From Kribbella amoyensis (GTDB taxonomy: Bacteria; Actinomycetota; Actinomycetes; Propionibacteriales; Kribbellaceae), in assembly GCF_007828865.1 (NCBI RefSeq), contig NZ_VIVK01000001.1, forward strand, positions 1,488,001 through 1,552,000: DNA of 64,000 nt, read 5' to 3'. The translations under genes were made by a program, and so were the position numbers. This document shows, piece after piece, positions 1-64,000 of the stretch. Numbering within the stretch: position 1 is the first letter of the stretch; every line of letters begins with the position of its first letter. Below the pieces are notes generated by a model. It made no database searches, was not told where the DNA came from, and was given only the letters and a program-made list of their open reading frames with translations.

Positions 1-234
1 CCGCTGCAGCGCGGTCGCCTCGGTGTCGATCCGGCGGACCAGCGTCATGTCCCGGTAGAAACCCTTGATCGCCTCGTCGTCGAGGTCGAAGGAGTACTCC
101 GGGTGCTCGCGGCGCTCACCCTCGGGGGTCAGCAGCTGGACGAACTCGACCTCCTCGGAGGTCTGCGGGGGACTGACCGGCGCCTCCACGGGCGCGAACA
201 CTTCCGGGGCAATCCCCGGCACCGACTCACTCAT
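1..234 (-). CDS. 2-oxoacid dehydrogenase E1 component, alpha subunit (partial)
   Basis: This is the N-terminal 78 residues of a thiamine-diphosphate E1-alpha subunit of the pyruvate or branched-chain 2-oxoacid dehydrogenase complex, which decarboxylates the 2-oxoacid and hands the acyl group to the E2 lipoyl domain. The gene runs off the left edge of the window. After an acidic, proline-containing leader the protein reads FDLDDEAIKGFYRDMTLVRR, the conserved opening of the E1-alpha fold. The ATG at 234 has a GAGGAG ribosome site a few bases upstream. The catalytic core lies outside the window, so pyruvate cannot be told from branched-chain substrate here. Confidence 0.85.
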   Translation of the reverse strand, partial: MSESVPGIAPEVFAPVEAPVSPPQTSEEVEFVQLLTPEGERREHPEYSFDLDDEAIKGFYRDMTLVRRIDTEATALQR

Positions 235-589
235 CAGGCACTCCTCGGGTTCGAGCGCGGGATCGCCGCGACCGCAACTTGCACGCAGCCCGGCCTGACC
301 AGCCGGGTGAGGCTTCGCAGGCAGGACCCCGTGGATCCAGGGTTGATGCACTGTCCGGCAGTGAACCTCCTCACTGGTATCACTGCCCATCTTGCCGGAC
401 ACCGTACCGACCGGATTGCTTCTCCGCTAACTGTCTGGACGCGGACTCGTACGCCGGTACCGAAAGGCGTTCAGGCCTGAGACACCAGTCCATCCACTGG
501 TCGTATCGAGGGGTGTCCGGGAGCGCGAATCGCCCCGGTGTGACACCACCGGCGCGATCCGTGCGGCATGTGTCACAGCTCGGTACCGA
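235..589. other. Intergenic region between E1-alpha and phytase genes
   Basis: There is no convincing gene in these 355 bases. The stretch holds the leader and promoter of the E1-alpha gene (minus strand) and the 3' end of phytase transcription. It has several short hairpins: cactg-tccgg-cagtg at 349-363, accagt/actggt at 484-501, and ccggtg/caccgg at 535-552 about 40 bases past the phytase stop. The first could be an operator for the E1-alpha promoter and the last a weak terminator; neither has a T-tract. Confidence 0.4.
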
Positions 590-1852
590 TTACGGCACCA
601 GCTCGAGCCGGACCAGCTTGAAGTTGGTTCCCTCCCGGCCGCCGTCACCCGGCGTGTTCTCACCGTCATGCACAGCGAGCAGCCCGTGCGGGAACCGCGG
701 CCCCAACGGCTGCGTGGTGACGGCCGCACCGTCACTGTGCTGGACGCCGTCGGTCGCCGGGCCGTCGACGACCTGGAAGCCGGCCCGGTACGTCAGTCCG
801 CGCCCGTCGATCCGGTACACCGCGAAGGTCGAGTCGCCCTGGCCGGACGCGTAGAGGGTCCGGACACCGTCGCGGGTCGCGATCGTGAGACCTTCGGCAT
901 CCGCGCTGAGGTGCTTCCCGCCGTCCGGGACGACCGGGCCGGTCGGGACGCACTCCTCGCTCGCCTCGTCGTACGCCGCGGGCTGACCGAACTCGCGGAC
1001 CTTCTCGACCAGGGCCGGCCGGCCACCGGCGAGCGGGATCCGCCAGATGCCGACGTCCTCCTGGGCCGCGTACAGGGTCCGGGTGTCCTGGTCGAACACC
1101 ATGCCCTCGAACTGCGGCCGGTCACCCGGGTCCTCGCACGGCGACCAGGTGCTGCCGGAGCGGAGTTCGAAGCTCGCCGGGAAGTCCCAGTGCGTCACCG
1201 GCCGGTACGTCACCCTCGCTCCGTCGGCGACCAGGCGGTACAGGCCGATCCGGGTCTCGCTGCGCCGGCTGACGGCGACCAGCGGGCCGGCCGGATCGGC
1301 GATCACCGCCACGCCGTACGCGGTCCGCTGCTCCTGGACGTCGTCGGTGTCCTTGCTGAACACGAGCGGGGCGTCCGGGCTGGTGACGTCGGTGAGCACC
1401 TTGTTCCCCGCGTCGGCGCCGCGGCGGTCCACGGCGTACACACGGAGCTGGTCGAGTCCACGATCGGTGACGACGGCCAGATCGCGGACGCGGCCGCCGA
1501 GGCGTACGCCGGTGACGAGGTCGACGTTGTTGAACCGGCCCGCCTCCTGGTCCGGCTCCGGCGCCGGCGGGGTCGGGACGTGCTGAAGTTGACGACCGGC
1601 CAGGTCGACGGCGGTGAGGCCGCCGTTCTTGAGGGTGCCGAGCACGACACTGCGGTCCGGCCGGGTCGGGTGGACCCAGATCGCCGGGTCGTCGGCGTTC
1701 GCGTCACTGCCCGCCTCGTCGTCCCAGTTCGGCCCGGTCTCGGCGGCCGCGACCACCGGCGTCGGTCCCGGGTCGGCCCGCACCGCCATCGCCGGACCAC
1801 TCACAGCAACCACGGCCAGACCGCCGGCCAGCAGAACCCGCGTGATGCCCAT
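590..1852 (-). CDS. Secreted beta-propeller phytase (3-phytase family)
   Basis: This 420-residue protein is predicted to be a calcium-dependent beta-propeller phytase, which releases phosphate from inositol hexakisphosphate outside the cell. A Sec-type signal peptide covers about residues 1-26 (hydrophobic LLAGGLAVVAVSG, then AMA). The mature part opens with DANADDPAIWVHP, the hallmark of this family, followed by VLGTLKNGGL and GRFNNVDLV. Length fits a single six-bladed propeller. The ATG at 1852 follows a GAGGAGTGAGGC ribosome site. It stands alone, divergent from the transporter gene at 2089. Other six-bladed phosphoesterases are possible, but the N-terminal motif is specific. Confidence 0.88.
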   Translation of the reverse strand: MGITRVLLAGGLAVVAVSGPAMAVRADPGPTPVVAAAETGPNWDDEAGSDANADDPAIWVHPTRPDRSVVLGTLKNGGLTAVDLAGRQLQHVPTPPAPEPDQEAGRFNNVDLVTGVRLGGRVRDLAVVTDRGLDQLRVYAVDRRGADAGNKVLTDVTSPDAPLVFSKDTDDVQEQRTAYGVAVIADPAGPLVAVSRRSETRIGLYRLVADGARVTYRPVTHWDFPASFELRSGSTWSPCEDPGDRPQFEGMVFDQDTRTLYAAQEDVGIWRIPLAGGRPALVEKVREFGQPAAYDEASEECVPTGPVVPDGGKHLSADAEGLTIATRDGVRTLYASGQGDSTFAVYRIDGRGLTYRAGFQVVDGPATDGVQHSDGAAVTTQPLGPRFPHGLLAVHDGENTPGDGGREGTNFKLVRLELVP

Positions 1853-2088
1853 GCCTCACTCCTCGAGCTCGGTCCACCCCACCGGCGGACGCTGCCGGAC
1901 ACCCTCGCCCGGCGCCATGACCAACACCTGACCCGGACGTGAACTCGGCGCCCTCGACGCCTGGCGGCGAGCTGGCAGGAAACCGGCGCGGGGTGGCAGG
2001 AAGTGGCTTGCCCGGACGTCGAACCAGGTCTTACTGTCAGGATCGTCTCTGCATTACACCCATGACATGGAATTCGAGGGGTTGATCG

Positions 2089-3102
2089 ATGGCCACCACG
2101 TCCGCGCCCGCGGTCCGGCCCGACCTGGCGGCGCACCAGCCGTCGGCGGCGATGATCTGGACGGCGCTCGCCGTCGTCTACGTGGTCTGGGGGTCGACGT
2201 ACCTGGCGATCCGGATCGTCGTCGAGGCACAGATCCCGCCGATGCTCGGGATGGCGGCCCGGTTCCTGATCGCGGCGACGCTGCTGGCGACGTTCCTCGT
2301 GGTCCGGTCCGGCGGGCGCCGGCTCCGGGTGACCCGGAGCGAGTTGCTGGGCGCGGGGACGGTCGGGCTGCTGCTGCTTGCCCTTGGCAACGGTGCGGTC
2401 GCGGTCGCCGAACAGACGGTGCCGTCCGGTCTGGCCGCCCTGCTGGTCGCCGCGGTCCCGCTGTGGCTGATGCTGCTGCGCGTCGGCGGCGGTGAACGGC
2501 CGCGACTGCTGACCTGGGCCGGCGTGCTGATCGGGTTCGGCGGCGCGGCCCTGTTGTCCGTCTCCGGCGGCGACACCAGCGCGAAGCCGCTGTCGGTCGG
2601 GATCCTGGTGCTCGGCACCATCTGCTGGGCGATCGGGTCCCGGTTCTCGCCCCGGCTCGGCCTGCCGAAGGACCCGCTGGTGGCGACCGTCTACGAGATG
2701 GCGATCGGCGGCGCCGCGATGGTGCTGATCGGCGTCCTCCGCGGCGAGCCCGGCCGGCTCCACCTCGGCGCGGTGGACACGAAGGGCTGGTTCGCGCTCG
2801 CGTACCTGGTCGGCTTCGGCTCGCTGATCGCGTACTCCGCCTACACGTACCTGCTGGCGAACGCGCCGATCTCGCTGATCGGCACCTACGCGTACGTGAA
2901 TCCGGCGGTCGCCGTCTTCCTCGGCTGGCTGATCCTGGACGAGCACGTCACCGCGAAGATCCTGCTCGGCGGCGCGGTCGTCGTCCTCGGCGTCGCGCTG
3001 GTCGTCAGCGCGGAACGCCGGCCTCGCGCGGCCGCGGTCCCGGCTGACCCGGCCCCACCGGATCCCGCCGTCCCCCCGGCGCCACCTGCTGCCGACCGCT
3101 GA
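2089..3102 (+). CDS. EamA/DMT-superfamily transporter (RhaT/YedA-like)
   Basis: This 337-residue protein is an integral membrane carrier with about ten helices arranged as two EamA repeats. The first repeat starts at about residue 20 (WTALAVVYVVWGSTYLAIRIV) and the second at about residue 165. The VYVVWGSTYLAIR signature is typical of DMT exporters. The substrate is unknown; relatives export amino acids or metabolites. The tail (about 315-337) is proline- and alanine-rich and cytoplasmic. The ATG at 2089 follows GAGGGG. It is monocistronic, and a strong hairpin at 3203-3248 lies beyond its stop. Confidence 0.85.
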   Translation: MATTSAPAVRPDLAAHQPSAAMIWTALAVVYVVWGSTYLAIRIVVEAQIPPMLGMAARFLIAATLLATFLVVRSGGRRLRVTRSELLGAGTVGLLLLALGNGAVAVAEQTVPSGLAALLVAAVPLWLMLLRVGGGERPRLLTWAGVLIGFGGAALLSVSGGDTSAKPLSVGILVLGTICWAIGSRFSPRLGLPKDPLVATVYEMAIGGAAMVLIGVLRGEPGRLHLGAVDTKGWFALAYLVGFGSLIAYSAYTYLLANAPISLIGTYAYVNPAVAVFLGWLILDEHVTAKILLGGAVVVLGVALVVSAERRPRAAAVPADPAPPDPAVPPAPPAADR

Positions 3103-3202
3103 TCCGGTCCGGCCGAGCATCCTCCGACGCCGGTGACCACCGGGCGGGCAGGTGAACAACCACGAGGCCGGGCCCTGCGGTGCGCCGGCCTCCGGGGAAC
3201 GC

Positions 3203-3248
3203 GAAACGGCATCGGGAAGGAGTGAGGCGTACTTCCCGATGCCGCTTC
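3203..3248. terminator. Long inverted repeat between convergent genes
   Basis: A 17-bp stem (3203-3219 with 3232-3248, one mismatch) encloses a 12-base loop. It lies between the convergent EamA gene (ends 3102) and the rodlin-like gene (ends 3349), so it probably serves as a bidirectional terminator. There is no T-tract on either side, which is common for actinobacterial terminators. Confidence 0.6.
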
Positions 3249-3348
3249 AATGGTGCTACCGAGTCAATCGCCCCACCGAGGCGACATCTCCGGGTCCTGC
3301 ATCACTGACCAAGGGAGGAGGTCAGCGAGCATCGAACCGACCTGAAGG

Positions 3349-3933
3349 TCAGTTGTTCTCGGACTCCAGCTCGCAGGTCTCCAGCGAGTTGACCGCGTTG
3401 GCGTTCTGGTCCAGACCCAGCAGGCCGGTCAGGTTGCTGATCGGCACCTGGCCACCGACACCGTTCACCGGGATGGTGTTGTGGCAGGCCTGGAACGGGC
3501 CGACCGAGTTGCCGGAGACGGAGACGAGGCCGTCCTCGCCGATCCGGTGCCACTTGGCGCCGTTGTTCTCCGAGTCGGTCTCGCAGGTCTTGACCGCGGT
3601 GGCCTCGTTGCCGTTCTGGTCGATCCCGACGATCGCGGTGATGTCGTTGATCGGCACCTGGCCGCCGACGCCGTTGACCGGAACGAAGTTGTGGCAGGCC
3701 TGGAACGGGCCGATGGCGTTGTCGTCAACGGCAACGAGCGAGCCGTTGTCGCGGACCCAGTACCAGTCCTTGCCACCCATGTTGTAGGCCTTGCTGGCCA
3801 CGGACGCCGCGTCGGCCAGGCCGGCCTGGGACGTGGTGTCGTCGATCATGTTCGCGCTGACGACGGTGGCCAGGCCCAGCGTCGCGACGGTCGCCACGGC
3901 CGCGGCAGCGGCGATCTTGCGAGTTACCTGCAT
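3349..3933 (-). CDS. Secreted two-repeat, rodlin/chaplin-like surface protein
   Basis: This 194-residue exported protein of unknown function has a signal peptide at 1-27 (ends VVSA) and then two tandem repeats of about 70 residues. Each repeat carries GPFQACHN, PVNGVGGQVPI, a DQNxN element and a Cys before an acidic SENN end, giving four cysteines in all. The layout of short hydrophobic VPI segments between paired cysteines recalls rodlins and chaplins of the streptomycete aerial surface, but the sequence is not a clear member of either family. The ATG at 3933 has AAAGGA upstream and is preceded by a BldN-type promoter. It is monocistronic. Confidence 0.7.
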   Translation of the reverse strand: MQVTRKIAAAAAVATVATLGLATVVSANMIDDTTSQAGLADAASVASKAYNMGGKDWYWVRDNGSLVAVDDNAIGPFQACHNFVPVNGVGGQVPINDITAIVGIDQNGNEATAVKTCETDSENNGAKWHRIGEDGLVSVSGNSVGPFQACHNTIPVNGVGGQVPISNLTGLLGLDQNANAVNSLETCELESENN

Positions 3934-3976
3934 TATGCGAGGTTTCCTTTCGGGTTTGACGGATTCGTCTTAGGGG

Positions 3977-4004
3977 CTAACGACAGGTGCGGTAGCGGGT
4001 TACA
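3977..4004 (-). promoter_or_regulatory. BldN-type ECF sigma promoter
   Basis: Read on the minus strand the sequence is TGTAAC, 16 bases, CGTTAG. It closely matches the streptomycete sigma-BldN consensus (CGTAAC, 16 bases, CGTTGA), whose known targets include chaplin and rodlin genes. The start point would fall near 3970, leaving a leader of about 37 bases before the ATG at 3933. Confidence 0.55.
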
Positions 4005-4363
4005 AAATTCGTCGGCGATTTTTTCTGGCCGGGATGATTCCCGCTCACGGCCGAGGTGACGCCCACCGAGTTCGCTGACTCGGCAGCAACATGCCTCTGA
4101 CCAGGCAACTTCTCGGTGGCTGAGACCGCAGGAAGGCCAGCCGCCCGCGCGGGAAAGTGTTTTCAGGCAAGCCGTAACTCGTCCGCGACTTCCTCGTTGT
4201 CTGATCGCAGGAGACGGATGGTCCGATGATTCGGTGATATTTCGGTGGGCTCGGTGGCCGCCGAATCGGTAATATGAAGATGAGTCGGAATGTCATTGCA
4301 ACACAACCGGGATATTCGCGCCGTGTTTTTTCGGGGCACGGCGCGTGACCGGTCACTCAAGAC

Positions 4364-4430
4364 CCGCTGCCGCGCGCATCGGCAGCGGTGGGAGACCCGG
4401 GCACCCCATGGGAGCCCGGGTCTTTCCTTT
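4364..4430 (+). terminator. Tandem hairpins ending in a T-rich tail
   Basis: A 9-bp perfect stem (4364-4372 with 4380-4388) is followed by a 10-bp perfect stem (4393-4402 with 4414-4423, 11-base loop). The second runs directly into TTCCTTT on the plus strand, which is the form of an intrinsic terminator. The minus strand has no T-tract. Confidence 0.55.
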
Positions 4431-4450
4431 GCCCGGACCGGGTGATTGCC

Positions 4451-4510
4451 CGGACCGGTGGCCGCGCGGACCGGTGGCCGCGCGGACCGGCGGCCGCGCG
4501 AACCGGCGGT
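4451..4510. repeat. 16-bp tandem repeat, about four copies
   Basis: The unit cggaccggtggccgcg occurs at 4451-4466 and 4467-4482, with one change at 4483-4498, and as a partial degenerate copy running into the stop codon of the SDR gene. The unit is not a multiple of three and lies just downstream of that gene on its strand. A diverged copy (cccggaccggg) lies upstream at about 4432. Confidence 0.75.
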
Positions 4511-5226
4511 CAGAAGTCGCGCAGGTCGATCGTGCTGCCGGAGTCCAGGTCGCGGTCCAGCAGGGACCACAGCCCGCGGGCGGCCTGGCCGGGACTGACC
4601 AGGCGGCCGGACCGGTCGAGGTCGCGGAATCGCTCGACGGCCGGAAAGGCGCGCTCGTCGACCTTGCGGATCTCGGCCTGCATGGCGGTGTCCACGACGC
4701 CGGGCGCCACCGAGAGCACCCGGCAGCCGTTCGGCTCGGCACCGACGGTGCGCACCCACTGCTCCACGGCCGCCTTGCCGCCGTTGTACGCCGACCAGCC
4801 CGGGTACGGGTTCTTCGCGGCGCCGGACGACAGCAGGATCAGGTGCTTCTCGCAGTCCAGCCCCGCGGTCGCGCGGAGGAAGGCGGCGCCGAGGACCTGG
4901 GGCGCGGCCGAGTTCAGCAGGATCGCCCGGGCGTACTCCGCGCTGTCGACCTGGTCGGCCGGGCCGATCGGGACGATGGTGCCCGCGTTGTGCACGAACA
5001 CCACCCGCTCCCCCGCGAACCCGGCCAGGGCCTCACCGAAGTGCCGCTCCACCCGAGCCCATTCGGCCGGGTCCGCCAGGTCGGCGGCGAAGTGCTCCAC
5101 CGAACTTCCGGCTGGGGTCGGCCGGCGGGAGATGCCGATGATCCGGGTGTCCTCGGCCGGGATCGCGGCGGCCAGCGCGGCGCCGATCCCGGCCGAGGCG
5201 CCCGAGATCCAGACCAGCGACTTCAC
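4510..5226 (-). CDS. SDR-family oxidoreductase (sepiapterin-reductase-like)
   Basis: This 238-residue classical short-chain dehydrogenase has the NAD(P)-binding glycine motif GASAGIGAA near the N-terminus, NAG at about 80, a catalytic Ser in [10 protein letters not shown] and the YNGGK form of YxxxK at about 145. [11 protein letters not shown] follows the active site. The basic SRR after the second strand favours NADPH. It begins with GTG at 5226 inside a GTGA overlap with the stop of the aminotransferase, so the two are translationally coupled. Substrate is unknown; the compact C-terminus resembles sepiapterin reductase and YueD-like enzymes. Confidence 0.82.
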
Positions 5227-6302
5227 CGGCGCCAGGACCGGGCGACGCCGAGGAACAGGTCGTTCGCCTCGGGCTCGCCGATCGTGACGCGGGCGCCGTC
5301 CCCGGGGAACGGCCGGATCGAGACCCCTTCGGCCTGGGCCGCCTCGGCGAACGCCACGGTGTCGTCCCCGAGCGGCATCCAGACGAAGTTCGCGTGCGTC
5401 TCCGGTACGTCCCAGCCGGCCGCGCGGAGTTCGCCGACGACCCGGGTCCGCTCGGCGACCAGCGCCTCGACCCGCTCGAGCAGCTCGGCCTCCGCCTTCA
5501 GCGACGCGACGGCCGCCGTCTGCGCGATCTCACTGACCCCGAACGGCAGCGCACACTTGCGGATCGCGGTGATCACCGGCGCGTGGCCGACCGCGTACCC
5601 GACCCGGAACCCGGCCAGCCCGTACGCCTTGGAGAACGTCCGCAGCACCACCACGTTCGGGCGGTCGCGGTACAGCTCGACGCCGTCGACGGTCGCCGGT
5701 TCGCGGACGAACTCGCGGTACGCCTCGTCGATCACGACCAGCACGTTCCGCGGTACGGCGTCCAGGAACGACACCAGCTCGTCCCGGTGGACCACGGGCC
5801 CGGTCGGGTTGTTCGGCGTACACACCAGCACCACCCGGGTACGGTCGGTGAGCGCGGCCGCCATCGCCTTGAAGTCGTGCCGGGCGTCGTCGGTCAGCGG
5901 CACCTGGACCGACGTCGCGCCGGTCAGCTGCACCGCGATCGGGTACGCCTCGAACGAACGCCACGCGTAGACGACCTCGTCGCCCTCGGCGCAGGAGGCC
6001 TGCAGCAGGTGGTAAAGCAGCGCGACCGACCCGGTCGCGACCGCGAGGTCACTGACCGGGACGTCGAACCGGGCGGACAGCGTCTCGAGCAGTTCGAGCG
6101 CGCCCATGTCGGGATAGCGGTTCATCGAGGCGGCCGCCTCGGTCGCCGCGGCCAGGACGCCGGGCAGCGGCGGGTACGGGTTCTCGTTGGAGGACAACTT
6201 GTAGGTCGGCCGTCCGTCGGCGCGCTCCGGTGGCTTGCCCGGCTTGTAAGCCGCGACATCGTCCAGGCAGGAGCGGAAGCGGACCTCGTCGTGAGCGGTC
6301 AT
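5223..6302 (-). CDS. Histidinol-phosphate / aromatic-amino-acid aminotransferase family
   Basis: This 359-residue class I/II PLP enzyme resembles HisC and the actinobacterial aromatic aminotransferase Pat (HisC2). Visible landmarks are [12 protein letters not shown] near the start, [19 protein letters not shown] and the PLP-lysine segment [16 protein letters not shown]. Because it is paired with an SDR rather than his genes, a role as a Pat-like aromatic transaminase or in a secondary pathway is more likely than histidine synthesis (inference). The start ATG at 6302 has no strong ribosome site. The dimethylargininase-like gene ends 79 bases upstream and might be co-transcribed. Confidence 0.85.
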
Positions 6303-6381
6303 GGCCGCAGGCTAAGCCCTGCGCGTCGCCAGCAGAACCCCACACCCCGCGGCCCGCACCCGCCCCCTGGAGCGAGGCCCG

Positions 6382-7254
6382 TCAGGCCGGCAGCACGACC
6401 TCGCCACCGGCCACCGTCGCCGGGGTGAGGTCGAAGTCGAGCGGGTTGGTCAGGCACCGCGCCGAGCCACCGCCCTTGTGGAACTCGGTCAGGTCGAGCA
6501 CCACCACCCGCAGTCCCAGCCCGGTCAGGATCGCCCGCAACCGGTCCGAGCAGGCCGGCATGATGATCGTCTCGCCCACCACCACCGAGTTGCCGCTGAA
6601 CGCGAACGCCTCGTCGTCGGTGAGCACGATCGGCTCGGGCACGATCCCGGCCAGCTCGGCCTGGCTCGCGGCGTCGAAGGCCGGCGGGTAGACCAGCGCG
6701 TGGGTGCTGTCGACCGGGCAGAACGGCAGGTCCAGGTGGTACATGCCCTCGTGCGCGATCCGCAGGCCGCGGACCCGGATCCCCCACTCGGTGGCCAGGT
6801 GCTTGAGCGCGTCCGCCTCGGTCCGCGGCCCGTACCCGACGACCAGGCTGTCGCCGAAGACGAAGGCGTCACCGGACTCGAAGTGCGGGCCGACCCCGTC
6901 GGACCCGGTCCGGCGCAGGTCGAACCCGTGCTCGGTGAACCAGGGCGCCGCGGTCAGCGACTCGTTGCGGCGCGGCGCGAACCGCATGTGCGAGAGCATC
7001 GCGCGGCCGTCCACGGTGGCCAGGCCGAGGTTCATCGCGTACACCATGTCCGGCGAGTCGGGGCGCTGGTCGAGCACCTCCACCTCGCCGCCGGCGTCGA
7101 CGATCGCCTGGCCGAGCGCGTCCCACTGCTTGCGGGTCAGCTCCGGGTCCGGCTGGTCCTGGGTCGACATGTACGGGTTGATCACGTAGTCGATCCGGAA
7201 GTGGTCCGGACGGACCATCAGATAACGGCGACCCCACCCCAACGGCTGACCCAT
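6382..7254 (-). CDS. Dimethylargininase-type amidinohydrolase (DDAH/arginine deiminase superfamily)
   Basis: The 290-residue protein belongs to the guanidino-modifying superfamily. It is predicted to hydrolyse dimethylarginine or a similar guanidino compound to citrulline plus amine. It opens with RRYLMVRPDHF and INPYM, has the substrate-binding acidic segment near FESGDAF, the catalytic His in HLDLPFCPVD and the nucleophilic Cys in HKGGGSARCLTNP at the C-terminus, as in actinobacterial DDAH. I chose ATG 7254 because GAGGTGG precedes it; an ATG ten codons upstream is less well placed. An operator-like palindrome lies at 7298-7312. Confidence 0.85.
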   Translation of the reverse strand: MGQPLGWGRRYLMVRPDHFRIDYVINPYMSTQDQPDPELTRKQWDALGQAIVDAGGEVEVLDQRPDSPDMVYAMNLGLATVDGRAMLSHMRFAPRRNESLTAAPWFTEHGFDLRRTGSDGVGPHFESGDAFVFGDSLVVGYGPRTEADALKHLATEWGIRVRGLRIAHEGMYHLDLPFCPVDSTHALVYPPAFDAASQAELAGIVPEPIVLTDDEAFAFSGNSVVVGETIIMPACSDRLRAILTGLGLRVVVLDLTEFHKGGGSARCLTNPLDFDLTPATVAGGEVVLPA

Positions 7255-7297
7255 GATCCACCTCGCTGCACTCGGGACCGGCATTGACTGATCCCCT

Positions 7298-7312
7298 GAT
7301 TGTCCGACAATC
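7298..7312 (-). promoter_or_regulatory. Perfect 7-1-7 palindrome, GntR-type operator
   Basis: The sequence gattgtc-c-gacaatc sits 44 bases before the start of the dimethylargininase-like gene. The TTGTC-N-GACAA core is typical for FCD-type GntR repressors. The nearest such regulator is encoded at 9774-10442, but nothing in the sequence proves the pairing. Confidence 0.5.
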
Positions 7313-7367
7313 CGTCAGTGTGCAGATCAACCCGGCCGGAGTCAACACGAGGTGGTGGAGCGGTTGA

Positions 7368-7988
7368 TCAGCCGGTGAAGCCGGGCGCGTTCTGGTAGAC
7401 GATCTCGAGCTTGCTCGGGTCGTACCCGTGACCGACCAGCCACTCCTGGGACTTCTTCCGGCCCTCGGAGTCGCTGAGCTTGATGATGAACGCGAGCGTC
7501 TCGGGATCGTCCTTGGACTTGCGTGACGCGCCGTAGTTCACCGTGAAGCCAGGCCCGACGTACGGCAACTCCTGCAGGATCGGGTACTTCCGCTGGATCC
7601 GCTTGTTCTGCTCGTCGAACTTGCGGCCGCCCTCGGCCTCGGTCTCCAGCACCTGGTCCGGGTGGTTCTTCTCCCACTCCCGGCCGGCTGGTCCGTTCGA
7701 GAACAGGAACATCTTCACGGCGACGTCACCTCGCACGTTCACGGTCTGGGTATGGGTCTCGAACCCGTCCCGCTCGCCGACCAGGGTGTGCTCGCCGGAC
7801 TTGAGCTTGAGGTCGCCGTTCGGGTCGACCTTGACGCCGTCGACGGTGAGGGTGAGGTCGTTCGGGATCGAGCGCACCCGCACGGTGTGCTCGCCACCGC
7901 CGCGGAAGACCAGGTAGCCGCCGACGAGGACGACCAGGATCACCACGACCACGCCACTGAGCATCCACAGCCGGGGATTCTCATCCAT
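7368..7988 (-). CDS. Membrane-anchored PEGA-like domain protein
   Basis: The 206-residue protein starts with ATG at 7988, overlapping the last eight bases of the upstream hydrolase gene, so the two are coupled. It has a short cytoplasmic start (MDENPRLW), one membrane helix at about 8-30, then an extracytoplasmic PEGA-like beta domain (IPNDLTLTVDGVKV, GEHTLVGERDGFETHT). After about 105 comes a charged region without a recognised family, ending GFTG. PEGA domains usually bind surface polymers. With the hydrolase it may form an envelope-bound pair; the function is unknown. Confidence 0.7.
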   Translation of the reverse strand: MDENPRLWMLSGVVVVILVVLVGGYLVFRGGGEHTVRVRSIPNDLTLTVDGVKVDPNGDLKLKSGEHTLVGERDGFETHTQTVNVRGDVAVKMFLFSNGPAGREWEKNHPDQVLETEAEGGRKFDEQNKRIQRKYPILQELPYVGPGFTVNYGASRKSKDDPETLAFIIKLSDSEGRKKSQEWLVGHGYDPSKLEIVYQNAPGFTG

Positions 7989-9582
7989 CCTGCTCGCCGC
8001 CTCCTGACTGCTTGATCCGAGCGACCGTGAAGCCGTCGAAGTAGACGTTCGTTGCCTCCGGCACGTGTCCGTGCAGCGACGCCGAGGCCGCGTTGTACGT
8101 CTTGCCGTCACCGCCCTTGTAGTTGCCGGTGTAGAGGTAGGTGTGGCCGACCTCACCCCCTTCACTGCCCTTCACCAGGATGTCTCCCGGTCTGAGCTGG
8201 TCGACGTCGGTGATGTTGTCGAAGGTCTCGTACTTCGACGAGGCCCGGACGTACTTGAGCTGCTCGCCGGTGCTGCGCCTCTGGTAGTCCTTGTCCACCC
8301 CGCTCATCACCATCACCGTTGCGACGAAGACCCCGCAGTCGCTGTACGGATCGATGTCGGTGGCGCCGTTGTACTTCGGCATTGCTTCCTGGTACGACGG
8401 TCTGGCGTCGGACCGGTTCTTGCCGTGGCCCGGGGTGTCCCAGGCCAGCCCGAGCGCGGTCTGCACGATGTCGCCGTTGCCCGCGCCGCAGCCGCCACCA
8501 CCGGCACCGCCCTCGCCACCGCCGAAGATCTCCAGCAGCGCACGGGCGGCGGTTTTGCGCTGGATGTACCGCGGGTTGCTCAGGTCCTCCGACCCGGCGA
8601 ACCGCTCGAACCACCGGCCGAAGGCGACCGCCGCGTCCTCAACCGTTTTGGTCGCTCTGAGCTTGGTCCCCGCGTCGGCCTCCGGGAGGGGGCCCTCACC
8701 GGCGAGCTGCTTCTTGAGGAACTCGAGCTGCCACTCCAGCGACTCGACCTTCTTCTCGTCGTCGTTGGTCGCGGCCAGCGACGGCCGGATCATCTTGCCG
8801 GCCGGGGTCCACTGGACGATGCCCCAGCCGAGCGGGGAGTCGATCGCGGCCTTCGCCTTCGTGACCGTCCCGGGCGCGGTGTTCTGCAGCCGGGCCGGCT
8901 CGACGCTCGACTCGTGGATCATGTTGCCGACGATGCCGGCCGCCTGCTCCTTGCTGTAGCCGTTCGAGGCGAAGTAGTTGAACGCCTTCTGCTGGTTGTT
9001 GGAACCGACCAGCGCGCCCTCGCAGCTGCAGCCGGCACTCGCGCTCTCGCTCGCTTCCTCGCCGATCTGGTCGGTCGGGTCCTCCGGCTCGAGGTCGCCG
9101 TCGTCGTCCTTGCGCACCCGCATCTCGAAGTGCAGGTGCTCGCCGTCCAGGCCGGGGCCGTCCTCGGTCCCCGATCCGGACTTGCCGATCTCGGTGCCGC
9201 GCCCGACCTTGTCGCCGACGCGGACCGACTTGGACTCGAAGAACTGGTACCAGGTCTCCAGGCCCTCGCCGTGCCGGATCTTGATCCAGTCGCCGTCGGT
9301 GGAGACGACCTCGCCCTCCTCGGCGGCGCGGACGGTGCTGCCCTTGCTCACCCGGTAGTCGAGGCCGGTGTGCCTGGCCGTTCCCAGCGGGAGGTAGCCC
9401 AAGGCCGGTTCATGCTCGTCGGTCGGCCAGCCGAACGCCTTGCCGGTCGTTTCCGAGGTGTCACACGCCTCCTCGGCACCAGCTGACCCCATCGTGGCGA
9501 ACAGCATCACGACGACGACGATGAACGGCAACAGGAACCCCAGACCGAGTCCACCGAGGAGCGTCACTGACTTGCCTTGCAC
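7981..9582 (-). CDS. Membrane-anchored cell-wall hydrolase: M23, tail-lysozyme-like and CHAP-like domains
   Basis: The 533-residue protein starts at GTG 9582, where GGAGGAGGAA gives an excellent ribosome site. One membrane helix (about 6-30) anchors it outside the membrane. An M23/LytM endopeptidase domain (about 50-155) keeps the zinc ligands H71 and D75 (HTGLD) and H149/H151 (HLH). From about 195 to 370 is a segment resembling the phage tail-lysozyme family (YSKEQAAGIVGNMIHES, GWGIVQWT). A glycine-rich linker leads to a C-terminal CHAP/NlpC-like part with DCGVFVATV and a later His in HTYLYTG. Three hydrolase modules suggest cutting of both peptide and glycan parts of peptidoglycan. The PEGA-like gene follows directly. 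Confidence 0.78.
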   Translation of the reverse strand: MQGKSVTLLGGLGLGFLLPFIVVVVMLFATMGSAGAEEACDTSETTGKAFGWPTDEHEPALGYLPLGTARHTGLDYRVSKGSTVRAAEEGEVVSTDGDWIKIRHGEGLETWYQFFESKSVRVGDKVGRGTEIGKSGSGTEDGPGLDGEHLHFEMRVRKDDDGDLEPEDPTDQIGEEASESASAGCSCEGALVGSNNQQKAFNYFASNGYSKEQAAGIVGNMIHESSVEPARLQNTAPGTVTKAKAAIDSPLGWGIVQWTPAGKMIRPSLAATNDDEKKVESLEWQLEFLKKQLAGEGPLPEADAGTKLRATKTVEDAAVAFGRWFERFAGSEDLSNPRYIQRKTAARALLEIFGGGEGGAGGGGCGAGNGDIVQTALGLAWDTPGHGKNRSDARPSYQEAMPKYNGATDIDPYSDCGVFVATVMVMSGVDKDYQRRSTGEQLKYVRASSKYETFDNITDVDQLRPGDILVKGSEGGEVGHTYLYTGNYKGGDGKTYNAASASLHGHVPEATNVYFDGFTVARIKQSGGGEQDG

Positions 9583-9773
9583 GGCTTCCTCCTCCTGCTG
9601 TCGGCGGCTCTCCCCGGGCGGGTCAGGGAGACGGGCGGCCGTCGACCTGCTGGGAACAGATTGCCCGAAAACCGGCTCACCAGGTCGAAAGTTATCCACA
9701 GGTTGGCCGCCGACCGGGCGAACTCCGGGTGCCGCACGCGACAACGGGGTCCGGCTGGACGAGAATCACCACC

Positions 9774-10442
9774 ATGTACGAACGGCTGCGGGTGGACCGC
9801 TCGACCACGGTGGACCGGGTGGTCGACGCCCTCCGCGACGCCCTCTTCGCCGGGGACCTGGAGCCCGGGACGCCGTTGCGTGAGCAGCCGCTGGCCGAGG
9901 CGCTCGGGGTGGCCCGGAGCACCGTGCGCGAGGCGATGACGATGCTGGTCACCGAGGGGCTCGCGATCCGGGAGCCGAACAAGGGGGTCAGCGTCGCGAT
10001 CCTGCACCCGTCCGCGGTCGCCGACATCTGCCGGGCCCGGTTCGTGCTGGAGTCGGCCGGGATCCGGGCCTGGTACGACGCCGACGAGGTGGCCCGGGAG
10101 CGGGTCCGGCAGGCGATGCGGGAGTTCGCCGCGACCGCCAAGGAGGGCGCCGACCCGGAGGCGATGACCGAGACGCACCTGGCGATCCACCGCAGCCTGG
10201 TCGCGCTGACCGGCAGCGCCCGGCTGATCGCGACCCAGGACTCGATCACCGCCGAGGCCCGGCTGGCGCTGGCCCGGGTCGACCAGCTCCGCCAGGACGC
10301 CAAGCTCCAGGTCGCGTCGCACCGCAAGCTGATCCGGCTGCTCGAGAAGGGCGACCTGGACGAGGCCGTGGCCGAGCTGGACCGGCACCTGGCCGGCGCC
10401 CAGGAGTCCTTGCTCGAAGCCATCACGACGCCGCCGGCCTGA
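9774..10442 (+). CDS. GntR-family transcriptional regulator, FCD subfamily
   Basis: The 222-residue protein has a winged helix-turn-helix at about 10-75 (PLREQPLAEALGVARSTVRE, then EGLAIREPNKGVSV) and an all-helical FCD effector domain. Conserved Asp/His residues of the metal-binding type can be seen in HLAIHRSL and SHRKLIRLL. Start MYERLRV at 9774 is preferred because the longer in-frame extension is low quality. It is monocistronic and convergent with the glycosidase operon. A candidate target is the palindrome at 7298-7312, but this is inference. Confidence 0.82.
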   Translation: MYERLRVDRSTTVDRVVDALRDALFAGDLEPGTPLREQPLAEALGVARSTVREAMTMLVTEGLAIREPNKGVSVAILHPSAVADICRARFVLESAGIRAWYDADEVARERVRQAMREFAATAKEGADPEAMTETHLAIHRSLVALTGSARLIATQDSITAEARLALARVDQLRQDAKLQVASHRKLIRLLEKGDLDEAVAELDRHLAGAQESLLEAITTPPA

Positions 10443-10487
10443 TCCCCGGTCACCCAGGGACCAGGCCGAACCGATCAGCCGCGCTGG

Positions 10488-12566
10488 TCAGCCGGCCGCG
10501 GTCACACCGACCTCGATCGCGCCGGCCGCCGTGACGTCGTACGTGGTGCCGCCGACCCGGAGACCGCGGAGCCGGGCGTCGGGATCGAGGGTCGCCAGTT
10601 GCGGGTTCGCGCTGACGCTGCCGTCGAGCCCGATCTCCAGGCCGAACACGCCTTCCAGGATCAGGCTCACCCACGAGCCGGACGACGAGCAGGACCAGTC
10701 GATCAGGTACGGGAACTGTGGCGGCGACTTCCGGGCCCCGCCCGCCATCGCCGGTACCGCTTCCTCGACGAAGTGCGCTTGACCACACGGGCCCTGGTTC
10801 GCGGTCTTCGCCAGCCCCGGCAGCCAGTCCAGCGCGACGTCACCCCGGCCGAGCGCGAACAGAGCGCGCCCCGCGTCCGCCGGCCAGGCCGGGTACGCGC
10901 CGTTCCACTGGTGATCGGGCCGCAGGCTGAAGGCGGCGTCCGCGTCGTACGGGGAGAGTGCGCGCATCCAGGTCGGTGTCTGCAGTTCGCGCTGGAAGAA
11001 CTCGACCATTTCGGCGCGTTGTGTCTCCGACAGGTCGTCCGCCATCGTCGTGCCGACCAGGTTGAAGTCGTAGCAGTGTCGGACCGGGAGCAGCGTGCCG
11101 TCGGGCTGCCGCGCGTGCCAGAAGCCGGCGCCCTCGATGTACAGCTCGTTGACGTGCCCTGCCTGCTCGGTGGCCTCCTTGCGCAGCAGCTCCGCACGGT
11201 CGGTGTCCCCGTCCCGGTCGGCCAGCTCGGCGGCGACGCGCAGGCACCAGACGTTCGCCGCGTTGAAGCTGGCGACCTCGTGGATGTAGCTGCTGACGCA
11301 CTCCATCAGGTTGTCGATGCCGCCGTAGTCGGCGAGCGCGTGGTCCTTGCGCAGCCCCCGCCACGCGGTCGCCCAGTCGTGCAGGTGCTCACCGACCGGC
11401 TTGCGGACGGCGTCCTGCCCGACCGGCGTCGCCAGGAACTCGCCGTCCCCGCTGAACCGGACGTAGTCCCGCACCAGTCGCGTCATCGCGAAGTCGTTGA
11501 CCGAGTACCAGTAGCCGACCGGTCCACCGGTGAGCCACTCGGTCCCGAAGTGCGCGTGCGTGTCGAGGTCGATCCAGTGCTCGATGTGCTTGCGCATCGG
11601 GACCGGGTCCAGCAGCGCGTGCGTCAGCGAGGAGAGGCTGTAGTCCCAGATGAACGTCGTCGTCTGCCAGTACCGCGGCATCAACGTGTCGTACGTCCGC
11701 CCGATCACGCTGGCCGGGTTGTCCCGGCGGAACCAGATCACCCCGAGGACGCCCCACCAGTACAGCTTGCGCAGTACGTCGCTCGACGTCTCCAGGATCG
11801 GCAGCGCCCCACTGAACCCGTCCCCGGCCGGGTCGAACGCATCCGCCAACGCCTTGTCCCAGTGCTGCTCCGCTGCGGTCAGCACAGCCGGTACGTCGGT
11901 CGCGCAGGCGTCGTAGTGCTCGCCGCACTCCTCCACCGTCTCGGCGAGGACATGGACGTACTCGAGTCGCCCGCGTCCCGCCTCGTCCAGCGTGACCGTC
12001 GTCTCCACCATCGACTGCCCGCGGATCTCACCCTGCCCGGCGAATCCCTGCAGGCTCACCGCGGACCCCGATTCACCGGTCCCCAGCAACGCCACCCGCC
12101 CGTCGGACGCGGTGAGCGTGTTCGGTTCGGACGGCGGCTCCGGACGCAACCAGCCACTCGGCGAGCGGGTCGCCGTACTGGCCAGCGCGAACCCGATCCG
12201 TACCTCGCGGCCCGGCAGCCCTTCCAGGTCGAGCTGGATTACGACCGCGGGCCGGCCCGGAGCGCAGGCCGTTGTACTACGCAACGACAGCCCGTCGATC
12301 GTGGTCGACCGGACCACGTGATCCGGCCGCCAGACGACCTCGACCTCGCCACCGTACGAGCGGGCTAGCCGGCCGTCGAGGTACAGCTGGCCGGTGATCG
12401 TGTCGCCGTGCGAGTACGGCGGGAAGTTCACACTCCGGATCGCGAACACGTCGAGGTCGACCTGCGCGGTGCCGAGGAAGTTGGTCAGTCCCGGCGGGTT
12501 GAACATGTCGTCGTAGGAGTGGGTGAGGACGTCACTGGCCAGGTCGGCACTGCGCGGGATGGTCAT
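10488..12566 (-). CDS. Six-hairpin (alpha/alpha)6-barrel glycosidase-like protein
   Basis: This 692-residue protein looks like a glycoside hydrolase with an N-terminal beta-sandwich (about 1-230) and an (alpha/alpha)6 barrel, as in rhamnosidase- and GH63-like families. Conserved aromatic and acidic barrel segments are visible: [48 protein letters not shown] and [20 protein letters not shown]. There is no signal peptide, so it would act on an imported oligosaccharide. ATG 12566 has GAAGGA upstream and overlaps the dehydratase stop by 4 bases. It is the last gene of the operon. The exact GH family cannot be assigned by eye. Confidence 0.65.
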
Positions 12567-13792
12567 CGGATTCCTTCGGCGGAGGGATCGGCCCAGTCGG
12601 TGTTCGGGAGCAGCGGGTACCACCCGGGCCGGGCCGGGTCGCGGTCGTACGGGTAGGGACCGAGCTCGCGGAACAGCTCGGCGTACTCGGCCAGCTTGTC
12701 CCGGTCCAGCTCGACCCCGAGGCCGGGCCCGTCCGGGACCGCGATCGCGCCGTCCTCGTACCGGAGCTTGCCCCCGGCAACGATGTCGTCGCGGAGATGG
12801 TGGTAGTGCGCGTCGGCCGCGAAGGACAGGTTCGGCACCACGGCGCCGAGGTGCAGCATGGTGGCGAGCTGGATACCGAGCTCACCGGACGAGTGCACGG
12901 CCACGCCGAGCTGGAACGTCTCGCACACCCCGGCGGCCTTGATACACGGCCGGATCCCGCCCCAGAAGGTGGTGTCGAGCAGGATCACGTCGACCGCGGG
13001 ATCGCGGACGTTCGCGGCCAGCTGTTCGAAGTTCACCACCACGGTGTTGGTGGCCAGCGGGATCGAGGTCTTCTCGCGGACCCGGCGCATCCCGTTCAGA
13101 CCCCAGGCCGGGTCCTCCAGGTAGTCGTTGTCGAGGTCCTCGATCCCGCGGGCGAACCGGATCGCCTCCTCGACCGAGAAGGCGCCGTTCGGGTCGAACC
13201 GGACGCGATGCCCGGGGAACGCCTCGGCCAGCGCGCGGAAACACTCCCGCTCGTAGTCGGGCGGGAAGACGCCGCCCTTGAGCTTGTGCACGCCGAACCC
13301 GTGCTCGTCGACCAAGGCGCGAGCGTGCTCGACCAGCTGTTCCGGCGTCCGGATCTCGCCGGTTCCGTCGTCGGCCGGGTGCCGGAAGAACAGGTAGCTC
13401 GCGAACGGTACCCGCTCCCGCACCTTGCCACCGAGCAACTCGTGCACGGGGATCCCGAGGGCGCGGCCCTGCAGGTCCAGGCAGGCGAACTCGATCGCGG
13501 CGAGCAGTTGGGTGCGGTTGTTGTAGAGACTCGCGGTCGGGTTCGCCAGCATCCACCGCAGCGCCTCGGTCCGGGCCGGGTCGTGCCCGACCAGGTACTG
13601 CTTGAGCCCGGCGACGGCGTCCTCGGCGCTCTGCCCGCCCCCGCCCATCTCGCCCAGTCCGATCAGGCCGTTGTCGGCCTCGACCTCGACGACGGTACGG
13701 ACGAACCGGCCCCAGTGCGCGCCGTTGCTGTGCCGCAGCGGTGCTTCGAGCGGCATCGTCACGGTGGTCGCCCGGACGTCGACGATCTTCAT
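12563..13792 (-). CDS. Enolase-superfamily acid-sugar dehydratase (glucarate-dehydratase-like)
   Basis: The 409-residue protein has the two-domain enolase fold. The barrel carries a KxK-type base (HKLKGG), the metal ligands RFDPNG and YLEDPAWG, and ATNTVVV, with AVHSSGE near the C-terminal barrel strands. This arrangement fits the glucarate dehydratase subgroup, which removes water from aldarates or aldonates to give 2-keto-3-deoxy acids. Start ATG 13792 ([11 protein letters not shown]) begins the capping domain cleanly, five bases after the SDR stop. It probably acts after the SDR on an oxidised sugar. Substrate unknown. Confidence 0.8.
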
Positions 13793-13797
13793 CCCGG

Positions 13798-14628
13798 TCA
13801 CCGCTCGTCCTCCGGCAGCAGCACGGCCAGGCCGGCGGTCAGTCCGCCGTCGACCTTGAGGTCCGCCCCGGTCACGAACGCGGCCGCGGGCGAAGTGAGG
13901 AAATGGATGACGTCGGCAACTTCCGCCGGAGTCGCCACCCGGCCGAGCGGATGCGAGCGGCCCCATTCGGCGACCACCTCGTCGGTCGACCGGTCGCCGG
14001 CGAACTCGGCCGCCGAGGTCCGCAGCATCGGCGTGTCCACCGACCCCGGGCAGACCGCGTTGACCCGGATCCCGTCCGCCGCGTGATCCACGGCCATCGC
14101 CCGGACCAGCGACAGCAACGCGCCCTTGCCCATCGAGTACGCCGCGACCCCGTGTTGCGCGGCGTACGCCTGGACCGACGAGACCACGACGACGCTGCCG
14201 CCGCGGGGGAGCAACGGTACGAACGCCTGGCAGGCGAAGAACACGCCACCGACGTTGACGGCCATCACCTCGTCGTAGACCGAGTACCGGGTGTCGACGA
14301 CGGTGCCGTACCGCTGGACGCCGGCCGCGCAGACCAGCGCGGACAGACCGCCACCCGCGAGCGCCTCCGAGACCTGGCCGGCCACTACCGCGAGAGCCTC
14401 CCGGTCACCGACGTCGACGCGCAGGCCGGTGACCTGGTCGCCGAGCTCGGCGGTCAGGGCGGCCAGGGCGTCGGCGTCCCGGTCCAGGACGAACACCCGG
14501 GCGCCGGCCCGGACGAAGCGCTCGACCGCGCCCCGGCCGATCCCGGCGGCGCCGCCGGTCACCACCACTGCGCCGGGTCCGTCCTCCACCACGCCGCCAC
14601 CAGGGGTGGCGTGCGGTTGCTGTGCCAT
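13798..14628 (-). CDS. SDR-family sugar dehydrogenase (own start inside the permease frame)
   Basis: Read from the ATG at 14628 this is a 276-residue classical [18 protein letters not shown] (NAD-binding), [27 protein letters not shown] (Ser and YxxxK) and PGSVDTPML. The Asp in VFVLDRD favours NAD+. It would oxidise a sugar to a lactone ahead of the dehydratase. A good ribosome site, GGAGG, lies six bases upstream of this ATG. However, the reading frame is open from the upstream permease with no stop, so a permease-SDR fusion product may also be made. Confidence 0.75.
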
Positions 14629-15468
14629 AGAGATCCTCCGAGACCAGAACTGCCCGAGGGCGAGGCCCCGGGAGAAGAAGCGTTGGGCGGCGAGGAAGAG
14701 CACGACGGTCGGCAGCGACACCAGTAGGCCGCCCGCCAGGACGGTCGGCAGCGCGGCGCCGCCGTACGTGCTCTGCAGTCCGGTCAGTGCCGGCATGATC
14801 GGCCGGACCGAGTCGGACTGGCTCAGCGTCAGGCCGAGCAGCAGGTCGTTCCATACGAACGTCGCCTGCAGGATGAAGATCGCGGCCAGCGCGCTGCCGG
14901 CCATCGGCAGGTAGATGCTGCGGAAGATCCGGAACAACCCGCCGCCGTCGACGATCGCCGCCTCGAACACACTGCGGGCGATGCCGGTGAAGAAGTTCCG
15001 CATCACGAACGCCGAGAAGGGCACGCTGATCGCCGTGTACACGATCACCATGCCGAGCTTGGTGTCGTACAGGCCGGAGCTGGCGTAGCCGGAGAACAGC
15101 GGCATCAGCACCATCTGCATGGGAAAGATCGTGCCGCCGAAGATGAACACGAACCACAGGAACCCACGGCGCAACCGCAGCACCACGATCGCGTACCCGG
15201 CCGCCGCCCCGATCAGGACGGCGAGCACCGGCGCGACCACGGAGTACAGGGTGGTGGCCAGCAGGGTCCCACCGAGCGCGGCCTTGTCCCAGGCGTCGGC
15301 GAAGTTCGCCAGCAGCGCGAACCCTTCCGGCTTCCAGACGGTGCCCGCGTCGTACCCGTCGACAGGCTTGGCCGCGTTCACGATCAGCAGGTAGACCGGG
15401 GCGAGCCAGATCAGTCCGAGGACGACGAGGACAGCCGTCCGGATCGGTCCGGAGGAGGTGTTCTTCAT
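13798..15468 (-). CDS. Sugar ABC transporter permease (MalG-type), frame continues into SDR
   Basis: From ATG 15468 the first 280 residues form a CUT1-family MalG-type permease with six helices. The start is [21 protein letters not shown], and the EAA loop is [20 protein letters not shown], which contacts the ATPase. The usual short tail after QRFFSRG is replaced by [12 protein letters not shown] and then the SDR, without any stop codon, giving a 556-residue open frame. Its start overlaps the stop of the other permease (ATGA). No ATPase is encoded in the operon; a shared MsiK-type ATPase elsewhere is expected. Confidence 0.75.
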
Positions 15469-16403
15469 CGGGTGTCCCCGTCCGCGAGCTGGTAGCGCAG
15501 GTAGAGCACCGACGCGGCGAACGTGACCAGGCTGAGGAACAACGCGATCGCCGCGCCCTGGCCGTAGTCGTTCAGCACGAAGGTCTCCTTGTACATCGAC
15601 AGTGCGAGCGTCTCGGACGACGTCCCGGGGCCGCCCTGGGTCATCACCCAGACCACGTCGAAGGTCTTCAGGCTGCCGACGATCGACAGCCCGATCACCA
15701 CGGTCGTGATCGGCCGGAGCTGCGGCCACAGGTGGTACCGGAACAACCGGAACCCCTCGGCACCGTCCAGCCGGGCCGCCTCCAGCGGTTCGGCCGGGAT
15801 GGACTGCAGGCCGACCACGAACAGCAGCGCGTTCACGCCGGCCGCCTGCCAGGTCACCGCGACGATCATCATCAGCGTGTTACCCGGCCCGGCCTGCAAC
15901 CAGCCGGTACTCGCGCCGGGCAGGCCGAAGAACCCGAGCGCCTGCCCGAGCGCGCCGTCCGGCTGCAGCACGAACCCCCAGATCACGCCCACCGCGACCC
16001 CGGAAATCGCGTACGGCAGCAGGAACGGCAGCCGCAGCCACGTACCCCAGCGGTGCCCGTACGTGAGCACCGCGACCAGCAGGCCGAGCACGACCGGCAG
16101 TGTCACCATGCCGACGACCCACAGCAGCGTGTTGGTCAGCGCCCCCACCAGGTCCGGGTCACTGAACATCGCCTTGTAGTTGGTCAGCCCCACCCAGATC
16201 GGCGAACCGAGTCCGTTGTACTCGGTGAAGCTGATGTAGGTGGTCCACAGGAACGGCAGGTACAGCAGCAGCGCGACGATCCCGGTGGCCGGCAGACCGA
16301 ACAGCGGCGCGACCCGGGATCCGGTCCGCGCGCCCTGCGCGTTCCGGACCGGCCACTGCGGCTTGCTGGTCCGTCGGACCGGACTCTGGACGGTAGAAGT
16401 CAC
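15465..16403 (-). CDS. Sugar ABC transporter permease (MalF-type)
   Basis: The 312-residue membrane protein is the first permease of a CUT1 carbohydrate importer. It has a basic cytoplasmic N-tail (about 1-35), six helices, the SFTEYNG segment after the first helix and the EAA loop EAARLDGAEGFRLFRYHLWP. It starts with GTG 16403, overlapping the binding-protein stop by GTGA, and its own stop overlaps the next permease. It partners with the MalG-type permease and the lipoprotein upstream. Substrate is not evident. Confidence 0.9.
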   Translation of the reverse strand: MTSTVQSPVRRTSKPQWPVRNAQGARTGSRVAPLFGLPATGIVALLLYLPFLWTTYISFTEYNGLGSPIWVGLTNYKAMFSDPDLVGALTNTLLWVVGMVTLPVVLGLLVAVLTYGHRWGTWLRLPFLLPYAISGVAVGVIWGFVLQPDGALGQALGFFGLPGASTGWLQAGPGNTLMMIVAVTWQAAGVNALLFVVGLQSIPAEPLEAARLDGAEGFRLFRYHLWPQLRPITTVVIGLSIVGSLKTFDVVWVMTQGGPGTSSETLALSMYKETFVLNDYGQGAAIALFLSLVTFAASVLYLRYQLADGDTR

Positions 16404-17686
16404 TTCTGCTTGGCCCAGTACTTGTCCGCCTCGTCCTGGATCTTCTGCAGGCCCGGCATCGGGTCACCCGGCTTGGTGACGAACGCGCCGAACACCTCCA
16501 GCGCCTTGGTCGCGACCGGCACCGGCGTCGCCTCGAACCAGCGGTTGATCAGCCGGTACCCGTCGCCGCCGACGTCCTTGTTCAGCGTGGCCAGGCCCGG
16601 GTCCTTCACCTCGGCCTTCGGGTTGAAGGACAGGTCGCCGCGCGAGTTCGCCCACGCGGTCTGCGCCTGCGGGGTGACCCACCAGTCCGTCCACTTCGTC
16701 ACCGTCGAGGCGTGGTCGCTCTGCGCGGCGGAGCAGACCGGGCCGGTCTCGAAGATCATCGAGGTCTTCGGCAGCGCCGGGTTCACGTTCGGGATCACGA
16801 AGAAGTCGTAGTCGGTGCCGGCCTTCATCTTCAGCGTGTTCAGATTGCCGCTGAACCAGGTGCCGAAGTTGATCATCGCCACGTCGCCGCTCTTCAGCTG
16901 GGCCTGCGGCTCGGTCTTCGAGCCCGGGTCGCTGAACAGGCCGGCGTCGAGCATCTTCTTCCAGTCGTTCATCACCTCGACCACGCCCGGGTCGGTGTAC
17001 TTCGCCTTGCCGGCCGCGAGCGCGTCGTACAGGTCCGGGTCCTTGCCGGCCAGCAGCGTCTCGAACCAGACGAAGCTGAACAGAATGTTGGTCTGGTAGA
17101 ACGGCTTCACCCCGGCCGCCTTCACCTTGTCGGCGACCGCGAGCAGCTCGGTCCAGGTCTTCGGCGTGGCGGTGATCCCGGCCTTCTTGAAGACGGCCTT
17201 GTTGTAGTACATCACCCAGTAGCCGGCGTTCAGCGGCACGCAGTACTGCTTGCCGTCGAAGGTGAAGTACTGCTTGAGCTGCTCCGGGATGTTGCCATCC
17301 GCAACGGCCTTGGTCCACTGGTCGGTGGTCTCGGCGACCAGCTTCTGGTCGACCAGGTCCTCCAGCTCCTTGCCGGTGTGCCAGCTGAACAGGTCCGCCT
17401 TCTCCTTGGTCCGGAACGACGACCGGACGAACGCGGTGTAGGCGTTGGAGTCGGAGTAGCCGACCGGCTCCATCCCGACCCCGATGTCCTTCTTGCTCGC
17501 CGCGCCCACCTGGACGAAGGCTTCCTTCCAGCCGCCCTTGTCGTTGTAGAACTTCAGCGAGTCGACGGGCTTGTCCTCGCCCTTCGCCGCCGGGGATCCG
17601 CCGCCGCCGCCGCAGGCGGACAGCGCGAGCGCCCCGGCCACCGCGAGGGCGGTGAGGGCGGTCGTTCGGTTGGCGATGCGTGCCAT
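16400..17686 (-). CDS. Extracellular sugar-binding lipoprotein of ABC transporter
   Basis: The 428-residue protein is a cluster-B solute-binding protein. The signal peptide ends in the lipobox LSAC (Cys about 25), followed by a glycine-rich linker. The body has family landmarks such as QYCVPLNAGYWVMYYNKAVF, the WTELLAVADKVKAAG helix and LKSGDVAMINFGTWFSG. It delivers an oligosaccharide to the two permeases downstream. ATG 17686 is supported by AGAGGT upstream. It follows the GntR gene by 16 bases in the same operon. Confidence 0.9.
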   Translation of the reverse strand: MARIANRTTALTALAVAGALALSACGGGGGSPAAKGEDKPVDSLKFYNDKGGWKEAFVQVGAASKKDIGVGMEPVGYSDSNAYTAFVRSSFRTKEKADLFSWHTGKELEDLVDQKLVAETTDQWTKAVADGNIPEQLKQYFTFDGKQYCVPLNAGYWVMYYNKAVFKKAGITATPKTWTELLAVADKVKAAGVKPFYQTNILFSFVWFETLLAGKDPDLYDALAAGKAKYTDPGVVEVMNDWKKMLDAGLFSDPGSKTEPQAQLKSGDVAMINFGTWFSGNLNTLKMKAGTDYDFFVIPNVNPALPKTSMIFETGPVCSAAQSDHASTVTKWTDWWVTPQAQTAWANSRGDLSFNPKAEVKDPGLATLNKDVGGDGYRLINRWFEATPVPVATKALEVFGAFVTKPGDPMPGLQKIQDEADKYWAKQK

Positions 17687-17702
17687 GGGTGTACCTCTCA
17701 GC

Positions 17703-18407
17703 TCAGGGGTGCCGTACGCGGTCGTTGATGACGGCGAGCACGCCGTCCAGATGTTCTCGGGTGAGCCGTTCGGCCAGCTCCGCGTCGCCGGCCGCGACGG
17801 CCGCGTGGATGGCCCGGTGCTCGTCCAGGTCGGTCTGCGCCTCACCGTGGATGTGCAGGATCTCCAGCTGTTCGCGCACGTTGACGACGGTGACCGACTC
17901 GACCACCTCGGCCAGCGTCGCGTTGCCGGACGCCTGCGCGAGGTTGCGGTGGAAGTCCATGTTCACCTCGGCCAGCCGGGCGTGGTCGCCGCCGGCGATC
18001 AGCTCCTCGGCCGCGGCCAGGTCGCCCGCCATCCGCGTCAGCGCCGCGTCGTCACGGACCCGGGCGGCCAGCGCGGCCACCGGCGGCTCGATCAGGGCGC
18101 GGGCCTGGAGCAGCTCGACCAGCCGATCGGCCGACGGGGTCGGGGCCAGCGGATTGGCCAGCACGAGCCGGCCGATGTGCGGACCCACGTACACCCCGGA
18201 CCCGTGCCGCAGCTCCACGGCACCGGTGGCCTCCAACCGGCGCAACGCCTCCCGGACCGTCGGCACCGCCACCTTGAACCGATCGGCCAGCGACCGGACC
18301 GACTCGAACTGGTCACCGGAGACCAGCTTCCGGTCCGCGATCAGGGACAGCATCGACGTGGCCAGATCGTCGAGCAGACTGCGCCGGGCGACGCCGGGCG
18401 TACTCAC
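17703..18407 (-). CDS. GntR-family regulator (FCD) of the glycan operon
   Basis: The 234-residue regulator has a winged HTH at about 10-75 (SVRSLADRFKVAVPTVREALRRLEATGAV) and an FCD effector domain with the conserved DFHRNLAQASGN metal-site helix and a HRAIHAAV helix. It begins with GTG 18407 in a GTGA overlap with the DUF5005-like gene and sits inside the operon it probably represses. The likely operator is the imperfect palindrome 19664-19677 before the first gene. The ligand may be a sugar acid (inference). Confidence 0.85.
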   Translation of the reverse strand: MSTPGVARRSLLDDLATSMLSLIADRKLVSGDQFESVRSLADRFKVAVPTVREALRRLEATGAVELRHGSGVYVGPHIGRLVLANPLAPTPSADRLVELLQARALIEPPVAALAARVRDDAALTRMAGDLAAAEELIAGGDHARLAEVNMDFHRNLAQASGNATLAEVVESVTVVNVREQLEILHIHGEAQTDLDEHRAIHAAVAAGDAELAERLTREHLDGVLAVINDRVRHP

Positions 18408-19624
18408 CGCGGTCCGTCCGGGACCAGGGTGACGCCGACGAACCGCGGCCGGTAGATGCTCACGTCGGCGTACAGGTCGTTGTTCGAGTCCAGGCTGTTC
18501 ACGTTGTAGCTCACCAGCAAGGTCGTCCCCCGGCGCAATTGCGGGTGCTCGTGCGAGTTGTACGTGATGATGTCCGCGTCGCCGTAGCTGCCGGACGCAC
18601 CCGTCTCGGGGGTCTTGTAGAGCTCGACCTGGTTCACGAACGGGCCGGTCGGCGAGCAGGAGAAGTACCCGACGACCTTGTCGCTGAACAGCTCGGTGGT
18701 GTCGTGCGTGACCAGGAGGTACCCGTCACCCCACCGGGTCACGCTGTGCTCGTTGGCGACCCCCTCGAGGATCCGCGTCGACGCCTTCTCGTCCGCGGAC
18801 CAGCCGGACCCGGTCCAGTACTGCCAGGGAGCCGCGGTCAGGTCGTCACCACGGACCCGCGCGACATGCTGGTACTTCGACGAGCCGAGGTCCTCGACGC
18901 CGTAGACGTAGGTGTACGCGCCCTCGCGGAGCAACCAGGCGGACCACTGGATGTTGGCCGACGACGGCAACGGGATGAGCTTCTGCAGCTTGAGGGTCTT
19001 GCTGTCGAACCTGGCCAGCGAGTTGCTCGCCCAGCGCCAGTCCCACTGGCCCGTCCCGGTCCGCTCGAACCGCAGCGCGACCACGTCGAGATTGCGGCCC
19101 GCCTTGCTCGTCCCGGCCGCGCCGAACCAGTACCAGCCGTTGTCGGGCGGCGGTACGAGCCCGGTCGGCTTGTCTGCGGTCCCGCCGGTGACGGTCTCCA
19201 GGGTGTTGCCGCGCTGGACCATGAACGAGTTGTTGATGAACGGCGTCGTGGTCGGGCGGGAGCCGTCGGGGTTGACCGGGCCGAGGAACGTGTCGGAGAA
19301 GATCCACGCCGTCCGGCCACCCCGCAGCGGTACCGAGTACGTGCTGTCGGCGCCGGTCCAGCCCTTGCCGGTGTCGCTGTACGCGTTGAAGAGGCTCTCG
19401 GGGGCGGCGTTCGGCTGGGCGCTCGCCTTCCAGGAGGTGCGGACGGTCGCGCAGTCCTGCCCGGCGGCGGGGGCGGCGAAGGGGTGCACCCGGCCCGCCG
19501 CCTCGGTGGTCGGGCGCGGGAACGTGGCAGCGGTCGCCGTCGACAGACCGGTGACGGCGGTCAGCGCCGTGACACTCAGGGTGACGGCGGCCCAGCGGCG
19601 TCGTGACTTGTTGTCTCTCACCAT
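18404..19624 (-). CDS. Secreted DUF5005-like beta-propeller protein
   Basis: This 406-residue exported protein has a twin-arginine-like or Sec signal at about 1-33 (SRRRW then a hydrophobic stretch ending TATA). The mature part contains WIFSDTFLG, NNSFMVQ, WYWFGAAG, NEHSVTRWGDGYLLVTHD and DIITYNSHEHPQL, segments I associate with DUF5005/DUF4185 families that resemble five-bladed glycan-active propellers. No catalytic activity can be assigned. It is the first gene of the seven-gene sugar operon and may bind or cleave the polymer outside the cell. Confidence 0.65.
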   Translation of the reverse strand: MVRDNKSRRRWAAVTLSVTALTAVTGLSTATAATFPRPTTEAAGRVHPFAAPAAGQDCATVRTSWKASAQPNAAPESLFNAYSDTGKGWTGADSTYSVPLRGGRTAWIFSDTFLGPVNPDGSRPTTTPFINNSFMVQRGNTLETVTGGTADKPTGLVPPPDNGWYWFGAAGTSKAGRNLDVVALRFERTGTGQWDWRWASNSLARFDSKTLKLQKLIPLPSSANIQWSAWLLREGAYTYVYGVEDLGSSKYQHVARVRGDDLTAAPWQYWTGSGWSADEKASTRILEGVANEHSVTRWGDGYLLVTHDTTELFSDKVVGYFSCSPTGPFVNQVELYKTPETGASGSYGDADIITYNSHEHPQLRRGTTLLVSYNVNSLDSNNDLYADVSIYRPRFVGVTLVPDGPR

Positions 19625-19663
19625 GATCCTCTTCGGCAGCGGGTGACCTGTAGGAAAATGATC

Positions 19664-19677
19664 TGATCACTTGGTCA
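19664..19677 (-). promoter_or_regulatory. Imperfect palindrome before the glycan operon
   Basis: tgatca-ct-tggtca lies 40 bases upstream of the first operon gene in an A+T-richer promoter stretch (19650-19685). The form suits a FadR-class GntR operator, so it is a candidate site for the operon's own regulator. Confidence 0.4.
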
Positions 19678-19755
19678 TTAGCCTGTCAAGAGTCAGGGTC
19701 GCGTCAGGGCCGGGTGCGGCGGGGCGATGAACCCCGGGGTGGCAGGATCGAGGGC

Positions 19756-20142
19756 ATGAAGAACTTGATCATCAAGTTGCTGGCGAACGCGGTGGCGTTG
19801 GCGGTCGCGACCTGGGTCGTCGGCGGGATCACGCTCGAGGGCGCGACCACCGGCCGGCGGATCCTGACCCTGCTGATCGTCGCCGCGATCTTCGGCGTCG
19901 TGAACGCGGTGGTGAAGCCGATCACCAAGCTGATCTCGCTGCCGTTCATCATCCTCACGCTGGGCCTGCTGATCTTCGTGATCAACGCCCTGATGCTGCT
20001 GCTCACCTCGTGGATCACCGGACAGCTCGACGTCCAGTTCCACGTCGCGGGCTTCGGCTCGGCGCTGCTCGGCTCCCTGGTGATCACCCTGGTCAGCATC
20101 CTGCTGAACACCCTGCTCCCGGACAAAGCGGAGATCCGCTGA
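19756..20142 (+). CDS. Phage-holin-family-IV-like small membrane protein (DUF360 type)
   Basis: The 128-residue protein has four predicted helices: at the N-terminus (LIIKLLANAVALAVATWVV), about 35-55, about 65-85 (ISLPFIILTLGLLIFVINALML) and about 100-120. The VNAVVKPITKLISLPFIILTLG segment is the signature of the bacterial family usually named phage holin family protein, which is chromosomal and not phage-linked. Function is unknown. ATG 19756 begins MKNLI. The phosphatase gene starts one base after its stop codon, so they form an operon. Confidence 0.82.
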   Translation: MKNLIIKLLANAVALAVATWVVGGITLEGATTGRRILTLLIVAAIFGVVNAVVKPITKLISLPFIILTLGLLIFVINALMLLLTSWITGQLDVQFHVAGFGSALLGSLVITLVSILLNTLLPDKAEIR

Positions 20143-20143
20143 C

Positions 20144-20593
20144 ATGCCCGGCCCCGTCCGCCACGTCGAGGTCGTCTGCACCGGCAACATCTGCCGCTCC
20201 CCGATCGGCGAAGTCGTCCTCCGCGCCAAACTGGCCGAAGCCGGCGTCGACGACGTCATCGTCACCAGCTCGGGCACCGGCGGCTGGCACGCGGGCGACC
20301 CGATGGACCCGAGAGCCGCGGCGGTACTCCGCAACCGCGGCTACGACGGATCAGCCCACCGCGCCCAGGAGTTCCGCACCTCCTGGCTCCCCGACCGCGA
20401 CCTGATCCTGGCGATGGACGAAACCCACCTCACCACCCTCCGCCGCAAAGCCGGCCCGCAAGCACCCCTCCACCTCTACGCCGACCAAGAAGTTCCCGAC
20501 CCCTACTACGGCGAAGACGCAGGCTTCGAAGAAGTCCTCGACCAGATCGAGAAGGCCGCCGACACCTGGGTAGAAACCCTCAAGCACCACTGA
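20144..20593 (+). CDS. Low-molecular-weight protein tyrosine phosphatase
   Basis: The 149-residue protein has the LMW-PTP P-loop CTGNICRS (nucleophile C12, R18) and the general-acid segment DPYYGED near 120. It removes phosphate from phosphotyrosine proteins; actinobacterial homologues resemble PtpA. Length is normal for the family. It follows the small membrane protein gene directly. Confidence 0.92.
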   Translation: MPGPVRHVEVVCTGNICRSPIGEVVLRAKLAEAGVDDVIVTSSGTGGWHAGDPMDPRAAAVLRNRGYDGSAHRAQEFRTSWLPDRDLILAMDETHLTTLRRKAGPQAPLHLYADQEVPDPYYGEDAGFEEVLDQIEKAADTWVETLKHH

Positions 20594-21289
20594 AAGATGA
20601 GTGCGCCCCAAACCAGTTGCCCACCTCAAGCAACCCAAAGGCTAGGCAGGCGAGCGAGCTCGCAGCTGGAGTGAAGGCAGCTTGCCAGGCGCGGGAAACT
20701 ACGGGCGCGTGGTGCTGGTGTTGGTCGCGTGCCGCAACTGCCGGGCTGAGCACGCGAGCTCGCAGGTGTAGAACAGGCTGCCAGGCCCGGGGTCAGTACG
20801 GCGGATGGTGCTGGGGGTTGGTCGGGTGCCGCGGGTTGCCTGGCTGGGTGCGCGAGCGAGCTCGCGGCTGGAGGTCGGGGCTGCGATCAACTATCAGGCC
20901 GCCGCTCGCTCAGCACTCCCGCAAGCTGCTCACTCGACTTGTAGCAGCCCAGCGGATAGCGGGTTGTTCACCCACGGCGGGTTGTAACGCGTCGGTGGGT
21001 GAAACTAGGCGCCAGTGGCCGAGCACCCGTGACTTGGCGACCGGCCAGAGGCCGCGTTCTTTGACCGCTGGCAGGGTTGCAACGCGTCAGACGTCAAACT
21101 ACGCGCCATCGACGAAACACCTCGGCACGGGCCCACCACCGGCGGCGATCACGCACCACGTGCCGCTCTGGCATACACACCGACCCTCACCACAGCTGCG
21201 AGCTTGCTCGCGTGCTCAGCGGGGCAGGACGTGAGGTCGACCGGACGCCGTCAGGGGCGCCCGGTCACTCAAGACTTTCTCTGAAGCTG
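20594..21289. repeat. Gene-free stretch of degenerate repeats
   Basis: No gene is credible in these about 700 bases. Three imperfect units of about 100 bases are marked by GAGCTCGC at 20656, 20756 and 20858, each followed by related text (ctgccaggc, tggtgctggngttggtcg, gtgccgc). A second repeat starts gggttgNaacgcgtc at 20979 and 21074 and ends gcgcca in both copies. A further gcttgctcgcgtgctcagc occurs at about 21205. These look like decayed copies of an intergenic repeat family or a remnant element. Confidence 0.55.
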
Positions 21290-22501
21290 TTACGGCTGGC
21301 CGATCTTCGACTTGAGGTCGGTGAACCAGGCCGTGGTCGGGTCGAATTCCTTGCCGCCGGCGATGCGCGGGAACTCGATGGCGCGGAGCTTGTCGCCCTG
21401 CTCCTCGTCATGACCCACCACGCCGGACTCGCCGCGCAGGGCTGCTTCGACGGCGTAGTCGGTGCACTGCTTGATGAGTTCCAGGTCGCGGTCGTTGGCC
21501 GCGGCGGACCGGCTGAAGTACCCGCTCTTCTGGACCATCGTCTTCTCGGCGCCGATCCGCTCGGCGAACTGCTTGGCGAACCAGGCACCCGGGTTGATCG
21601 TGTCCAGCTTGACGTGGCCGAAGGGGTCGCGCGCCACCGTCTCACCGCGGGCTTCGAGCTCCGCCACGATCGCGGGCACGCCGGCGCCTTCGGAGAGGAA
21701 GATGTTGACGCAGTCGTTCTCCGCCATCACCGCCTTGAGCCGCTCGGCCTCCGCGTCCAGGTCGATCGCGGCCTCCGGCACGTACACCGCGTGCACGTCC
21801 CAGCCGCCGGCGGTGAGGCCGATGCCCGGGTTCCAGTCCTGCTGCTCGAACCACTCCCGGTACGCCAGGGCCGTTGCCGCGGTCAACCATCCGCAGTTGC
21901 GGCCCATCACCTCGTGGACGACGAGCATGCGCGGGTTCGAGGTGTGCTCGGCGAGGATGTTCCGGGCGAAGATGGCGCCCTGTTCGGCCGCGGTCCAGGC
22001 GCCCAGGCTCTGCCGGATCGGCACCACGTCGTTGTCGATCGTCTTCGGCAGGCCGACCACGGTCAGGTCGTAGTCGTGCTCGTGCAGGTACGCCGCGAGG
22101 TCGGCGGCGGTGGTGTTGGTGTCGTCACCACCGATGGTGTGCAGGACGTCGACGCCGTCGGCCACCAGTCGCTCAGCCGCGACCTGGAGGGCGTTCTGGC
22201 CGTCGGCGATCAGGCCGCGCTTGACCAGGTCCGCGGTATTGGTCAGCTTCACCCGGCTGTTCCCGATCGGGCTGCCACCGAACTTGTGCAGCAGGCCGGC
22301 CTTGGCCCGCACCTCGGGCGTCACCTCGATGTGCCGACCGCTGAGCAGACCGTGGTAGCCGTTCAGGTATCCGATGATCTCCACGTCGGGCGCCACCTCG
22401 GTGTAGCGCTCGATCAGCCCGCCGACGGCGGACGACAGGCAGGGCGCGAGCCCGCCCGCGGTGAGAAGGGCAACTCTGCGGACAGACTTGTCGGCAGCCA
22501 T
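21290..22501 (-). CDS. Pyrophosphate-dependent 6-phosphofructokinase
   Basis: The 403-residue enzyme phosphorylates fructose 6-phosphate, predicted to use PPi. It has LLTAGGLAPCLSSAVGG at the N-terminus, the nucleotide/PPi site TIGGDDTNTTA (second Asp as in PPi enzymes), the catalytic PKTIDND and MGRNCGW. The GGDD and PKTIDND combination is characteristic of PPi-PFKs, which work reversibly in glycolysis and gluconeogenesis. The ATG is at 22501. It is monocistronic with the repeat-rich stretch downstream and the IS110 element upstream. Confidence 0.88.
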   Translation of the reverse strand: MAADKSVRRVALLTAGGLAPCLSSAVGGLIERYTEVAPDVEIIGYLNGYHGLLSGRHIEVTPEVRAKAGLLHKFGGSPIGNSRVKLTNTADLVKRGLIADGQNALQVAAERLVADGVDVLHTIGGDDTNTTAADLAAYLHEHDYDLTVVGLPKTIDNDVVPIRQSLGAWTAAEQGAIFARNILAEHTSNPRMLVVHEVMGRNCGWLTAATALAYREWFEQQDWNPGIGLTAGGWDVHAVYVPEAAIDLDAEAERLKAVMAENDCVNIFLSEGAGVPAIVAELEARGETVARDPFGHVKLDTINPGAWFAKQFAERIGAEKTMVQKSGYFSRSAAANDRDLELIKQCTDYAVEAALRGESGVVGHDEEQGDKLRAIEFPRIAGGKEFDPTTAWFTDLKSKIGQP

Positions 22502-22670
22502 GGGTCAGGGTCCTTCCAGACGTCACTGAAGTCCCCTCCAGCGTAGTGATGTAGACCACCCTGAGGACTGGTTGGGCCACTACCCGGACATCCACCACTC
22601 ACCAATCTCCGGCGCCCACAGAAGCTCCACAGGGCCTCCGCGACGAGCGGCGCCGAGCCGGCGGTTGGAT

Positions 22671-23990
22671 GCTCCTATGGATGGTCAAGTAGTGGCTGGT
22701 TGCTTGTTGGTGGTGGGTTGTGTTTGGCGGAGTGTGTAGTAGATCTCGCGGGCGATGAGTCGTTTGAGGCAGCGGATGGTGTCTTTTTTGGACAGGCCGT
22801 CGGCGGTGCGTTTGGCGAGGTAGGTGTGGGTGCGTGGGTCCCAGCGGAGTCGGTTGATGACGATGAGGTAGAGGGCTTTGTTGGCTTGGCGGTCGCCGCC
22901 GCGGTTGAGGCGGTGGCGTTGTGTTTGGCCTGAGGATGCGGGGATGGGGGCGGCGCCGCAGAGCATCGCGAAGGCGGCTTCGGAGTGGATCCGTTCGGGG
23001 TTGGGGCCGGCGGTGACCAGGAGCTGCCCGGCGATGTCGGGGCCGACTCCGGTGAGCTGGAGAAGGGCCGGGTTGATCGTTTCGATCAGGGCTGTGATGA
23101 GGGTGTCGAGCTCGGCGATCTCTTGTTGGGCGGTGGCGTAGCGGCGTGCCAGTGAACGCAGCGCGGTTTTGACGGCTTGTTCCGGGACGCCGATCTGGGT
23201 GGTATCGGGTCGCAGGTTGCGGCAGGTGTGGATCAGGCGGGCGGTGGTGAGGCCTCGTAGCTGGTCGCGCAGACCATGGGGTGCGGTCACGATCAGGGCT
23301 TTGATCTGGCGCATGCAGCCGGCGCGTTGGTCGACGGCGCTGGTGCGGGCGACCCGCAGGTTCCGCAGCGCCTCGACCTGGCTGTCGCGGTTTTTGGGGG
23401 TGCCGGTGCGGACTTTGCCCAGGGCGGCGCGGGCGGCGGCTTCGGCATCGATCGGGTCGGATTTCCCGGCCCGGCGGCGGGTCTTACGGTTCGGCCGGTC
23501 GATCTCGACGACCGTGATGCCTTGCTCGCTCAGATAGGTCGTCAGACCGGCCCCGTAGGCGCCGGTGCCCTCCACTCCGGCCAGGACCAGCCGCCCGAAC
23601 GACCGCAGCCAGGCCAGCAGCGCGGCATAGCCGGCCCGGGTGGTGGGAAACGTGGCATGGCCGAGCATCCGGCCGGTCTGATCGATCGCGGCCGCGGTGT
23701 GAGTGTCTCGGTGGGTGTCGACACCACCGGTGATCTCGACCTGGGACCGGGCCTCTGCTCGTGGCATGGTGGGTACTGCCGTCCTTCCACTGGCTAGGGA
23801 TGAGGGCGGCACGCACCAGCCGAGGCGAGCGGACAAGACAGTGATGGGTGCCTGCTGGCACAGGCTCCTATGAGGTCACAGACCCCTCGTCCGGTGAGTG
23901 CACGTGACCCCCGCAGTGGTCGACCGACATATCCAATTCAAGACCCGAAGTCAGTGAGTGCTTGAGTCAGGACGACCACCGCGGGGGACC
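22671..23990 (-). mobile_element. IS110-family insertion sequence (ends approximate)
   Basis: The element consists of the recombinase gene (22685-23767) and about 230 bases of structured non-coding DNA upstream of it, ending near the Lrp gene. IS110 elements lack terminal inverted repeats, so exact ends cannot be read. The 9-mer gctcctatg occurs at 22671-22679, just past the recombinase stop, and again at 23864-23872 in the non-coding end. It lies between the PPi-PFK and lrp genes and breaks no recognisable gene. Confidence 0.6.
22685..23767 (-). CDS. IS110-family transposase (DEDD recombinase)
   Basis: The 360-residue recombinase has an N-terminal RuvC-like DEDD domain (VDTHRDTHTAAAID, later EGTGAYG and KSDPIDAEAAARAAL) and a C-terminal Transposase_20 domain with GVGPDIAGQLLV and the serine region AAPIPASSGQ. 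It cuts and rejoins DNA guided by a bridge RNA encoded in the element's non-coding end (known for the family). ATG 23767 (MPRAEARS) is chosen since it precedes the family start; a longer frame to 23836 runs into the non-coding end. The gene appears intact. Confidence 0.9.
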   Translation of the reverse strand: MPRAEARSQVEITGGVDTHRDTHTAAAIDQTGRMLGHATFPTTRAGYAALLAWLRSFGRLVLAGVEGTGAYGAGLTTYLSEQGITVVEIDRPNRKTRRRAGKSDPIDAEAAARAALGKVRTGTPKNRDSQVEALRNLRVARTSAVDQRAGCMRQIKALIVTAPHGLRDQLRGLTTARLIHTCRNLRPDTTQIGVPEQAVKTALRSLARRYATAQQEIAELDTLITALIETINPALLQLTGVGPDIAGQLLVTAGPNPERIHSEAAFAMLCGAAPIPASSGQTQRHRLNRGGDRQANKALYLIVINRLRWDPRTHTYLAKRTADGLSKKDTIRCLKRLIAREIYYTLRQTQPTTNKQPATT

Positions 23991-24000
23991 ACACCCATCA
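23768..24000 (-). ncRNA. Candidate bridge RNA region of the IS110 element
   Basis: The non-coding end upstream of the recombinase is where IS110-group elements encode the bridge RNA. It contains a 15-bp imperfect stem (23908-23922 with 23973-23987, one mismatch) around a 50-base loop. Three copies of GTGAGTGC lie in or beside it (23894, 23954, 24009). The 9-mer gctcctatg (23864-23872) matches the DNA just beyond the recombinase stop, as a donor-guide segment would. Limits of the RNA are not defined. Confidence 0.4.
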
Positions 24001-24029
24001 TCCTCACTGTGAGTGCTGCGCGTCCGCTG

Positions 24030-24515
24030 TCAGTCGAGCGGGACGCCGCGCGGCGGGACCGGGGTGGAGACGACGAACGAGCTGTTCGTGGAGCCGTGCA
24101 CGTTCAGCCGGTCCAGGATCCCTTCCAGCGCGTCGATCGCGGGGACCTGGACGCGGAGCAGGAAGCAGTCCTCGCCCGAGATCCGGTGGCACTCGACCAC
24201 CTCGGGGATCCGCTCGGCGAGCTCCGCGATCCGGCCGACCTGACCCGGACCGGGCCGCAGCCGGACCCACGCGGCCACGGGCAGACCGAGCGCGGCGGGA
24301 TCGACGTCCAGCCGGTACCCGCGAATCACCCCGGCCTCCTCCAACCGGGCGACCCGCTCGCGCACGGTCGGCGTGGACACGCCCAGCCGGCGGGCCAGCT
24401 CGGTCGTCCGGGCCCGCGGGTCGTCGGTCAGCTCGCGGAGCAACCGCCGGTTCAGCTCGTCGAGCAGATCGGCCGGGAAGACCGGCGCCCGGTACGCCTT
24501 CGTTTCGGCAACCAT
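24030..24515 (-). CDS. Lrp/AsnC-family transcriptional regulator
   Basis: The 161-residue protein has an N-terminal AsnC-type HTH (LNRRLLRELTDDPRARTTELARRLGVSTPTVRERVARLEEAGVI, split over about 20-60) and a C-terminal RAM/AsnC ligand domain ending VVSTPVPPRG. It probably senses an amino acid. ATG 24515 has GGAGG seven bases before it. It is divergent from the EamA transporter at 24579 with only 63 bases between starts, so it likely controls that exporter and itself. Confidence 0.88.
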   Translation of the reverse strand: MVAETKAYRAPVFPADLLDELNRRLLRELTDDPRARTTELARRLGVSTPTVRERVARLEEAGVIRGYRLDVDPAALGLPVAAWVRLRPGPGQVGRIAELAERIPEVVECHRISGEDCFLLRVQVPAIDALEGILDRLNVHGSTNSSFVVSTPVPPRGVPLD

Positions 24516-24578
24516 CACGGCCTCCAAGGCTCCGTTTCGGCATGGTTCTCCGCCAGCGTACTTCCTACCGTTGAGACC

Positions 24579-25484
24579 GTGAGAGATCAGAGAGGGCTGG
24601 CCGTCGCGGCGGCCGGGGTGACCGTGCTGTTGTGGGCGTCCGCGTTCGTCGCCATCCGCCACGTGGGGACCGAGCTGTCCGCGGGACCGCTGTCGCTGGC
24701 ACGCCTGCTGGTCGGCAGTGTGCTGCTCGGCCTGCTGTTGCTCACCAAGGAGTGGCGTCGCCCTACTCTGCGCGACTGGGTACCGCTGATCGCGTGCGGG
24801 CTGCTCTGGTTCGGCGTCTACAACGTCGCGCTCAACGAGGCCGAGCGGCGCCTGGACGCAGGGACCGCGGCCATGCTGGTCCACATCGCCCCACTGCTGA
24901 TCGCGCTACTGGCCGGCCTGACCCTCGGCGAAGGGTTCCCGCGGCAGCTCGTACTCGGCAGCGTCGTCGCGTTCGGCGGGGTCCTCCTGATCGGCACAGC
25001 CACCTCGACCGGGCACGCGGAGACGTGGGGCGTGGTGCTCTGTGTCGTGGCCGCCATCTCGTACGCCGTGGGCGTGGTCTCCCAGAAGCCCTTGCTGCGC
25101 AGGCTTCCCGCCGCACAGGTCACCTGGATCGCCTGCACGATCGGCGCGATCGCCTGCCTCCCGTACGCCCCGGCGCTGGTGGACGAGGTCTCCACCGCGA
25201 AGACGTCCACGCTGTGGTGGGTGGTGTACCTAGGCGCGTTCCCGACCGCGCTCGGCTTCACCACGTGGGCGTTCGCCCTGTCCCGGACCAGCGCGGGCCG
25301 GATGGGCGCCACGACGTACCTCGTGCCCGTGGTGGCCGTACTGCTCGCCTGGTTGCTGCTGGGTGAGACGCCCGCTCTGCTCGCGCTCGGTGGTGGCGTC
25401 CTCTGCCTGCTCGGGGTCGCCCTCTCCCGCCGTACTCCGAAGGTTCGCGTGGAGAGCTCAGTACCCGTCGACGCTCGGCGGTAG
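24579..25484 (+). CDS. EamA-family transporter, divergent from Lrp regulator
   Basis: This 301-residue DMT carrier has ten predicted helices in two EamA repeats (LLWASAFVAIRHVG at the start of the first; AISYAVGVVSQKPLL starts the second; GATTYLVPVVAVLLAWLLLGE near the end). It starts with GTG 24579, since the sequence upstream is part of the shared promoter. Divergent pairing with an AsnC regulator suggests amino-acid or metabolite export. Other DMT roles cannot be excluded. Confidence 0.85.
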   Translation: MRDQRGLAVAAAGVTVLLWASAFVAIRHVGTELSAGPLSLARLLVGSVLLGLLLLTKEWRRPTLRDWVPLIACGLLWFGVYNVALNEAERRLDAGTAAMLVHIAPLLIALLAGLTLGEGFPRQLVLGSVVAFGGVLLIGTATSTGHAETWGVVLCVVAAISYAVGVVSQKPLLRRLPAAQVTWIACTIGAIACLPYAPALVDEVSTAKTSTLWWVVYLGAFPTALGFTTWAFALSRTSAGRMGATTYLVPVVAVLLAWLLLGETPALLALGGGVLCLLGVALSRRTPKVRVESSVPVDARR

Positions 25485-25520
25485 CCGCCCTGCGGAAGTG
25501 GTGTGGGTGGTTCTGCGCGG

Positions 25521-25556
25521 GTTCTCAGCCGTTTCTCAATGAGACCGCCTAGTCTC
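25521..25556 (+). promoter_or_regulatory. MprA-box-like direct repeat before the two-component operon
   Basis: ttctca occurs at 25522-25527 and 25533-25538, 11 bases apart, followed by a small gagac/gtctc inverted repeat (25541-25556). Tandem direct repeats at helical spacing are the form bound by OmpR-type regulators such as MprA. A similar pair lies before the htrA-like gene. Confidence 0.4.
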
Positions 25557-25612
25557 GACAGACGGAGGCCCGGGAACTGCCGGGTCACGACTTCAGGCGA
25601 GCGGGAGCACGA

Positions 25613-26305
25613 ATGCGGGTACTGGTGGTGGACGACGACCGGGCGGTCCGGGACTCGCTGCGCCGTTCGCTGGAGTTCAACGACTTCGAGGTGGTCACCG
25701 CCTCCGACGGCGCCGAGGCCCTCGCCGTGATCGGCAACGTCGAGCCCGACGTGGTCGTGATGGACGTGATGATGCCGCGGCTGGACGGCCTGGAGACCAC
25801 CAAGGCACTACGCGCCGCGGGCAACAATGTGCCGATCCTCGTGCTCACCGCGCGGGACGCCGTCGCCGACCGGGTGGACGGCCTGGACGCGGGCGGTGAC
25901 GACTACCTCACCAAACCGTTCGCGCTGGAGGAGCTGCTGGCCCGGCTGCGCGCACTGCTCCGCCGCAGTACCGCGCCGGGTGAGGGTGGTCCGCGCGGCG
26001 AGGTGCTGCAGTACGCCGACCTCGTGGTGGACGTGGATGCGCACGAGGTCCACCGTGGCGACGTCCCGATCCCGTTGACCCGGACCGAGTTCTCCCTGCT
26101 CGAGCTGCTGATCCGCAATCCGCGGCGGGTGCTCGAGCGCGCGGTGATCCTGGACGCGGTCTGGGGCTACGACTTCCCGACCACGGCCAACTCGCTCGAG
26201 GTCTACATCGGGTACCTGCGCCGCAAGACCGAGGTGAACGGACTGCCCCGGCTGATCCATACCGTCCGCGGCATCGGCTACGTCCTGAGGGACACCCCGC
26301 CGTGA
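25613..26305 (+). CDS. mprA: OmpR-family response regulator (MprA-like)
   Basis: The 230-residue regulator has a receiver domain (1-120; phospho-acceptor D51 in [21 protein letters not shown]) and an OmpR-type winged helix (about 130-228; [40 protein letters not shown]). Order and similarity match mycobacterial MprA, which answers envelope stress and activates the HtrA-type protease pepD. Stop codon overlaps the GTG of the kinase gene. The ATG has GGGAG upstream. Confidence 0.88.
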
Positions 26306-27924
26306 GTTCCGACCCCAGCAACTTCCCGGAGTACGCCGCGCGCCGCGGCGACCCGGCTCGGCGGGGCGACGGCTCCCCGAACGGTCCCGACGGGGCCCAG
26401 CAGCCGACCACCGGCCCGCGTCCGGAACGCCCCGGCAACAGCACCAACCCGTTCACGGCCACCGCGGCCCGGACGCAGAGCTGGTGGCGCGACAAGCTGC
26501 ACCACCTGAGCCTGCACGCTCGCGTGACCCTGCTCGCCGCCGTCGCGGTGGGCCTGGCGGTCGCGCTCGTCAGCGTGTCCGCGTACCTCACCGTGCGCCA
26601 GCAGATGTACCGCAACCTGGACAACAGCCTGGTCGACCGGGCCAGCCAGGCCGCCAAGAAGGGCGTACTGACCAACCTGGAGAACCTCCAGGAGATCCCG
26701 CCGGACGCGCTCGGCCTGAGCGACATCCAGCTCGGCCTGTACACCGCGGACGGCAAGAGCCTCGGCGCGGCGGACAGCTACCTGCCGCCGATGGGACCGA
26801 CCGAGCTGCAGGTGGCCCGGTCCCAGGGCAGTGAGTACAGCGTCCGCACTGTCGGGGTCGCGAACGGGCCGCACTTCCGGGTGGTCGCGGTGCCCGCGCA
26901 GTACTGCCCGTACCGGACCAGGTGCAGCCAGGACGATCTGCAGCCGGCCGCGCTCGTGGTGGCCCAGTCGCTGCGGCCGATCGACCAGACGCTGCACAAC
27001 CTGGGCATCGTGCTGTGGGCCGTCGGCCTGCTCGGCGTGATCGGCGCGGCCTTGGCCGGCAACGCGATCGCCCAGTCGGGGTTGCGTCCGCTGGCCCGGT
27101 TGACCGGGGCGGCCGAGCACATCGCCCGGACCGAGGAGCTGAAACCGATCCCGGTGACCGGATCGGACGAGATCTCCCGGCTCGCGCAGGCGTTCAACGC
27201 GATGCTGGCCGCGCTGGCCCGGTCCCAGGACCGGCAACGAAGACTCGTCGGCGACGCCGGGCACGAGCTGCGGACGCCGCTGACCAGCATCCGGACGAAC
27301 CTCGACCTGCTCGCCCAGGCGGACAAGCGAGGCGGCCTGCGCCCGGAGGACCGGCAGCAACTGCTGGACGACGTCCGCGCGCAGATGGACGAGCTGACCA
27401 CGCTGATCGGCGACCTGACCGAGCTCGCCCGGGACACCCCGCAGGTCCGTGACGCCGAGCTGATCGAGCTGTCGAACGTGGTCGAGGACGCCGTGATCAA
27501 GGTCCGCCGGCGCGCCCCGCAGCTGGACTGGGAGGTGGAGATCACCCCGTTCCCGGTCTGGGGCGACGAGCGGTTGCTCGGCCGCGCCGTGACGAACCTG
27601 CTCGACAACGCCGCGAAGTACAGCCTGCCGGAGGGTCCGGCCGAGGAAGGGGCGCCGAAGCCGAAGGTGACGGTGCGCCTGCTCGACGGCGTGCTCACGG
27701 TGACCGACAGCGGGCCGGGGATCGCCGAGGCGGACCTGCCGCACGTGTTCGAGCGGTTCTACCGGTCCAGCGAGGCGCGCAGCCTGCCCGGTTCCGGGTT
27801 GGGTCTGGCGATCGTGAAGCACGCGGCCGAGCAGCACGGCGGCATGATCTACGCGCGCAACGCGCCGGGCGGCGGGGCCCAGTTCACGCTGTGGCTGCCG
27901 CACGCGGCCACGGCCGGCCGCTGA
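26302..27924 (+). CDS. mprB: Sensor histidine kinase (MprB-like)
   Basis: The 540-residue kinase starts with GTG 26302 and has an unusually long proline-rich cytoplasmic tail (1-70). TM1 lies at about 75-97, then an extracytoplasmic sensor region containing a Cys pair (YCPYRTRC). TM2 is at about 233-257, followed by HAMP, HisKA with phospho-acceptor H321 ([10 protein letters not shown]) and an HATPase domain ([29 protein letters not shown]). It phosphorylates the MprA-like regulator. The MprB family senses envelope stress, in mycobacteria together with DnaK and HtrA. Confidence 0.9.
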
Positions 27925-27926
27925 TC

Positions 27927-27998
27927 CTCACAGGTCTTTCAGGGGATCTTCACAGAGTTCTTCGGCAGCTCCCAAACGATCTTCAGGGCCCTCTCAGG
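27927..27998 (+). promoter_or_regulatory. Repeated CTCAG/TTCAG motifs upstream of htrA
   Basis: The 95-base gap between kinase and protease genes holds several tcacag/ttcag/ctcag motifs. The best pair is ttcag at 27982 and ctcag at 27993, again 11 bases apart as in front of mprA. They are candidate MprA boxes controlling the protease gene. Confidence 0.4.
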
Positions 27999-28019
27999 TC
28001 CGGCGGTCAAGGTAGGTCC

Positions 28020-29456
28020 ATGACCGAGAACCAGCCGCACCAGCCGCAGAACCCGACCGGGAACGACACCCCGGGCCGGGGTTCGACGTTCGGGAACAAC
28101 CCCGCGCAGGGGGCGTCGCCGTCGTACGGCTCGAGTTCGCAGGAGCGTACTCAGCAGCTGCCGACGACCGGCTACGGCCAGCACACGCAGCAGCAGTACG
28201 CGCCGGCAGGACAGGCGCGGCCGGGTCAGCACTCCTCAGGTGGGAGCGCTTATCCGCAGGGGCAGTTCGGACCGACCGGGGCGCATCAGGGGACGCCGCC
28301 GGGGTCGAACTGGCCGTTCGGACCGCAGCCGGCCCAGCCGGAGCCCCCGAAGCCGAAGCGGCGCGGGCTGGCTCTGGTCGCGGCCACCGCGCTGCTGGTC
28401 GGTACCGCCGGCGGTGTGGGCGGTGCGGCTGTGTACTCGGCGACCAACGACTCCGGCTCGACGCCGTCGGTCACCGCCCCGCTGAACGGCAGCCAGGCCG
28501 CCCCGGTGTCGGCACCGGACGGCTCGGTGCAGAACGCCGCCGCGAAGGTCCTGCCGAGCGTGGTGAAGATCGCCTTCGCCTCCAACCAGGGCTCCGGCAC
28601 CGGATCCGGCATCGTGATCAGCAAGGACGGCCTGATCGTCACCAACAACCACGTGGTGGCGGGCGCCGAGAACGGCGGCAAGCTGTCGGTGATCCTGAAC
28701 GACGGCAAGACCGTCCAGGCCACCATCGTCGGGACGGACCCGCTGACCGACCTCGCGGTGATCCGCGCGGACGCCAACGACCTGACCCCGGCCGCGCTCG
28801 GCCAGAGCGGCAAGCTGCAGGTCGGCCAGGGTGTGGTCGCGATCGGCTCGCCGTTCGGCCTGGACGCGACCGTCACCAGCGGCATCGTCTCCGCGCTGAA
28901 CCGGCCGGTGACGTCCGGCGGTGAGCAGCAGAACAGCAGCACCACGGTCTTCCCAGCAATCCAGACAGACGCCGCCATCAACCCGGGGAACTCCGGCGGC
29001 GCCCTGATCGACCTCGCCGGCCAGGTGGTCGGAATCAACAGCGCGATCAAGACCGCCGGCGGATCGGGACAATCCGAAGGCGGGAACATCGGCCTGGGCT
29101 TCGCAATCCCGATCGACCAGGCCAAGCCGATCATCGACGAGCTGGTGGCCAAGGGCAAGGCCACACATGCGCGGCTCGGAGTGACGGTCGGCGACGCGCA
29201 GTCCTCCGACGGGCTCACGCAGGGAGCGACCCTCGGCGAGGTGACGTCCGGCGGTGCGGCGGACAAGGCCGGTCTGCGGCAAGGTGACGTGGTCACCGCT
29301 GTGGACGGCAAGGCGATCGCGTCAGGGGACGCGTTGGTCGCCACTGTCCGTTCGCACCGCCCGGACGACCAGGTGACCATCACCTACATCCGCGGCGGCA
29401 AGACCGAGACCGCCAAGACCACCCTCGGCTCCGACAACGGCAACCCCACCGGCTGA
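28020..29456 (+). CDS. HtrA/PepD-like serine protease with PDZ domain
   Basis: The 478-residue envelope protease has a Pro/Gln-rich cytoplasmic tail (1-112), one membrane helix (about 116-140), a trypsin-like S1C domain with triad H211 (TNNHVV), D244 (LTDLAVI) and S325 (NPGNSGGAL), and a C-terminal PDZ domain (about 390-475). It degrades or refolds damaged envelope proteins. It follows the MprAB-like pair exactly as pepD follows mprAB in mycobacteria. ATG 28020 has AAGGTAGG upstream. Its terminator is the AICE attachment site. Confidence 0.92.
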   Translation: MTENQPHQPQNPTGNDTPGRGSTFGNNPAQGASPSYGSSSQERTQQLPTTGYGQHTQQQYAPAGQARPGQHSSGGSAYPQGQFGPTGAHQGTPPGSNWPFGPQPAQPEPPKPKRRGLALVAATALLVGTAGGVGGAAVYSATNDSGSTPSVTAPLNGSQAAPVSAPDGSVQNAAAKVLPSVVKIAFASNQGSGTGSGIVISKDGLIVTNNHVVAGAENGGKLSVILNDGKTVQATIVGTDPLTDLAVIRADANDLTPAALGQSGKLQVGQGVVAIGSPFGLDATVTSGIVSALNRPVTSGGEQQNSSTTVFPAIQTDAAINPGNSGGALIDLAGQVVGINSAIKTAGGSGQSEGGNIGLGFAIPIDQAKPIIDELVAKGKATHARLGVTVGDAQSSDGLTQGATLGEVTSGGAADKAGLRQGDVVTAVDGKAIASGDALVATVRSHRPDDQVTITYIRGGKTETAKTTLGSDNGNPTG

Positions 29457-29478
29457 CCGAAGCCCGCCACCCCCAACG

Positions 29479-29513
29479 GCGACTGCGACCGCCCACCGAG
29501 CGGCCGCAGTCGC
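29479..29513 (+). terminator. Intrinsic terminator of htrA, overlapping attL
   Basis: A 14-bp stem with one mismatch (29479-29492 with 29500-29513) encloses loop ccaccga and is followed by gcatttt. It begins 23 bases after the htrA stop. The right arm and loop are the core of the AICE direct repeat, so the element integrated into this hairpin. Confidence 0.75.
29484..29513. other. attL of the integrative element
   Basis: Thirty bases match 41191-41220 with two mismatches; the last 22 (29492-29513) are identical. The integrase gene lies 93 bases inward, the normal position for an AICE attachment site. Confidence 0.8.
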
Positions 29514-29605
29514 GCATTTTCGGCCCTTAGCTGAGCGTGAAACGGGGGGCAGCAGACCTGCTGCCCCCCGCAGGGTCTCAACGAGGGTCTCAACGGACCC
29601 TCTGA

Positions 29606-30892
29606 TTAGGCCGGCACGAGCTGTCCGGCGCTCCCGTCTTCGTCTTCATCGTGGCCCTTTTCCACCGCTGGCGTAGCCCACAGGAGCCCGCCGACGCGGG
29701 ATGCGATGTCGCGTCGTACCGGTGCGGTGATGTGCTGATAGCGCTTGGCCATGGCCGTAGTTGCCCAGCCCATCGCATCCATCACGGCACGCTCCGGTAT
29801 CCCGAGCAGCAGCATCACTGTCGCGGCGGTGTGCCTGGCATCGTGCAACCGACCCTCGCGGATCTTGGCCGCCTTCAGTAGGTCTTTCCATTCCTGGTGA
29901 TCCGTGCGTGCGTTCAGTGGCTTGCCCGTGCGACTCGCGAACAACCACCCCTCGTCAATCCATAGCTGCCGGGCAGCTTCCTTCTCCGCCGTCTGCTGCA
30001 CCTGGTGGGTGCGCAGAATCAACACCAGCTCGTCGGGGAGCCCGATTGTGCGCCGTCCAGCTCGGGACTTTGTGGGTGCGGCGTCTGGCCGCGTAGACAC
30101 TCGCCCTGGGCAGTGGCCCGGAATCTTGCGCCCGCATGGCTTGTCGACACAGCCATGCACATAGTGCGGCTTGTTCCGGCTACGCCGGACTTGAAGGATC
30201 CCGCCTTCGAGATCGATGTCCGACCACTTGAGGCCGAGGGCCTCCCCCTGGCGAAGACCGAGCGCAAGAGCGATCGCCCACCGAGCACTGTTTCGCCCCT
30301 TACCAGCCTCGTGAAGGATGGCCCGAATCTCCGTCACCGTGTAGGGCTCGATCTCTTCCTCTTGCTCGATATCGGATCGGGGCGATTTCGCCTTGGTGGC
30401 CGGATTGCTCTTGATATGGCCTCGTGCCTCCGCCACACCGAGAGCGGTTCGGATCGTTCGGTGAACCTGGTGCGCGGTGCCGGGCCGTGCTCCGGCGTTC
30501 TGCATTCGCGTGTACAGCCGTTCGAGATGCTCTGGCTGCAGCTTGTCTAGCTTGTGCTTCCCAATGCCTGGAATGAGATGAATTCGTGCGGCGCTTTCAT
30601 ATGCCCTGTACGCACCGAATCGAAGGTTCGGTTGGACAATCGTCAGCCAATGCAGCAGCCACGTTTCCACTGTCCACTTCTTCTCACCGACCGGCCTGAC
30701 CTTGCCGGTATCCCGTTCCGTCTCCAGCTCCCTGACGCGCTCCACCACGGCATCCTTGTTCTTTCGCTTGACGTGGCGCCGGTCCGGCGAGCCGTCATCC
30801 TTCAATCCCATTGTGACGCGGCCATGCCACTTGCCGTCAGCGCCGAGATAGATGGTCGATCGGCCGTCAGGGTTCTTGTGTCGCTTCTCCAC
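29606..30892 (-). CDS. int: AICE site-specific tyrosine integrase
   Basis: The 428-residue recombinase has an AP2-like arm-binding start (IYLGADGKWHGRVTMG), a SAM-like core-binding domain (about 72-165) and the catalytic domain with Arg in LRQGEALGLKW, HDARHTAATVML and the Tyr nucleophile in MAKRYQHI. A cysteine-rich insert (CVDKPCGRKIPGHC) in the catalytic domain is typical of actinobacterial AICE integrases. GTG 30892 is used. It acts on att sites with the Xis encoded just upstream. Confidence 0.93.
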   Translation of the reverse strand: MEKRHKNPDGRSTIYLGADGKWHGRVTMGLKDDGSPDRRHVKRKNKDAVVERVRELETERDTGKVRPVGEKKWTVETWLLHWLTIVQPNLRFGAYRAYESAARIHLIPGIGKHKLDKLQPEHLERLYTRMQNAGARPGTAHQVHRTIRTALGVAEARGHIKSNPATKAKSPRSDIEQEEEIEPYTVTEIRAILHEAGKGRNSARWAIALALGLRQGEALGLKWSDIDLEGGILQVRRSRNKPHYVHGCVDKPCGRKIPGHCPGRVSTRPDAAPTKSRAGRRTIGLPDELVLILRTHQVQQTAEKEAARQLWIDEGWLFASRTGKPLNARTDHQEWKDLLKAAKIREGRLHDARHTAATVMLLLGIPERAVMDAMGWATTAMAKRYQHITAPVRRDIASRVGGLLWATPAVEKGHDEDEDGSAGQLVPA

Positions 30893-30905
30893 TTGGATCC
30901 CCTTC

Positions 30906-31205
30906 CTAGGCTGCTTGGTTGGTGGTGCGGGCGGCTGCTCGGAGGCGGTTGACGTACTCGGAGATGCACTCGGCGGGAATGCGGCGGAGGCGGCCCACCG
31001 GCACGGATTCGATCTCCCCTGAGCTCACAAGCGCGTAGCAGGTGGTCCGGCCGATGCCGAGGCGCTTAGCGGCTTGCTCGACCGTGAGCAGTAGCAGCGG
31101 AGTAGCTGCGACTTCTTCTGTCGTTGACACTTGGCGCGAACTCCCGTCGTGAGGCTGGTGCTGCGGACTGCGGTCGTCAGTGGCGTAGTCAGTGCTGGCA
31201 GTCAC
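30906..31205 (-). CDS. xis: Excisionase / helix-turn-helix protein (Xis)
   Basis: The 99-residue protein has a disordered start and a MerR/excisionase-type winged HTH at about 38-90 (LLTVEQAAKRLGIGRTTCYALVSSGEIESVPVGRLRRIP, split). Such proteins bend att DNA and switch the integrase to excision. It lies 13 bases upstream of int on the same strand. GTG 31205 is the longest start; a later start would leave the HTH intact. Confidence 0.88.
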   Translation of the reverse strand: MTASTDYATDDRSPQHQPHDGSSRQVSTTEEVAATPLLLLTVEQAAKRLGIGRTTCYALVSSGEIESVPVGRLRRIPAECISEYVNRLRAAARTTNQAA

Positions 31206-31240
31206 TGCTCGTGTCTCCTTCGCGTGGCGAGGAAGGCCGG

Positions 31241-31296
31241 AGCAAAAGGTGCAAAAGGTGCAGAAGTGGGGTTCTGCTCCTTTTGCTGCTTTTGCT
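31241..31296. repeat. Inverted array of 9-bp iteron-like repeats (possible ori or terminator)
   Basis: Three 9-bp direct repeats of the type gcaaaaggt run from 31242 to about 31265 and are mirrored by three in the opposite orientation at 31272-31296. Together they form a 25-bp inverted repeat with three mismatches around a 6-base spacer. The right arm overlaps the stop codon of the DUF3987 gene. It is A/T-tract rich in a G+C-rich element. It could be the replication origin, an Xis or Rep binding site, or a strong terminator. Confidence 0.6.
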
Positions 31297-32941
31297 ACGG
31301 GGTCTGGAGGGCTGCGGGGTGGACGTCGTAGGCGACGGAGGGGCGGCCGCCAGTGGACTTGGATTCGGCCGGACGGATGTGGCCGTGCTCGGTGAGGACT
31401 TCCAGTGCCGGTTTGAGATCGGCGACGGTGGCGAACCGGGTTCGTCCGTTCAGGCCGTTGAGGGCATCGCGGCGTGTGAAGGTGGGTCGGCCGGTCCGGT
31501 TGCAGTGGTTGGTGATCCAGGTGAGGACTTCGCGGGCGTCGTCGAGGTCTGGATGGGATCGACCCATGAGGTCGTAGACGGCCAGGGCGTGGTCGAGGTA
31601 GTAGCGGCCGATGCGTTCGGCGGCGTGCATGGTGTCGGCGGTGATGGGTGTGGCGTAGCCGGTGGTGAAGGTGTGGGCGAGGTGGAGTAGTGCGGCGATC
31701 CGGACGACGGCTCCGGCGAGCTTGGATGCCCAGTCGGTGATGGGTGCGAGCTGCCCGGTTTGGGGGTGGAGCCGGGGCTCAATCCAGTCCTGGAAGTCGA
31801 GCAGGATCTGGCGGGCGTCGGGGGTGAGGTCGAGGTGGTGGGGGGTGTCGTGGTCGGCCAGGAGGAGGACGAGGGTGCGGAGGGCGTCGCGGTAGGTGGT
31901 TTCGGTGGGTTCGGGGACGGGTTCGGCTTGGTTGTTTCGGGTGCCGACGGTGTTGGTGGGCAGGCTGTAGAGGATGCGGGCGAGGACGCCCCGGTCACGG
32001 AAGCCGGGTTGGGCGGCGAGGCCTTGCAGGGTGCCGGGTTGGGTGGTGACTCCGAGGGTGAGCGCGGGCCGTTCGATCGACTCGGACTCGCGGCCCTTGC
32101 GGTCGACCTGGATTGGGTCGCCGGCGTGGCCTTTGAGGAACACTCCAAGGTTGGGGGCTGCGGAGTAGCGGGTGCCGGTGAGGGTGGCGAACACGTCGCC
32201 TTCAGCGGACAGGACAGCGATCCGGCCGTCGTGGGCGGCCATGAGGGAGACGCAGGCCTCCGGGGTCACGTCGTCGGTCATGAGTTGTGGCAGGGCGGGA
32301 ACCACGATCCCCGCGGCTTCCTTCGCTGCTGCGGTCGCGTCGGCGAGCGCCTCTTGCGGGTTGACGGTGAGCGCTTCGGCCTTCTTGGCGAGCTGTTCGG
32401 CGCGTGCGTGGGCGATCCGTGCTGCCAGCTCGGCCTCCACCCGCCGCTCCCCGGTGGCCTCGCGGAGTGCCTGTTCGGCGCTGGTCAGCGCCCCAGTCAT
32501 TGCCCGGAAGACCGGCGACTTGCGCGACCCGGGCGGCAGGGCGGTCACGGTGTAGAGGTTGACCTGTTCCAGCCAGGACCGATCGACCTGCACGAGCACC
32601 TTGCCCCCGGCTGCCGTGGACAGGCAGGCCAGCGCCACCGATCCGGCCAGGTCGGCCGGGGTCTGGGTCGCCTCCGCGACGGCGCTCACCTGGTCGGCCA
32701 GCCAACCGGGGAACACATCGACCGGGAACGGCCTGAGCAACCGGTCGGTCTTCAGCGGCACCGGAGCGCCGTCCCACACCGGACCGGCGGTGGTCGCCTG
32801 CGACGTGGCGGGCGGCGCCATCGGCTCGTGATGCATGGGTGTGTGCTGAGTTTTGATCGGTGTCGGCGGGGTCGGTTCCCATGGGTCTTCGGGCGGTTCG
32901 CTGAGGGGCGGTAGCCAGTCGGGGATGTGTTCGGCGCTCAT
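31295..32941 (-). CDS. DUF3987 replication-associated protein
   Basis: The 548-residue protein has a proline-rich start (1-50) and a DUF3987/YfjI-type body (about 75-450), a P-loop-derived family that accompanies primases in mobile elements. TALPPGSRKSPVFRAM is the Walker-A-like segment, and GVTTQPGTLQGLAAQPGFRD and DRGVLARILYSLP are family blocks. The C-terminus (about 460-540) resembles a winged helix (FTRRDALNGLNGRTRFATV). ATG 32941 overlaps the prim-pol stop (ATGA). It likely acts as helicase or loader in AICE replication. Confidence 0.75.
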   Translation of the reverse strand: MSAEHIPDWLPPLSEPPEDPWEPTPPTPIKTQHTPMHHEPMAPPATSQATTAGPVWDGAPVPLKTDRLLRPFPVDVFPGWLADQVSAVAEATQTPADLAGSVALACLSTAAGGKVLVQVDRSWLEQVNLYTVTALPPGSRKSPVFRAMTGALTSAEQALREATGERRVEAELAARIAHARAEQLAKKAEALTVNPQEALADATAAAKEAAGIVVPALPQLMTDDVTPEACVSLMAAHDGRIAVLSAEGDVFATLTGTRYSAAPNLGVFLKGHAGDPIQVDRKGRESESIERPALTLGVTTQPGTLQGLAAQPGFRDRGVLARILYSLPTNTVGTRNNQAEPVPEPTETTYRDALRTLVLLLADHDTPHHLDLTPDARQILLDFQDWIEPRLHPQTGQLAPITDWASKLAGAVVRIAALLHLAHTFTTGYATPITADTMHAAERIGRYYLDHALAVYDLMGRSHPDLDDAREVLTWITNHCNRTGRPTFTRRDALNGLNGRTRFATVADLKPALEVLTEHGHIRPAESKSTGGRPSVAYDVHPAALQTP

Positions 32942-33810
32942 GCTGCGGCGATCCCTTCGTCGCGGAAGCCTCCGTTGATGGCGGCTCGGATCTCGCGGTC
33001 GCTTTGCTGGGCAAGGTGGCCTACGTCGGTCAGTACAGCGATGGCGTCGGTGCGGTCGATCGCGCCTGCCGCGACGAGTCGTGCGACGCCTCTGGCGGCT
33101 CCGTAGAGGGTGGTTCGGCGCTTGCCCTCTGGGGCGTCGCGTACGGCGGCCAGGTGGGCGGTGAGGAGCTTGTCGGGGTGGGAGATGCCCCCGCTGCCGG
33201 TTCGGGTGGTCGGCAGGCCGGCGGGCGGGGTCTGGGCGGCCTCGGGTGGCTGGCAGGCGGCGAGCAGTCCGGGCGGGGGCATCTCCACGTCGGTGGCGGT
33301 CTGGCCCCACTGGTAGGGGCGGTGGGTGCGGTGGTGGATCGAGGGCGGCAGGACGACGTAGCCGCCGTCTGCCTTGATGTCGATGCCGGGTCGGCCGGGC
33401 ATGGGGCGGGAGGCGATGTGGTGGCCGGGGTGGCGGTAGTACAGGTGCAGTCCGCCGGAGCCGGTGTGGACGTGCAGGGTTCGCGGGACGAGTTCCTCGT
33501 CCATCAGGTGCATCAGGCTGCGGTCGCCGCCGTGGGCGGGGTCCACGTCAACCAGGAGCAGCCCGGACACGGCGCCGGTGCGGACGGCGAGCTGCCCGTA
33601 CGGGATGGCGGCGACGATGGCCGCAACGCGGTCGGGATCGGTGGTCGCGGCGTAGAACCCGTGACAGGTCAGGTGACCGCACGTCGCGGGGTCGTGCGCG
33701 TCTTTGGGGCAGGCATCGCAGTTGGCCACGGGGCGCTTGGAGCGTCCGAGCACGAACACCGGCCAGCCACGGTTGGCGGCGTCCAGGGCGGCGGTCAGCA
33801 GCTCTGTCAC
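32938..33810 (-). CDS. Bifunctional DNA primase/polymerase (prim-pol)
   Basis: The 290-residue protein carries the archaeo-eukaryotic primase-like prim-pol domain: GWPVFVLGRSKRP near the N-terminus, a Cys-rich segment (CDACPKDAHDPATCGHLTCHG), the catalytic VDVDP, HVHTGSGGLHLYYRHPG and GIDIKADGGYVVLPPS. It primes and extends DNA at the element's origin. GTG 33810 is chosen because AAAGGA lies upstream and it opens the domain correctly. It is coupled to the DUF3987 gene. Confidence 0.88.
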   Translation of the reverse strand: MTELLTAALDAANRGWPVFVLGRSKRPVANCDACPKDAHDPATCGHLTCHGFYAATTDPDRVAAIVAAIPYGQLAVRTGAVSGLLLVDVDPAHGGDRSLMHLMDEELVPRTLHVHTGSGGLHLYYRHPGHHIASRPMPGRPGIDIKADGGYVVLPPSIHHRTHRPYQWGQTATDVEMPPPGLLAACQPPEAAQTPPAGLPTTRTGSGGISHPDKLLTAHLAAVRDAPEGKRRTTLYGAARGVARLVAAGAIDRTDAIAVLTDVGHLAQQSDREIRAAINGGFRDEGIAAA

Positions 33811-34154
33811 GGGAAGGGTCCTTTCGGGTGGCACGTCACGGTTTTGGGGCTTGGATCGCTGGCAGGTGGAGGCGGTCGGGCGTAAAATGCACGGTGTTCT
33901 CGAGCCACCCACTGGTCCCCGCCCTCCCCCCCGGCGGGGACCGCCTCGTGTACGGGGTTGGGCGGCGGTCAGCAGGTCATTCATGGGTGACTCAGCTCAA
34001 CGTTGTGCTCGTGTATTCAGCGGTGGAAATTGCGCGTACAGTCCGCAGCAAGCGGCCGGTGTTTCTGCAGGAGCCTCAGTCGCCAGGTGCCGGTGCCAAA
34101 TAGGGGGGCGTACCGGGACTCTCCGTGGCGGCTGGTCATCGGTCGTACGACCGC
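33811..34154. other. Intergenic region inside the AICE
   Basis: These 344 bases separate the replication genes from the small zinc-protein gene. A perfect 10-bp hairpin (33914-33923 with 33933-33942, C-rich loop) and a perfect 12-bp palindrome ggtcgtacgacc (34141-34152) just past the upstream gene's stop are visible. Probably it holds a terminator for the transfer-side genes and the promoter of prim-pol. No gene is supported. Confidence 0.45.
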
Positions 34155-34655
34155 TCAGGCCGTGTCGGCAGGTACAGATGGCGAAGGTGCGCCGCACCAG
34201 CCCTGTCCTCTGGCTGTGGGAGGGAACTGGCCAGGGGATGGGGTGCTCGGGGCTGGTGTCATGCAGTCGATGCAGCGGCCGTCAGAGGTGGGGATGCAGT
34301 AGTCCGCGACCAGGCCGCACAGCTTGCAGCGGCGCCGCGCTTCCATGGCCTTGTCGAGGGCGTTGAGCTGTGCCGGGGACGCGACCCGCGACGGCCGGGC
34401 GAGGTCGAGGCGGTACAGCCAGGCCCATCGCTGACCGCCTCGCCACACCAGCAGCGCGTAGGGTTCCTGCCCGCCGGGGCACATCCGCATCGCGCGGAGC
34501 TGGCGGCGGGTGGCCAGGCCGGCGGGTGCCCAGCGGAACTTGGACACCGGGGTTCCTTCGTGGTCCCAGCCGAGTGCCTGTTGGCCGTTCCACAGCTCGA
34601 TCCAGCGCGAGCAGGCCGGGTGCAGGCTCGCCTTGTCCATCAGCGTCGCGGCCAT
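34155..34655 (-). CDS. RRQRL-motif zinc-binding protein
   Basis: The 166-residue protein is a typical small AICE protein. It carries RRQLRAMRMCPGGQEP, then WRGGQRWAWLYRLDLARPSR, and a zinc site of two CxxC pairs (RRRCKLCGL, GRCIDCM) near 115-137. The tail is proline-rich. Such proteins co-occur with traB and prim-pol genes; their role is unknown. ATG 34655 overlaps the preceding stop (TGATG), suggesting coupling; an ATG four codons earlier is possible. Confidence 0.78.
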   Translation of the reverse strand: MAATLMDKASLHPACSRWIELWNGQQALGWDHEGTPVSKFRWAPAGLATRRQLRAMRMCPGGQEPYALLVWRGGQRWAWLYRLDLARPSRVASPAQLNALDKAMEARRRCKLCGLVADYCIPTSDGRCIDCMTPAPSTPSPGQFPPTARGQGWCGAPSPSVPADTA

Positions 34656-34846
34656 CAGAAGTGCCACCAGCGGCGGCGCCGTTCGGCGGTGTCGAGCCGG
34701 TCGCGGGCGGCCAGCGCTTCGGACGTCTCGTTCTCGCTGGAGTAGCTGCTGAAGTCGGCCAGCGCGGCCCGGTACTCCTCAGCCGGGCTCAGCGCGTCGT
34801 CGGTGGTGGCGGCGTTGCGGGTGGTCTTGCGGGGGGTGCGGGCCAT
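34655..34846 (-). CDS. Small hypothetical AICE protein
   Basis: A 63-residue charged protein with a basic start (MARTPRKTTR), an acidic helical middle (SPAEEYRAALADF, ENETSEALAARDRLDTAERRRR) and the end WWHF. No family is recognised. Coupling to the RRQRL gene through TGATG and good codon bias suggest it is real. Confidence 0.55.
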   Translation of the reverse strand: MARTPRKTTRNAATTDDALSPAEEYRAALADFSSYSSENETSEALAARDRLDTAERRRRWWHF

Positions 34847-34873
34847 GACGGTTCGGGTCTCCCTGGGTAGCGG

Positions 34874-35188
34874 TCAGCGGGTGCGGTTGCGGTGGGCATC
34901 GATCAGGCGGCGCCCGATCCGGGTCCGGCGGCCGGTGCCTTTGCAGCGGCGGCAGTTGCGGAACGACTTGCCTCGTGGGGCGCGAGACTTGCCCGAGCCT
35001 GCGCACTTGGTGCAGTTGGCGAAGGGGAAGATCAGGCAGCCGAGCAGGTAGAGCGCGACGGCGGCCAGGCCGGTGCCGATCCACACCGCGACGCGTTGGG
35101 TCTGGGTCAGCGACTGGGTCTCGGTGACGACGCTGGCGGGCAGGACGGTCGAGGCGTAGAGCCACAGGAGGTGATTCGCGGGGACCAC
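34874..35188 (-). CDS. Small membrane protein with DnaJ-type zinc ribbon
   Basis: The 104-residue protein has a helix at about 33-53 (VAVWIGTGLAAVALYLLGCLIF) followed by two CxxC pairs of DnaJ-like zinc-finger type (CTKCAGSG and CRRCKGTG) and a basic C-terminus. Proteins of this build are common beside traB in streptomycete AICEs. It may assist DNA transfer at the membrane (inference). The start is GTG 35188. Confidence 0.65.
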   Translation of the reverse strand: MVPANHLLWLYASTVLPASVVTETQSLTQTQRVAVWIGTGLAAVALYLLGCLIFPFANCTKCAGSGKSRAPRGKSFRNCRRCKGTGRRTRIGRRLIDAHRNRTR

Positions 35189-35374
35189 GATCAGTCACTT
35201 TCTGTAGTCGAGTGTGGGTGTGGCGGGTGGAGGCGGCGACCCGCTGCGGGTCGTCGGCCGGGGGTTTCGGGTTGGGGTTAGCTGGCGGTGATCGGGTTAG
35301 GTTCCTCACTTGGCGAGTGAGGTGGGGTGAATGTTGCTCTGACCTGCGGTTAGTTACCGAGTGGGCCGAGTTAA

Positions 35375-35428
35375 CCGGGGCCGGGAACGGGCTGGTCAGG
35401 CCGCTCGCGGCGGGGTTTCCGGCCCCGG
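35375..35428 (-). terminator. Hairpin downstream of traB
   Basis: A perfect 10-bp G+C stem (35375-35384 with 35419-35428) begins ten bases after the TraB stop. A smaller stem (cctcact/agtgagg, 35304-35322) follows. A T-tract is lacking. Probable transcription terminator or attenuator. Confidence 0.4.
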
Positions 35429-35437
35429 TGCTCGGAG

Positions 35438-37789
35438 CTAACTGGCGAGCGGTTCGGCGCCCGGTGCGGTGTCGTCGGCCGGGCCGGCGTCACGCTCCCG
35501 CAGCACGATCGCGTTACGGACGGTAGTGGGGTCGAGGGGGTAGCGGTTCCCGGTCGAGGGGACCTTGATGCCGTGGTCGGCGGCCAGGGTCTCCCGCAGC
35601 GCCTTGCCGGACAGGTTCTGGTACGGGGTCCAGTCCGGTGCGAGATCCCGCAGCAGGGCGGGCACGTCGGCGATGTTGACCGGGTCGGTGTTGAGGACTT
35701 CGTCCAGGTCGGCGAGCAGGTCGCGGGTCTCGATCTCGGGCCGGGCGTTGTCGGTCGGGGCGGGCATGTTGCGCTTCTTGATCGCGGCCAGCGACCGCTC
35801 GATCAGCGGCGTGACCTGGTCGTTGTCCTTGGCAACGGACAGGAAGTACCACTGGATGAACTCGAAGCGGGCGGCGGTGAAGCCCTTCGTGGCCGAGGTT
35901 CCCCGGTCCTTGCCGGGGATCAGGTCGGTCGCCTTGATCCCGGCCTTGTAGGCGCCCTGGCCGAGCAGGGCGTCGTTGGCGGTGTGGTCGGCGACGTAGA
36001 ACGCGATCCCGTTGGTGCAGTTGCGGGTGATGTCACGCGGGATCGACGTCGCGGTCGGCGCCTGGGTGGAGGTGATCAGGTGAATGCCGCGCTTGCGGCC
36101 GAGCTGCACGATCTGGGTGGCGTAGTAGCTGATCTCCTTGCCGTACTCGGCGTGGTTGTAGGCGACGTGTGCCTCTTCGAGCAGCGCCACGATCGGGTGC
36201 AGGCCGACGTTCTTGTCGGCGATCTGCCGGTTCACCTCGGGGATCTCGAACTTGTCGAGCAGGTCGCCGCGCGACTGCATCTCCTCGAACAGTTCCTTGA
36301 GGTCGTCGCGGATTTGGCGCATCGAGTCGTCGTCGGCGCCGCGCACGTAGCGCGAGCAGCGCGGCCGGAACCGCTCGAAGTCGAAGTTCATGTCCGGCAC
36401 CCAGATCCGCAGCTCTGCGGTCGGGTCGAGCGCGACTCCCATCATCGTGATCCGGGCGGCGCTGGACTTGCCCTGCTCCGGTGCGCCACCGACGATCGTG
36501 TTCCGTCCGGTGATCGGCATGTAGATCGCGTCGCCGCGCAGCGTGCGGCCTGCCGGGACGCCCTTGAACACGTCCACCAGGCCCTCTTCGAGCAGCGGGT
36601 ACGGTCCGGCGCCGTCGGCCAGCGCGCCCTTGTCGGCGACCCACAGGTCCAGGATTCCGGCCTCGTCGCCGACAGTCGGCCACACCTCGGAGGCGGCCCG
36701 GTGAAGACCGGTGGCCAGGTCGGTGCGGCGGCGACCGATCTCAGCAGCGGGCACACCGGCAGGCAGCCGCACCACGGCGTGAGTACCGCGCCCCAACTGG
36801 CGCGCCGGCGTGATGAACTGCAGCTTGTAGCCCTCCTTCAGGTAGCGGGTGATGTTGCCGATCCGCAGCGCGTCCAGCGCCAGCGCGATCGTGGACTCAT
36901 CCACCGTCGCCTCGTAGGTGTTGTCGCTGGTGGTGACGAGCCAGTTCGGCGGCTCCGCGCGGCGCTTGCCCTCGCGGTAGCAGGCCAGCACCAGCAGGAA
37001 CGGCAGCGCTATCACGAACAGGCCCCACACCAGCGACACGGCGGCGATCACGAACCCGATCACGGCGAAGAACCCAAGCCACACGCCGGTGAACGATCCG
37101 TTGCCGGTGAGCTTGGTCAGCACGGCGATCACGAACACCGCCAGCGGGATACCGATCAGCGTGGCGGCGAACACCTTCACCAGACCGATGAACAGCCGGG
37201 GCAGGTCCATCAGGCGCTTGTGGCGGCGCTCGGTGGCCATCTCCTTGCGGTCGGCCCACTCCTTCAGCGCCTCCCGGTCCCCGACCGCTTCGGCGGCCTT
37301 GATCTGGCGCCGGTAGACGCCCATCGTGGACGCGTCGTAGGCGCGCTTGGCGAACGACTCCACGCCCTGCACCACCGTCCAGGAGTGGCGCAGAACAGTC
37401 TTGCCCGCGGTCATGGTCGGCTCGTGGCCTTTGACCGCCACCGCCGCAGACTTCACCACGCGCACGGGTGCGGTCGCCCGTCGCACCACCAGCGCACCGC
37501 GCGTCTCCAACCGGCGGTCCAGTTCGGCCGACTCCTCGTCGGTCAGCACCTCGCCCTCGATCACCTCGGCGTCGCTGTGAACGTCGTCGGTGTCGTTCAC
37601 GGTGACCCGCTCGGCGTCGGCGTGAACGATGCCCTGAACGTCCTCCTGAACGTTCTCGTGAACGGCGTCCTGAACGGTCTCATGATCGGTCCCGTGAAGC
37701 CGGTGAACGTTGTTCGTGGTGGTGTCACGGTTGGTGTTCTGGTTGGTGTCACGGTCGTTCACGGCGTTCTCCTCCGGATCGTGGTTCAT
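35438..37789 (-). CDS. traB: TraB-type FtsK/SpoIIIE DNA translocase
   Basis: The 783-residue protein is the single conjugation motor of AICEs, which pumps double-stranded DNA between hyphae. The N-terminus (1-90) is polar with a four-residue periodicity (VQxx/VHxx). Four membrane helices follow at about 195-285 (LFIGLVKVFAATLIGIPLAVFVIAVL and after, in pieces). The FtsK ATPase core has Walker A GGAPEQGKSSAARI at about 435 and a Walker B-like LLEEAHVAYN. A winged-helix DNA-reading domain is expected at the C-terminus (LRETLAADHGIKVP). Its start overlaps the methyltransferase stop. Confidence 0.88.
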   Translation of the reverse strand: MNHDPEENAVNDRDTNQNTNRDTTTNNVHRLHGTDHETVQDAVHENVQEDVQGIVHADAERVTVNDTDDVHSDAEVIEGEVLTDEESAELDRRLETRGALVVRRATAPVRVVKSAAVAVKGHEPTMTAGKTVLRHSWTVVQGVESFAKRAYDASTMGVYRRQIKAAEAVGDREALKEWADRKEMATERRHKRLMDLPRLFIGLVKVFAATLIGIPLAVFVIAVLTKLTGNGSFTGVWLGFFAVIGFVIAAVSLVWGLFVIALPFLLVLACYREGKRRAEPPNWLVTTSDNTYEATVDESTIALALDALRIGNITRYLKEGYKLQFITPARQLGRGTHAVVRLPAGVPAAEIGRRRTDLATGLHRAASEVWPTVGDEAGILDLWVADKGALADGAGPYPLLEEGLVDVFKGVPAGRTLRGDAIYMPITGRNTIVGGAPEQGKSSAARITMMGVALDPTAELRIWVPDMNFDFERFRPRCSRYVRGADDDSMRQIRDDLKELFEEMQSRGDLLDKFEIPEVNRQIADKNVGLHPIVALLEEAHVAYNHAEYGKEISYYATQIVQLGRKRGIHLITSTQAPTATSIPRDITRNCTNGIAFYVADHTANDALLGQGAYKAGIKATDLIPGKDRGTSATKGFTAARFEFIQWYFLSVAKDNDQVTPLIERSLAAIKKRNMPAPTDNARPEIETRDLLADLDEVLNTDPVNIADVPALLRDLAPDWTPYQNLSGKALRETLAADHGIKVPSTGNRYPLDPTTVRNAIVLRERDAGPADDTAPGAEPLAS
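37578..37709. repeat. 12-bp periodic TGAACG repeats within traB (clt-like)
   Basis: TGAACG occurs at exactly 12-base spacing at 37623, 37635, 37647, 37659 and 37671. Degenerate copies continue the period at 37683 (tgatcg) and 37695 (tgaagc), and extra copies lie at 37578 and 37704. On the coding strand it reads GTTCA every four codons. In TraB systems the transfer locus clt consists of short direct repeats near traB that the protein's winged helix reads, so this is a candidate. Confidence 0.6.
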
Positions 37790-39354
37790 GCCGCCACCGC
37801 CTGCGCGCCGGCCAGGTCGCCTACGGAGTGCCCGAGCGATTCGGCCACGGCGGCGACTAGGTCACGGGCGGCGGGCGGGGTGACGGCGTTGCCGAGCTGG
37901 CGGACCTTCTCGCGCTTGTTCCCGAGCACGACGTAGCCGGGCGTGAACGCCATCCCGGCGCCGATCTCGTGCGGCTCCAGCATCCGGAACAGGCAGTCGT
38001 CCACGGCTGGGGTCGAGTACTCCAGCAGCGACTGGTGCCCGGCGGTCGTCAGTGTCCGCAGCGATTCACCGACCGGTGTGGACATCTCGGCACCGTCACC
38101 GGTGCTGGTGTTGTTGCGCATCACCAGCGCGAACCGGTCGTGGGAGGTGAATGTGCCGTGCGGGTCGTCGGTGGTGCGGGCGGTGGCGTTGCCGTAGTAG
38201 GGCATCAACAGGCCGTGGTGGTTGCCAGCGGCGGCGAAGGTGTCGAAGACCTGCCCGACACCCTTGGCGGTGTTGTTGGCCCGCAGCGGCACCACCAGCG
38301 CTTCGGTCTCGTTCGCGGTCCGGGTCCGCATCACGTCCAGGACCCCGGTCGCGGCGTCGTTCCACGTCCCGCCCGCAGGTACCAGCAGCGCGGATTCGTT
38401 GCGGGTCGTCTGGGTCCGCAGCACCGCCGTCACCGGCGCGGCCTGCTTGCCGTCGCGGCCCTCCATCGGCACCACCAGCGGCGCACCCTGCTTGGCCTGG
38501 CGCTCCAGCGCGGCAGCGATCCGGGCCATGGTCTTGTCGGCCAGCGGGCGCGCCTTGTCGCCGATCCGTTGACCGGGGATGGTCCAGTCGATCGCCGAGC
38601 TGGCGGGCAGCCAACCCGGCTCGAGCACCTGGTTGCGGCAGGTGACGCGCGGGCATCGCCACACGTACTGCGCCCGGTAGCGGCCCCATGCCTTGTCGGG
38701 CTTCTTCCACGCCTGCATCGCCCGCACGATCTCGTCACAGCCGGGGCAGTACGCGGCGGGCCGGGTCCACTGGTTCAGGTCCGGGCAGCGCGTCGCCTTC
38801 AGGTGCGCCACCGCGTAGAGCCGGTCGCGTGACTGAGGCGCGGGGCGCCCGCCGGCCTGGGCGTGCATCGAGTTCAGGTAGACCACGTGCAGGCAGTAGC
38901 CCAGCGCGTCCCACCCAGCCCGCCACGCGGGCCACATCACCCACTTGGCCGCGTCCACGACGTTCTCGATCACCACAGCGGCGTAGCGGTGGTACTCAGC
39001 GAACCGCAGCGGGTCGAACATCGACACCCGCGACCGTTCGGCCGCCTCCAGCGGCAACACCTGCCCGTACAGGTCCGGAGTCGAATCGACGTTGCGCTTG
39101 CGGCCCTTGGCCTGGGAGTGGTTCGTGCACTCCGGCGAGGCCCACAGCAGGTCCGTGCGCGGGTAGCGCGACGGGTCGACCTGCGACAGGTCGGCACAGT
39201 CGTGGTCGGCGCCGGGGTGGTTGGTGTTGTGGCTGTCCACCGCCAGCCGCCAGTGATTCGCCGCCATCCGCACCGTCACACCAGGCACCATCGCCGCACC
39301 GGTCGACGAGCCACCGGCACCACAGAACAGGTCGGTCATCGTCAGCCCACTCAT
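37786..39354 (-). CDS. C5-cytosine DNA methyltransferase
   Basis: The 522-residue enzyme has motif I LFCGAGGSSTGA, motif IV as ASPECTNHSQAKG (catalytic Cys kept, PEC in place of PCQ), motif VI VIENVVDAA, motif VIII QSRDRLYAV and the C-terminal motifs IX-X (LEPHEIGAGMAF, RQLGNAVTPPAARDL). A cysteine-rich insert (CPDLNQWTRPAAYCPGCDEI) may bind zinc. No restriction gene is adjacent, so it probably protects the element or its transfer. ATG 39354 overlaps the upstream stop (TGATG). Confidence 0.88.
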   Translation of the reverse strand: MSGLTMTDLFCGAGGSSTGAAMVPGVTVRMAANHWRLAVDSHNTNHPGADHDCADLSQVDPSRYPRTDLLWASPECTNHSQAKGRKRNVDSTPDLYGQVLPLEAAERSRVSMFDPLRFAEYHRYAAVVIENVVDAAKWVMWPAWRAGWDALGYCLHVVYLNSMHAQAGGRPAPQSRDRLYAVAHLKATRCPDLNQWTRPAAYCPGCDEIVRAMQAWKKPDKAWGRYRAQYVWRCPRVTCRNQVLEPGWLPASSAIDWTIPGQRIGDKARPLADKTMARIAAALERQAKQGAPLVVPMEGRDGKQAAPVTAVLRTQTTRNESALLVPAGGTWNDAATGVLDVMRTRTANETEALVVPLRANNTAKGVGQVFDTFAAAGNHHGLLMPYYGNATARTTDDPHGTFTSHDRFALVMRNNTSTGDGAEMSTPVGESLRTLTTAGHQSLLEYSTPAVDDCLFRMLEPHEIGAGMAFTPGYVVLGNKREKVRQLGNAVTPPAARDLVAAVAESLGHSVGDLAGAQAVAA

Positions 39355-40079
39355 CAGGCCACCGCCTTCTCGATCGAAGTGACCGCAGGAACAGCAACCA
39401 GCTGGTCGCGGACACCGGCGGCCACCTTGGCCGACAGCCCCGCAGAACAACCCGTCGTCTTGCGCGCCCACGCCGGGCTCACCTCATCGGCGGTGATCTC
39501 CGGGTCGGCCTTGGCCAGGCCCTCGGCCACGTAGTCGGCCAGCAACATCCGGCCCGCCTTGGCACCCTTGCCCGGCTTCTTGCGCGGCTGTGACGGCTTG
39601 CGCGGCGGCCGGGGAGCTGCGGTCTTGGTGATCGCCTCGGGAGATGCCCCCGCCTCCGGGTCAGGCGCCGATTCGAGCGCGACCGGCGCGGGGGGCATCT
39701 CCTGGGTCACCACCGGCACCGGCACCGTCAGCGGCTCAGCGGCCTTGTGCGGGTCGGCCAGCGCGGCGGCCTGCTCGGCCCGAAGCACCGCTTCGGTCAG
39801 CCGGTCCCGCAGCACCGGAGCAGTCTCGGCCGCGCAGAACACCAGCAGCGGCGGCACCGAGTGCAACACGATCCCGGCCAGGTCGCCCTTGCCGAACGAG
39901 GCCCACGTGTTCATCACGTAGGTCGCGGCGAAGGCGAACCGCTTCGTACGGCGGATCCACGGACCGGCGTCGCTGACCTGGTACCGGGCGGTGATCTGCT
40001 CGGCCCGAAGGACAGCGATCAGCACCAGCGACACCATCGGGTCCAGCAGCCAGGCCGCGATCCACGGCAGCGATCCCAC
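39354..40079 (-). CDS. Spd/DUF2637-like membrane protein, probably 5'-truncated
   Basis: The 241-residue frame has LLDPMVSLVLIAVLRAEQITARYQ, WIRRTKRFAFAATYVMNTW and VLHSVPPLLVFCAAETAPVLRDRLTEAV, the second half of the membrane part of plasmid-spread/DUF2637-type proteins. A Pro/Lys-rich linker and a C-terminal HTH-like segment (DYVAEGLAKADPEITADEV) follow. In homologues further helices precede the LLDP segment; here the frame opens with GTG 40079 and hits an in-frame stop at 40125. The adjoining DNA switches to lower G+C, so the 5' part was probably lost by rearrangement. Confidence 0.6.
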   Translation of the reverse strand: MGSLPWIAAWLLDPMVSLVLIAVLRAEQITARYQVSDAGPWIRRTKRFAFAATYVMNTWASFGKGDLAGIVLHSVPPLLVFCAAETAPVLRDRLTEAVLRAEQAAALADPHKAAEPLTVPVPVVTQEMPPAPVALESAPDPEAGASPEAITKTAAPRPPRKPSQPRKKPGKGAKAGRMLLADYVAEGLAKADPEITADEVSPAWARKTTGCSAGLSAKVAAGVRDQLVAVPAVTSIEKAVA

Positions 40080-40088
40080 CGGGGGCGC

Positions 40089-40808
40089 ATGCTGGGGAGG
40101 ATAATCGAAGACGCGTCTCAGAGTCTAAACGGCGACACCCCGCCGGACGAAGTCATGGCTCGCGTTAGATTCACCGTCAAGGCGACGGGGGGACGCACAT
40201 ATTCGAGTGACACGTCGTCAGCACTTCTTGCTCCAGATGGGGTGCTAAGCCGAGCGTGGGTCAGCGAATTTGAGGCGGACATGTCGAACTATTCGACCAA
40301 TGCGCGCATTTCCGTCACTATCCAGCATGGCGATTCTAGTTACTCGAATGAAGCGCAGGTATCCGGCAATGATCGAGCATGGGTCGCCTCGACGATGGCG
40401 CGGATCGAAGAATGGGTGGCCGATCTTAAGCGGCAGTACGTGCCGTCTCGATGGCTACTGATTGGTGCCGCCGTCAGTGTCTTCGTGTCTTTCGCAGGAT
40501 TTGCCGCTGTGTTCGGCTGGCGCTTGTTGCAGATATTCGACTACCCTCCGGGTTCAACTGGGCGGACGGTGACAGGACTCGCGGTCGGAGTAGTCGGGGC
40601 TCTCGGGCTCGGCGCGGGACTCTGGATGGCAACCAATGCTCCAGATAAGCTGAGAGAGATATGGCCCGCAGTTGAGATGCGCACGGGAAGGGATTCGGAA
40701 AGCCCCGAGGAGTCGGGTCGCAGGAAGCTCAGATTTCTAGCGGTCGAAATCGCCATCCCTTTTGCGCTTATGATACTGGGATTGGCTATTCCTCCATTGC
40801 TCAAATAG
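40089..40808 (+). CDS. Uncharacterised three-helix membrane protein, AICE cargo
   Basis: The 239-residue protein has no recognised family. The first about 115 residues are soluble and beta-rich (ARVRFTVKATGG, ARISVTIQHGDSSY). Three membrane helices follow at about 121-145, 160-182 and 213-236, with a charged loop between the last two. Codon use is unlike the neighbours, with many A/T-ending codons and G+C in the mid-50s percent, so it was acquired separately. It lies opposite to all other AICE genes, next to attR and the truncated Spd-like gene. ATG 40089 has no clear ribosome site; ATG 40155 is an alternative. A defence or entry-exclusion role is conceivable but unsupported. Confidence 0.6.
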   Translation: MLGRIIEDASQSLNGDTPPDEVMARVRFTVKATGGRTYSSDTSSALLAPDGVLSRAWVSEFEADMSNYSTNARISVTIQHGDSSYSNEAQVSGNDRAWVASTMARIEEWVADLKRQYVPSRWLLIGAAVSVFVSFAGFAAVFGWRLLQIFDYPPGSTGRTVTGLAVGVVGALGLGAGLWMATNAPDKLREIWPAVEMRTGRDSESPEESGRRKLRFLAVEIAIPFALMILGLAIPPLLK

Positions 40809-41190
40809 CGAGGCCGCCTGAATATGGCCAGGCGCCTAGGTTCACGTCGAGCGGCCGCTGCACGCTCGCATTGAGGAGCACCGGTCCCGCGATGCGGAGA
40901 CGAAGAAGCTCTCGAATCGACCGTGCTCCACTACACAACTGGGCTGTAGGGGTGTGCTCATCATCTAGAAGCGGGTCCAACAACCCGAAGGACCCGCCTC
41001 TGGTCCCCCATCGGCGGCTAGCCATCACCCATACGCCTCGTGAACCTGCTGGAACGCCCTGGCCGCCGACTGCAGAGGAGCTGGGTCTCAAAACGGGTCT
41101 CATCCACCTCCGTCCGTAGCCGTTCATTGGGGTCCACTCCTTCCTTCCATCAGGCCTGGCGAGCCACAGTTGAATCCGCCCGAACGACTG
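40809..41190. other. Gene-free right end of the AICE
   Basis: About 380 bases of intermediate G+C separate the cargo gene from attR. A perfect 8-bp hairpin (gcgggtcc/ggacccgc, 40970-40996) may end cargo transcription. A minus-strand open frame of about 108 codons here has no domain and poor codon bias, so it is not called. Confidence 0.45.
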
Positions 41191-41220
41191 TGCGACGACC
41201 CACCGAGCGGCCGCAGTCGC
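41191..41220. other. attR of the integrative element
   Basis: The sequence is 28/30 identical to attL, with 22 identical bases at 41199-41220. Its left flank differs from the htrA terminator, as expected for the phage-type attP arm, while the right flank returns to high-G+C chromosome before the DinB-family gene. Confidence 0.8.
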
Positions 41221-41231
41221 TCTCTTCTGCG

Positions 41232-41243
41232 CGGTAATTACCG
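41232..41243. promoter_or_regulatory. Perfect palindrome CGGTAATTACCG
   Basis: A 12-bp perfect palindrome lies 38 bases before the DinB-family start and 12 bases outside attR. It could be an operator for that gene. The bound regulator is unknown. Confidence 0.35.
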
Positions 41244-41280
41244 TGCGGCCCGGCCCGTCGAGGCGCTAGCGTGCGCGGGC

Positions 41281-41793
41281 ATGACGCTATCTCGGGAACG
41301 ACCGCCCTTCGTCGCGGACGAACGGACCCAGCTGGTCGGCTGGCTGGACATGCAGCGGGCCCTGGTCCGATGGAAGTGCGAAGGGCTGAAGCCGGAGGAC
41401 GAGCGGCGGGTGGTCCTGCCGACGTCGCCGTTGATGACGGCGAGCGGCCTGGTCTCGCACATGCGATGGACCGAGCACTGCTGGTTCGAGGTGTTGTTCC
41501 TCGGCGGGTCTTCGGAGGGAAATCCGCAGTTCCAGGAGGAGCCCGAGGACGCGGACATGATGGTGGACGCGCCACTCGCGCAGCTGCTGGACGAGTTCGA
41601 GGCCCAGTGCGCGCGGTCCAACGAGATCATCGCCGCGCACTCCCTCGACGAGACCGGCAAGCACCCGGACTTCGCCTCGGGGCAGTCGACCCTGCGGTGG
41701 ATGGTGCTGCACATGCTCGAGGAGACCGCGCGGCACGTCGGCCACCTGGACACGATCCGCGAACTCCTCGACGGTGAGACGGGGTACTTCTAG
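41281..41793 (+). CDS. DinB-family protein (DUF664-like)
   Basis: The 170-residue protein has the four-helix DinB/YfiT fold of putative metal-dependent, thiol-using enzymes. The expected His residues appear in HMRWTEHCWF and in the C-terminal HMLEETARHVGHLD. Members often act as thiol S-transferases with mycothiol or bacillithiol. ATG 41281 begins MTLSRERPPF. After AICE excision this gene would lie directly downstream of htrA's terminator. Confidence 0.82.
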   Translation: MTLSRERPPFVADERTQLVGWLDMQRALVRWKCEGLKPEDERRVVLPTSPLMTASGLVSHMRWTEHCWFEVLFLGGSSEGNPQFQEEPEDADMMVDAPLAQLLDEFEAQCARSNEIIAAHSLDETGKHPDFASGQSTLRWMVLHMLEETARHVGHLDTIRELLDGETGYF

Positions 41794-41820
41794 GCCGCGC
41801 CGACGCGGGACACTGGTCGG

Positions 41821-42531
41821 GTGACTGCCGACATCCGCCGGGCCGGTGACCGGTTCCGGACGACGTACGATTGGCTCGACGCGCGGCACTCGTTCTCGTT
41901 CGGCCGGTACTACGATCCCGCGAACGTCGGCTTCGGCGCGTTGCTGGTGCACAACGACGAGGTGGTTGCGCCCGGCACCGGGTACGACCCGCATCCGCAC
42001 CAGGACCTCGAGATCGTCACCTGGGTCCTGAGCGGGGCCCTGGTGCACGAGGACTCCGAGGGGAACAGCGGCATCGTCCGGCCCGGGCTCGCGCAGCGGA
42101 TGAGCGCGGGATCCGGGGTCCGGCACTCGGAGAAGAACGACGCGGGCGAACCCGTCCACTACGTGCAGATGTGGGTCCGCCCGGACGAGGTCGACCTGGT
42201 CCCGTCGTACCAGCAGGCCGAGGTGGACGACGTCCTCGCGACCGGCGAGCTGGTCCCGATCGCGTCCGGGTTGCCGCGGCACCGGGACACGACCGCGATC
42301 CGGATCAACCAGCGCGACGCCGGGATGTCGGTGGCCCGGTTGCGGCCGGACTCCTCGATCCAGCTGCCGGTGGCGCCGTACGTCCATCTCTTTGTTGCTG
42401 TGGGCACCATTGAGCTGGAGGGCGCCGGGCAGCTGCGGGACGGGGACGCCGCCCGGGTGGTCGCCGCCGACGGTCAGCGGGTCACGGCCGGTCCGGACGG
42501 CGCCGAGGTCCTGGTCTGGGAGATGCGCTAG
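41821..42531 (+). CDS. Pirin-family bicupin
   Basis: The 236-residue protein has the pirin N-terminal cupin with metal ligands in PHPHQDLEIVTWVLSG, the later His in RHSEKN, and a second degenerate cupin (VAPYVHLFVAVGTIEL). YhhW-like pirins can act as quercetinases or redox-sensitive regulators. GTG 41821 begins the fold. Its stop overlaps that of the convergent mutarotase gene. Confidence 0.88.
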   Translation: MTADIRRAGDRFRTTYDWLDARHSFSFGRYYDPANVGFGALLVHNDEVVAPGTGYDPHPHQDLEIVTWVLSGALVHEDSEGNSGIVRPGLAQRMSAGSGVRHSEKNDAGEPVHYVQMWVRPDEVDLVPSYQQAEVDDVLATGELVPIASGLPRHRDTTAIRINQRDAGMSVARLRPDSSIQLPVAPYVHLFVAVGTIELEGAGQLRDGDAARVVAADGQRVTAGPDGAEVLVWEMR

Positions 42532-42866
42532 CTGCCCAGCTGGTCCTGCTCGGACATCGTCCAGACGTGCCGCAGGGCCTGTCCGGCCGCGCCGTCCGGG
42601 TTCGCCGCGAAGCCCTCGACGAACTGGCTCATGTGCTGCTGCCAGCGCTGGTCGACCGGGTCGGTGGCGAGGACCGCGACGGCGGCCTCGAAGTCGTCGC
42701 AGTCGACCAGGTGGAACAGGTCGCGACCGCTGCGCCAGATGCTCCAGTCCCGGATCCCGGCGGCGCGCATCACCGCGATCAGTTCGGGCCAGACGCGGGC
42801 GTGCTCGCGTTCGTACGACTCTTCGGTCCCGGGCAGCAGCCGGCTGTGCAGGGCTAGGCGATTCAC
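42528..42866 (-). CDS. rhaM: L-rhamnose mutarotase
   Basis: The 112-residue protein is a dimeric ferredoxin-like-fold sugar mutarotase that interconverts alpha and beta anomers. LHSRLLPGTEESYEREHARVWPELIAVMRAAGIRDWSIW (split) contains the His and the paired aromatic region of RhaM/RhaU. GTG 42866 is used. It stands alone, convergent with the pirin gene, so a fucose-type substrate is also possible given the deoxyhexose-like locus at 54-62 kb. Confidence 0.82.
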   Translation of the reverse strand: MNRLALHSRLLPGTEESYEREHARVWPELIAVMRAAGIRDWSIWRSGRDLFHLVDCDDFEAAVAVLATDPVDQRWQQHMSQFVEGFAANPDGAAGQALRHVWTMSEQDQLGS

Positions 42867-42992
42867 ACCGCCGCACCCTACCCCCGCAGTGATCGAACCG
42901 TTACGCGATCCTGCTGTGATCGTCTCGACGCGGACGGTATCCGGCTGGCAGGTTTGGGGAGCTGTTCTGGCAACCGGATTCCAGGAGCGTGG

Positions 42993-43784
42993 ATGGTCGA
43001 GCGGAACACCCCGTGGCCGGCGGGAACGCCGAACTGGGTCGACCTGGCCGCGGACAACGCCGAGGCGGCCGCGGTGTTCTACGCCGGACTGTTCGGCTGG
43101 GACTGCGAGTACCAGGGCTCCCGGGACTACTGGGTCTGCAAGCTCGCCGGTGAGGACGTCGGCGGGATCGGTCCGAAGCACCCCGGGACCGAGGACCGGC
43201 CGAGCCGCTGGACCACGTACCTGGCCGCGCCGCACGTCGACCGGACCGCGGCCAGGATCGTCGACCGGGGCGGCGAGCTCCTGGTCCCGCCGACCGACGT
43301 CGCCGTGCACGGCCGGATGGCGATCGCCGCCGACCCGAACGGCGCGATCTTCGGGATCTGGCAGGCCGGCGAGCACATCGGTTCGACCCAGCGCGCGGTG
43401 CCCGGCACGCTGGTCTGGAGCGAGGCGCTGAGCGACGGGTACGACGCCGCGAAGGCGTTCTACCCGGCCGTCTTCGGCTACCGGGTCGAGGAGATCGGCT
43501 CGAACTACTCCCCCGGCGAACAGTTCGACGACGCCCGGTACGCCGCCTTCTACGTCACCGACCACCCGGTCGCGGGGGCCGGCGAGCTGCATCCCGGGAT
43601 GCCGGCCGGGACCGCGCCGCACTGGCTGCCCTACTTCGCGGTGGCCGGCACCGACGCGATCGCGGATCAGGTCCAGCGGATGGGCGGCAAGCTGATCGGC
43701 GATCCGCTGGACACCGACTTCGGCCGGATGGCGGTGCTCCAGGATCCCGAGTCGGCCGTCTTCGCGGTGATCGAGCTCGGCTGA
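42993..43784 (+). CDS. Two-domain VOC/glyoxalase-like protein
   Basis: The 263-residue protein consists of two vicinal-oxygen-chelate modules (about 8-125 and 135-262). Each has the typical start (PNWVDLAADNAEAAAVFYAGLFGW; VWSEALSDGYDAAKAFYPAVFGY, in part) and end (ADPNGAIFGIWQ; QDPESAVFAVIE). Such proteins are often annotated as hydroxylase-like CFP32 homologues. Ligand unknown. ATG 42993 follows AGGAG. Confidence 0.85.
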   Translation: MVERNTPWPAGTPNWVDLAADNAEAAAVFYAGLFGWDCEYQGSRDYWVCKLAGEDVGGIGPKHPGTEDRPSRWTTYLAAPHVDRTAARIVDRGGELLVPPTDVAVHGRMAIAADPNGAIFGIWQAGEHIGSTQRAVPGTLVWSEALSDGYDAAKAFYPAVFGYRVEEIGSNYSPGEQFDDARYAAFYVTDHPVAGAGELHPGMPAGTAPHWLPYFAVAGTDAIADQVQRMGGKLIGDPLDTDFGRMAVLQDPESAVFAVIELG

Positions 43785-43932
43785 CCAAGAACCCTAGATC
43801 GAGGTCAACTCCTGGGGCCCGGCAGGCGTCGTAGTAGTCGTGCCCGGTCGCGGACCTTGGCCCGCATGGCAGGCTGGGCACGCCGAAGACCGGTTCGGAA
43901 CTGCCAACTGCCGCCGTGCGAGAGTGGAGCCC

Positions 43933-45837
43933 GTGAAGCGAACTGCTGCGATCGTCAGTCTGAGTGCCCTGCTGATCACCGCGGGTTGTTCCGACAGCAA
44001 GTCGGACGGCGGGAAGGCCGACCCCAACGACGAGAAGCAGGCGTCCGCCGAAGTCGTCAAGGCGTTCGCGGCCGGGTGGGTGAAGGCGTGGGCCCCGGAG
44101 GGGAAACCGACCGAGGCCGCCGCGCTCACCGACTCGCCGACCACCTTCGGCAAGCGGCTCGACGACGTGGACAGCGCCCTGGTCGCGCAGTCCGCGAAGG
44201 TCACGCCGCAGGGTGAGCCGGACTGCGCCGACGACAGCAACTGCACCCAGAACCTCGAGGTCGAGACCGTGCTGCGCGGGATCGGCACGATGAAGTGGAC
44301 CAGTACGGCAGCGGTGGTGAAGACCGACGGCGGGTGGAAGATCAAGGCCTCCGGCGACACCATCTACCCGGGACTCGGCGAGGCGAACTACCTCAAGCGG
44401 GTCCGTACCCTGCCGGCGCGCGCGTCGATCCAGGACCGCACCGGCAAGCCGCTGACCTCGAACCGGCCGGTCGTGATCGTCGGTGTCGCCTCCGGGAACA
44501 CGGCGACCGCGGCCACCTACTCGGCGTTCACCAAGTTCCTCGAGGTCGACGGCACCAAGCTGTGGAACCGGGCCAAGTCGTCGCCGGCCGGCCAGTTCGT
44601 CGACGCGATCACGCTGCGGGCCGAGGAGTGGGACAAGCTCCGGCCGAAGTTCGCCAACCTGCCCGGTGTGCTCACGATGGGCGGCACCCAGTCGCTGCCG
44701 GAGAGCTCGTCGTTCGCCCGGTCGGTGATCGGCACGATGAAGACCGCGACCGCGGAGACGCTGAAGAACGCGGGCCCGACCGCATCCAGCCAGGACCAGG
44801 TCGGTACCACCGGACTGCAGTACTCGTTCCAGCAGCAGCTCGCCGGGACGCCCGGCGGCACCGTGACGCTGCGGGACGGCAAGACCAAGATGGCGATCAA
44901 GGAGGTGTTCAAGCAGGAGGGCAAGGCCGGCGCACCGGTCCGGACCACGCTGGACACCAGCCTGCAGCGGGCCGCCGAGGCCGCGCTCGCCACCAGCAAG
45001 CTGCCCGCGTCGCTGGTCGCCGTGCAGGCGTCCACCGGGCAGATCCTGGCCGCCGCGAACGGTCCGACCGCGACCAACTACAACCGCGCGTTCCAGGGTC
45101 ACTACGCGCCCGGCTCGACCTTCAAGGTGGTCACGTCGGCCGCGCTGATGGGCATCGGCGAGACCGCGAACACGCCGCTGACCTGCTCGAACACCATCAA
45201 CGTCTTCGGCAAGTCGTTCAAGAACTACGACGGCCTGGCCCCGTACGGCGCCGGCACCATGCAGAAGGCGTTCAACGAGTCCTGCAACACCGCGTTCATC
45301 TCCCAGCACGGCCGGCTGCCCGCCGACGGGATGACCAAGGCGGCCGCGCTGTTCGGCTTCGGCCGCGACCTGAACCTGTCCATCCCGGCGTACGGCGGGC
45401 AGGTGCCGGCGCCCAAGGACGCCGTCGCCGAGGCCGCGTCGATGATCGGCCAGGGCACCGTCACCGCGAGTCCGCTGCAGGTCGCGATGATCGGCGCCAC
45501 CGTGAAGCACGGCACCGCGCTGAAGCCGGTCCTGGTGCCGGCCAAGGACCAGGCCGGCCCGGCCGCGTCGCCGTTGCCCCCAGCAACGACCAACGCGCTC
45601 CGGACGATGATGCGGACCACCGTCACCGGCGGAACCGCGCACATCCTCGCGGCCAACGGCGCGGTGTCCGCCAAGACCGGCACCGCCGAGGTCGTGTCCA
45701 ACGGCAAGGTCATCACCAACGGCTGGATGGTCGGCTTCCGCGGTGACGTCGCCTTCGCGGCGATCGTCGAGGGCGGCGAGTCCGGCGGCAAGGCGGCCGG
45801 CCCGATCCTGAAGAACTTCCTCGGCCGGTTCCAGTGA
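43933..45837 (+). CDS. Penicillin-binding lipoprotein with NTF2-like domain
   Basis: The 634-residue protein has a lipoprotein signal (LITAGC, Cys about 18), an NTF2/MecA-N-like domain (about 35-150), a dimerisation segment, and a transpeptidase domain with SxxK (PGSTFKVV, Ser about 395), SxN (ESCNTAF, about 450) and KTG (SAKTGTAEV, about 581). It cross-links peptidoglycan and resembles PbpA/PbpI-type class B PBPs anchored by lipid. GTG 43933 has GTGGAG upstream; a GTG three codons earlier is equally in frame. Confidence 0.9.
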   Translation: MKRTAAIVSLSALLITAGCSDSKSDGGKADPNDEKQASAEVVKAFAAGWVKAWAPEGKPTEAAALTDSPTTFGKRLDDVDSALVAQSAKVTPQGEPDCADDSNCTQNLEVETVLRGIGTMKWTSTAAVVKTDGGWKIKASGDTIYPGLGEANYLKRVRTLPARASIQDRTGKPLTSNRPVVIVGVASGNTATAATYSAFTKFLEVDGTKLWNRAKSSPAGQFVDAITLRAEEWDKLRPKFANLPGVLTMGGTQSLPESSSFARSVIGTMKTATAETLKNAGPTASSQDQVGTTGLQYSFQQQLAGTPGGTVTLRDGKTKMAIKEVFKQEGKAGAPVRTTLDTSLQRAAEAALATSKLPASLVAVQASTGQILAAANGPTATNYNRAFQGHYAPGSTFKVVTSAALMGIGETANTPLTCSNTINVFGKSFKNYDGLAPYGAGTMQKAFNESCNTAFISQHGRLPADGMTKAAALFGFGRDLNLSIPAYGGQVPAPKDAVAEAASMIGQGTVTASPLQVAMIGATVKHGTALKPVLVPAKDQAGPAASPLPPATTNALRTMMRTTVTGGTAHILAANGAVSAKTGTAEVVSNGKVITNGWMVGFRGDVAFAAIVEGGESGGKAAGPILKNFLGRFQ

Positions 45838-45858
45838 GCCGGGCCACCCGGCCGCGGG

Positions 45859-47574
45859 TCAGAAGCTGAGGATCTCCTCGATCGCGGTGCGCAGGTCCGG
45901 GCCGTCCAGGGTGACCAGGTCGAGGTCGCTCGGGAAGCCCGGGGAGTTGAACAGTCGCAGGTCGCGGTGCTTGCCGGCCGACTCCAGCACGGTCCGGATG
46001 AAGCGGGCGTTGCCGAGCTCGTCGATCCGGCCGTTGGAGCAGACCTGGTCCAGGACCGCGGTCAGGCTGGCCATCGCGGAGTCGGTCATGTGGTCGCCAC
46101 GGCTCTCCACGAGCCGGGTCGCGATCTCGCGAAGCTGGTCGGCGGTGTAGCGGGGGAAGTCGATCCGGCTGGAGAACCGGCTGCGCAGCCCCGGGTTCGC
46201 CTCCAGGAACTCGGCCATCGGCTCCTGATACCCGGCCACGATCACCACCAGCCGGTCCCGGTCGTCCTCCATCCGCTTCAGCAGCGTGTCGATCGCCTCG
46301 GTACCGAAGTCGTTGCCGCTCTGCTTCTTGCGCAGGGCGTACGCCTCGTCGATGAACAGCACGCCGTCGAGCGCGGAGTCGACCACCTCGTTGGTCTTCA
46401 CCGCGGTCTGGCCGATCCACTCGGCGACCAGTCCGGACCGGTCCGTCTCGATCACGGTGTCGGCGGCGAGCAGCCCCAGCGCGCAGTACAGCCGGGCGAC
46501 GACGCGGGCGACCGTCGTCTTGCCGGTCCCGGGGGGTCCGGCGAAGATCAGGTGGCCGCCGAGCTTGGCCGTCGGCAGCCCGCGTTCGGCCCGCATCAGG
46601 CCGGCCCGGACCTGGGCCGCGACGGCGGAGACCTGACGCTTGACGTCCTCCATGCCGACGTTGCGGTCGAGCTCGTTCAGGATGCCCTGCACCGCGCCCC
46701 AGTCCGGCTGCCGGTGCAGGGTCGGCTTCGACGGTGCGCCGCGACGGATCGCCGGGGCCGTGTTCGGCCGGCGCTCGGACGGGCGGGTTTCCAGCTTGAG
46801 GTCGGGGTTGGCCAGCGCCTCGGCGACCTGGCGGTGCGAGTTGTCCCGGTTGTAGACCCACTCGAACTGGCGGATCGCGTTCTCCTCGCGGCCGGTGCCG
46901 CGGTACACGAAACCGAGGTAGTACTCCGCGTCGACGGCGACGAAGCCGTTCTGCTGCTGGCCGGCCGCCTGCCGCAGGATCGTCTCCGCCTCGCCCCACT
47001 GCTCGACCGTGGCGAGCAGCATGCCGAGCCGAAGCACCGACTCGGTGCCTAGGTGGCCGTCGGCGGGAATCCGGCGGAGCTCGCCGATCGCACGGTCGTA
47101 GTCGCGGCGGACCATCGCGACCGCGGCCCGGAGGAAGCGGCCGCGGACGTCCTCGATCACCTGCTCGACGGCCTCGGCCGCACCGTCGGGGTCGCCCGCG
47201 TCTAGGCGGCGCAGGGTCTCGGCGTGCCAGACGTGGTCGGTGGTCTCCAGCGGGTGGGTGAACCACCAGCCGGCCCGGAAGTTCGAGCTGAGCCGGCGCT
47301 TGTCCGCGTCCCGTTCCTCGCCGAACCGGCCGATCCCGCCGACCAGCTTGTCCAGCGCCGTGTCTGAGTCGCCGCCGGCCGCGTGGAACCCGAGCCAGGC
47401 GTCGGCCATCCCGGGATCCAGTTCCAGTGCCTTGGTGAAGGTCTCCAGCGCCGCCGGTTTGTCCGGGGTCGCCGCCTCCTCGCCGGTCTTGGCGAACCCG
47501 AGCTGCTTGGCACCGCGGACCCACAGGCCCCGGGCCCGGCGCCGCGCCAGCAACCCTGCGGACTGCTCAGCCAT
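45859..47574 (-). CDS. EccA/CbbX-type AAA+ ATPase with TPR N-terminus
   Basis: The 571-residue protein has helical TPR-like repeats (about 20-270) and one CbbX-type AAA+ module with Walker [10 protein letters not shown] (about 350), Walker [11 protein letters not shown] (about 407) and an arginine region [11 protein letters not shown]. This matches EccA of type VII secretion, which remodels substrates in the cytosol. No other ESX gene is nearby, so it is an orphan. ATG 47574 follows GGAGTGGAG. Confidence 0.88.
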
Positions 47575-47646
47575 CTCCACTCCCTCCACGACCGTCGAGC
47601 ATCCTCTCATCACAGGATGTCGGTCCGGCGGTCTACGGTCGGTTTC

Positions 47647-48057
47647 ATGGCAGACACCGAGCAGACCCGCGCCCTGGCCGGCCGGTACTTCGCGACGATG
47701 GCGGCCCGGGACTGGGACGCCTTCGCCGCCCTGGTCGCCGAGGACGTGGTCTACGAGCTCCCGCAGACCAGCGAGCGAATCACCGGCCGGGACGACTACG
47801 TCCGGTTCAACCGGGAGTACCCGGGCGACTGGCGGCTGGAGGTGACCCGGTTGCTGGTCGACGGCGACACCGCGGCCGCGTCGATGAACTTCACCGTCGG
47901 GGCCGAGCAGCTGGTCGGGCTGGTGTTCCTCGAGGTCGGCGACGGGCTGGTCCGCCGGGTGACCGACTTCTGGCCGGAGCCGTACGAGCCGCCCACGGGC
48001 CGCGAGCACCTGGTCGAGCGGCTGCCGGGGACAACTGACCGGTTCGGGGCTTCCTGA
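47647..48057 (+). CDS. SnoaL/NTF2-like nuclear transport factor 2 family protein
   Basis: The 136-residue single-domain protein has the cone-shaped NTF2 fold: a long N-terminal helix ([20 protein letters not shown]), the [17 protein letters not shown] turn and a FWPEPYEPP end. Related proteins bind small ligands or are isomerase-like. No catalytic assignment is possible. It is divergent from the AAA+ gene. Confidence 0.82.
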
Positions 48058-48124
48058 TTCAGGGCTCCCTGAGAGTTCCCTGAACTCCCGCCGTTCCGGG
48101 GATTCGGTCACTTAGGGTGGTGCG

Positions 48125-48466
48125 ATGGAGACCTTGACCTGTCCCAAGTGCCGGGGCGCGATGCGCACCTACGAGCGCAGCGGCATCACCGTCGACCAGT
48201 GCACCGAGTGCCGTGGCATCTTCCTGGACCGCGGCGAGCTGGAACGCCTGGTCGACGCCGAGCAGCAGTTCAACGGGGGTGGGCAGCGCCGCGAGGAGAA
48301 GCGGTACGACGACCGCCGCTACGACAACGACAAGCGGTACGAGGACAAGCGCTACGACGACCGCCGGTACGAGGGCGACCGCAAGTACGAGGGCGACCGT
48401 CGCTACGACAACCAGTACCACCACAAAAAGAAGAAGAAGTCGTTCCTCGAGGAGCTGTTCGACTGA
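48125..48466 (+). CDS. TFIIB-type zinc-ribbon protein with Arg/Tyr/Asp repeat tail
   Basis: The 113-residue protein starts with a zf-TFIIB ribbon (C6, C9, C26, C29; CPKCRG and CTECRGIFLDRGELERL). The second half is a low-complexity array of (R/K)YDD and RYEGD units, then a KKKKK stretch and an acidic-hydrophobic end (FLEELFD). The family is widespread but uncharacterised. The repeat tail is unusual and likely disordered, with possible nucleic-acid binding or condensate-type behaviour (inference). Confidence 0.85.
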   Translation: METLTCPKCRGAMRTYERSGITVDQCTECRGIFLDRGELERLVDAEQQFNGGGQRREEKRYDDRRYDNDKRYEDKRYDDRRYEGDRKYEGDRRYDNQYHHKKKKKSFLEELFD

Positions 48467-48880
48467 TCAGCCACGCTGGGCGATGACGGTGCCCTGGGCG
48501 ATTGCGCACAGCGTCGCCTCGCCGTTCTCGTCCAGCGTGCTCAGCTCGCACGTGCAAGTCGCCTGGCGGCCGCCGGCGTGGGCGACCTTGGCCTGCGCGC
48601 GCAAGAGCCGGCCCACCGCGGGGCGGAGGTAGCTGATCGTGAAGCCACCGGTCAGCACGGCCGGACCGAGCGCGGCGCCGCCGGCGAAGGTGATCGCGTT
48701 GTCGGCCGCGTAGCTCAGCACGCCGCCGTGGACGAAGCCGTTCTGCTGCAGCAGGTCCGGGCGGATATCGAGCTCGAGCGTCGCGGCCCCGTCACCGAAC
48801 GTCGTGACCCGGGTGCCGAGCAGGACGCTGAACGGCTGCGACGCGAGGATCTTCTCGGCCAGTTCGAGGGTCAGCTCCAC
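48467..48880 (-). CDS. PaaI-family acyl-CoA thioesterase
   Basis: The 137-residue hot-dog-fold protein has the PaaI/YbdB motif QQNGFVHGGVLSYAADNA with the active-site HGG turn, followed by the hydrophobic helix and GGFTISYLRPAVG. It hydrolyses thioesters, often aryl- or acyl-CoA. The start is GTG 48880. Convergent with the zinc-ribbon gene, whose stop is adjacent. Confidence 0.88.
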   Translation of the reverse strand: MELTLELAEKILASQPFSVLLGTRVTTFGDGAATLELDIRPDLLQQNGFVHGGVLSYAADNAITFAGGAALGPAVLTGGFTISYLRPAVGRLLRAQAKVAHAGGRQATCTCELSTLDENGEATLCAIAQGTVIAQRG

Positions 48881-48894
48881 CCGGTCAAGTTAAC

Positions 48895-49209
48895 TCAGTG
48901 CGTCCGGGCGTGCAGCGCCGGTTCGCGTTCCTCCTCGGTGGTGCCGCCCCAGACGCCGTACGACTCGCCGACGACGAGGGCGTGCTGCCGGCACTCGCGC
49001 CGGACCGGGCAGGTGCCGCACAAGGACTTGGCCAGCACCTCGCGGGCGTGCTTGCGCAGCCCGCGTTCGGACTCGCCGGAGAAGAAGAGTTCCGGGTTCA
49101 CGTCCCGGCAGGCAGCCCGGTCCTGCCAGGCCCAGTTGTCGAACAACGGAGCGGGCAGACCGTCGGGCGCCTTGGTGACCGCCCCGGCGGGCGGTTTGCG
49201 CCGGCTCAT
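48895..49209 (-). CDS. WhiB-family iron-sulfur transcriptional regulator
   Basis: The 104-residue protein has the four Fe-S cysteines C34, C64, C67 and C73 (CGTC then C), the GVWGGTTEEER turn and a basic end. WhiB-like proteins bind the primary sigma factor and control development, cell division or stress. The spacing fits WhiB1/WhiB2/WhmD-type. ATG 49209 starts MSRRKPPAG. It is monocistronic. Confidence 0.92.
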   Translation of the reverse strand: MSRRKPPAGAVTKAPDGLPAPLFDNWAWQDRAACRDVNPELFFSGESERGLRKHAREVLAKSLCGTCPVRRECRQHALVVGESYGVWGGTTEEEREPALHARTH

Positions 49210-49375
49210 GAGCGGATCCTGCACAGGAGAGCCATCCCAGACACCTCGGAGTGGTCGGTTTCCGGCACGGCTGTCTGCATAACCGCGGCATCGATCCCAG
49301 TACCCCGGCGCAAACGTCCCCACACCTGGTTCACCCTGCGTCACGACCACGGCGAGCGACTGCGCCGAACCCCTC

Positions 49376-49410
49376 CAAAAAGGAGCCCGGGGCAACCACT
49401 TGCCCCGGGC
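49376..49410 (-). terminator. Intrinsic terminator of the immune-inhibitor-A gene
   Basis: A perfect 11-bp stem (49385-49395 with 49400-49410, loop ccac) is followed on the minus strand by CTCCTTTTTGG. It lies 17 bases past the protease stop and is the clearest rho-independent terminator in the window. Confidence 0.85.
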
Positions 49411-49426
49411 CCTGTCGGTCGAACGG

Positions 49427-51808
49427 CTACGTCCCGATCAGCACCCGGATCGCGGTCCCGCGCTGGGTGAGCACCTGGATCCGGACCCCGACGTGAGGAA
49501 CCTTCACCCCGTACGACGGCACCTCCTTCGACCAGTACTCGCGCCGGTCGTCGAACACCGGGACCGCGGCCGCGCCGGGAACCGGGTTCTTCTTCCCGTT
49601 CACGGTCAGGTCGAACGAGTCGGACCGCTCCAGGCCGAAGGTGGAGTCGTAGCTCTGCACCGAGGTCCCCCAGTACACGCCGGCCTGGTTCTTCCGCAGC
49701 TCCGGGTTCGCGTCGATCGGCAGCCACTGGCCCTCACCGGGGTGCACGGCCGTCTCGTTGTCCTTCTGCGAGGTGTCCCAGTACGAGACCAGCAGGCCGT
49801 TCTGGTACGGGTAGTGCTCGACCCAGTTCGGCCGGGACGTCCCGACGAACTTGTACGGCCCGTACTGCAGGTACCGGTTGAACGACGAGTACGTGTAGTG
49901 CGACGCGAGGTAGTAGTGGTCGTGCTCGGTGGTGACCGAGTCCCCGGCCGCCTGGAACCCGGACGCCGTCCAGCCGTTCGCCCCGGCCTCGGCGCCGTCG
50001 TCGACCAGGGTCGCCCCGCCGGCCGTGATCCGGATCTGGTCGGCGAAGAACCCGAGCTCGTGGGTGGCGGCGTCGGTGGCGTACCGGAACCGCAGGTCGA
50101 TCGCCCGGCCGGCGTACCCGGTCAGGTCGAACGTGGCCGGCTTCCACCCGCCGCTGTCGCCGTCGATCCCGTTCGCCTCGCCGGCCTTGGTGATGGTGCC
50201 CGGGATCGCCTTCCAGCCGGACCCGTCGTTCACCTCGACGTACGCGTAGTCGCACGCGTCGGGACCGCAGTCCTCGATCCTCCAGTTCGCCTGGAACTCC
50301 AGCTTCGCCGAGCCGGCCGGCAGTGTGACCTTCCGGGTCAGCGTGTTGGCGAGCTCGTCCCCGGTCCCGCTCCACCACGACTTCGCCCCGGCCGCCGGTT
50401 TCACCAGTTCGGTGGTGACCTTCTTCTTCGGGAGCACGACCACGACTCCCTGCGGCCGTTTCGAGTTGTACTCGTGCGGGCCGAGCTCGATCGTCTTGGT
50501 CTTCCCGGCCTGCACGGTGACGTGGTCGAGCCAGCCGAGCTGCAGCTTGTCCCAGGTGCCGAGGTCCTGTGGTTTCAGCCCGATCCCGAGCGCACCCTTC
50601 GCGCCGGACCGGGACTGCGCCATCACCGACCACCAGTTCACCGGGTTCTGACTCGGCTGACCGGAGGTGTCGTAGTGGTCCGGCAGCCCGAGGTCGTGGC
50701 CGTACTCGTGCGCGAAGACGCTCAGCCCCCCGTTCTCCGGCTGAATCGTGTAGTCGCCGATCCACAGCCCGGTGGTCCCGATCTGGGTGCCGCCGAGCTT
50801 GTTCTTGGCCGGTCCGGTGCTGGTGTTCTGGAACGCGTACCAGCGGTGCGACCAGATCGCGTCCTCGCCCTGGTGCGGATCACCGTCGGCCTGGTCGCCC
50901 CCGGCGTGCACGATCTGGAAGTGGTCGATGTACCCGTCCGGCTCGTTGAAATTGCCATCGGCATCGAAGTCGTAGCGGTCCCACTGGTCGTAGCCGCGCA
51001 GCGTCTGCTGGATCTGCGGGTCGGTCCGGCCGGCCCGGCGCTGGTCGGCGACCCAGCGCTCGACCGCGTCGGAGATCAGGTTCCAGGTGTTCTTGCAGAT
51101 GTTGTCGGGGCACGGCGTCCCGTTCGACCGGCCGTACCGGGCCTCGTTGTACGGCACCTTGACCCAGTCCGAGACCAGGCCGTCGACGCTGTACCGGCCG
51201 GACGACTGCTTCTCGTAGTACGTCTTCACCGACTCGCCGCTGCCGAAGTAGAGGTCGCGGTAGTGGGCCGGGGAATAGTCGGCCTGCCAGACGGTCGCGT
51301 TGTCCACCTTGCGGTCCGGCTGCGGGATCTTGTTGTGCAGCGGCCCGTCGTACGTGCTGGGCCCGGCCGTGTCCGCGTTGGTGTCCACGTCCGGGAAGTC
51401 GGGATGCCGCTGGTTGCCGAACTCGGCCAGGATGACGAAGATCTTGTCGGTCTTCTCCCGGGCCAGCTCGACGTACTGGTCCTTCCGCTTCCCCGCGTCG
51501 GTCGAGCGGCCGAGCGCGTCCCGGGTGGCCGGGCCGGCGATCCCCTGGCCGACCTTCACCACCTTGCTCGCGCCGCGCTGCTCCACCTTCGCGGAACCGC
51601 TGAGCACGTCGGACAACGCCTGCCGGCGCAGGTCGCGGCGCTTGTCCTCCAGCGGGTTCGCGAGTTCGTCGGCCTGGGCCTGGTGCGCGGCCGGCTGCGG
51701 CTCGACGGGCACCGGGCTGGCGGTCGACGGCGGTAGCTGGCCGACGCCGGCGGCCACGGCCACCACCAGGACGCCGACTGCGGTCGTACGTGCGGACTTC
51801 AAGCGCAC
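49427..51808 (-). CDS. Secreted immune-inhibitor-A-like M6 metalloprotease
   Basis: The 793-residue protein has a signal peptide (1-30, ends TAS), a propeptide-like helical part (to about 90), and an M6 peptidase domain with the zinc site HEYGHDLGLPDHYD at about 365. Further on are beta domains including a MAM/jelly-roll-like segment (LEFQANWRIEDCGPDACDYAYVEV, in part). Homologues degrade host or environmental proteins. GTG 51808 has an excellent GGAGGAGG site. It is monocistronic, with a strong terminator downstream. Confidence 0.9.
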   Translation of the reverse strand: MRLKSARTTAVGVLVVAVAAGVGQLPPSTASPVPVEPQPAAHQAQADELANPLEDKRRDLRRQALSDVLSGSAKVEQRGASKVVKVGQGIAGPATRDALGRSTDAGKRKDQYVELAREKTDKIFVILAEFGNQRHPDFPDVDTNADTAGPSTYDGPLHNKIPQPDRKVDNATVWQADYSPAHYRDLYFGSGESVKTYYEKQSSGRYSVDGLVSDWVKVPYNEARYGRSNGTPCPDNICKNTWNLISDAVERWVADQRRAGRTDPQIQQTLRGYDQWDRYDFDADGNFNEPDGYIDHFQIVHAGGDQADGDPHQGEDAIWSHRWYAFQNTSTGPAKNKLGGTQIGTTGLWIGDYTIQPENGGLSVFAHEYGHDLGLPDHYDTSGQPSQNPVNWWSVMAQSRSGAKGALGIGLKPQDLGTWDKLQLGWLDHVTVQAGKTKTIELGPHEYNSKRPQGVVVVLPKKKVTTELVKPAAGAKSWWSGTGDELANTLTRKVTLPAGSAKLEFQANWRIEDCGPDACDYAYVEVNDGSGWKAIPGTITKAGEANGIDGDSGGWKPATFDLTGYAGRAIDLRFRYATDAATHELGFFADQIRITAGGATLVDDGAEAGANGWTASGFQAAGDSVTTEHDHYYLASHYTYSSFNRYLQYGPYKFVGTSRPNWVEHYPYQNGLLVSYWDTSQKDNETAVHPGEGQWLPIDANPELRKNQAGVYWGTSVQSYDSTFGLERSDSFDLTVNGKKNPVPGAAAVPVFDDRREYWSKEVPSYGVKVPHVGVRIQVLTQRGTAIRVLIGT

Positions 51809-51990
51809 GGTTCCTCCTCCTGAGGTCCGCCGGCGAGCCCCGGCGCGGCAGCATCCCGGACAGTGGCCATCGGCAACTATCCGGGCCCGACCCTAAGCGA
51901 GCCGGCGCGACCACCGGAAGCGTCGTGCACCGGCTGCGACCCCTCTGCAACACGATCGCCATCTGCGCGCGACGCACCTATCCTCGAGCC

Positions 51991-52455
51991 ATGACCACCG
52001 CGTCCGCCCTGACCCTGAACCCGTTGACCGACGCCGAGTTCGAGGTCTTCCTGGCCCACAGCATCACGAGCTTCGCCGCCTCGATCGGCCCGGCGCGCGA
52101 CCTCACCCCCGAGGACGCCGCGCGCGCCGCCAAGGAGGACTTCGCAAGGATCCTGCCCGACGGCCGCCGGACCGCGGGCCACTTGTTCTGGGCCGCCCAG
52201 GACGGCTCGGCCACGATCGGTCACCTGTGGATCAACACCGATCCCAAGCCGTTCGTGTTCGGCGTCGAGGTCGACGAGCAGCACCGTGGCAAGGGATACG
52301 GCCGGGCGATCATGCTGGCCTGCGAGGACGAGTGCCGGCGACTCGGCCACCGGACCATCGATCTCAACGTCTTCGGCTTGAACACCACCGCGATCAACCT
52401 CTACACCTCGCTCGGCTACACCGTGACCTCGCAGCAGATGCGGAAGATCCTGTGA
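51991..52455 (+). CDS. GNAT-family N-acetyltransferase
   Basis: The 154-residue protein has the GNAT acetyl-CoA loop (VEVDEQHRGKGYGRAIM) and the C-terminal NVFGLNTTAINLYTSLGY signature. It acetylates an amine; substrate unknown. The ATG is at 51991. The polymerase gene begins 13 bases after its stop, so they may be co-transcribed. Confidence 0.88.
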   Translation: MTTASALTLNPLTDAEFEVFLAHSITSFAASIGPARDLTPEDAARAAKEDFARILPDGRRTAGHLFWAAQDGSATIGHLWINTDPKPFVFGVEVDEQHRGKGYGRAIMLACEDECRRLGHRTIDLNVFGLNTTAINLYTSLGYTVTSQQMRKIL

Positions 52456-52468
52456 GCGCGAGCCGCCG

Positions 52469-53536
52469 ATGACCGAGCCTGGCTGGTGGATCCTGCACGT
52501 CGACATGGACCAGTTCATCGCCGCGGTGGAGATCCGCCGACGGCCCGAGCTGCGCGGACTGCCGGTCGTGGTCGGCGGGTCCGGTGACCCCCAGCAGGCG
52601 CGCCAGGTGGTCGCGACCGCGTCGTACGAGGCCCGGGAGTACGGGGTGCGCTCGGGGATGCCGCTGCGGACGGCGTACCGGAAGCTCCCGGACGCGGTGT
52701 ACCTGCCGTCGGACCCGGCGACGTACGAGGCGGCGTCGGCCGAGGTGATGGACACGCTCCGGACGTTCCCGGTGATCGTCGAGGTGTGGGGCTGGGACGA
52801 GTGTTTCGTCGGCGCCCGGACCGACGACCCGGAGCGGCTCGCCGCCGACCTGCGGGCCGCCGTCCTCGCCGCGACCGGGCTGACCTGCTCGATCGGGATC
52901 GGCGACAACAAGACCCGGGCGAAGTTGGCCACCGGGTTCGCCAAGCCGGGTCCCTCCCAACGCGCGGGCGACGGCGGTACGTACCGGCTCACCGCGGCGA
53001 ACTGGGCCGAGGTGATGGACCACCGCCCGGTCCGCGATCTCTGGGGCATCGGCGCCCGCATGTCGCAGAACCTGGAGGAGCTAGGCCTCCGGACCGTGGC
53101 CGACCTCGCCGCGGCCGACCTGGAGACACTGCAGCAGCGGTTCGGCCCGAGGATGGGGACCTGGTACCTCGCTCTCGGCCGCGGGCTCGGCGACACCGAG
53201 GTGACCGACGTCCCGCGCGAACCGGTCTCCCGCAGCCACGAGATGACGTACCCCGAGGACCTGTCCGACCCGGCCGAGATCCAGGCCAAGGTCCGGGCGA
53301 TGGCGGTCGCGCTGACCGACGAGGTGGTCGCGGACGACCGATGGATCCAGCGGGTGCACGTGAAGGTCCGGTTCACCTCCTTCTACACTCCGATCAAGAG
53401 CCGCAAGCTGCCCGCGCCGACCCAGGATCCCGAGGTCGTCGCGGATGCGGCGCTGACCGTGCTGGCGAAGTTCGAGTTCCGCCGGCCGGTCCGGCTGCTC
53501 GGAGTACGCGCGGAATTCGCTCCCCCACCGGACTGA
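52469..53536 (+). CDS. Y-family DNA polymerase, DinB2-type, with altered steric gate
   Basis: The 355-residue translesion polymerase has catalytic acids D12 (HVDMDQF) and D110/E111 (WGWDECF), CSIGIGDNKTRAKLATGFAKP, and the little-finger domain. WGWDE, VVGGSGDP and KIRKLPAP-like text match mycobacterial DinB2 rather than DinB1. The residue aligned with the DinB sugar gate (Phe13 in E. coli) is Ile17, like Leu14 of DinB2, which tolerates ribonucleotides. No clamp-binding C-terminal peptide is seen. Confidence 0.88.
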   Translation: MTEPGWWILHVDMDQFIAAVEIRRRPELRGLPVVVGGSGDPQQARQVVATASYEAREYGVRSGMPLRTAYRKLPDAVYLPSDPATYEAASAEVMDTLRTFPVIVEVWGWDECFVGARTDDPERLAADLRAAVLAATGLTCSIGIGDNKTRAKLATGFAKPGPSQRAGDGGTYRLTAANWAEVMDHRPVRDLWGIGARMSQNLEELGLRTVADLAAADLETLQQRFGPRMGTWYLALGRGLGDTEVTDVPREPVSRSHEMTYPEDLSDPAEIQAKVRAMAVALTDEVVADDRWIQRVHVKVRFTSFYTPIKSRKLPAPTQDPEVVADAALTVLAKFEFRRPVRLLGVRAEFAPPPD

Positions 53537-53599
53537 CAACTTTCCGGGGCCGGCCGTCGTCAAAGCAGGCACCCCTCACTTGTGGAAGGCCACACCTCG

Positions 53600-54304
53600 A
53601 TGAAGCTCACCCGTACCGCCGTCATCGCCCTGCTCGTCGCCGGACTGGCTGGGACCGCGGCGACCGCGACCGCCGTCGTCTCGCGTCGCGACAGCGAGGC
53701 GACCGGCCAAGGGACCACCGCTACCACTCCCACCGCTCCCGCCACTACCACCGCTACTCAGACGCCTTCGGTCGCGGCCGCGGATCAGCAGCCGGCGGTC
53801 GCGCCGTTGACGCCCGGCCAGGTGAAGTACGAGCACCGGGTCTGGGGCGATCCGAAGACCGAGGCCGGCATCCGGATCTGGGCGCCGAAGGACTGGCAGC
53901 TGGCGAAGGTGTCGACGTTCGAGGCGCGGCTCACCAGCCCGAACAAGCTGTGGAACCTGCGCGTCAACGGTGCCGTGTCGGGCGGGCGAACCACGCAGGC
54001 GGCCGCCGACGCCAAGATCGCCGGGCTGCGGGCGACGCCGGGGATCCGGATCCTCGCCCGCGTCGACGGCACCACCCGCTTCGCCAACCCGCACTTCCCG
54101 GCCGCGACGTACCACCACACCACGATCACCTACTCGTACGACGATCCGGCCCGTGGTCCCCGCCTTGTCGTGGACCGCTTCGTCGCCGTCTACGAACCGA
54201 CCAGCACGAACCTCGAGATCAGCGCCGGCGGCCGCCCCGAGGACCGAGCCGCCCTGACCGCGATCACCGACAAGGCCACCGAGGACTACATCCGCCTGCC
54301 CTGA
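53600..54304 (+). CDS. Secreted or anchored hypothetical protein
   Basis: The 234-residue protein has an N-terminal hydrophobic segment (about 4-28) that is a signal peptide or anchor, a Thr/Ala-rich linker (30-65), and a soluble domain (about 70-234) with GIRIWAPKDWQL, NLRVNG and YSYDDPARGPRLVVDRFV. The domain resembles the lipoprotein-associated fold with PsbP/LpqN-like text but I cannot place it. ATG 53600 follows GGAAGG. Confidence 0.7.
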   Translation: MKLTRTAVIALLVAGLAGTAATATAVVSRRDSEATGQGTTATTPTAPATTTATQTPSVAAADQQPAVAPLTPGQVKYEHRVWGDPKTEAGIRIWAPKDWQLAKVSTFEARLTSPNKLWNLRVNGAVSGGRTTQAAADAKIAGLRATPGIRILARVDGTTRFANPHFPAATYHHTTITYSYDDPARGPRLVVDRFVAVYEPTSTNLEISAGGRPEDRAALTAITDKATEDYIRLP

Positions 54305-54314
54305 TCCGGCCGCG

Positions 54315-55154
54315 CTAGAGGTGGTAGATCCGGCGGGCGGTCTCGCCGAAGACCTGGTCGCGTTCGGCGGCGGCCAGGCCGGCCGTCAGCTGCTCGGCGG
54401 CCTCCACCACCTCGGCGTAGGTCGCGGCGAGCAGGCAGACCGGCCAGTCGGAGCCGAACATCACCCGGTCCGGGCCGAACGCGTCCAGCACCACGTCCGC
54501 GTACGGCTTCAGGTCGTCGGTCTTCCAGTCGGTCCAGGGCGCTTCGGTGACCATGCCGGACAGCTTGCAGGACACGTTCGGCAGCTCGGCGAGCGACCGG
54601 ATCCCGCTCGCCCAGGGCTCCAGGTCACCGCCGATGGCCGGCTTGGAGATGTGGTCGACCACGAACGACAGCTCCGGCAACGCCCGGGCGCTCTCGATCG
54701 CGGCCGGCAGGTGCGGCGTCCTCGTCAGCAGGTCGTACACCAGCCCCGCCTCGGCCACCGCCGCCAGCCCACGCCGTACGTCGGGACGCAGCAGCCACTC
54801 CGGGTCCGGCTCGTCGTGGACCTGGTGCCGGATGCCCTTCAACCACTGGCCGTCGGGGCGCTCCCGGAGTCCGGTGAGGGCGGCCTCGACGTCGGGAGCG
54901 GTCAGGTCCACCCAACCGACCACCCCGGCGACCAGGTCGTTGCTCTCGGCAATGGCGAGGAACTCGGGTGTCTCGGCGGCCAGCCCGACCGTCTGCACCA
55001 GCACGGTCCGACCGATGTCGGCCGCGGCCGCCAGTGGCGCCAGATCGTCGATGCCGAAGTCGCGCCGGATCGGGTCCAGCTCCGGGCCGACCATCCAGGA
55101 CTGCTCCCGGACGGACAGGTCCCAGACGTGGTGGTGTGCGTCGACTCTGCTCAT
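54315..55154 (-). CDS. Amidohydrolase-2 family lactonase (L-fuconolactonase-like)
   Basis: The 279-residue TIM-barrel protein has the metal HxH start (DAHHHVWD), GIRHQVHDEPD, VVDHISKP and the C-terminal FGSDWPVC with the catalytic Asp. This pattern is the sugar-lactonase (L-fucono-1,5-lactonase) subgroup of amidohydrolases. Last gene of the six-gene operon; ATG 55154 overlaps the ATPase stop. It would open the lactone made by a sugar dehydrogenase not found in the window. Confidence 0.82.
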   Translation of the reverse strand: MSRVDAHHHVWDLSVREQSWMVGPELDPIRRDFGIDDLAPLAAAADIGRTVLVQTVGLAAETPEFLAIAESNDLVAGVVGWVDLTAPDVEAALTGLRERPDGQWLKGIRHQVHDEPDPEWLLRPDVRRGLAAVAEAGLVYDLLTRTPHLPAAIESARALPELSFVVDHISKPAIGGDLEPWASGIRSLAELPNVSCKLSGMVTEAPWTDWKTDDLKPYADVVLDAFGPDRVMFGSDWPVCLLAATYAEVVEAAEQLTAGLAAAERDQVFGETARRIYHL

Positions 55155-56668
55155 GCGGCCGTCGTCCCTTCCGCGTGGATCAGCCGGATCACCTGCTGGC
55201 TCATCCGGTCGTAGTCGTGGTCGTTCGGTACCTCGCCGCAGACCCGGTGGTCGCGCATCACCACCACCCGGTCGGCCAGGGTGATCATCTCCGGCAGGTC
55301 CGAGGTGATCAACAGGATCGCCAGCCCGTGCGCGGCCAGGTCCCAGATCAGGGTGTGGAAGGCGTCCTTGGTCCGGACGTCGATGCCGACCGTGGGCTCG
55401 TCGATGATCAGGATCTCGGTCTTCGCCGCCAGCCACTTCGCCAGCGACACCTTCTGCTGGTTCCCACCGGACAACGTCCCGGCGTACTGCGCGGGCGAGG
55501 CGATCCGGATCCCGAGCTGCTCCACGTACTCGGCGACCAGCGCGGCCTCTGCCTTGGCCGGGACGTACCCGAGCGCCTTGCGGAGCCGGTCCCACACCGT
55601 GACGGCGATGTTCCGGCTGACCGGCTGGTCGAGGAAGACGCCCTCTTCCTTGCGGTTCTCGGTGACGTAGCCGATCCGGTGGTTCCGCAGGGCGTCGCGG
55701 ACGTTGCGGATCCGGACCGCCTGGCCGCGGACCCGGACCTCGCCGGCGGTGATCCGGTCCAGCCCGAGCAGCGCCTTCGCCAGTTCGCTCCGGCCGGCGC
55801 CGACCAGCCCGTACAACCCGACGATCTCGCCCGGCCGGACCTGGAGATCCACGTCCGCATGCCCGGTCGCCGTCCCGACCCCGCACAGCTCGAGCAAGGG
55901 CGCCGCCTCGGTGTCGACGGTCCGCGGTGGCAGGGTGAGTGCCTCGTGCACCCGGCCGACCATCAGGTCGACCACCTCGTCCCGGGTCAGCTCGGTCAGG
56001 TCACCGGACTCCAGCACCGACGTGCCGTCGCGGAGGACCGTGACGGTGTCGCAGATCTGGAAGACCTCCTCCAGCTTGTGACTGACGAAGAGCACCGCGC
56101 AGCCGGCGTCCTTCAGCTTGCCGACCACGTGGAACAGCCGGTCGGCTTCGTTCGGCGTGATGGAGGCGGTGGGCTCGTCGAGCAGCAGCACCCGGCTCTG
56201 GACCGACAGCGCCTTGGCGATCTCGACCAGCTGAGCCTGGGCCACCGACAGCTCGGTGACCGGCTGGTCCGGATCGAGGTCGAGGTCGAGCTCGGCCAGC
56301 CAGCGCTTCGCCTCGGCCCGGATCGCGGCCCGGTCCACCAGCCCGCGCGCGGTGGGCAACGCCTGGAGCAGGATGTTCTCGCCGACGGTGAAGCCGGGGA
56401 TCAGGTTGCGTTCCTGGTGGACGACGCCGATCCCCGCCGACGCGGACTCGTGCGGCGAGCCGAACCGCACCTCGTCGCCGTCGAGCAGCAGCCGGCCACC
56501 GTCGGGGCGGTACAGCCCGGTGATGACCTTGATCAGGGTCGACTTGCCCGCGCCGTTCTCGCCGAGCAGCGCGTGCACCGACCCGGCCTCCAGGCTCAGC
56601 GTCACCCCGTCGAGAGCGCGGACGCCGGGGAACAGCTTGTCCACCTGGTCCGCCCGGAACAGCGTCAC
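55151..56668 (-). CDS. Sugar ABC transporter ATP-binding protein (RbsA-like)
   Basis: The 505-residue protein contains two fused ABC cassettes, as in CUT2 monosaccharide importers. The first has Walker A GENGAGKST and signature ELSVAQAQLVEIAKAL (degenerate LSVAQ). The second has a GLVGAGRSE P-loop and TLSGGNQQKVSLAKWL. It energises uptake through the two permeases upstream. GTG 56668 overlaps the permease stop. Confidence 0.93.
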   Translation of the reverse strand: MTLFRADQVDKLFPGVRALDGVTLSLEAGSVHALLGENGAGKSTLIKVITGLYRPDGGRLLLDGDEVRFGSPHESASAGIGVVHQERNLIPGFTVGENILLQALPTARGLVDRAAIRAEAKRWLAELDLDLDPDQPVTELSVAQAQLVEIAKALSVQSRVLLLDEPTASITPNEADRLFHVVGKLKDAGCAVLFVSHKLEEVFQICDTVTVLRDGTSVLESGDLTELTRDEVVDLMVGRVHEALTLPPRTVDTEAAPLLELCGVGTATGHADVDLQVRPGEIVGLYGLVGAGRSELAKALLGLDRITAGEVRVRGQAVRIRNVRDALRNHRIGYVTENRKEEGVFLDQPVSRNIAVTVWDRLRKALGYVPAKAEAALVAEYVEQLGIRIASPAQYAGTLSGGNQQKVSLAKWLAAKTEILIIDEPTVGIDVRTKDAFHTLIWDLAAHGLAILLITSDLPEMITLADRVVVMRDHRVCGEVPNDHDYDRMSQQVIRLIHAEGTTAA

Positions 56669-57660
56669 GAGACACCTCCCGCCACCACCGCGTCCGGTGA
56701 TTTCACGACCGTCCGGCGTTGCTGCCGCCGGGTACGGACCTGGCCGAGCACCACCGAGCCGAGCACGACGGCGCCGACCACGAAGTTCACCCAGCTCGGC
56801 TCGAGCGAGAACTCGGCCCGGGCGGTGTCGACGAAGCGCACCACGAACGCGGCCAGGACCGTCCCGAGCACGACCGCGGATCCACCGGTGAGCAGGGCGC
56901 CGCCGATGATCGGGGCCGCGAAGCTCGGCAGCAGCCAGTCCCCGCCGATGCTCTTGTTCACCCCCGGCGACGACGCGACGGTGAGGATCGCGGCCACGCC
57001 GAGGATCGCCCCCGAGGTGGTGTGCGCGATGATCACCGACCGGTCCGTGGAGATCCCGGACAACTTGGCGGCCACCGGATTCCCACCGGAGGCGAGCAAC
57101 TGCCGACCGGGGACGGTCCGGCGCAGCATCACCGCGAGCAACCCGGCCACGGCCAGCGCCACCAGGAAGATCAACGGCAGCACCCCGAACAGCGCGTACG
57201 ACCCGAACGTCTTCAACGCCGCCGGATACGCGTCGACGGTCCGCGTCCCGACCAGCCTGTACTGCACGCCGAGCAGCACCGTCATCGTCGCCAGGGTCAC
57301 GATGAACCCGTTGATCCGGGTCAGCACCACGAGCAGTCCGTTCGCCGCGCCGGCCGCACTCGCCAGCAGGAACCCGCTCAGCAACGCGAGCGGCGCCGGT
57401 ACTCCGTGATCGGCCATCAGCACGCCCATCGCGACCGCGGCGAATCCACCGATCGCGCCCACGGCCAAGTTCAGCTGTCCCACTGCGAGAACCACCATCT
57501 GAGCCAATCCGATCAGGACCGGCACCGCCAGGAACTGAAGGAGCACTCGCAGGGAATTCGCTGTGAGCAGGTCACCGCCGGAAGCGATCACCAGACCGAC
57601 GAAGAACACCCCGCAGATGACCAGCAACGTCATCTCGGTCGTCTTCACGAACCGCTTCAT
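56665..57660 (-). CDS. Sugar ABC transporter permease (RbsC-like)
   Basis: The 331-residue membrane protein of the BPD_transp_2 (CUT2) family has 8-10 helices, VLAVGQLNLAVGAIGGFAAVAMG and GGNPVAAKLSGIST as family blocks, and GGALLTGGSAVVLGTVLAAFVV near the end. It pairs with the permease upstream to form a heterodimeric channel. The ATG 57660 overlaps that gene's stop. Confidence 0.92.
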   Translation of the reverse strand: MKRFVKTTEMTLLVICGVFFVGLVIASGGDLLTANSLRVLLQFLAVPVLIGLAQMVVLAVGQLNLAVGAIGGFAAVAMGVLMADHGVPAPLALLSGFLLASAAGAANGLLVVLTRINGFIVTLATMTVLLGVQYRLVGTRTVDAYPAALKTFGSYALFGVLPLIFLVALAVAGLLAVMLRRTVPGRQLLASGGNPVAAKLSGISTDRSVIIAHTTSGAILGVAAILTVASSPGVNKSIGGDWLLPSFAAPIIGGALLTGGSAVVLGTVLAAFVVRFVDTARAEFSLEPSWVNFVVGAVVLGSVVLGQVRTRRQQRRTVVKSPDAVVAGGVS

Positions 57661-58760
57661 CGGCGCCGCCCTCCTCGTCCCGGCGACAACGCCCGCCGAT
57701 CCGACAACACGGTCCTGATCCGGTCGGTGGACAGCGCGAGCAGCAGGATCAGGCCGAGGTAGATGTTCAGGCTCTCCAGGCCGACCCCGAGCAGGTCGAG
57801 GCCCTTGCGGATCACCGACGTGAGCGCGGTCCCGAGCAGGGTGCCCCAGACCGAGATGAACCCGCCGGCCAGCAACGTGCCGCCGAGGATCGGGCCGAGG
57901 AAGGACGGCAGCATGAACTCCTCGCCGATCGTCGCCTTGATCGACCCGGTGCTGACCGCGAGCATGAACCCGGCCAGCGCTGCCAGGCAGCCCGACATCG
58001 CGTGTGCCGTGATCACCCGGCGCGCGGTCGGGATCCCGGACAGCTCGGCCGCCTTGACCGAGGTGCCGGTCAGCAGCAGCTCACGCCCGAGCCGGGTCCG
58101 GCTGTAGATCCAGCCGACCACGGCCATCGCGATCACCGCGAACATTGCCAGCTGCGGAATCGCCGGTGAGCCGCAGACGTTCCCGACGCACACGTCCGCG
58201 AGCGAGTAGTTGCGCAGCTCCCGCATCCCGGCCGGCTTGGTGACGAAGGCGGCGTTCTCGGTCAGCGCGGTGTAGACCAGCGGGATCAGGCCCAGCAGCA
58301 GGAAGTCCAGGGCGAGCGTGACCACGAACGAGTTCACCCCGGTCCGCGCGATCACCCAGCCCGCCAGCGCGCCGATCGCGGTGCCGGCGATCAGGCCGAC
58401 CAGCAGCCCGGCGTACAGGCCGAAGTGCCACAGGTCGTACGAGATGCCGGTGAGCATCATCGAGAACGCCGCCATCCGGCCGACGGCGAGGTTCATGTGG
58501 CCGATCGACAGCACGCACAGCTGGGCCAGCCCGACCACGGTGAACATGGCGATGTCCCGGAGCAACGGGAAGATCACCAGCTGCTGGTTGAAGAACGCGG
58601 GCCGCAGCAGTCCGAACACGGTGGCCAGGGCGACCACCAGGATCAGCAGGCCGATCCGCTGGTTCGCCCACCACGGGGTCCGGCTGCCGCGCGGTGGTTC
58701 GGTGGGGGTCTCCGGTTCCTGCAGCGCGGCGGTGGCCGTCTCCGAAACCGGAGCGCTCAC
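57657..58760 (-). CDS. Sugar ABC transporter permease (RbsC-like)
   Basis: The 367-residue CUT2 permease has a cytoplasmic start (1-30), VLSIGHMNLAVGRMAAFSMML and TGTSVKAAELSGIPTARRV, and LGGTLLAGGFISVWGTLLGTAL. An insert with two cysteines (DVCVGNVCGSP) sits in an outer loop. The start is GTG 58760, overlapping the dehydratase stop (GTGA). Confidence 0.9.
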   Translation of the reverse strand: MSAPVSETATAALQEPETPTEPPRGSRTPWWANQRIGLLILVVALATVFGLLRPAFFNQQLVIFPLLRDIAMFTVVGLAQLCVLSIGHMNLAVGRMAAFSMMLTGISYDLWHFGLYAGLLVGLIAGTAIGALAGWVIARTGVNSFVVTLALDFLLLGLIPLVYTALTENAAFVTKPAGMRELRNYSLADVCVGNVCGSPAIPQLAMFAVIAMAVVGWIYSRTRLGRELLLTGTSVKAAELSGIPTARRVITAHAMSGCLAALAGFMLAVSTGSIKATIGEEFMLPSFLGPILGGTLLAGGFISVWGTLLGTALTSVIRKGLDLLGVGLESLNIYLGLILLLALSTDRIRTVLSDRRALSPGRGGRRR

Positions 58761-59851
58761 GAGACCCGCCGGTCGTCGATCGCGTCGCGGTTCCAGTCGA
58801 TCCCGAGCCCCGGCGCGTCCGGCGCGACCGCGTGCCCGTCGGCGATCTCCATCTCGGTGTGCGTGATCGCCCGCAACTGCGGGATGTGCTCCACGTACCG
58901 CCCGTTCGGCACCGCCGCGGTCAGGCTGACGTGCAGCTCCATCAGGAAGTGCGGGCAGACCTCGAGATTGAACGTCTCGGCCAGGTGCGCCACCTTGAGC
59001 CACGGCGTGATCCCGCCGATCCGGGCCACGTCCACCTGGACGATCCCGGCCGCACCGGCGGCGACGTACTCGCGGAACTGCGACACCGAGTACATCGACT
59101 CGCCGACCGCGATCGGGATCGCCGTGGACTCGGCCAGCCGGACGTGGCCGGTCAGGTCGTCGGCGGGCAACGGTTCCTCGAACCAGCTCAGGTCGATCGG
59201 TTCGAACGCCCTGGCCCGGCGCTTCGCCTCGGCGTACGTCATCGACTGGTTCGCGTCGACCATGATGTCGAGCCCGGGTCCGACCGCGTCCCGGACTGCC
59301 TGCAGGCGTTCGAGGTCCTCGTGCACCCGGGGTTTGCCGACCTTCAGCTTGACCCCGGGCCAGCCCGCCTTCTGCGACGCGAGTGCGCCCGCGACCAGCT
59401 GGTCCGTTGTCAGGTGCAACCAACCGCCCTCGGTGTCGTACAGCGGGACGCGCTGCCGGAAGCCACCGGCCAGCCGCCACAACGGTTCACCGGCCCGGCG
59501 GCAGCGCAGGTCCCACAACGCGGTGTCGACCGCGGCCAGCGCCAACGAGGTGATCGCGCCGACCGTGGTCGCCCGGGTGGAGGCGAACAGGTCGAACCAC
59601 AACCCCTCCACGTTCCGCGCGTCCGCCCCGATCAACCGCGGCAGCAGGTGATCGCGCAACATCGCCAGCACCGAGGTCCCCCCGGTACCGATCGTGTACG
59701 AGTAGCCCAGCCCGGTCCGGCCGTCGGAGGTCTCCAGCTCGACGAAGAGCGTCTCCTGCTTGAGGAAGGCCTGGACCGCGTCGGTCCGGACGGTCTCGAC
59801 CTCGAGGTCGACCAGGAACGCCTCGGCCCTGGTGATCGCCGGCGTACTCAC
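58757..59851 (-). CDS. Enolase-superfamily dehydratase/racemase (MR subgroup)
   Basis: The 364-residue protein has the mandelate-racemase-type barrel: base KxK (GVKLKVGKP), metal ligands VDANQS, WFEEPL and GESMY, and the His of CPHFLMELH. It is predicted to dehydrate an aldonate. It is shorter than classical L-fuconate dehydratases, so galactonate, rhamnonate or similar substrates are open. GTG 59851 overlaps the binding-protein stop. Confidence 0.82.
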   Translation of the reverse strand: MSTPAITRAEAFLVDLEVETVRTDAVQAFLKQETLFVELETSDGRTGLGYSYTIGTGGTSVLAMLRDHLLPRLIGADARNVEGLWFDLFASTRATTVGAITSLALAAVDTALWDLRCRRAGEPLWRLAGGFRQRVPLYDTEGGWLHLTTDQLVAGALASQKAGWPGVKLKVGKPRVHEDLERLQAVRDAVGPGLDIMVDANQSMTYAEAKRRARAFEPIDLSWFEEPLPADDLTGHVRLAESTAIPIAVGESMYSVSQFREYVAAGAAGIVQVDVARIGGITPWLKVAHLAETFNLEVCPHFLMELHVSLTAAVPNGRYVEHIPQLRAITHTEMEIADGHAVAPDAPGLGIDWNRDAIDDRRVS

Positions 59852-60939
59852 TGGCAGCTCAGCTGGGACGCGAACTCGGTCTGCAACGCCTTGGTCTTGG
59901 CCTTGCGTTCCTCGTCGTAGCTGTCCACGGTGTCCTTGGTCACCACGAACGACCCGGAGTCGACGATGACGCCCGGCTGCTTCATCGTGCACTGCTTCGA
60001 CCCGAGCAGGGCGAGCAGCCAGCCGCCGACGTACGCCTGGCCGACCGGGTTCTGCGCCACGGTCGCGGCGACCCCGCCGGACTTGATCCCGGTCAGGATC
60101 TTGGCGTCGTCGTCGATCGCGACCACCTTGATCGGGAGCTTGCTGCTGATCACACCGTCCGCGGCCGCCACCGCCGGGTTGTACGCGGTGGTGACGATGC
60201 CCTTGATGTCCTGGCCCTTCGAGGCGAGCAGGTCGGCGACCGCCTTCTGCGCGGTCTGCAGGTCCTTGTCGATGTCGGTGATCACCGGCAACTCGGTGAC
60301 CTTGCCGTTGGTCTCCCCGACCGCCTTCTTCACCCCGGCGATCCGGCGCTGGGTGTTGGAGTCGACGTTGTTCCCGGTCAGGTGCACGATCGTGCCCTCG
60401 CCGCCGATCGCGTCGATGGTCGCCTTCGCCGCCTTGTACGCCGCGGCCTCGACGTCGGTGGACAGGCAGAAGTCGGCCGAGTTGGTGTCCCCGGCCGGGC
60501 AGGACGCCAGCGAGCCGACCGCGAACCCCTTCGCCTTCAGGTCCTCGAAGGTGGTGTTGATGTCGGTCGGCGAGACCCCGAAGATGCCGAACGCGTTGTA
60601 CCCCTGCGCGGCCAGCGAGTTGACCACGTTGTTCTGCTTGCCCTGGTCCCACTCGCCGGTCTCGTTGAAGGTGACGTCACCGAGCTTGAAGTCCGCCTTG
60701 TCCTGCTCGGCGGTCGTCTTCCAGGGCTGGAAGTACGGGTGTGCGCCGCCGGGGATCAGCGCCAGCTTCACGCCGGAGCCGTCCTTCAGCTCGACCGGTC
60801 CGCCCGACGTCCCGGTGGAGGCGTCGTCACCAGCGGTGCCTCCGGCGGTGTCGGTCCCGCTCTTGGTGGTGCAGCCCGTCGCTGCCAGCGCGACGACGGC
60901 CAGCCCGGCGGCGGTCCTGCGGTACCAGGACGAGTTCAT
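59848..60939 (-). CDS. Periplasmic-type sugar-binding lipoprotein (RbsB-like)
   Basis: The 363-residue protein has lipobox AATGC (Cys about 23), a Gly/Thr/Ser linker, and a Peripla_BP_4 domain (IPGGAHPYFQPWKTTAEQ, GFAVGSLASCPAGDTNSADFC, GIVTTAYNPAVAAADGV). It is first in the operon and delivers a monosaccharide. ATG 60939 is preferred over GTG 60945 because GGAGG is properly spaced only for the ATG. It is divergent from the GntR gene. Confidence 0.9.
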   Translation of the reverse strand: MNSSWYRRTAAGLAVVALAATGCTTKSGTDTAGGTAGDDASTGTSGGPVELKDGSGVKLALIPGGAHPYFQPWKTTAEQDKADFKLGDVTFNETGEWDQGKQNNVVNSLAAQGYNAFGIFGVSPTDINTTFEDLKAKGFAVGSLASCPAGDTNSADFCLSTDVEAAAYKAAKATIDAIGGEGTIVHLTGNNVDSNTQRRIAGVKKAVGETNGKVTELPVITDIDKDLQTAQKAVADLLASKGQDIKGIVTTAYNPAVAAADGVISSKLPIKVVAIDDDAKILTGIKSGGVAATVAQNPVGQAYVGGWLLALLGSKQCTMKQPGVIVDSGSFVVTKDTVDSYDEERKAKTKALQTEFASQLSCQ

Positions 60940-60957
60940 CGGCACGCCTCCTCAAAG

Positions 60958-60969
60958 ATCCTATAGGAT
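60958..60969. promoter_or_regulatory. Perfect palindrome ATCCTATAGGAT between divergent operons
   Basis: The 12-bp palindrome lies 19 bases upstream of the binding-protein start and 109 bases before the GntR start. AT-rich palindromes of this size are typical FCD-GntR operators. It overlaps a likely promoter and can explain sugar-inducible control of both transcripts. Confidence 0.5.
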
Positions 60970-61077
60970 ATTGCGAACCTGATGCTGCCGCCTCACACTG
61001 GTGGCGTCAAGACTTGCTCCGGTAACGGCCACGTCGATGGCCGGACCTGGGCAGTATGGTGCTTCAGAGGAGGCGAC

Positions 61078-61773
61078 GTGACCGATGCGCATGTGGGCCT
61101 GGCGGGGCAGCTCACACGTCTGCCCCAGCGTCAGGTCCTGAGCGACGACGTCTACGAGACGGTCAAGGGCCTGATCATGGACAGCGTGGTCGAGCCTGGC
61201 ACCCGGCTGAACATCGACGCGCTGACCCGGGAACTCGGCATCTCCCAGACCCCGATCCGCGAGTCGCTGGCCCGGCTCGAGTCCGACGGCCTGGTGATCA
61301 AGGAGCCGCTGCGCGGGTACCGGGTGTCCTCGACGCTGACCCGGTCCGAGTTCGAGGACCTGTTCGAGTACCGGCTGCTGATCGAACCGTGGGCGGCCGG
61401 CCGCGCCGCCGAGCGGACCGCGCCGCCGGACCTGGCCCGGCTCAAGGACGAGATGCTCAGCTACACCGACGTCCCGGACCGGCCGGACTACGACAGCTAC
61501 AAGGCGATGGCCGCGCACGACCAGCGCTTCCACGACCTGGTCCTGAAGCTCTCCGGCAACGAGACGGCCCGGCTGTCCTTCGCCCGGACCCACTGTCACC
61601 TGCACCTCTTCCGGCTGTACTACGGGGGCGGCATCGCGACCAAGGCCCTGCGCGAGCACAAGGCGATCGTGGCCGCCGTCCGCAAGGGCGACCCGGACGA
61701 GGCCGCCGCCGCGATGCGTTCCCACATCGAAGCGTCCCGGGCCCGCCTGCGTCCGGTGTTCGACAAGGAATGA
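61078..61773 (+). CDS. GntR-family regulator (FCD) of the sugar-acid locus
   Basis: The 231-residue regulator has a winged HTH (about 20-80; LNIDALTRELGISQTPIRESLARLESDGLV in part) and FCD domain with metal-type His residues (AAHDQRFHDLVLKLSGN, HCHLHLFRLYY, EHKAIVAAV). GTG 61078 has AGAGGAGG upstream. Divergent from the transporter operon and 24 bases before the FAH hydrolase gene, it likely represses both. Confidence 0.86.
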   Translation: MTDAHVGLAGQLTRLPQRQVLSDDVYETVKGLIMDSVVEPGTRLNIDALTRELGISQTPIRESLARLESDGLVIKEPLRGYRVSSTLTRSEFEDLFEYRLLIEPWAAGRAAERTAPPDLARLKDEMLSYTDVPDRPDYDSYKAMAAHDQRFHDLVLKLSGNETARLSFARTHCHLHLFRLYYGGGIATKALREHKAIVAAVRKGDPDEAAAAMRSHIEASRARLRPVFDKE

Positions 61774-61797
61774 CCTCTCGCCGCTAGGAGAAAATCT

Positions 61798-62649
61798 GTG
61801 GAACTGCTCCGCCTCGGGGCGGTCGGTGCCGAGCGCCCGTACGTGCGCGCCGCCGACGGCACCGTCTTCGACCTCAGCTCCGTCACCGCCGACATCGACG
61901 GCGCCTTCCTCGGTTCGGACGGGATCGCCCGGGCCCGGGCCGCGCTCGACGCCGGGTCACTGCCGGCCGCCGACGTCGAGGGTCTGCGGGTGGGAGCGCC
62001 GATTGCGAAGCCGGCCGCCGTGGTCTGCATCGGGCAGAACTACGCGGCCCACGCCGCCGAGTCCGGGGCCGAGCCGCCGAAGGACCCGATCGTCTTCTTC
62101 AAGCACCCGAACACCGTCGTCGGCCCGTACGACGACGTGCTGGTCCCGCGCGGCTCCACCAAGACCGACTGGGAGGTCGAGCTCGCCGTCGTGATCGGCA
62201 AGCAGGCGCGCTACCTGTCCTCGGACGAGGAGGCGCTCGCCTGCATCGCGGGGTACGCGGTGTCCAACGACGTGTCGGAGCGGGCGTTCCAGCTCGAGGT
62301 GTCCGGCGGCCAATGGTCCAAGGGCAAGTGCTGCGAGACCTTCAACCCGCTCGGCCCGGCGCTGGTCCCGGCCGACGAGGTGGGCGACCCGCAGAACCTC
62401 GACCTGAAGTCCTGGGTCAACGGCGAGCCCCGGCAGGCCTCGAACACCCGGGACATGATCTTCAGCGTGGCTGCGCTCGTCCGCGACCTCTCGCAGTACC
62501 TGACCCTCGACCCGGGCGACCTGGTCAACACCGGTACCCCGGAAGGTGTGGCCCTGTCCGGCCGTTTCCCGTACCTCGCCGCGGGCGACACCATGGAGTG
62601 CGAGATCCAGGGTCTCGGCCGCCAGCGGCAGACCCTCACCCAGGCCTGA
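61798..62649 (+). CDS. Fumarylacetoacetate hydrolase family protein (2,4-diketo-3-deoxy acid hydrolase-like)
   Basis: The 283-residue protein has the FAH barrel signature: VVCIGQNYAAHA, PIVFFKHPNTVVGP, TDWEVELAVVIGK (metal Glu), GYAVSNDVSERAFQ and DLVNTGTPEGVALS. In the fucose/rhamnose non-phosphorylative route such enzymes cleave 2,4-diketo-3-deoxy-L-fuconate to pyruvate and lactate. Clustering with a dehydratase and lactonase supports this role. GTG 61798 has TAGGAG upstream. Confidence 0.85.
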   Translation: MELLRLGAVGAERPYVRAADGTVFDLSSVTADIDGAFLGSDGIARARAALDAGSLPAADVEGLRVGAPIAKPAAVVCIGQNYAAHAAESGAEPPKDPIVFFKHPNTVVGPYDDVLVPRGSTKTDWEVELAVVIGKQARYLSSDEEALACIAGYAVSNDVSERAFQLEVSGGQWSKGKCCETFNPLGPALVPADEVGDPQNLDLKSWVNGEPRQASNTRDMIFSVAALVRDLSQYLTLDPGDLVNTGTPEGVALSGRFPYLAAGDTMECEIQGLGRQRQTLTQA

Positions 62650-62658
62650 TATCGGGCC

Positions 62659-63324
62659 ATGACCGACCCTTCCCTCCTGCAGGACATCCGCACCTCCTAC
62701 GACACCGTCGCGGCCTCGTACGCCGAACTCGTGCGCGGCGGTGACGCCTGGGAGCTGCCGGTTCTCGGCATCTTCGCGAACCTCGTACCGCCGGGCGCCC
62801 GGGTACTCGACGTGGGCTGCGGGCCCGGCCGGGTGACGGCGATCCTGCGGTCGCTCGGCCTCGACGCGTCCGGCGTCGACCTGTCGCCGGGGATGATCGA
62901 GATCGCCCGGCGCGACCACCCGCACGTCCCGTTCGAGGTCGGCACGATGACCGCACTCGACTGCCCGGACGGCGACCTCGGCGGCCTCGTCGCCTGGTGG
63001 TCGATCGTGCACCTCCCGCGCGAGGTGCTCCCGCAGGTGCTGGCCGAGTTCCACCGGGTACTGGCCCCGGGCGGACGGTTGCTGATCGGCTTCCACGTCG
63101 GCGACACCCAGCGGCACAAGGACTCCGGGTACGGCGGACACGCGATGTCGGTCGACGTCTACCGCTGGCTCCCGGACCGCCTCACCGCCTTGGCGACCGC
63201 GGCCGGGTTCACCGTCGAGGCCCAGCTCGTCACCGACCCGGCCGGCGAAGTCCCCGGCGGGCGGCTGCTCTTCCACAAATCCGGTGGCGGCGACGGGACC
63301 ACCTGCGCCACCCTCGGCGCATGA
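62659..63324 (+). CDS. Class I SAM-dependent methyltransferase
   Basis: The 221-residue protein has motif I VLDVGCGPGRV, acidic motif II GVDLSPGM, WWSIVHLP and a post-motif HRVLAPGGRLLIGFH. Substrate is unknown. The start at 62659 is close behind the FAH gene, but function seems unrelated to sugar use. Its stop overlaps the VOC gene (ATGA), so these two are coupled. Confidence 0.87.
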   Translation: MTDPSLLQDIRTSYDTVAASYAELVRGGDAWELPVLGIFANLVPPGARVLDVGCGPGRVTAILRSLGLDASGVDLSPGMIEIARRDHPHVPFEVGTMTALDCPDGDLGGLVAWWSIVHLPREVLPQVLAEFHRVLAPGGRLLIGFHVGDTQRHKDSGYGGHAMSVDVYRWLPDRLTALATAAGFTVEAQLVTDPAGEVPGGRLLFHKSGGGDGTTCATLGA

Positions 63325-63698
63325 CCTCGCTCGTCCGCACCGTGACCTTCGACGCCCGTGATCCCTACCAACTGGCCGGCTTCTGGCTCCAGGTATTCGG
63401 GGTGGAGCGGCCCGACGACGACCACCCCGGGGAGCCGTACGCCGCGGTGCCGACCCCGACGGTCAAGCTGCTGTTCGAGCAGAACGACGACGCCCGGGTG
63501 GTCAAGAACCGGGTCCACCTCGACCTCGAACCAGACATCCCCCGGGACCAGGAGATCGAGCGCCTACTCGCCCTCGGCGCCACCCTCGCCGAAGACCGCC
63601 GCGAACCCGACGGCAAAGGCTGGGCCGTCCTGCGAGACCCCGAAGGCAACGAGTTCTGCGTCCTCCGCTCCCTCCCCGAACGAGCCACCAACCCCTGA
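63321..63698 (+). CDS. VOC-family protein
   Basis: The 125-residue single glyoxalase-like module has TVTFDARDPYQLAGFWLQVFG at the start, KNRVHLDLEP in the middle and VLRDPEGNEFCVLRS at the end, the usual order for actinobacterial VOC proteins. It is coupled to the methyltransferase. Ligand unknown. Confidence 0.87.
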   Translation: MTSLVRTVTFDARDPYQLAGFWLQVFGVERPDDDHPGEPYAAVPTPTVKLLFEQNDDARVVKNRVHLDLEPDIPRDQEIERLLALGATLAEDRREPDGKGWAVLRDPEGNEFCVLRSLPERATNP

Positions 63699-64000
63699 TC
63701 CCCCACCACCCCACGCGCGCCCCACCACCCTCGCGCGGCCCCACCCCGTCGCGCGCCCCCTCGCCCTCGCGCGCCCCCTCGCGCCTCGCCCTGGCGTCTC
63801 GCCCTCGCGCCTCGCCCCCGCTCGCTACCTCGCCGCTCGCCGCTCACGTCACCGCGACTTTGTGCACGCACCAGCCACCAAGCGCACCCCAAAACGGCTG
63901 ATCCGCGCACAAGGACGCTGCGCGACGGCCAGTACCCGCACAAAGACGGCGATGGCTAGGCGGGAGCTGAAGTGCTGGCACCCGCAGCTCTAGCCCCTCG
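63699..64000. repeat. C/G-rich low-complexity tract at the window end
   Basis: From about 63700 to 63845 the DNA is a degenerate array of ctcgcgcccc/ccctcgcg units after the VOC stop. Beyond, ctttgtgc (63858-63865) and gcacaaag (63938-63945) form an inverted pair. The open frames through it are compositional artefacts. No gene is supported here. Confidence 0.6.

Follow-up and report, generated by a model that had tools for sequence, protein, structure and literature searches.

A gene for a two-repeat protein and a predicted, unannotated structured RNA stand back to back in Kribbella, each behind a promoter that resembles those read by the sigma factor BldN, and we propose, regarding the case as evenly balanced, that BldN regulates the pair as one module of two transcripts running in opposite directions, which has been seen so far in this genus alone. 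The proposal comes from comparative sequence analysis. Coordinates refer to the window, i.e., the whole 64,000-nt stretch of Kribbella amoyensis DNA that was analysed, in which the following features were assigned:

3203..4430, strand not assigned: two-transcript module, from hairpin to hairpin, inverted relative to the EamA neighbour in the window genome
3203..3248, minus strand: hairpin 3' of the protein gene (17-nt arms, 94% complementary), probable terminator and left edge of the inverted block
3349..3933, minus strand: gene for the two-repeat protein (194 aa), with a signal-like start, two repeats of approximately 69 aa and cysteines at residues 80, 117, 150, and 187
3934..3976, minus strand: conserved region at the inferred transcript start and 5' leader with a GAAAGGAA ribosome-binding site
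3978..4004, minus strand: BldN-type promoter of the gene, TGTAAC-N16-CGTTA (TGTAAC at 3999-4004, CGTTA at 3978-3982)
4173..4200, plus strand: divergent BldN-type promoter, CGTAAC-N16-CGTTGT, from a motif scan and kept in 37/37 loci
4207..4430, plus strand: predicted structured RNA of approximately 224 nt, its start placed from the promoter and its end from the terminator
4363..4394, plus strand: invariant 32-nt block with a 9-bp hairpin (CCGCTGCCG / CGGCAGCGG), from RNA alignment A6 (35 sequences)
4393..4430, plus strand: terminator hairpin that ends the divergent RNA, with a T-rich run behind it

The two-repeat protein and its distribution

The earlier note on this DNA had assigned the stretch 3349-4004 to an uncharacterised secreted two-repeat protein family. 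The gene itself occupies 3349-3933, and the remainder up to 4004 takes in the promoter, but the description of the protein holds: comparison of its two halves gives a BLOSUM62 score of 215, against a maximum of 51 for 1,000 shuffles. The repeats are 54% identical, and both contain GPFQACHN, GVGGQVPI, DQN, and a second Cys. The putative signal peptide, read by eye, has RK near the start, an Ala-rich core, and VSA-N. With the cut set by hand at N28, the predicted mature protein has a pI of 4.1, a GRAVY of -0.24, and four Cys, making it acidic rather than hydrophobic. We consider it very probable that the protein is extracellular.

Searches of Pfam, NCBIfam, and named relatives were made with the protein lacking its first Met. 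Only a chance-like PsaE match (0.27) was obtained in Pfam and no match at E ≤ 10 in NCBIfam. Solved structures, searched with protein alignment A2 (26 of the 37 proteins), gave a best E of 0.57, the best PHROGs match was at 0.33, and tblastn against plasmids returned nothing at E ≤ 1. An AlphaFold2 model based on 8 sequences was uninformative (mean pLDDT 31.4).

The gene has one match each in 37 of 38 genomes of the family, the genus being Kribbella, a non-streptomycete, as the earlier note had suggested; the exception is genome G031. The 36 homologues outside the window genome share 53-75% identity with the protein. Of its 7 named relatives, 6 are filed under Kribbella and the seventh under Streptomyces sp. 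SID13031; this last record has a Kribbella-type locus, and the label is probably wrong. Among 394 genomes sampled from the class, clear relatives besides the window genome occur only in G049 and G072, with three repeats each, while a match in G375 is marginal (E 8.7e-4). The G049/G072 proteins (family f15) have a homologous repeat (profile probability 97.9%, E 2.1e-22), but they combine three repeats with acidic linkers where the Kribbella protein has two repeats, their genes neighbour a camelysin-like gene, and the 320 nt upstream hold just a loose AAC-N16-GTT without CGTAAC and CGTT boxes. The three-repeat relatives at loci L061 and L062 belong to another actinobacterial family, and the L062 neighbour matches camelysin (Peptidase_M73).

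Comparison with rodlins and chaplins

The protein had also been called rodlin-like, with a profile search against the chaplin and rodlin families suggested as a check. That search was null for rodlins and weak for chaplins, and the label was not borne out. A genuine rodlin, as a positive control, matches NCBIfam NF041022 at 2.2e-57; the two-repeat protein gives nothing with this model at E ≤ 10 and reaches a probability of 2.6% over 30 columns against a profile of 15 rodlins. The rodlins were fetched with a bait built from peptides in the available part of PMC5314377, and their alignment (A3) holds 15 of the 18 listed ORFs (L053, L054, and L057 left out), four of them trimmed at the start by hand; L058 and L060 had no rodlin ORF by the pattern used. 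When a combined repeat profile was compared with rodlins, 24 of 60 column-shuffled rodlin profiles scored at least as high as the real one. With the same bait, the window genome gave no match. The two-repeat protein has no match to the chaplin family PF03777, none of the 12 Kribbella genomes searched has one above the cut-off (two weak matches, 0.025 and 0.069), and 6/6 rodlin-bearing genomes, taken for Streptomyces, do. We reject membership of either family on the family and profile searches.

What the protein shares with the rodlins RdlA and RdlB is that it is small, secreted (as predicted here), and acidic, with an AACC-N16-GTT promoter similarly placed before the gene; this motif lies 243-248 nt ahead of a conserved anchor in 15 of the 21 rodlin rows listed, and the scan did not show it in the other 6. 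Rodlins, however, have one Cys pair rather than two repeats with four Cys, and the Kribbella protein lacks sequence or profile similarity to them and is single-copy in its genome. The likeness to chaplins lies in secretion, a Cys-pair module, and a BldN-type promoter before some chaplin genes: CACAAC-N16-CGTTGA precedes 4 of the 20 chaplin rows listed, with no motif in the scan for the other 16. Chaplin cysteines, by contrast, are 18 residues apart versus 37 in the Kribbella protein, and three chaplin cores have GRAVY values of +0.4 to +0.8 versus -0.24.

That the two-repeat protein could nevertheless be a distant rodlin or chaplin strikes us as very unlikely. The common promoter class would fit such an origin, as would the pI of 4.1 and near-zero GRAVY, which are rodlin-like values, and the repeats of the three-repeat relatives from the two other genomes match the chaplin core with 34% probability, none of 60 shuffles scoring as high. 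This chaplin-like stretch spans just 14 residues, however, and the Kribbella repeats themselves reach 1.5% against chaplins (9/60 shuffles as high) and 0.5% against rodlins, with nothing in Pfam above 0.27 and nothing in NCBIfam.

Two BldN-type promoters

Excerpts of PMC2375139 give the BldN motif as CGTAACN16CGTTGA. The promoter of the protein gene, approximately 45 nt upstream of the ATG, agrees with it at 9/12 positions in the window (TGTAAC-N16-CGTTAG), departing at three. A BldN-like promoter at this place had been noticed before, and it proves to be kept across the genus: TGTAAC-N16-CGTT precedes the gene in 36 of 37 loci, the sole box variant being a first-base change to AGTAAC in L013. 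Over the 37 loci, the boxes are 99.5% pairwise identical, compared with 65.9% for the 16-nt spacer, which occurs in 31 distinct forms. Since the bare TGTAAC-N16-CGTT string is not rare (37 matches in 14 Kribbella genomes versus 23 for a reversed control pattern), the weight rests on conservation rather than on the string. The start region and leader that follow have a mean pairwise identity of 93.8% (37 loci, gaps counted).

The divergent promoter at 4173, on which the earlier note is silent, is a closer fit to the motif. Eleven box positions are invariant in 37/37 loci and the downstream box ends as CGTTGA in 24 and as CGTTGT in 13, giving a full match to the published motif in 24/37 loci and 11 or 12 of 12 positions in all of them. 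The spacer is 57.3% identical and occurs in 34 distinct forms. The outer ends of the two -35 boxes are 169 nt apart in the window; the distance between the promoters varies from 71 to 181 nt across loci, and the stretch between them has a mean pairwise identity of 48.5% (37 loci, gaps counted). In 10 Kribbella genomes, CGTAAC-N(16,17)-CGTTG gave 76 matches, versus 24 for the control.

Similar sites occur elsewhere. A second intergenic region (L169:1501-1860) has CGTAAC-N16-CGTTG together with hairpins that lead into runs of T; L181 and L185 resemble it downstream, and sites with alike spacers were seen by eye in another five of the 10 scanned Kribbella genomes. This region may hold a further RNA of the regulon. 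In the three loci read (L162, L188, and L191), CGTAAC-N17-CGTTG lies ahead of an ORF named by eye as an ABC transporter ATPase, and matches with alike spacers are present in 10/10 scanned Kribbella genomes. In four Kribbella genomes (L123, L128, L138, and L146), TGTAAC-N16-CGTT precedes an ORF that by eye is an OmpR-type response regulator.

The divergent structured RNA

An own promoter, a terminator, and a conserved fold, the marks of a small regulatory RNA, are all predicted from sequence for the divergent unit. The RNA folds with -106.9 kcal/mol (z -3.86), and none of 200 shuffles reached as low an energy. The consensus from alignment A6, which holds all loci but L019 and L035 (35 of the 37) and in which nine sequences were shortened by hand at the 3' end, has 48 pairs with 98.6% of cells paired, and helix 6 does not vary at all. 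Double changes were observed at 5 pairs in 6 cells, against a shuffled mean of 0.9. Controls with slid partners brought pairing down to 31-50%, although one slide still had 3 double-change pairs in 5 cells. Covariation is modest, since large parts of the structure are nearly constant. Across the 37 loci (gaps counted), the RNA has a mean pairwise identity of 79.3%, versus 73.2% for the coding region. We regard a functional RNA as somewhat more likely than not.

No Rfam family reaches its gathering score in the window or in L169, and at E ≤ 1 the region 2900-4700 has three chance-like sub-threshold matches, none overlapping the RNA. A covariance model of the 3' half, built from 30 sequences (A7, 30 of the 37 loci), has one match in the window genome and none at E ≤ 0.01 in the 393 other genomes of the 394-genome sample under Infernal's stricter filters. 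Pairing of the RNA with the neighbouring leader, the sole target tried, gave a mean z of -0.8 over the 37 loci and so found no support. Mechanically called ORFs that start within the RNA unit extend antisense to an SDR gene. Like Ms1, an sRNA of Actinobacteria, the Kribbella RNA is an intergenic structured RNA of an actinobacterium; it differs in having no Rfam match and in flanking genes unlike the Ms1 synteny in the available part of PMC9130861.

The G031 locus and inversion of the block

G031 lacks the two-repeat gene but has unchanged neighbours. A promoter (CGTAAC-N16-CGTTGG at L192:8284) is followed there by an ORF of 511 aa with a signal-like N-terminus (L192:8421-9956), and then by tandem hairpins like those of the RNA unit (94% identity over 71 nt); the whole promoter-ORF-hairpin unit spans L192:8284-10083. 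Within the ORF, 36 nt can be aligned with part of the RNA (nhmmer E 2.4e-5). Family searches with the 511-aa ORF gave weak matches only (0.073 in Pfam and 0.16 in PDB). One promoter-terminator frame thus encloses the RNA unit in the other genomes and a protein gene in G031.

The block is inverted in the window genome, a single assembly, and in none of the other 36 loci, where the gene is co-oriented with EamA. Matches by blastn to other loci stop between 3167 and 3207 on one side, mostly at 3203 or 3207, and between 4427 and 4440 on the other, and no convincing inverted repeats were seen at the ends. Phase variation by inversion was considered and rejected: with no convincing end repeats and 1/37 loci inverted, the inversion more probably reflects an event in one lineage or a mistake in the assembly. 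Elsewhere in the window, positions 7981-9744 (minus strand) encode a protein of 587 aa that combines a phage-tail-lysozyme domain with an M23 peptidase domain.

BldN and RsbN in Kribbella

A genome without a bldN homologue had been named earlier as grounds for dropping the promoter assignment, and an orthologue is present. Each of the 5 Kribbella genomes searched with TIGR02952 has a sigma factor that scores 183-184 bits (182.9 unrounded), below the curated cut-off of 206.45; the next match in the window genome has 65.8 bits. G009 has a second sigma factor at 161.2 bits that is 60% identical to the first and has no rsbN promoter behind it. At E ≤ 1e-15, each of the five genomes has 6 to 9 TIGR02952 matches. 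The Kribbella protein is identical to a Streptomyces-type BldN at 107 of 182 residues (59%), although it is shorter (196 versus 263 aa) and without the long N-terminal part. Convincing BldN matches are described in excerpts of PMC4255298 as having well over 50% identity and local synteny. The gene order in the window genome is hemA, rex, a ligase-like ORF, HAD hydrolase, sigma, DUF5667 protein, and acyltransferase, and in a Streptomyces-type genome it is rex, HAD hydrolase, sigma, DUF5667, and acyltransferase; Pfam backs Rex, HemA, sigma, and DUF5667, while the HAD hydrolase, ligase, and acyltransferase were named by eye. A promoter CGTAAC-N17-CGTTG(T) precedes rsbN in 3/3 Streptomyces-type genomes, and CGTAAC-N17-CGTT does so in the 5/5 Kribbella genomes read. 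By identity, shared gene order, and neighbour, the sequences identify the Kribbella sigma factor as the BldN orthologue and the DUF5667 protein next to it as RsbN-like. G031 has BldN even though it is without the two-repeat gene.

Discussion

We think it likely, going by the promoters and the sigma factor, that BldN controls at least one of the two promoters, and we would still lean towards its controlling both. Since both resemble BldN-read promoters, Kribbella appears to share the Streptomyces switch while giving it another output. Targets of sigma-BldN and RsbN in Streptomyces include bldM, chaplins, rodlins, and rsbN, according to the available parts of PMC4125116 and PMC4255298. Kribbella has syntenic orthologues of both regulators and the same rsbN promoter boxes, but no chaplin above the cut-off in 12 genomes and no rodlin in the window genome, and has the two-repeat protein and the RNA instead. 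In the mechanism that we envisage, sigma-BldN would be released from the RsbN-like anti-sigma factor during development and would transcribe both divergent units. The two-repeat protein would be exported by Sec, a disulfide loop would close between the two Cys of each repeat, and the protein would join the sheath or matrix of the developing hyphae, in the place that chaplins and rodlins hold in Streptomyces; such a structural sheath role is a tentative suggestion, somewhat short of an even case. The divergent RNA would act as a developmental regulatory RNA.

An AAC box followed after 16-17 nt by CGTT is shared by many ECF promoters, and sigma specificity is the chief doubt about the module: another ECF sigma factor, be it one that answers envelope or oxidative stress or the paralogue in G009 that resembles BldN, might read both promoters as part of a stress regulon rather than of development. 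Each of the five genomes has the 6 to 9 TIGR02952 matches given above, and similar sites precede ORFs that by eye are OmpR-type response regulators, CAP-like proteins, other secreted proteins, and ABC ATPases in several genomes. We nevertheless judge this unlikely, because the divergent promoter is the published BldN motif itself in 24/37 loci and because the same boxes precede Kribbella rsbN, where autoregulation would be expected.

The nature of the divergent transcript has to be weighed separately. The G031 locus, where a like promoter and terminator hairpins enclose the 511-aa ORF and part of the RNA aligns inside it, raises the prospect that the transcript is the remnant of a coding unit kept in G031 and deleted elsewhere, although an insertion rather than a loss may have taken place. 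A mere remnant would not be expected at 79% identity, above that of the coding gene, and the 32-nt block that is unchanged in all 35 aligned sequences and the 98.6% pairing speak against it as well, which leaves this account improbable in our view. A small peptide encoded by this conserved RNA is scarcely credible: the longest ORF wholly inside the window RNA has 24 codons, but L010, L038, and L045 have no ORF of at least 14 codons (ATG or GTG start) within the RNA, and the indels in the alignment are not multiples of three. A bolder combination, which we offer as a speculation that we doubt ourselves, is that a BldN-driven, genus-specific regulatory RNA has the promoter type and the terminator that also frame the mRNA for a secreted protein of 511 aa, which G031 alone has at this locus, that this protein gene either gave rise to the RNA or took over from it, and that the two-repeat protein took the place of chaplins and rodlins.

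BldN is known as the switch for the hydrophobic sheath of Streptomyces. The available parts of the Kribbella literature on rodlins, BldN, small RNA, and aerial mycelium, sporulation, or bld describe neither the gene nor the RNA. Where no chaplin was found above the cut-off, as in Kribbella, a BldN-RsbN pair in conserved gene order raises the question of what the switch is for. The locus offers two candidates that are conserved and open to testing, the RNA having the promoter with the better motif match, and through them the ancestral role of BldN may become approachable in a soil genus.
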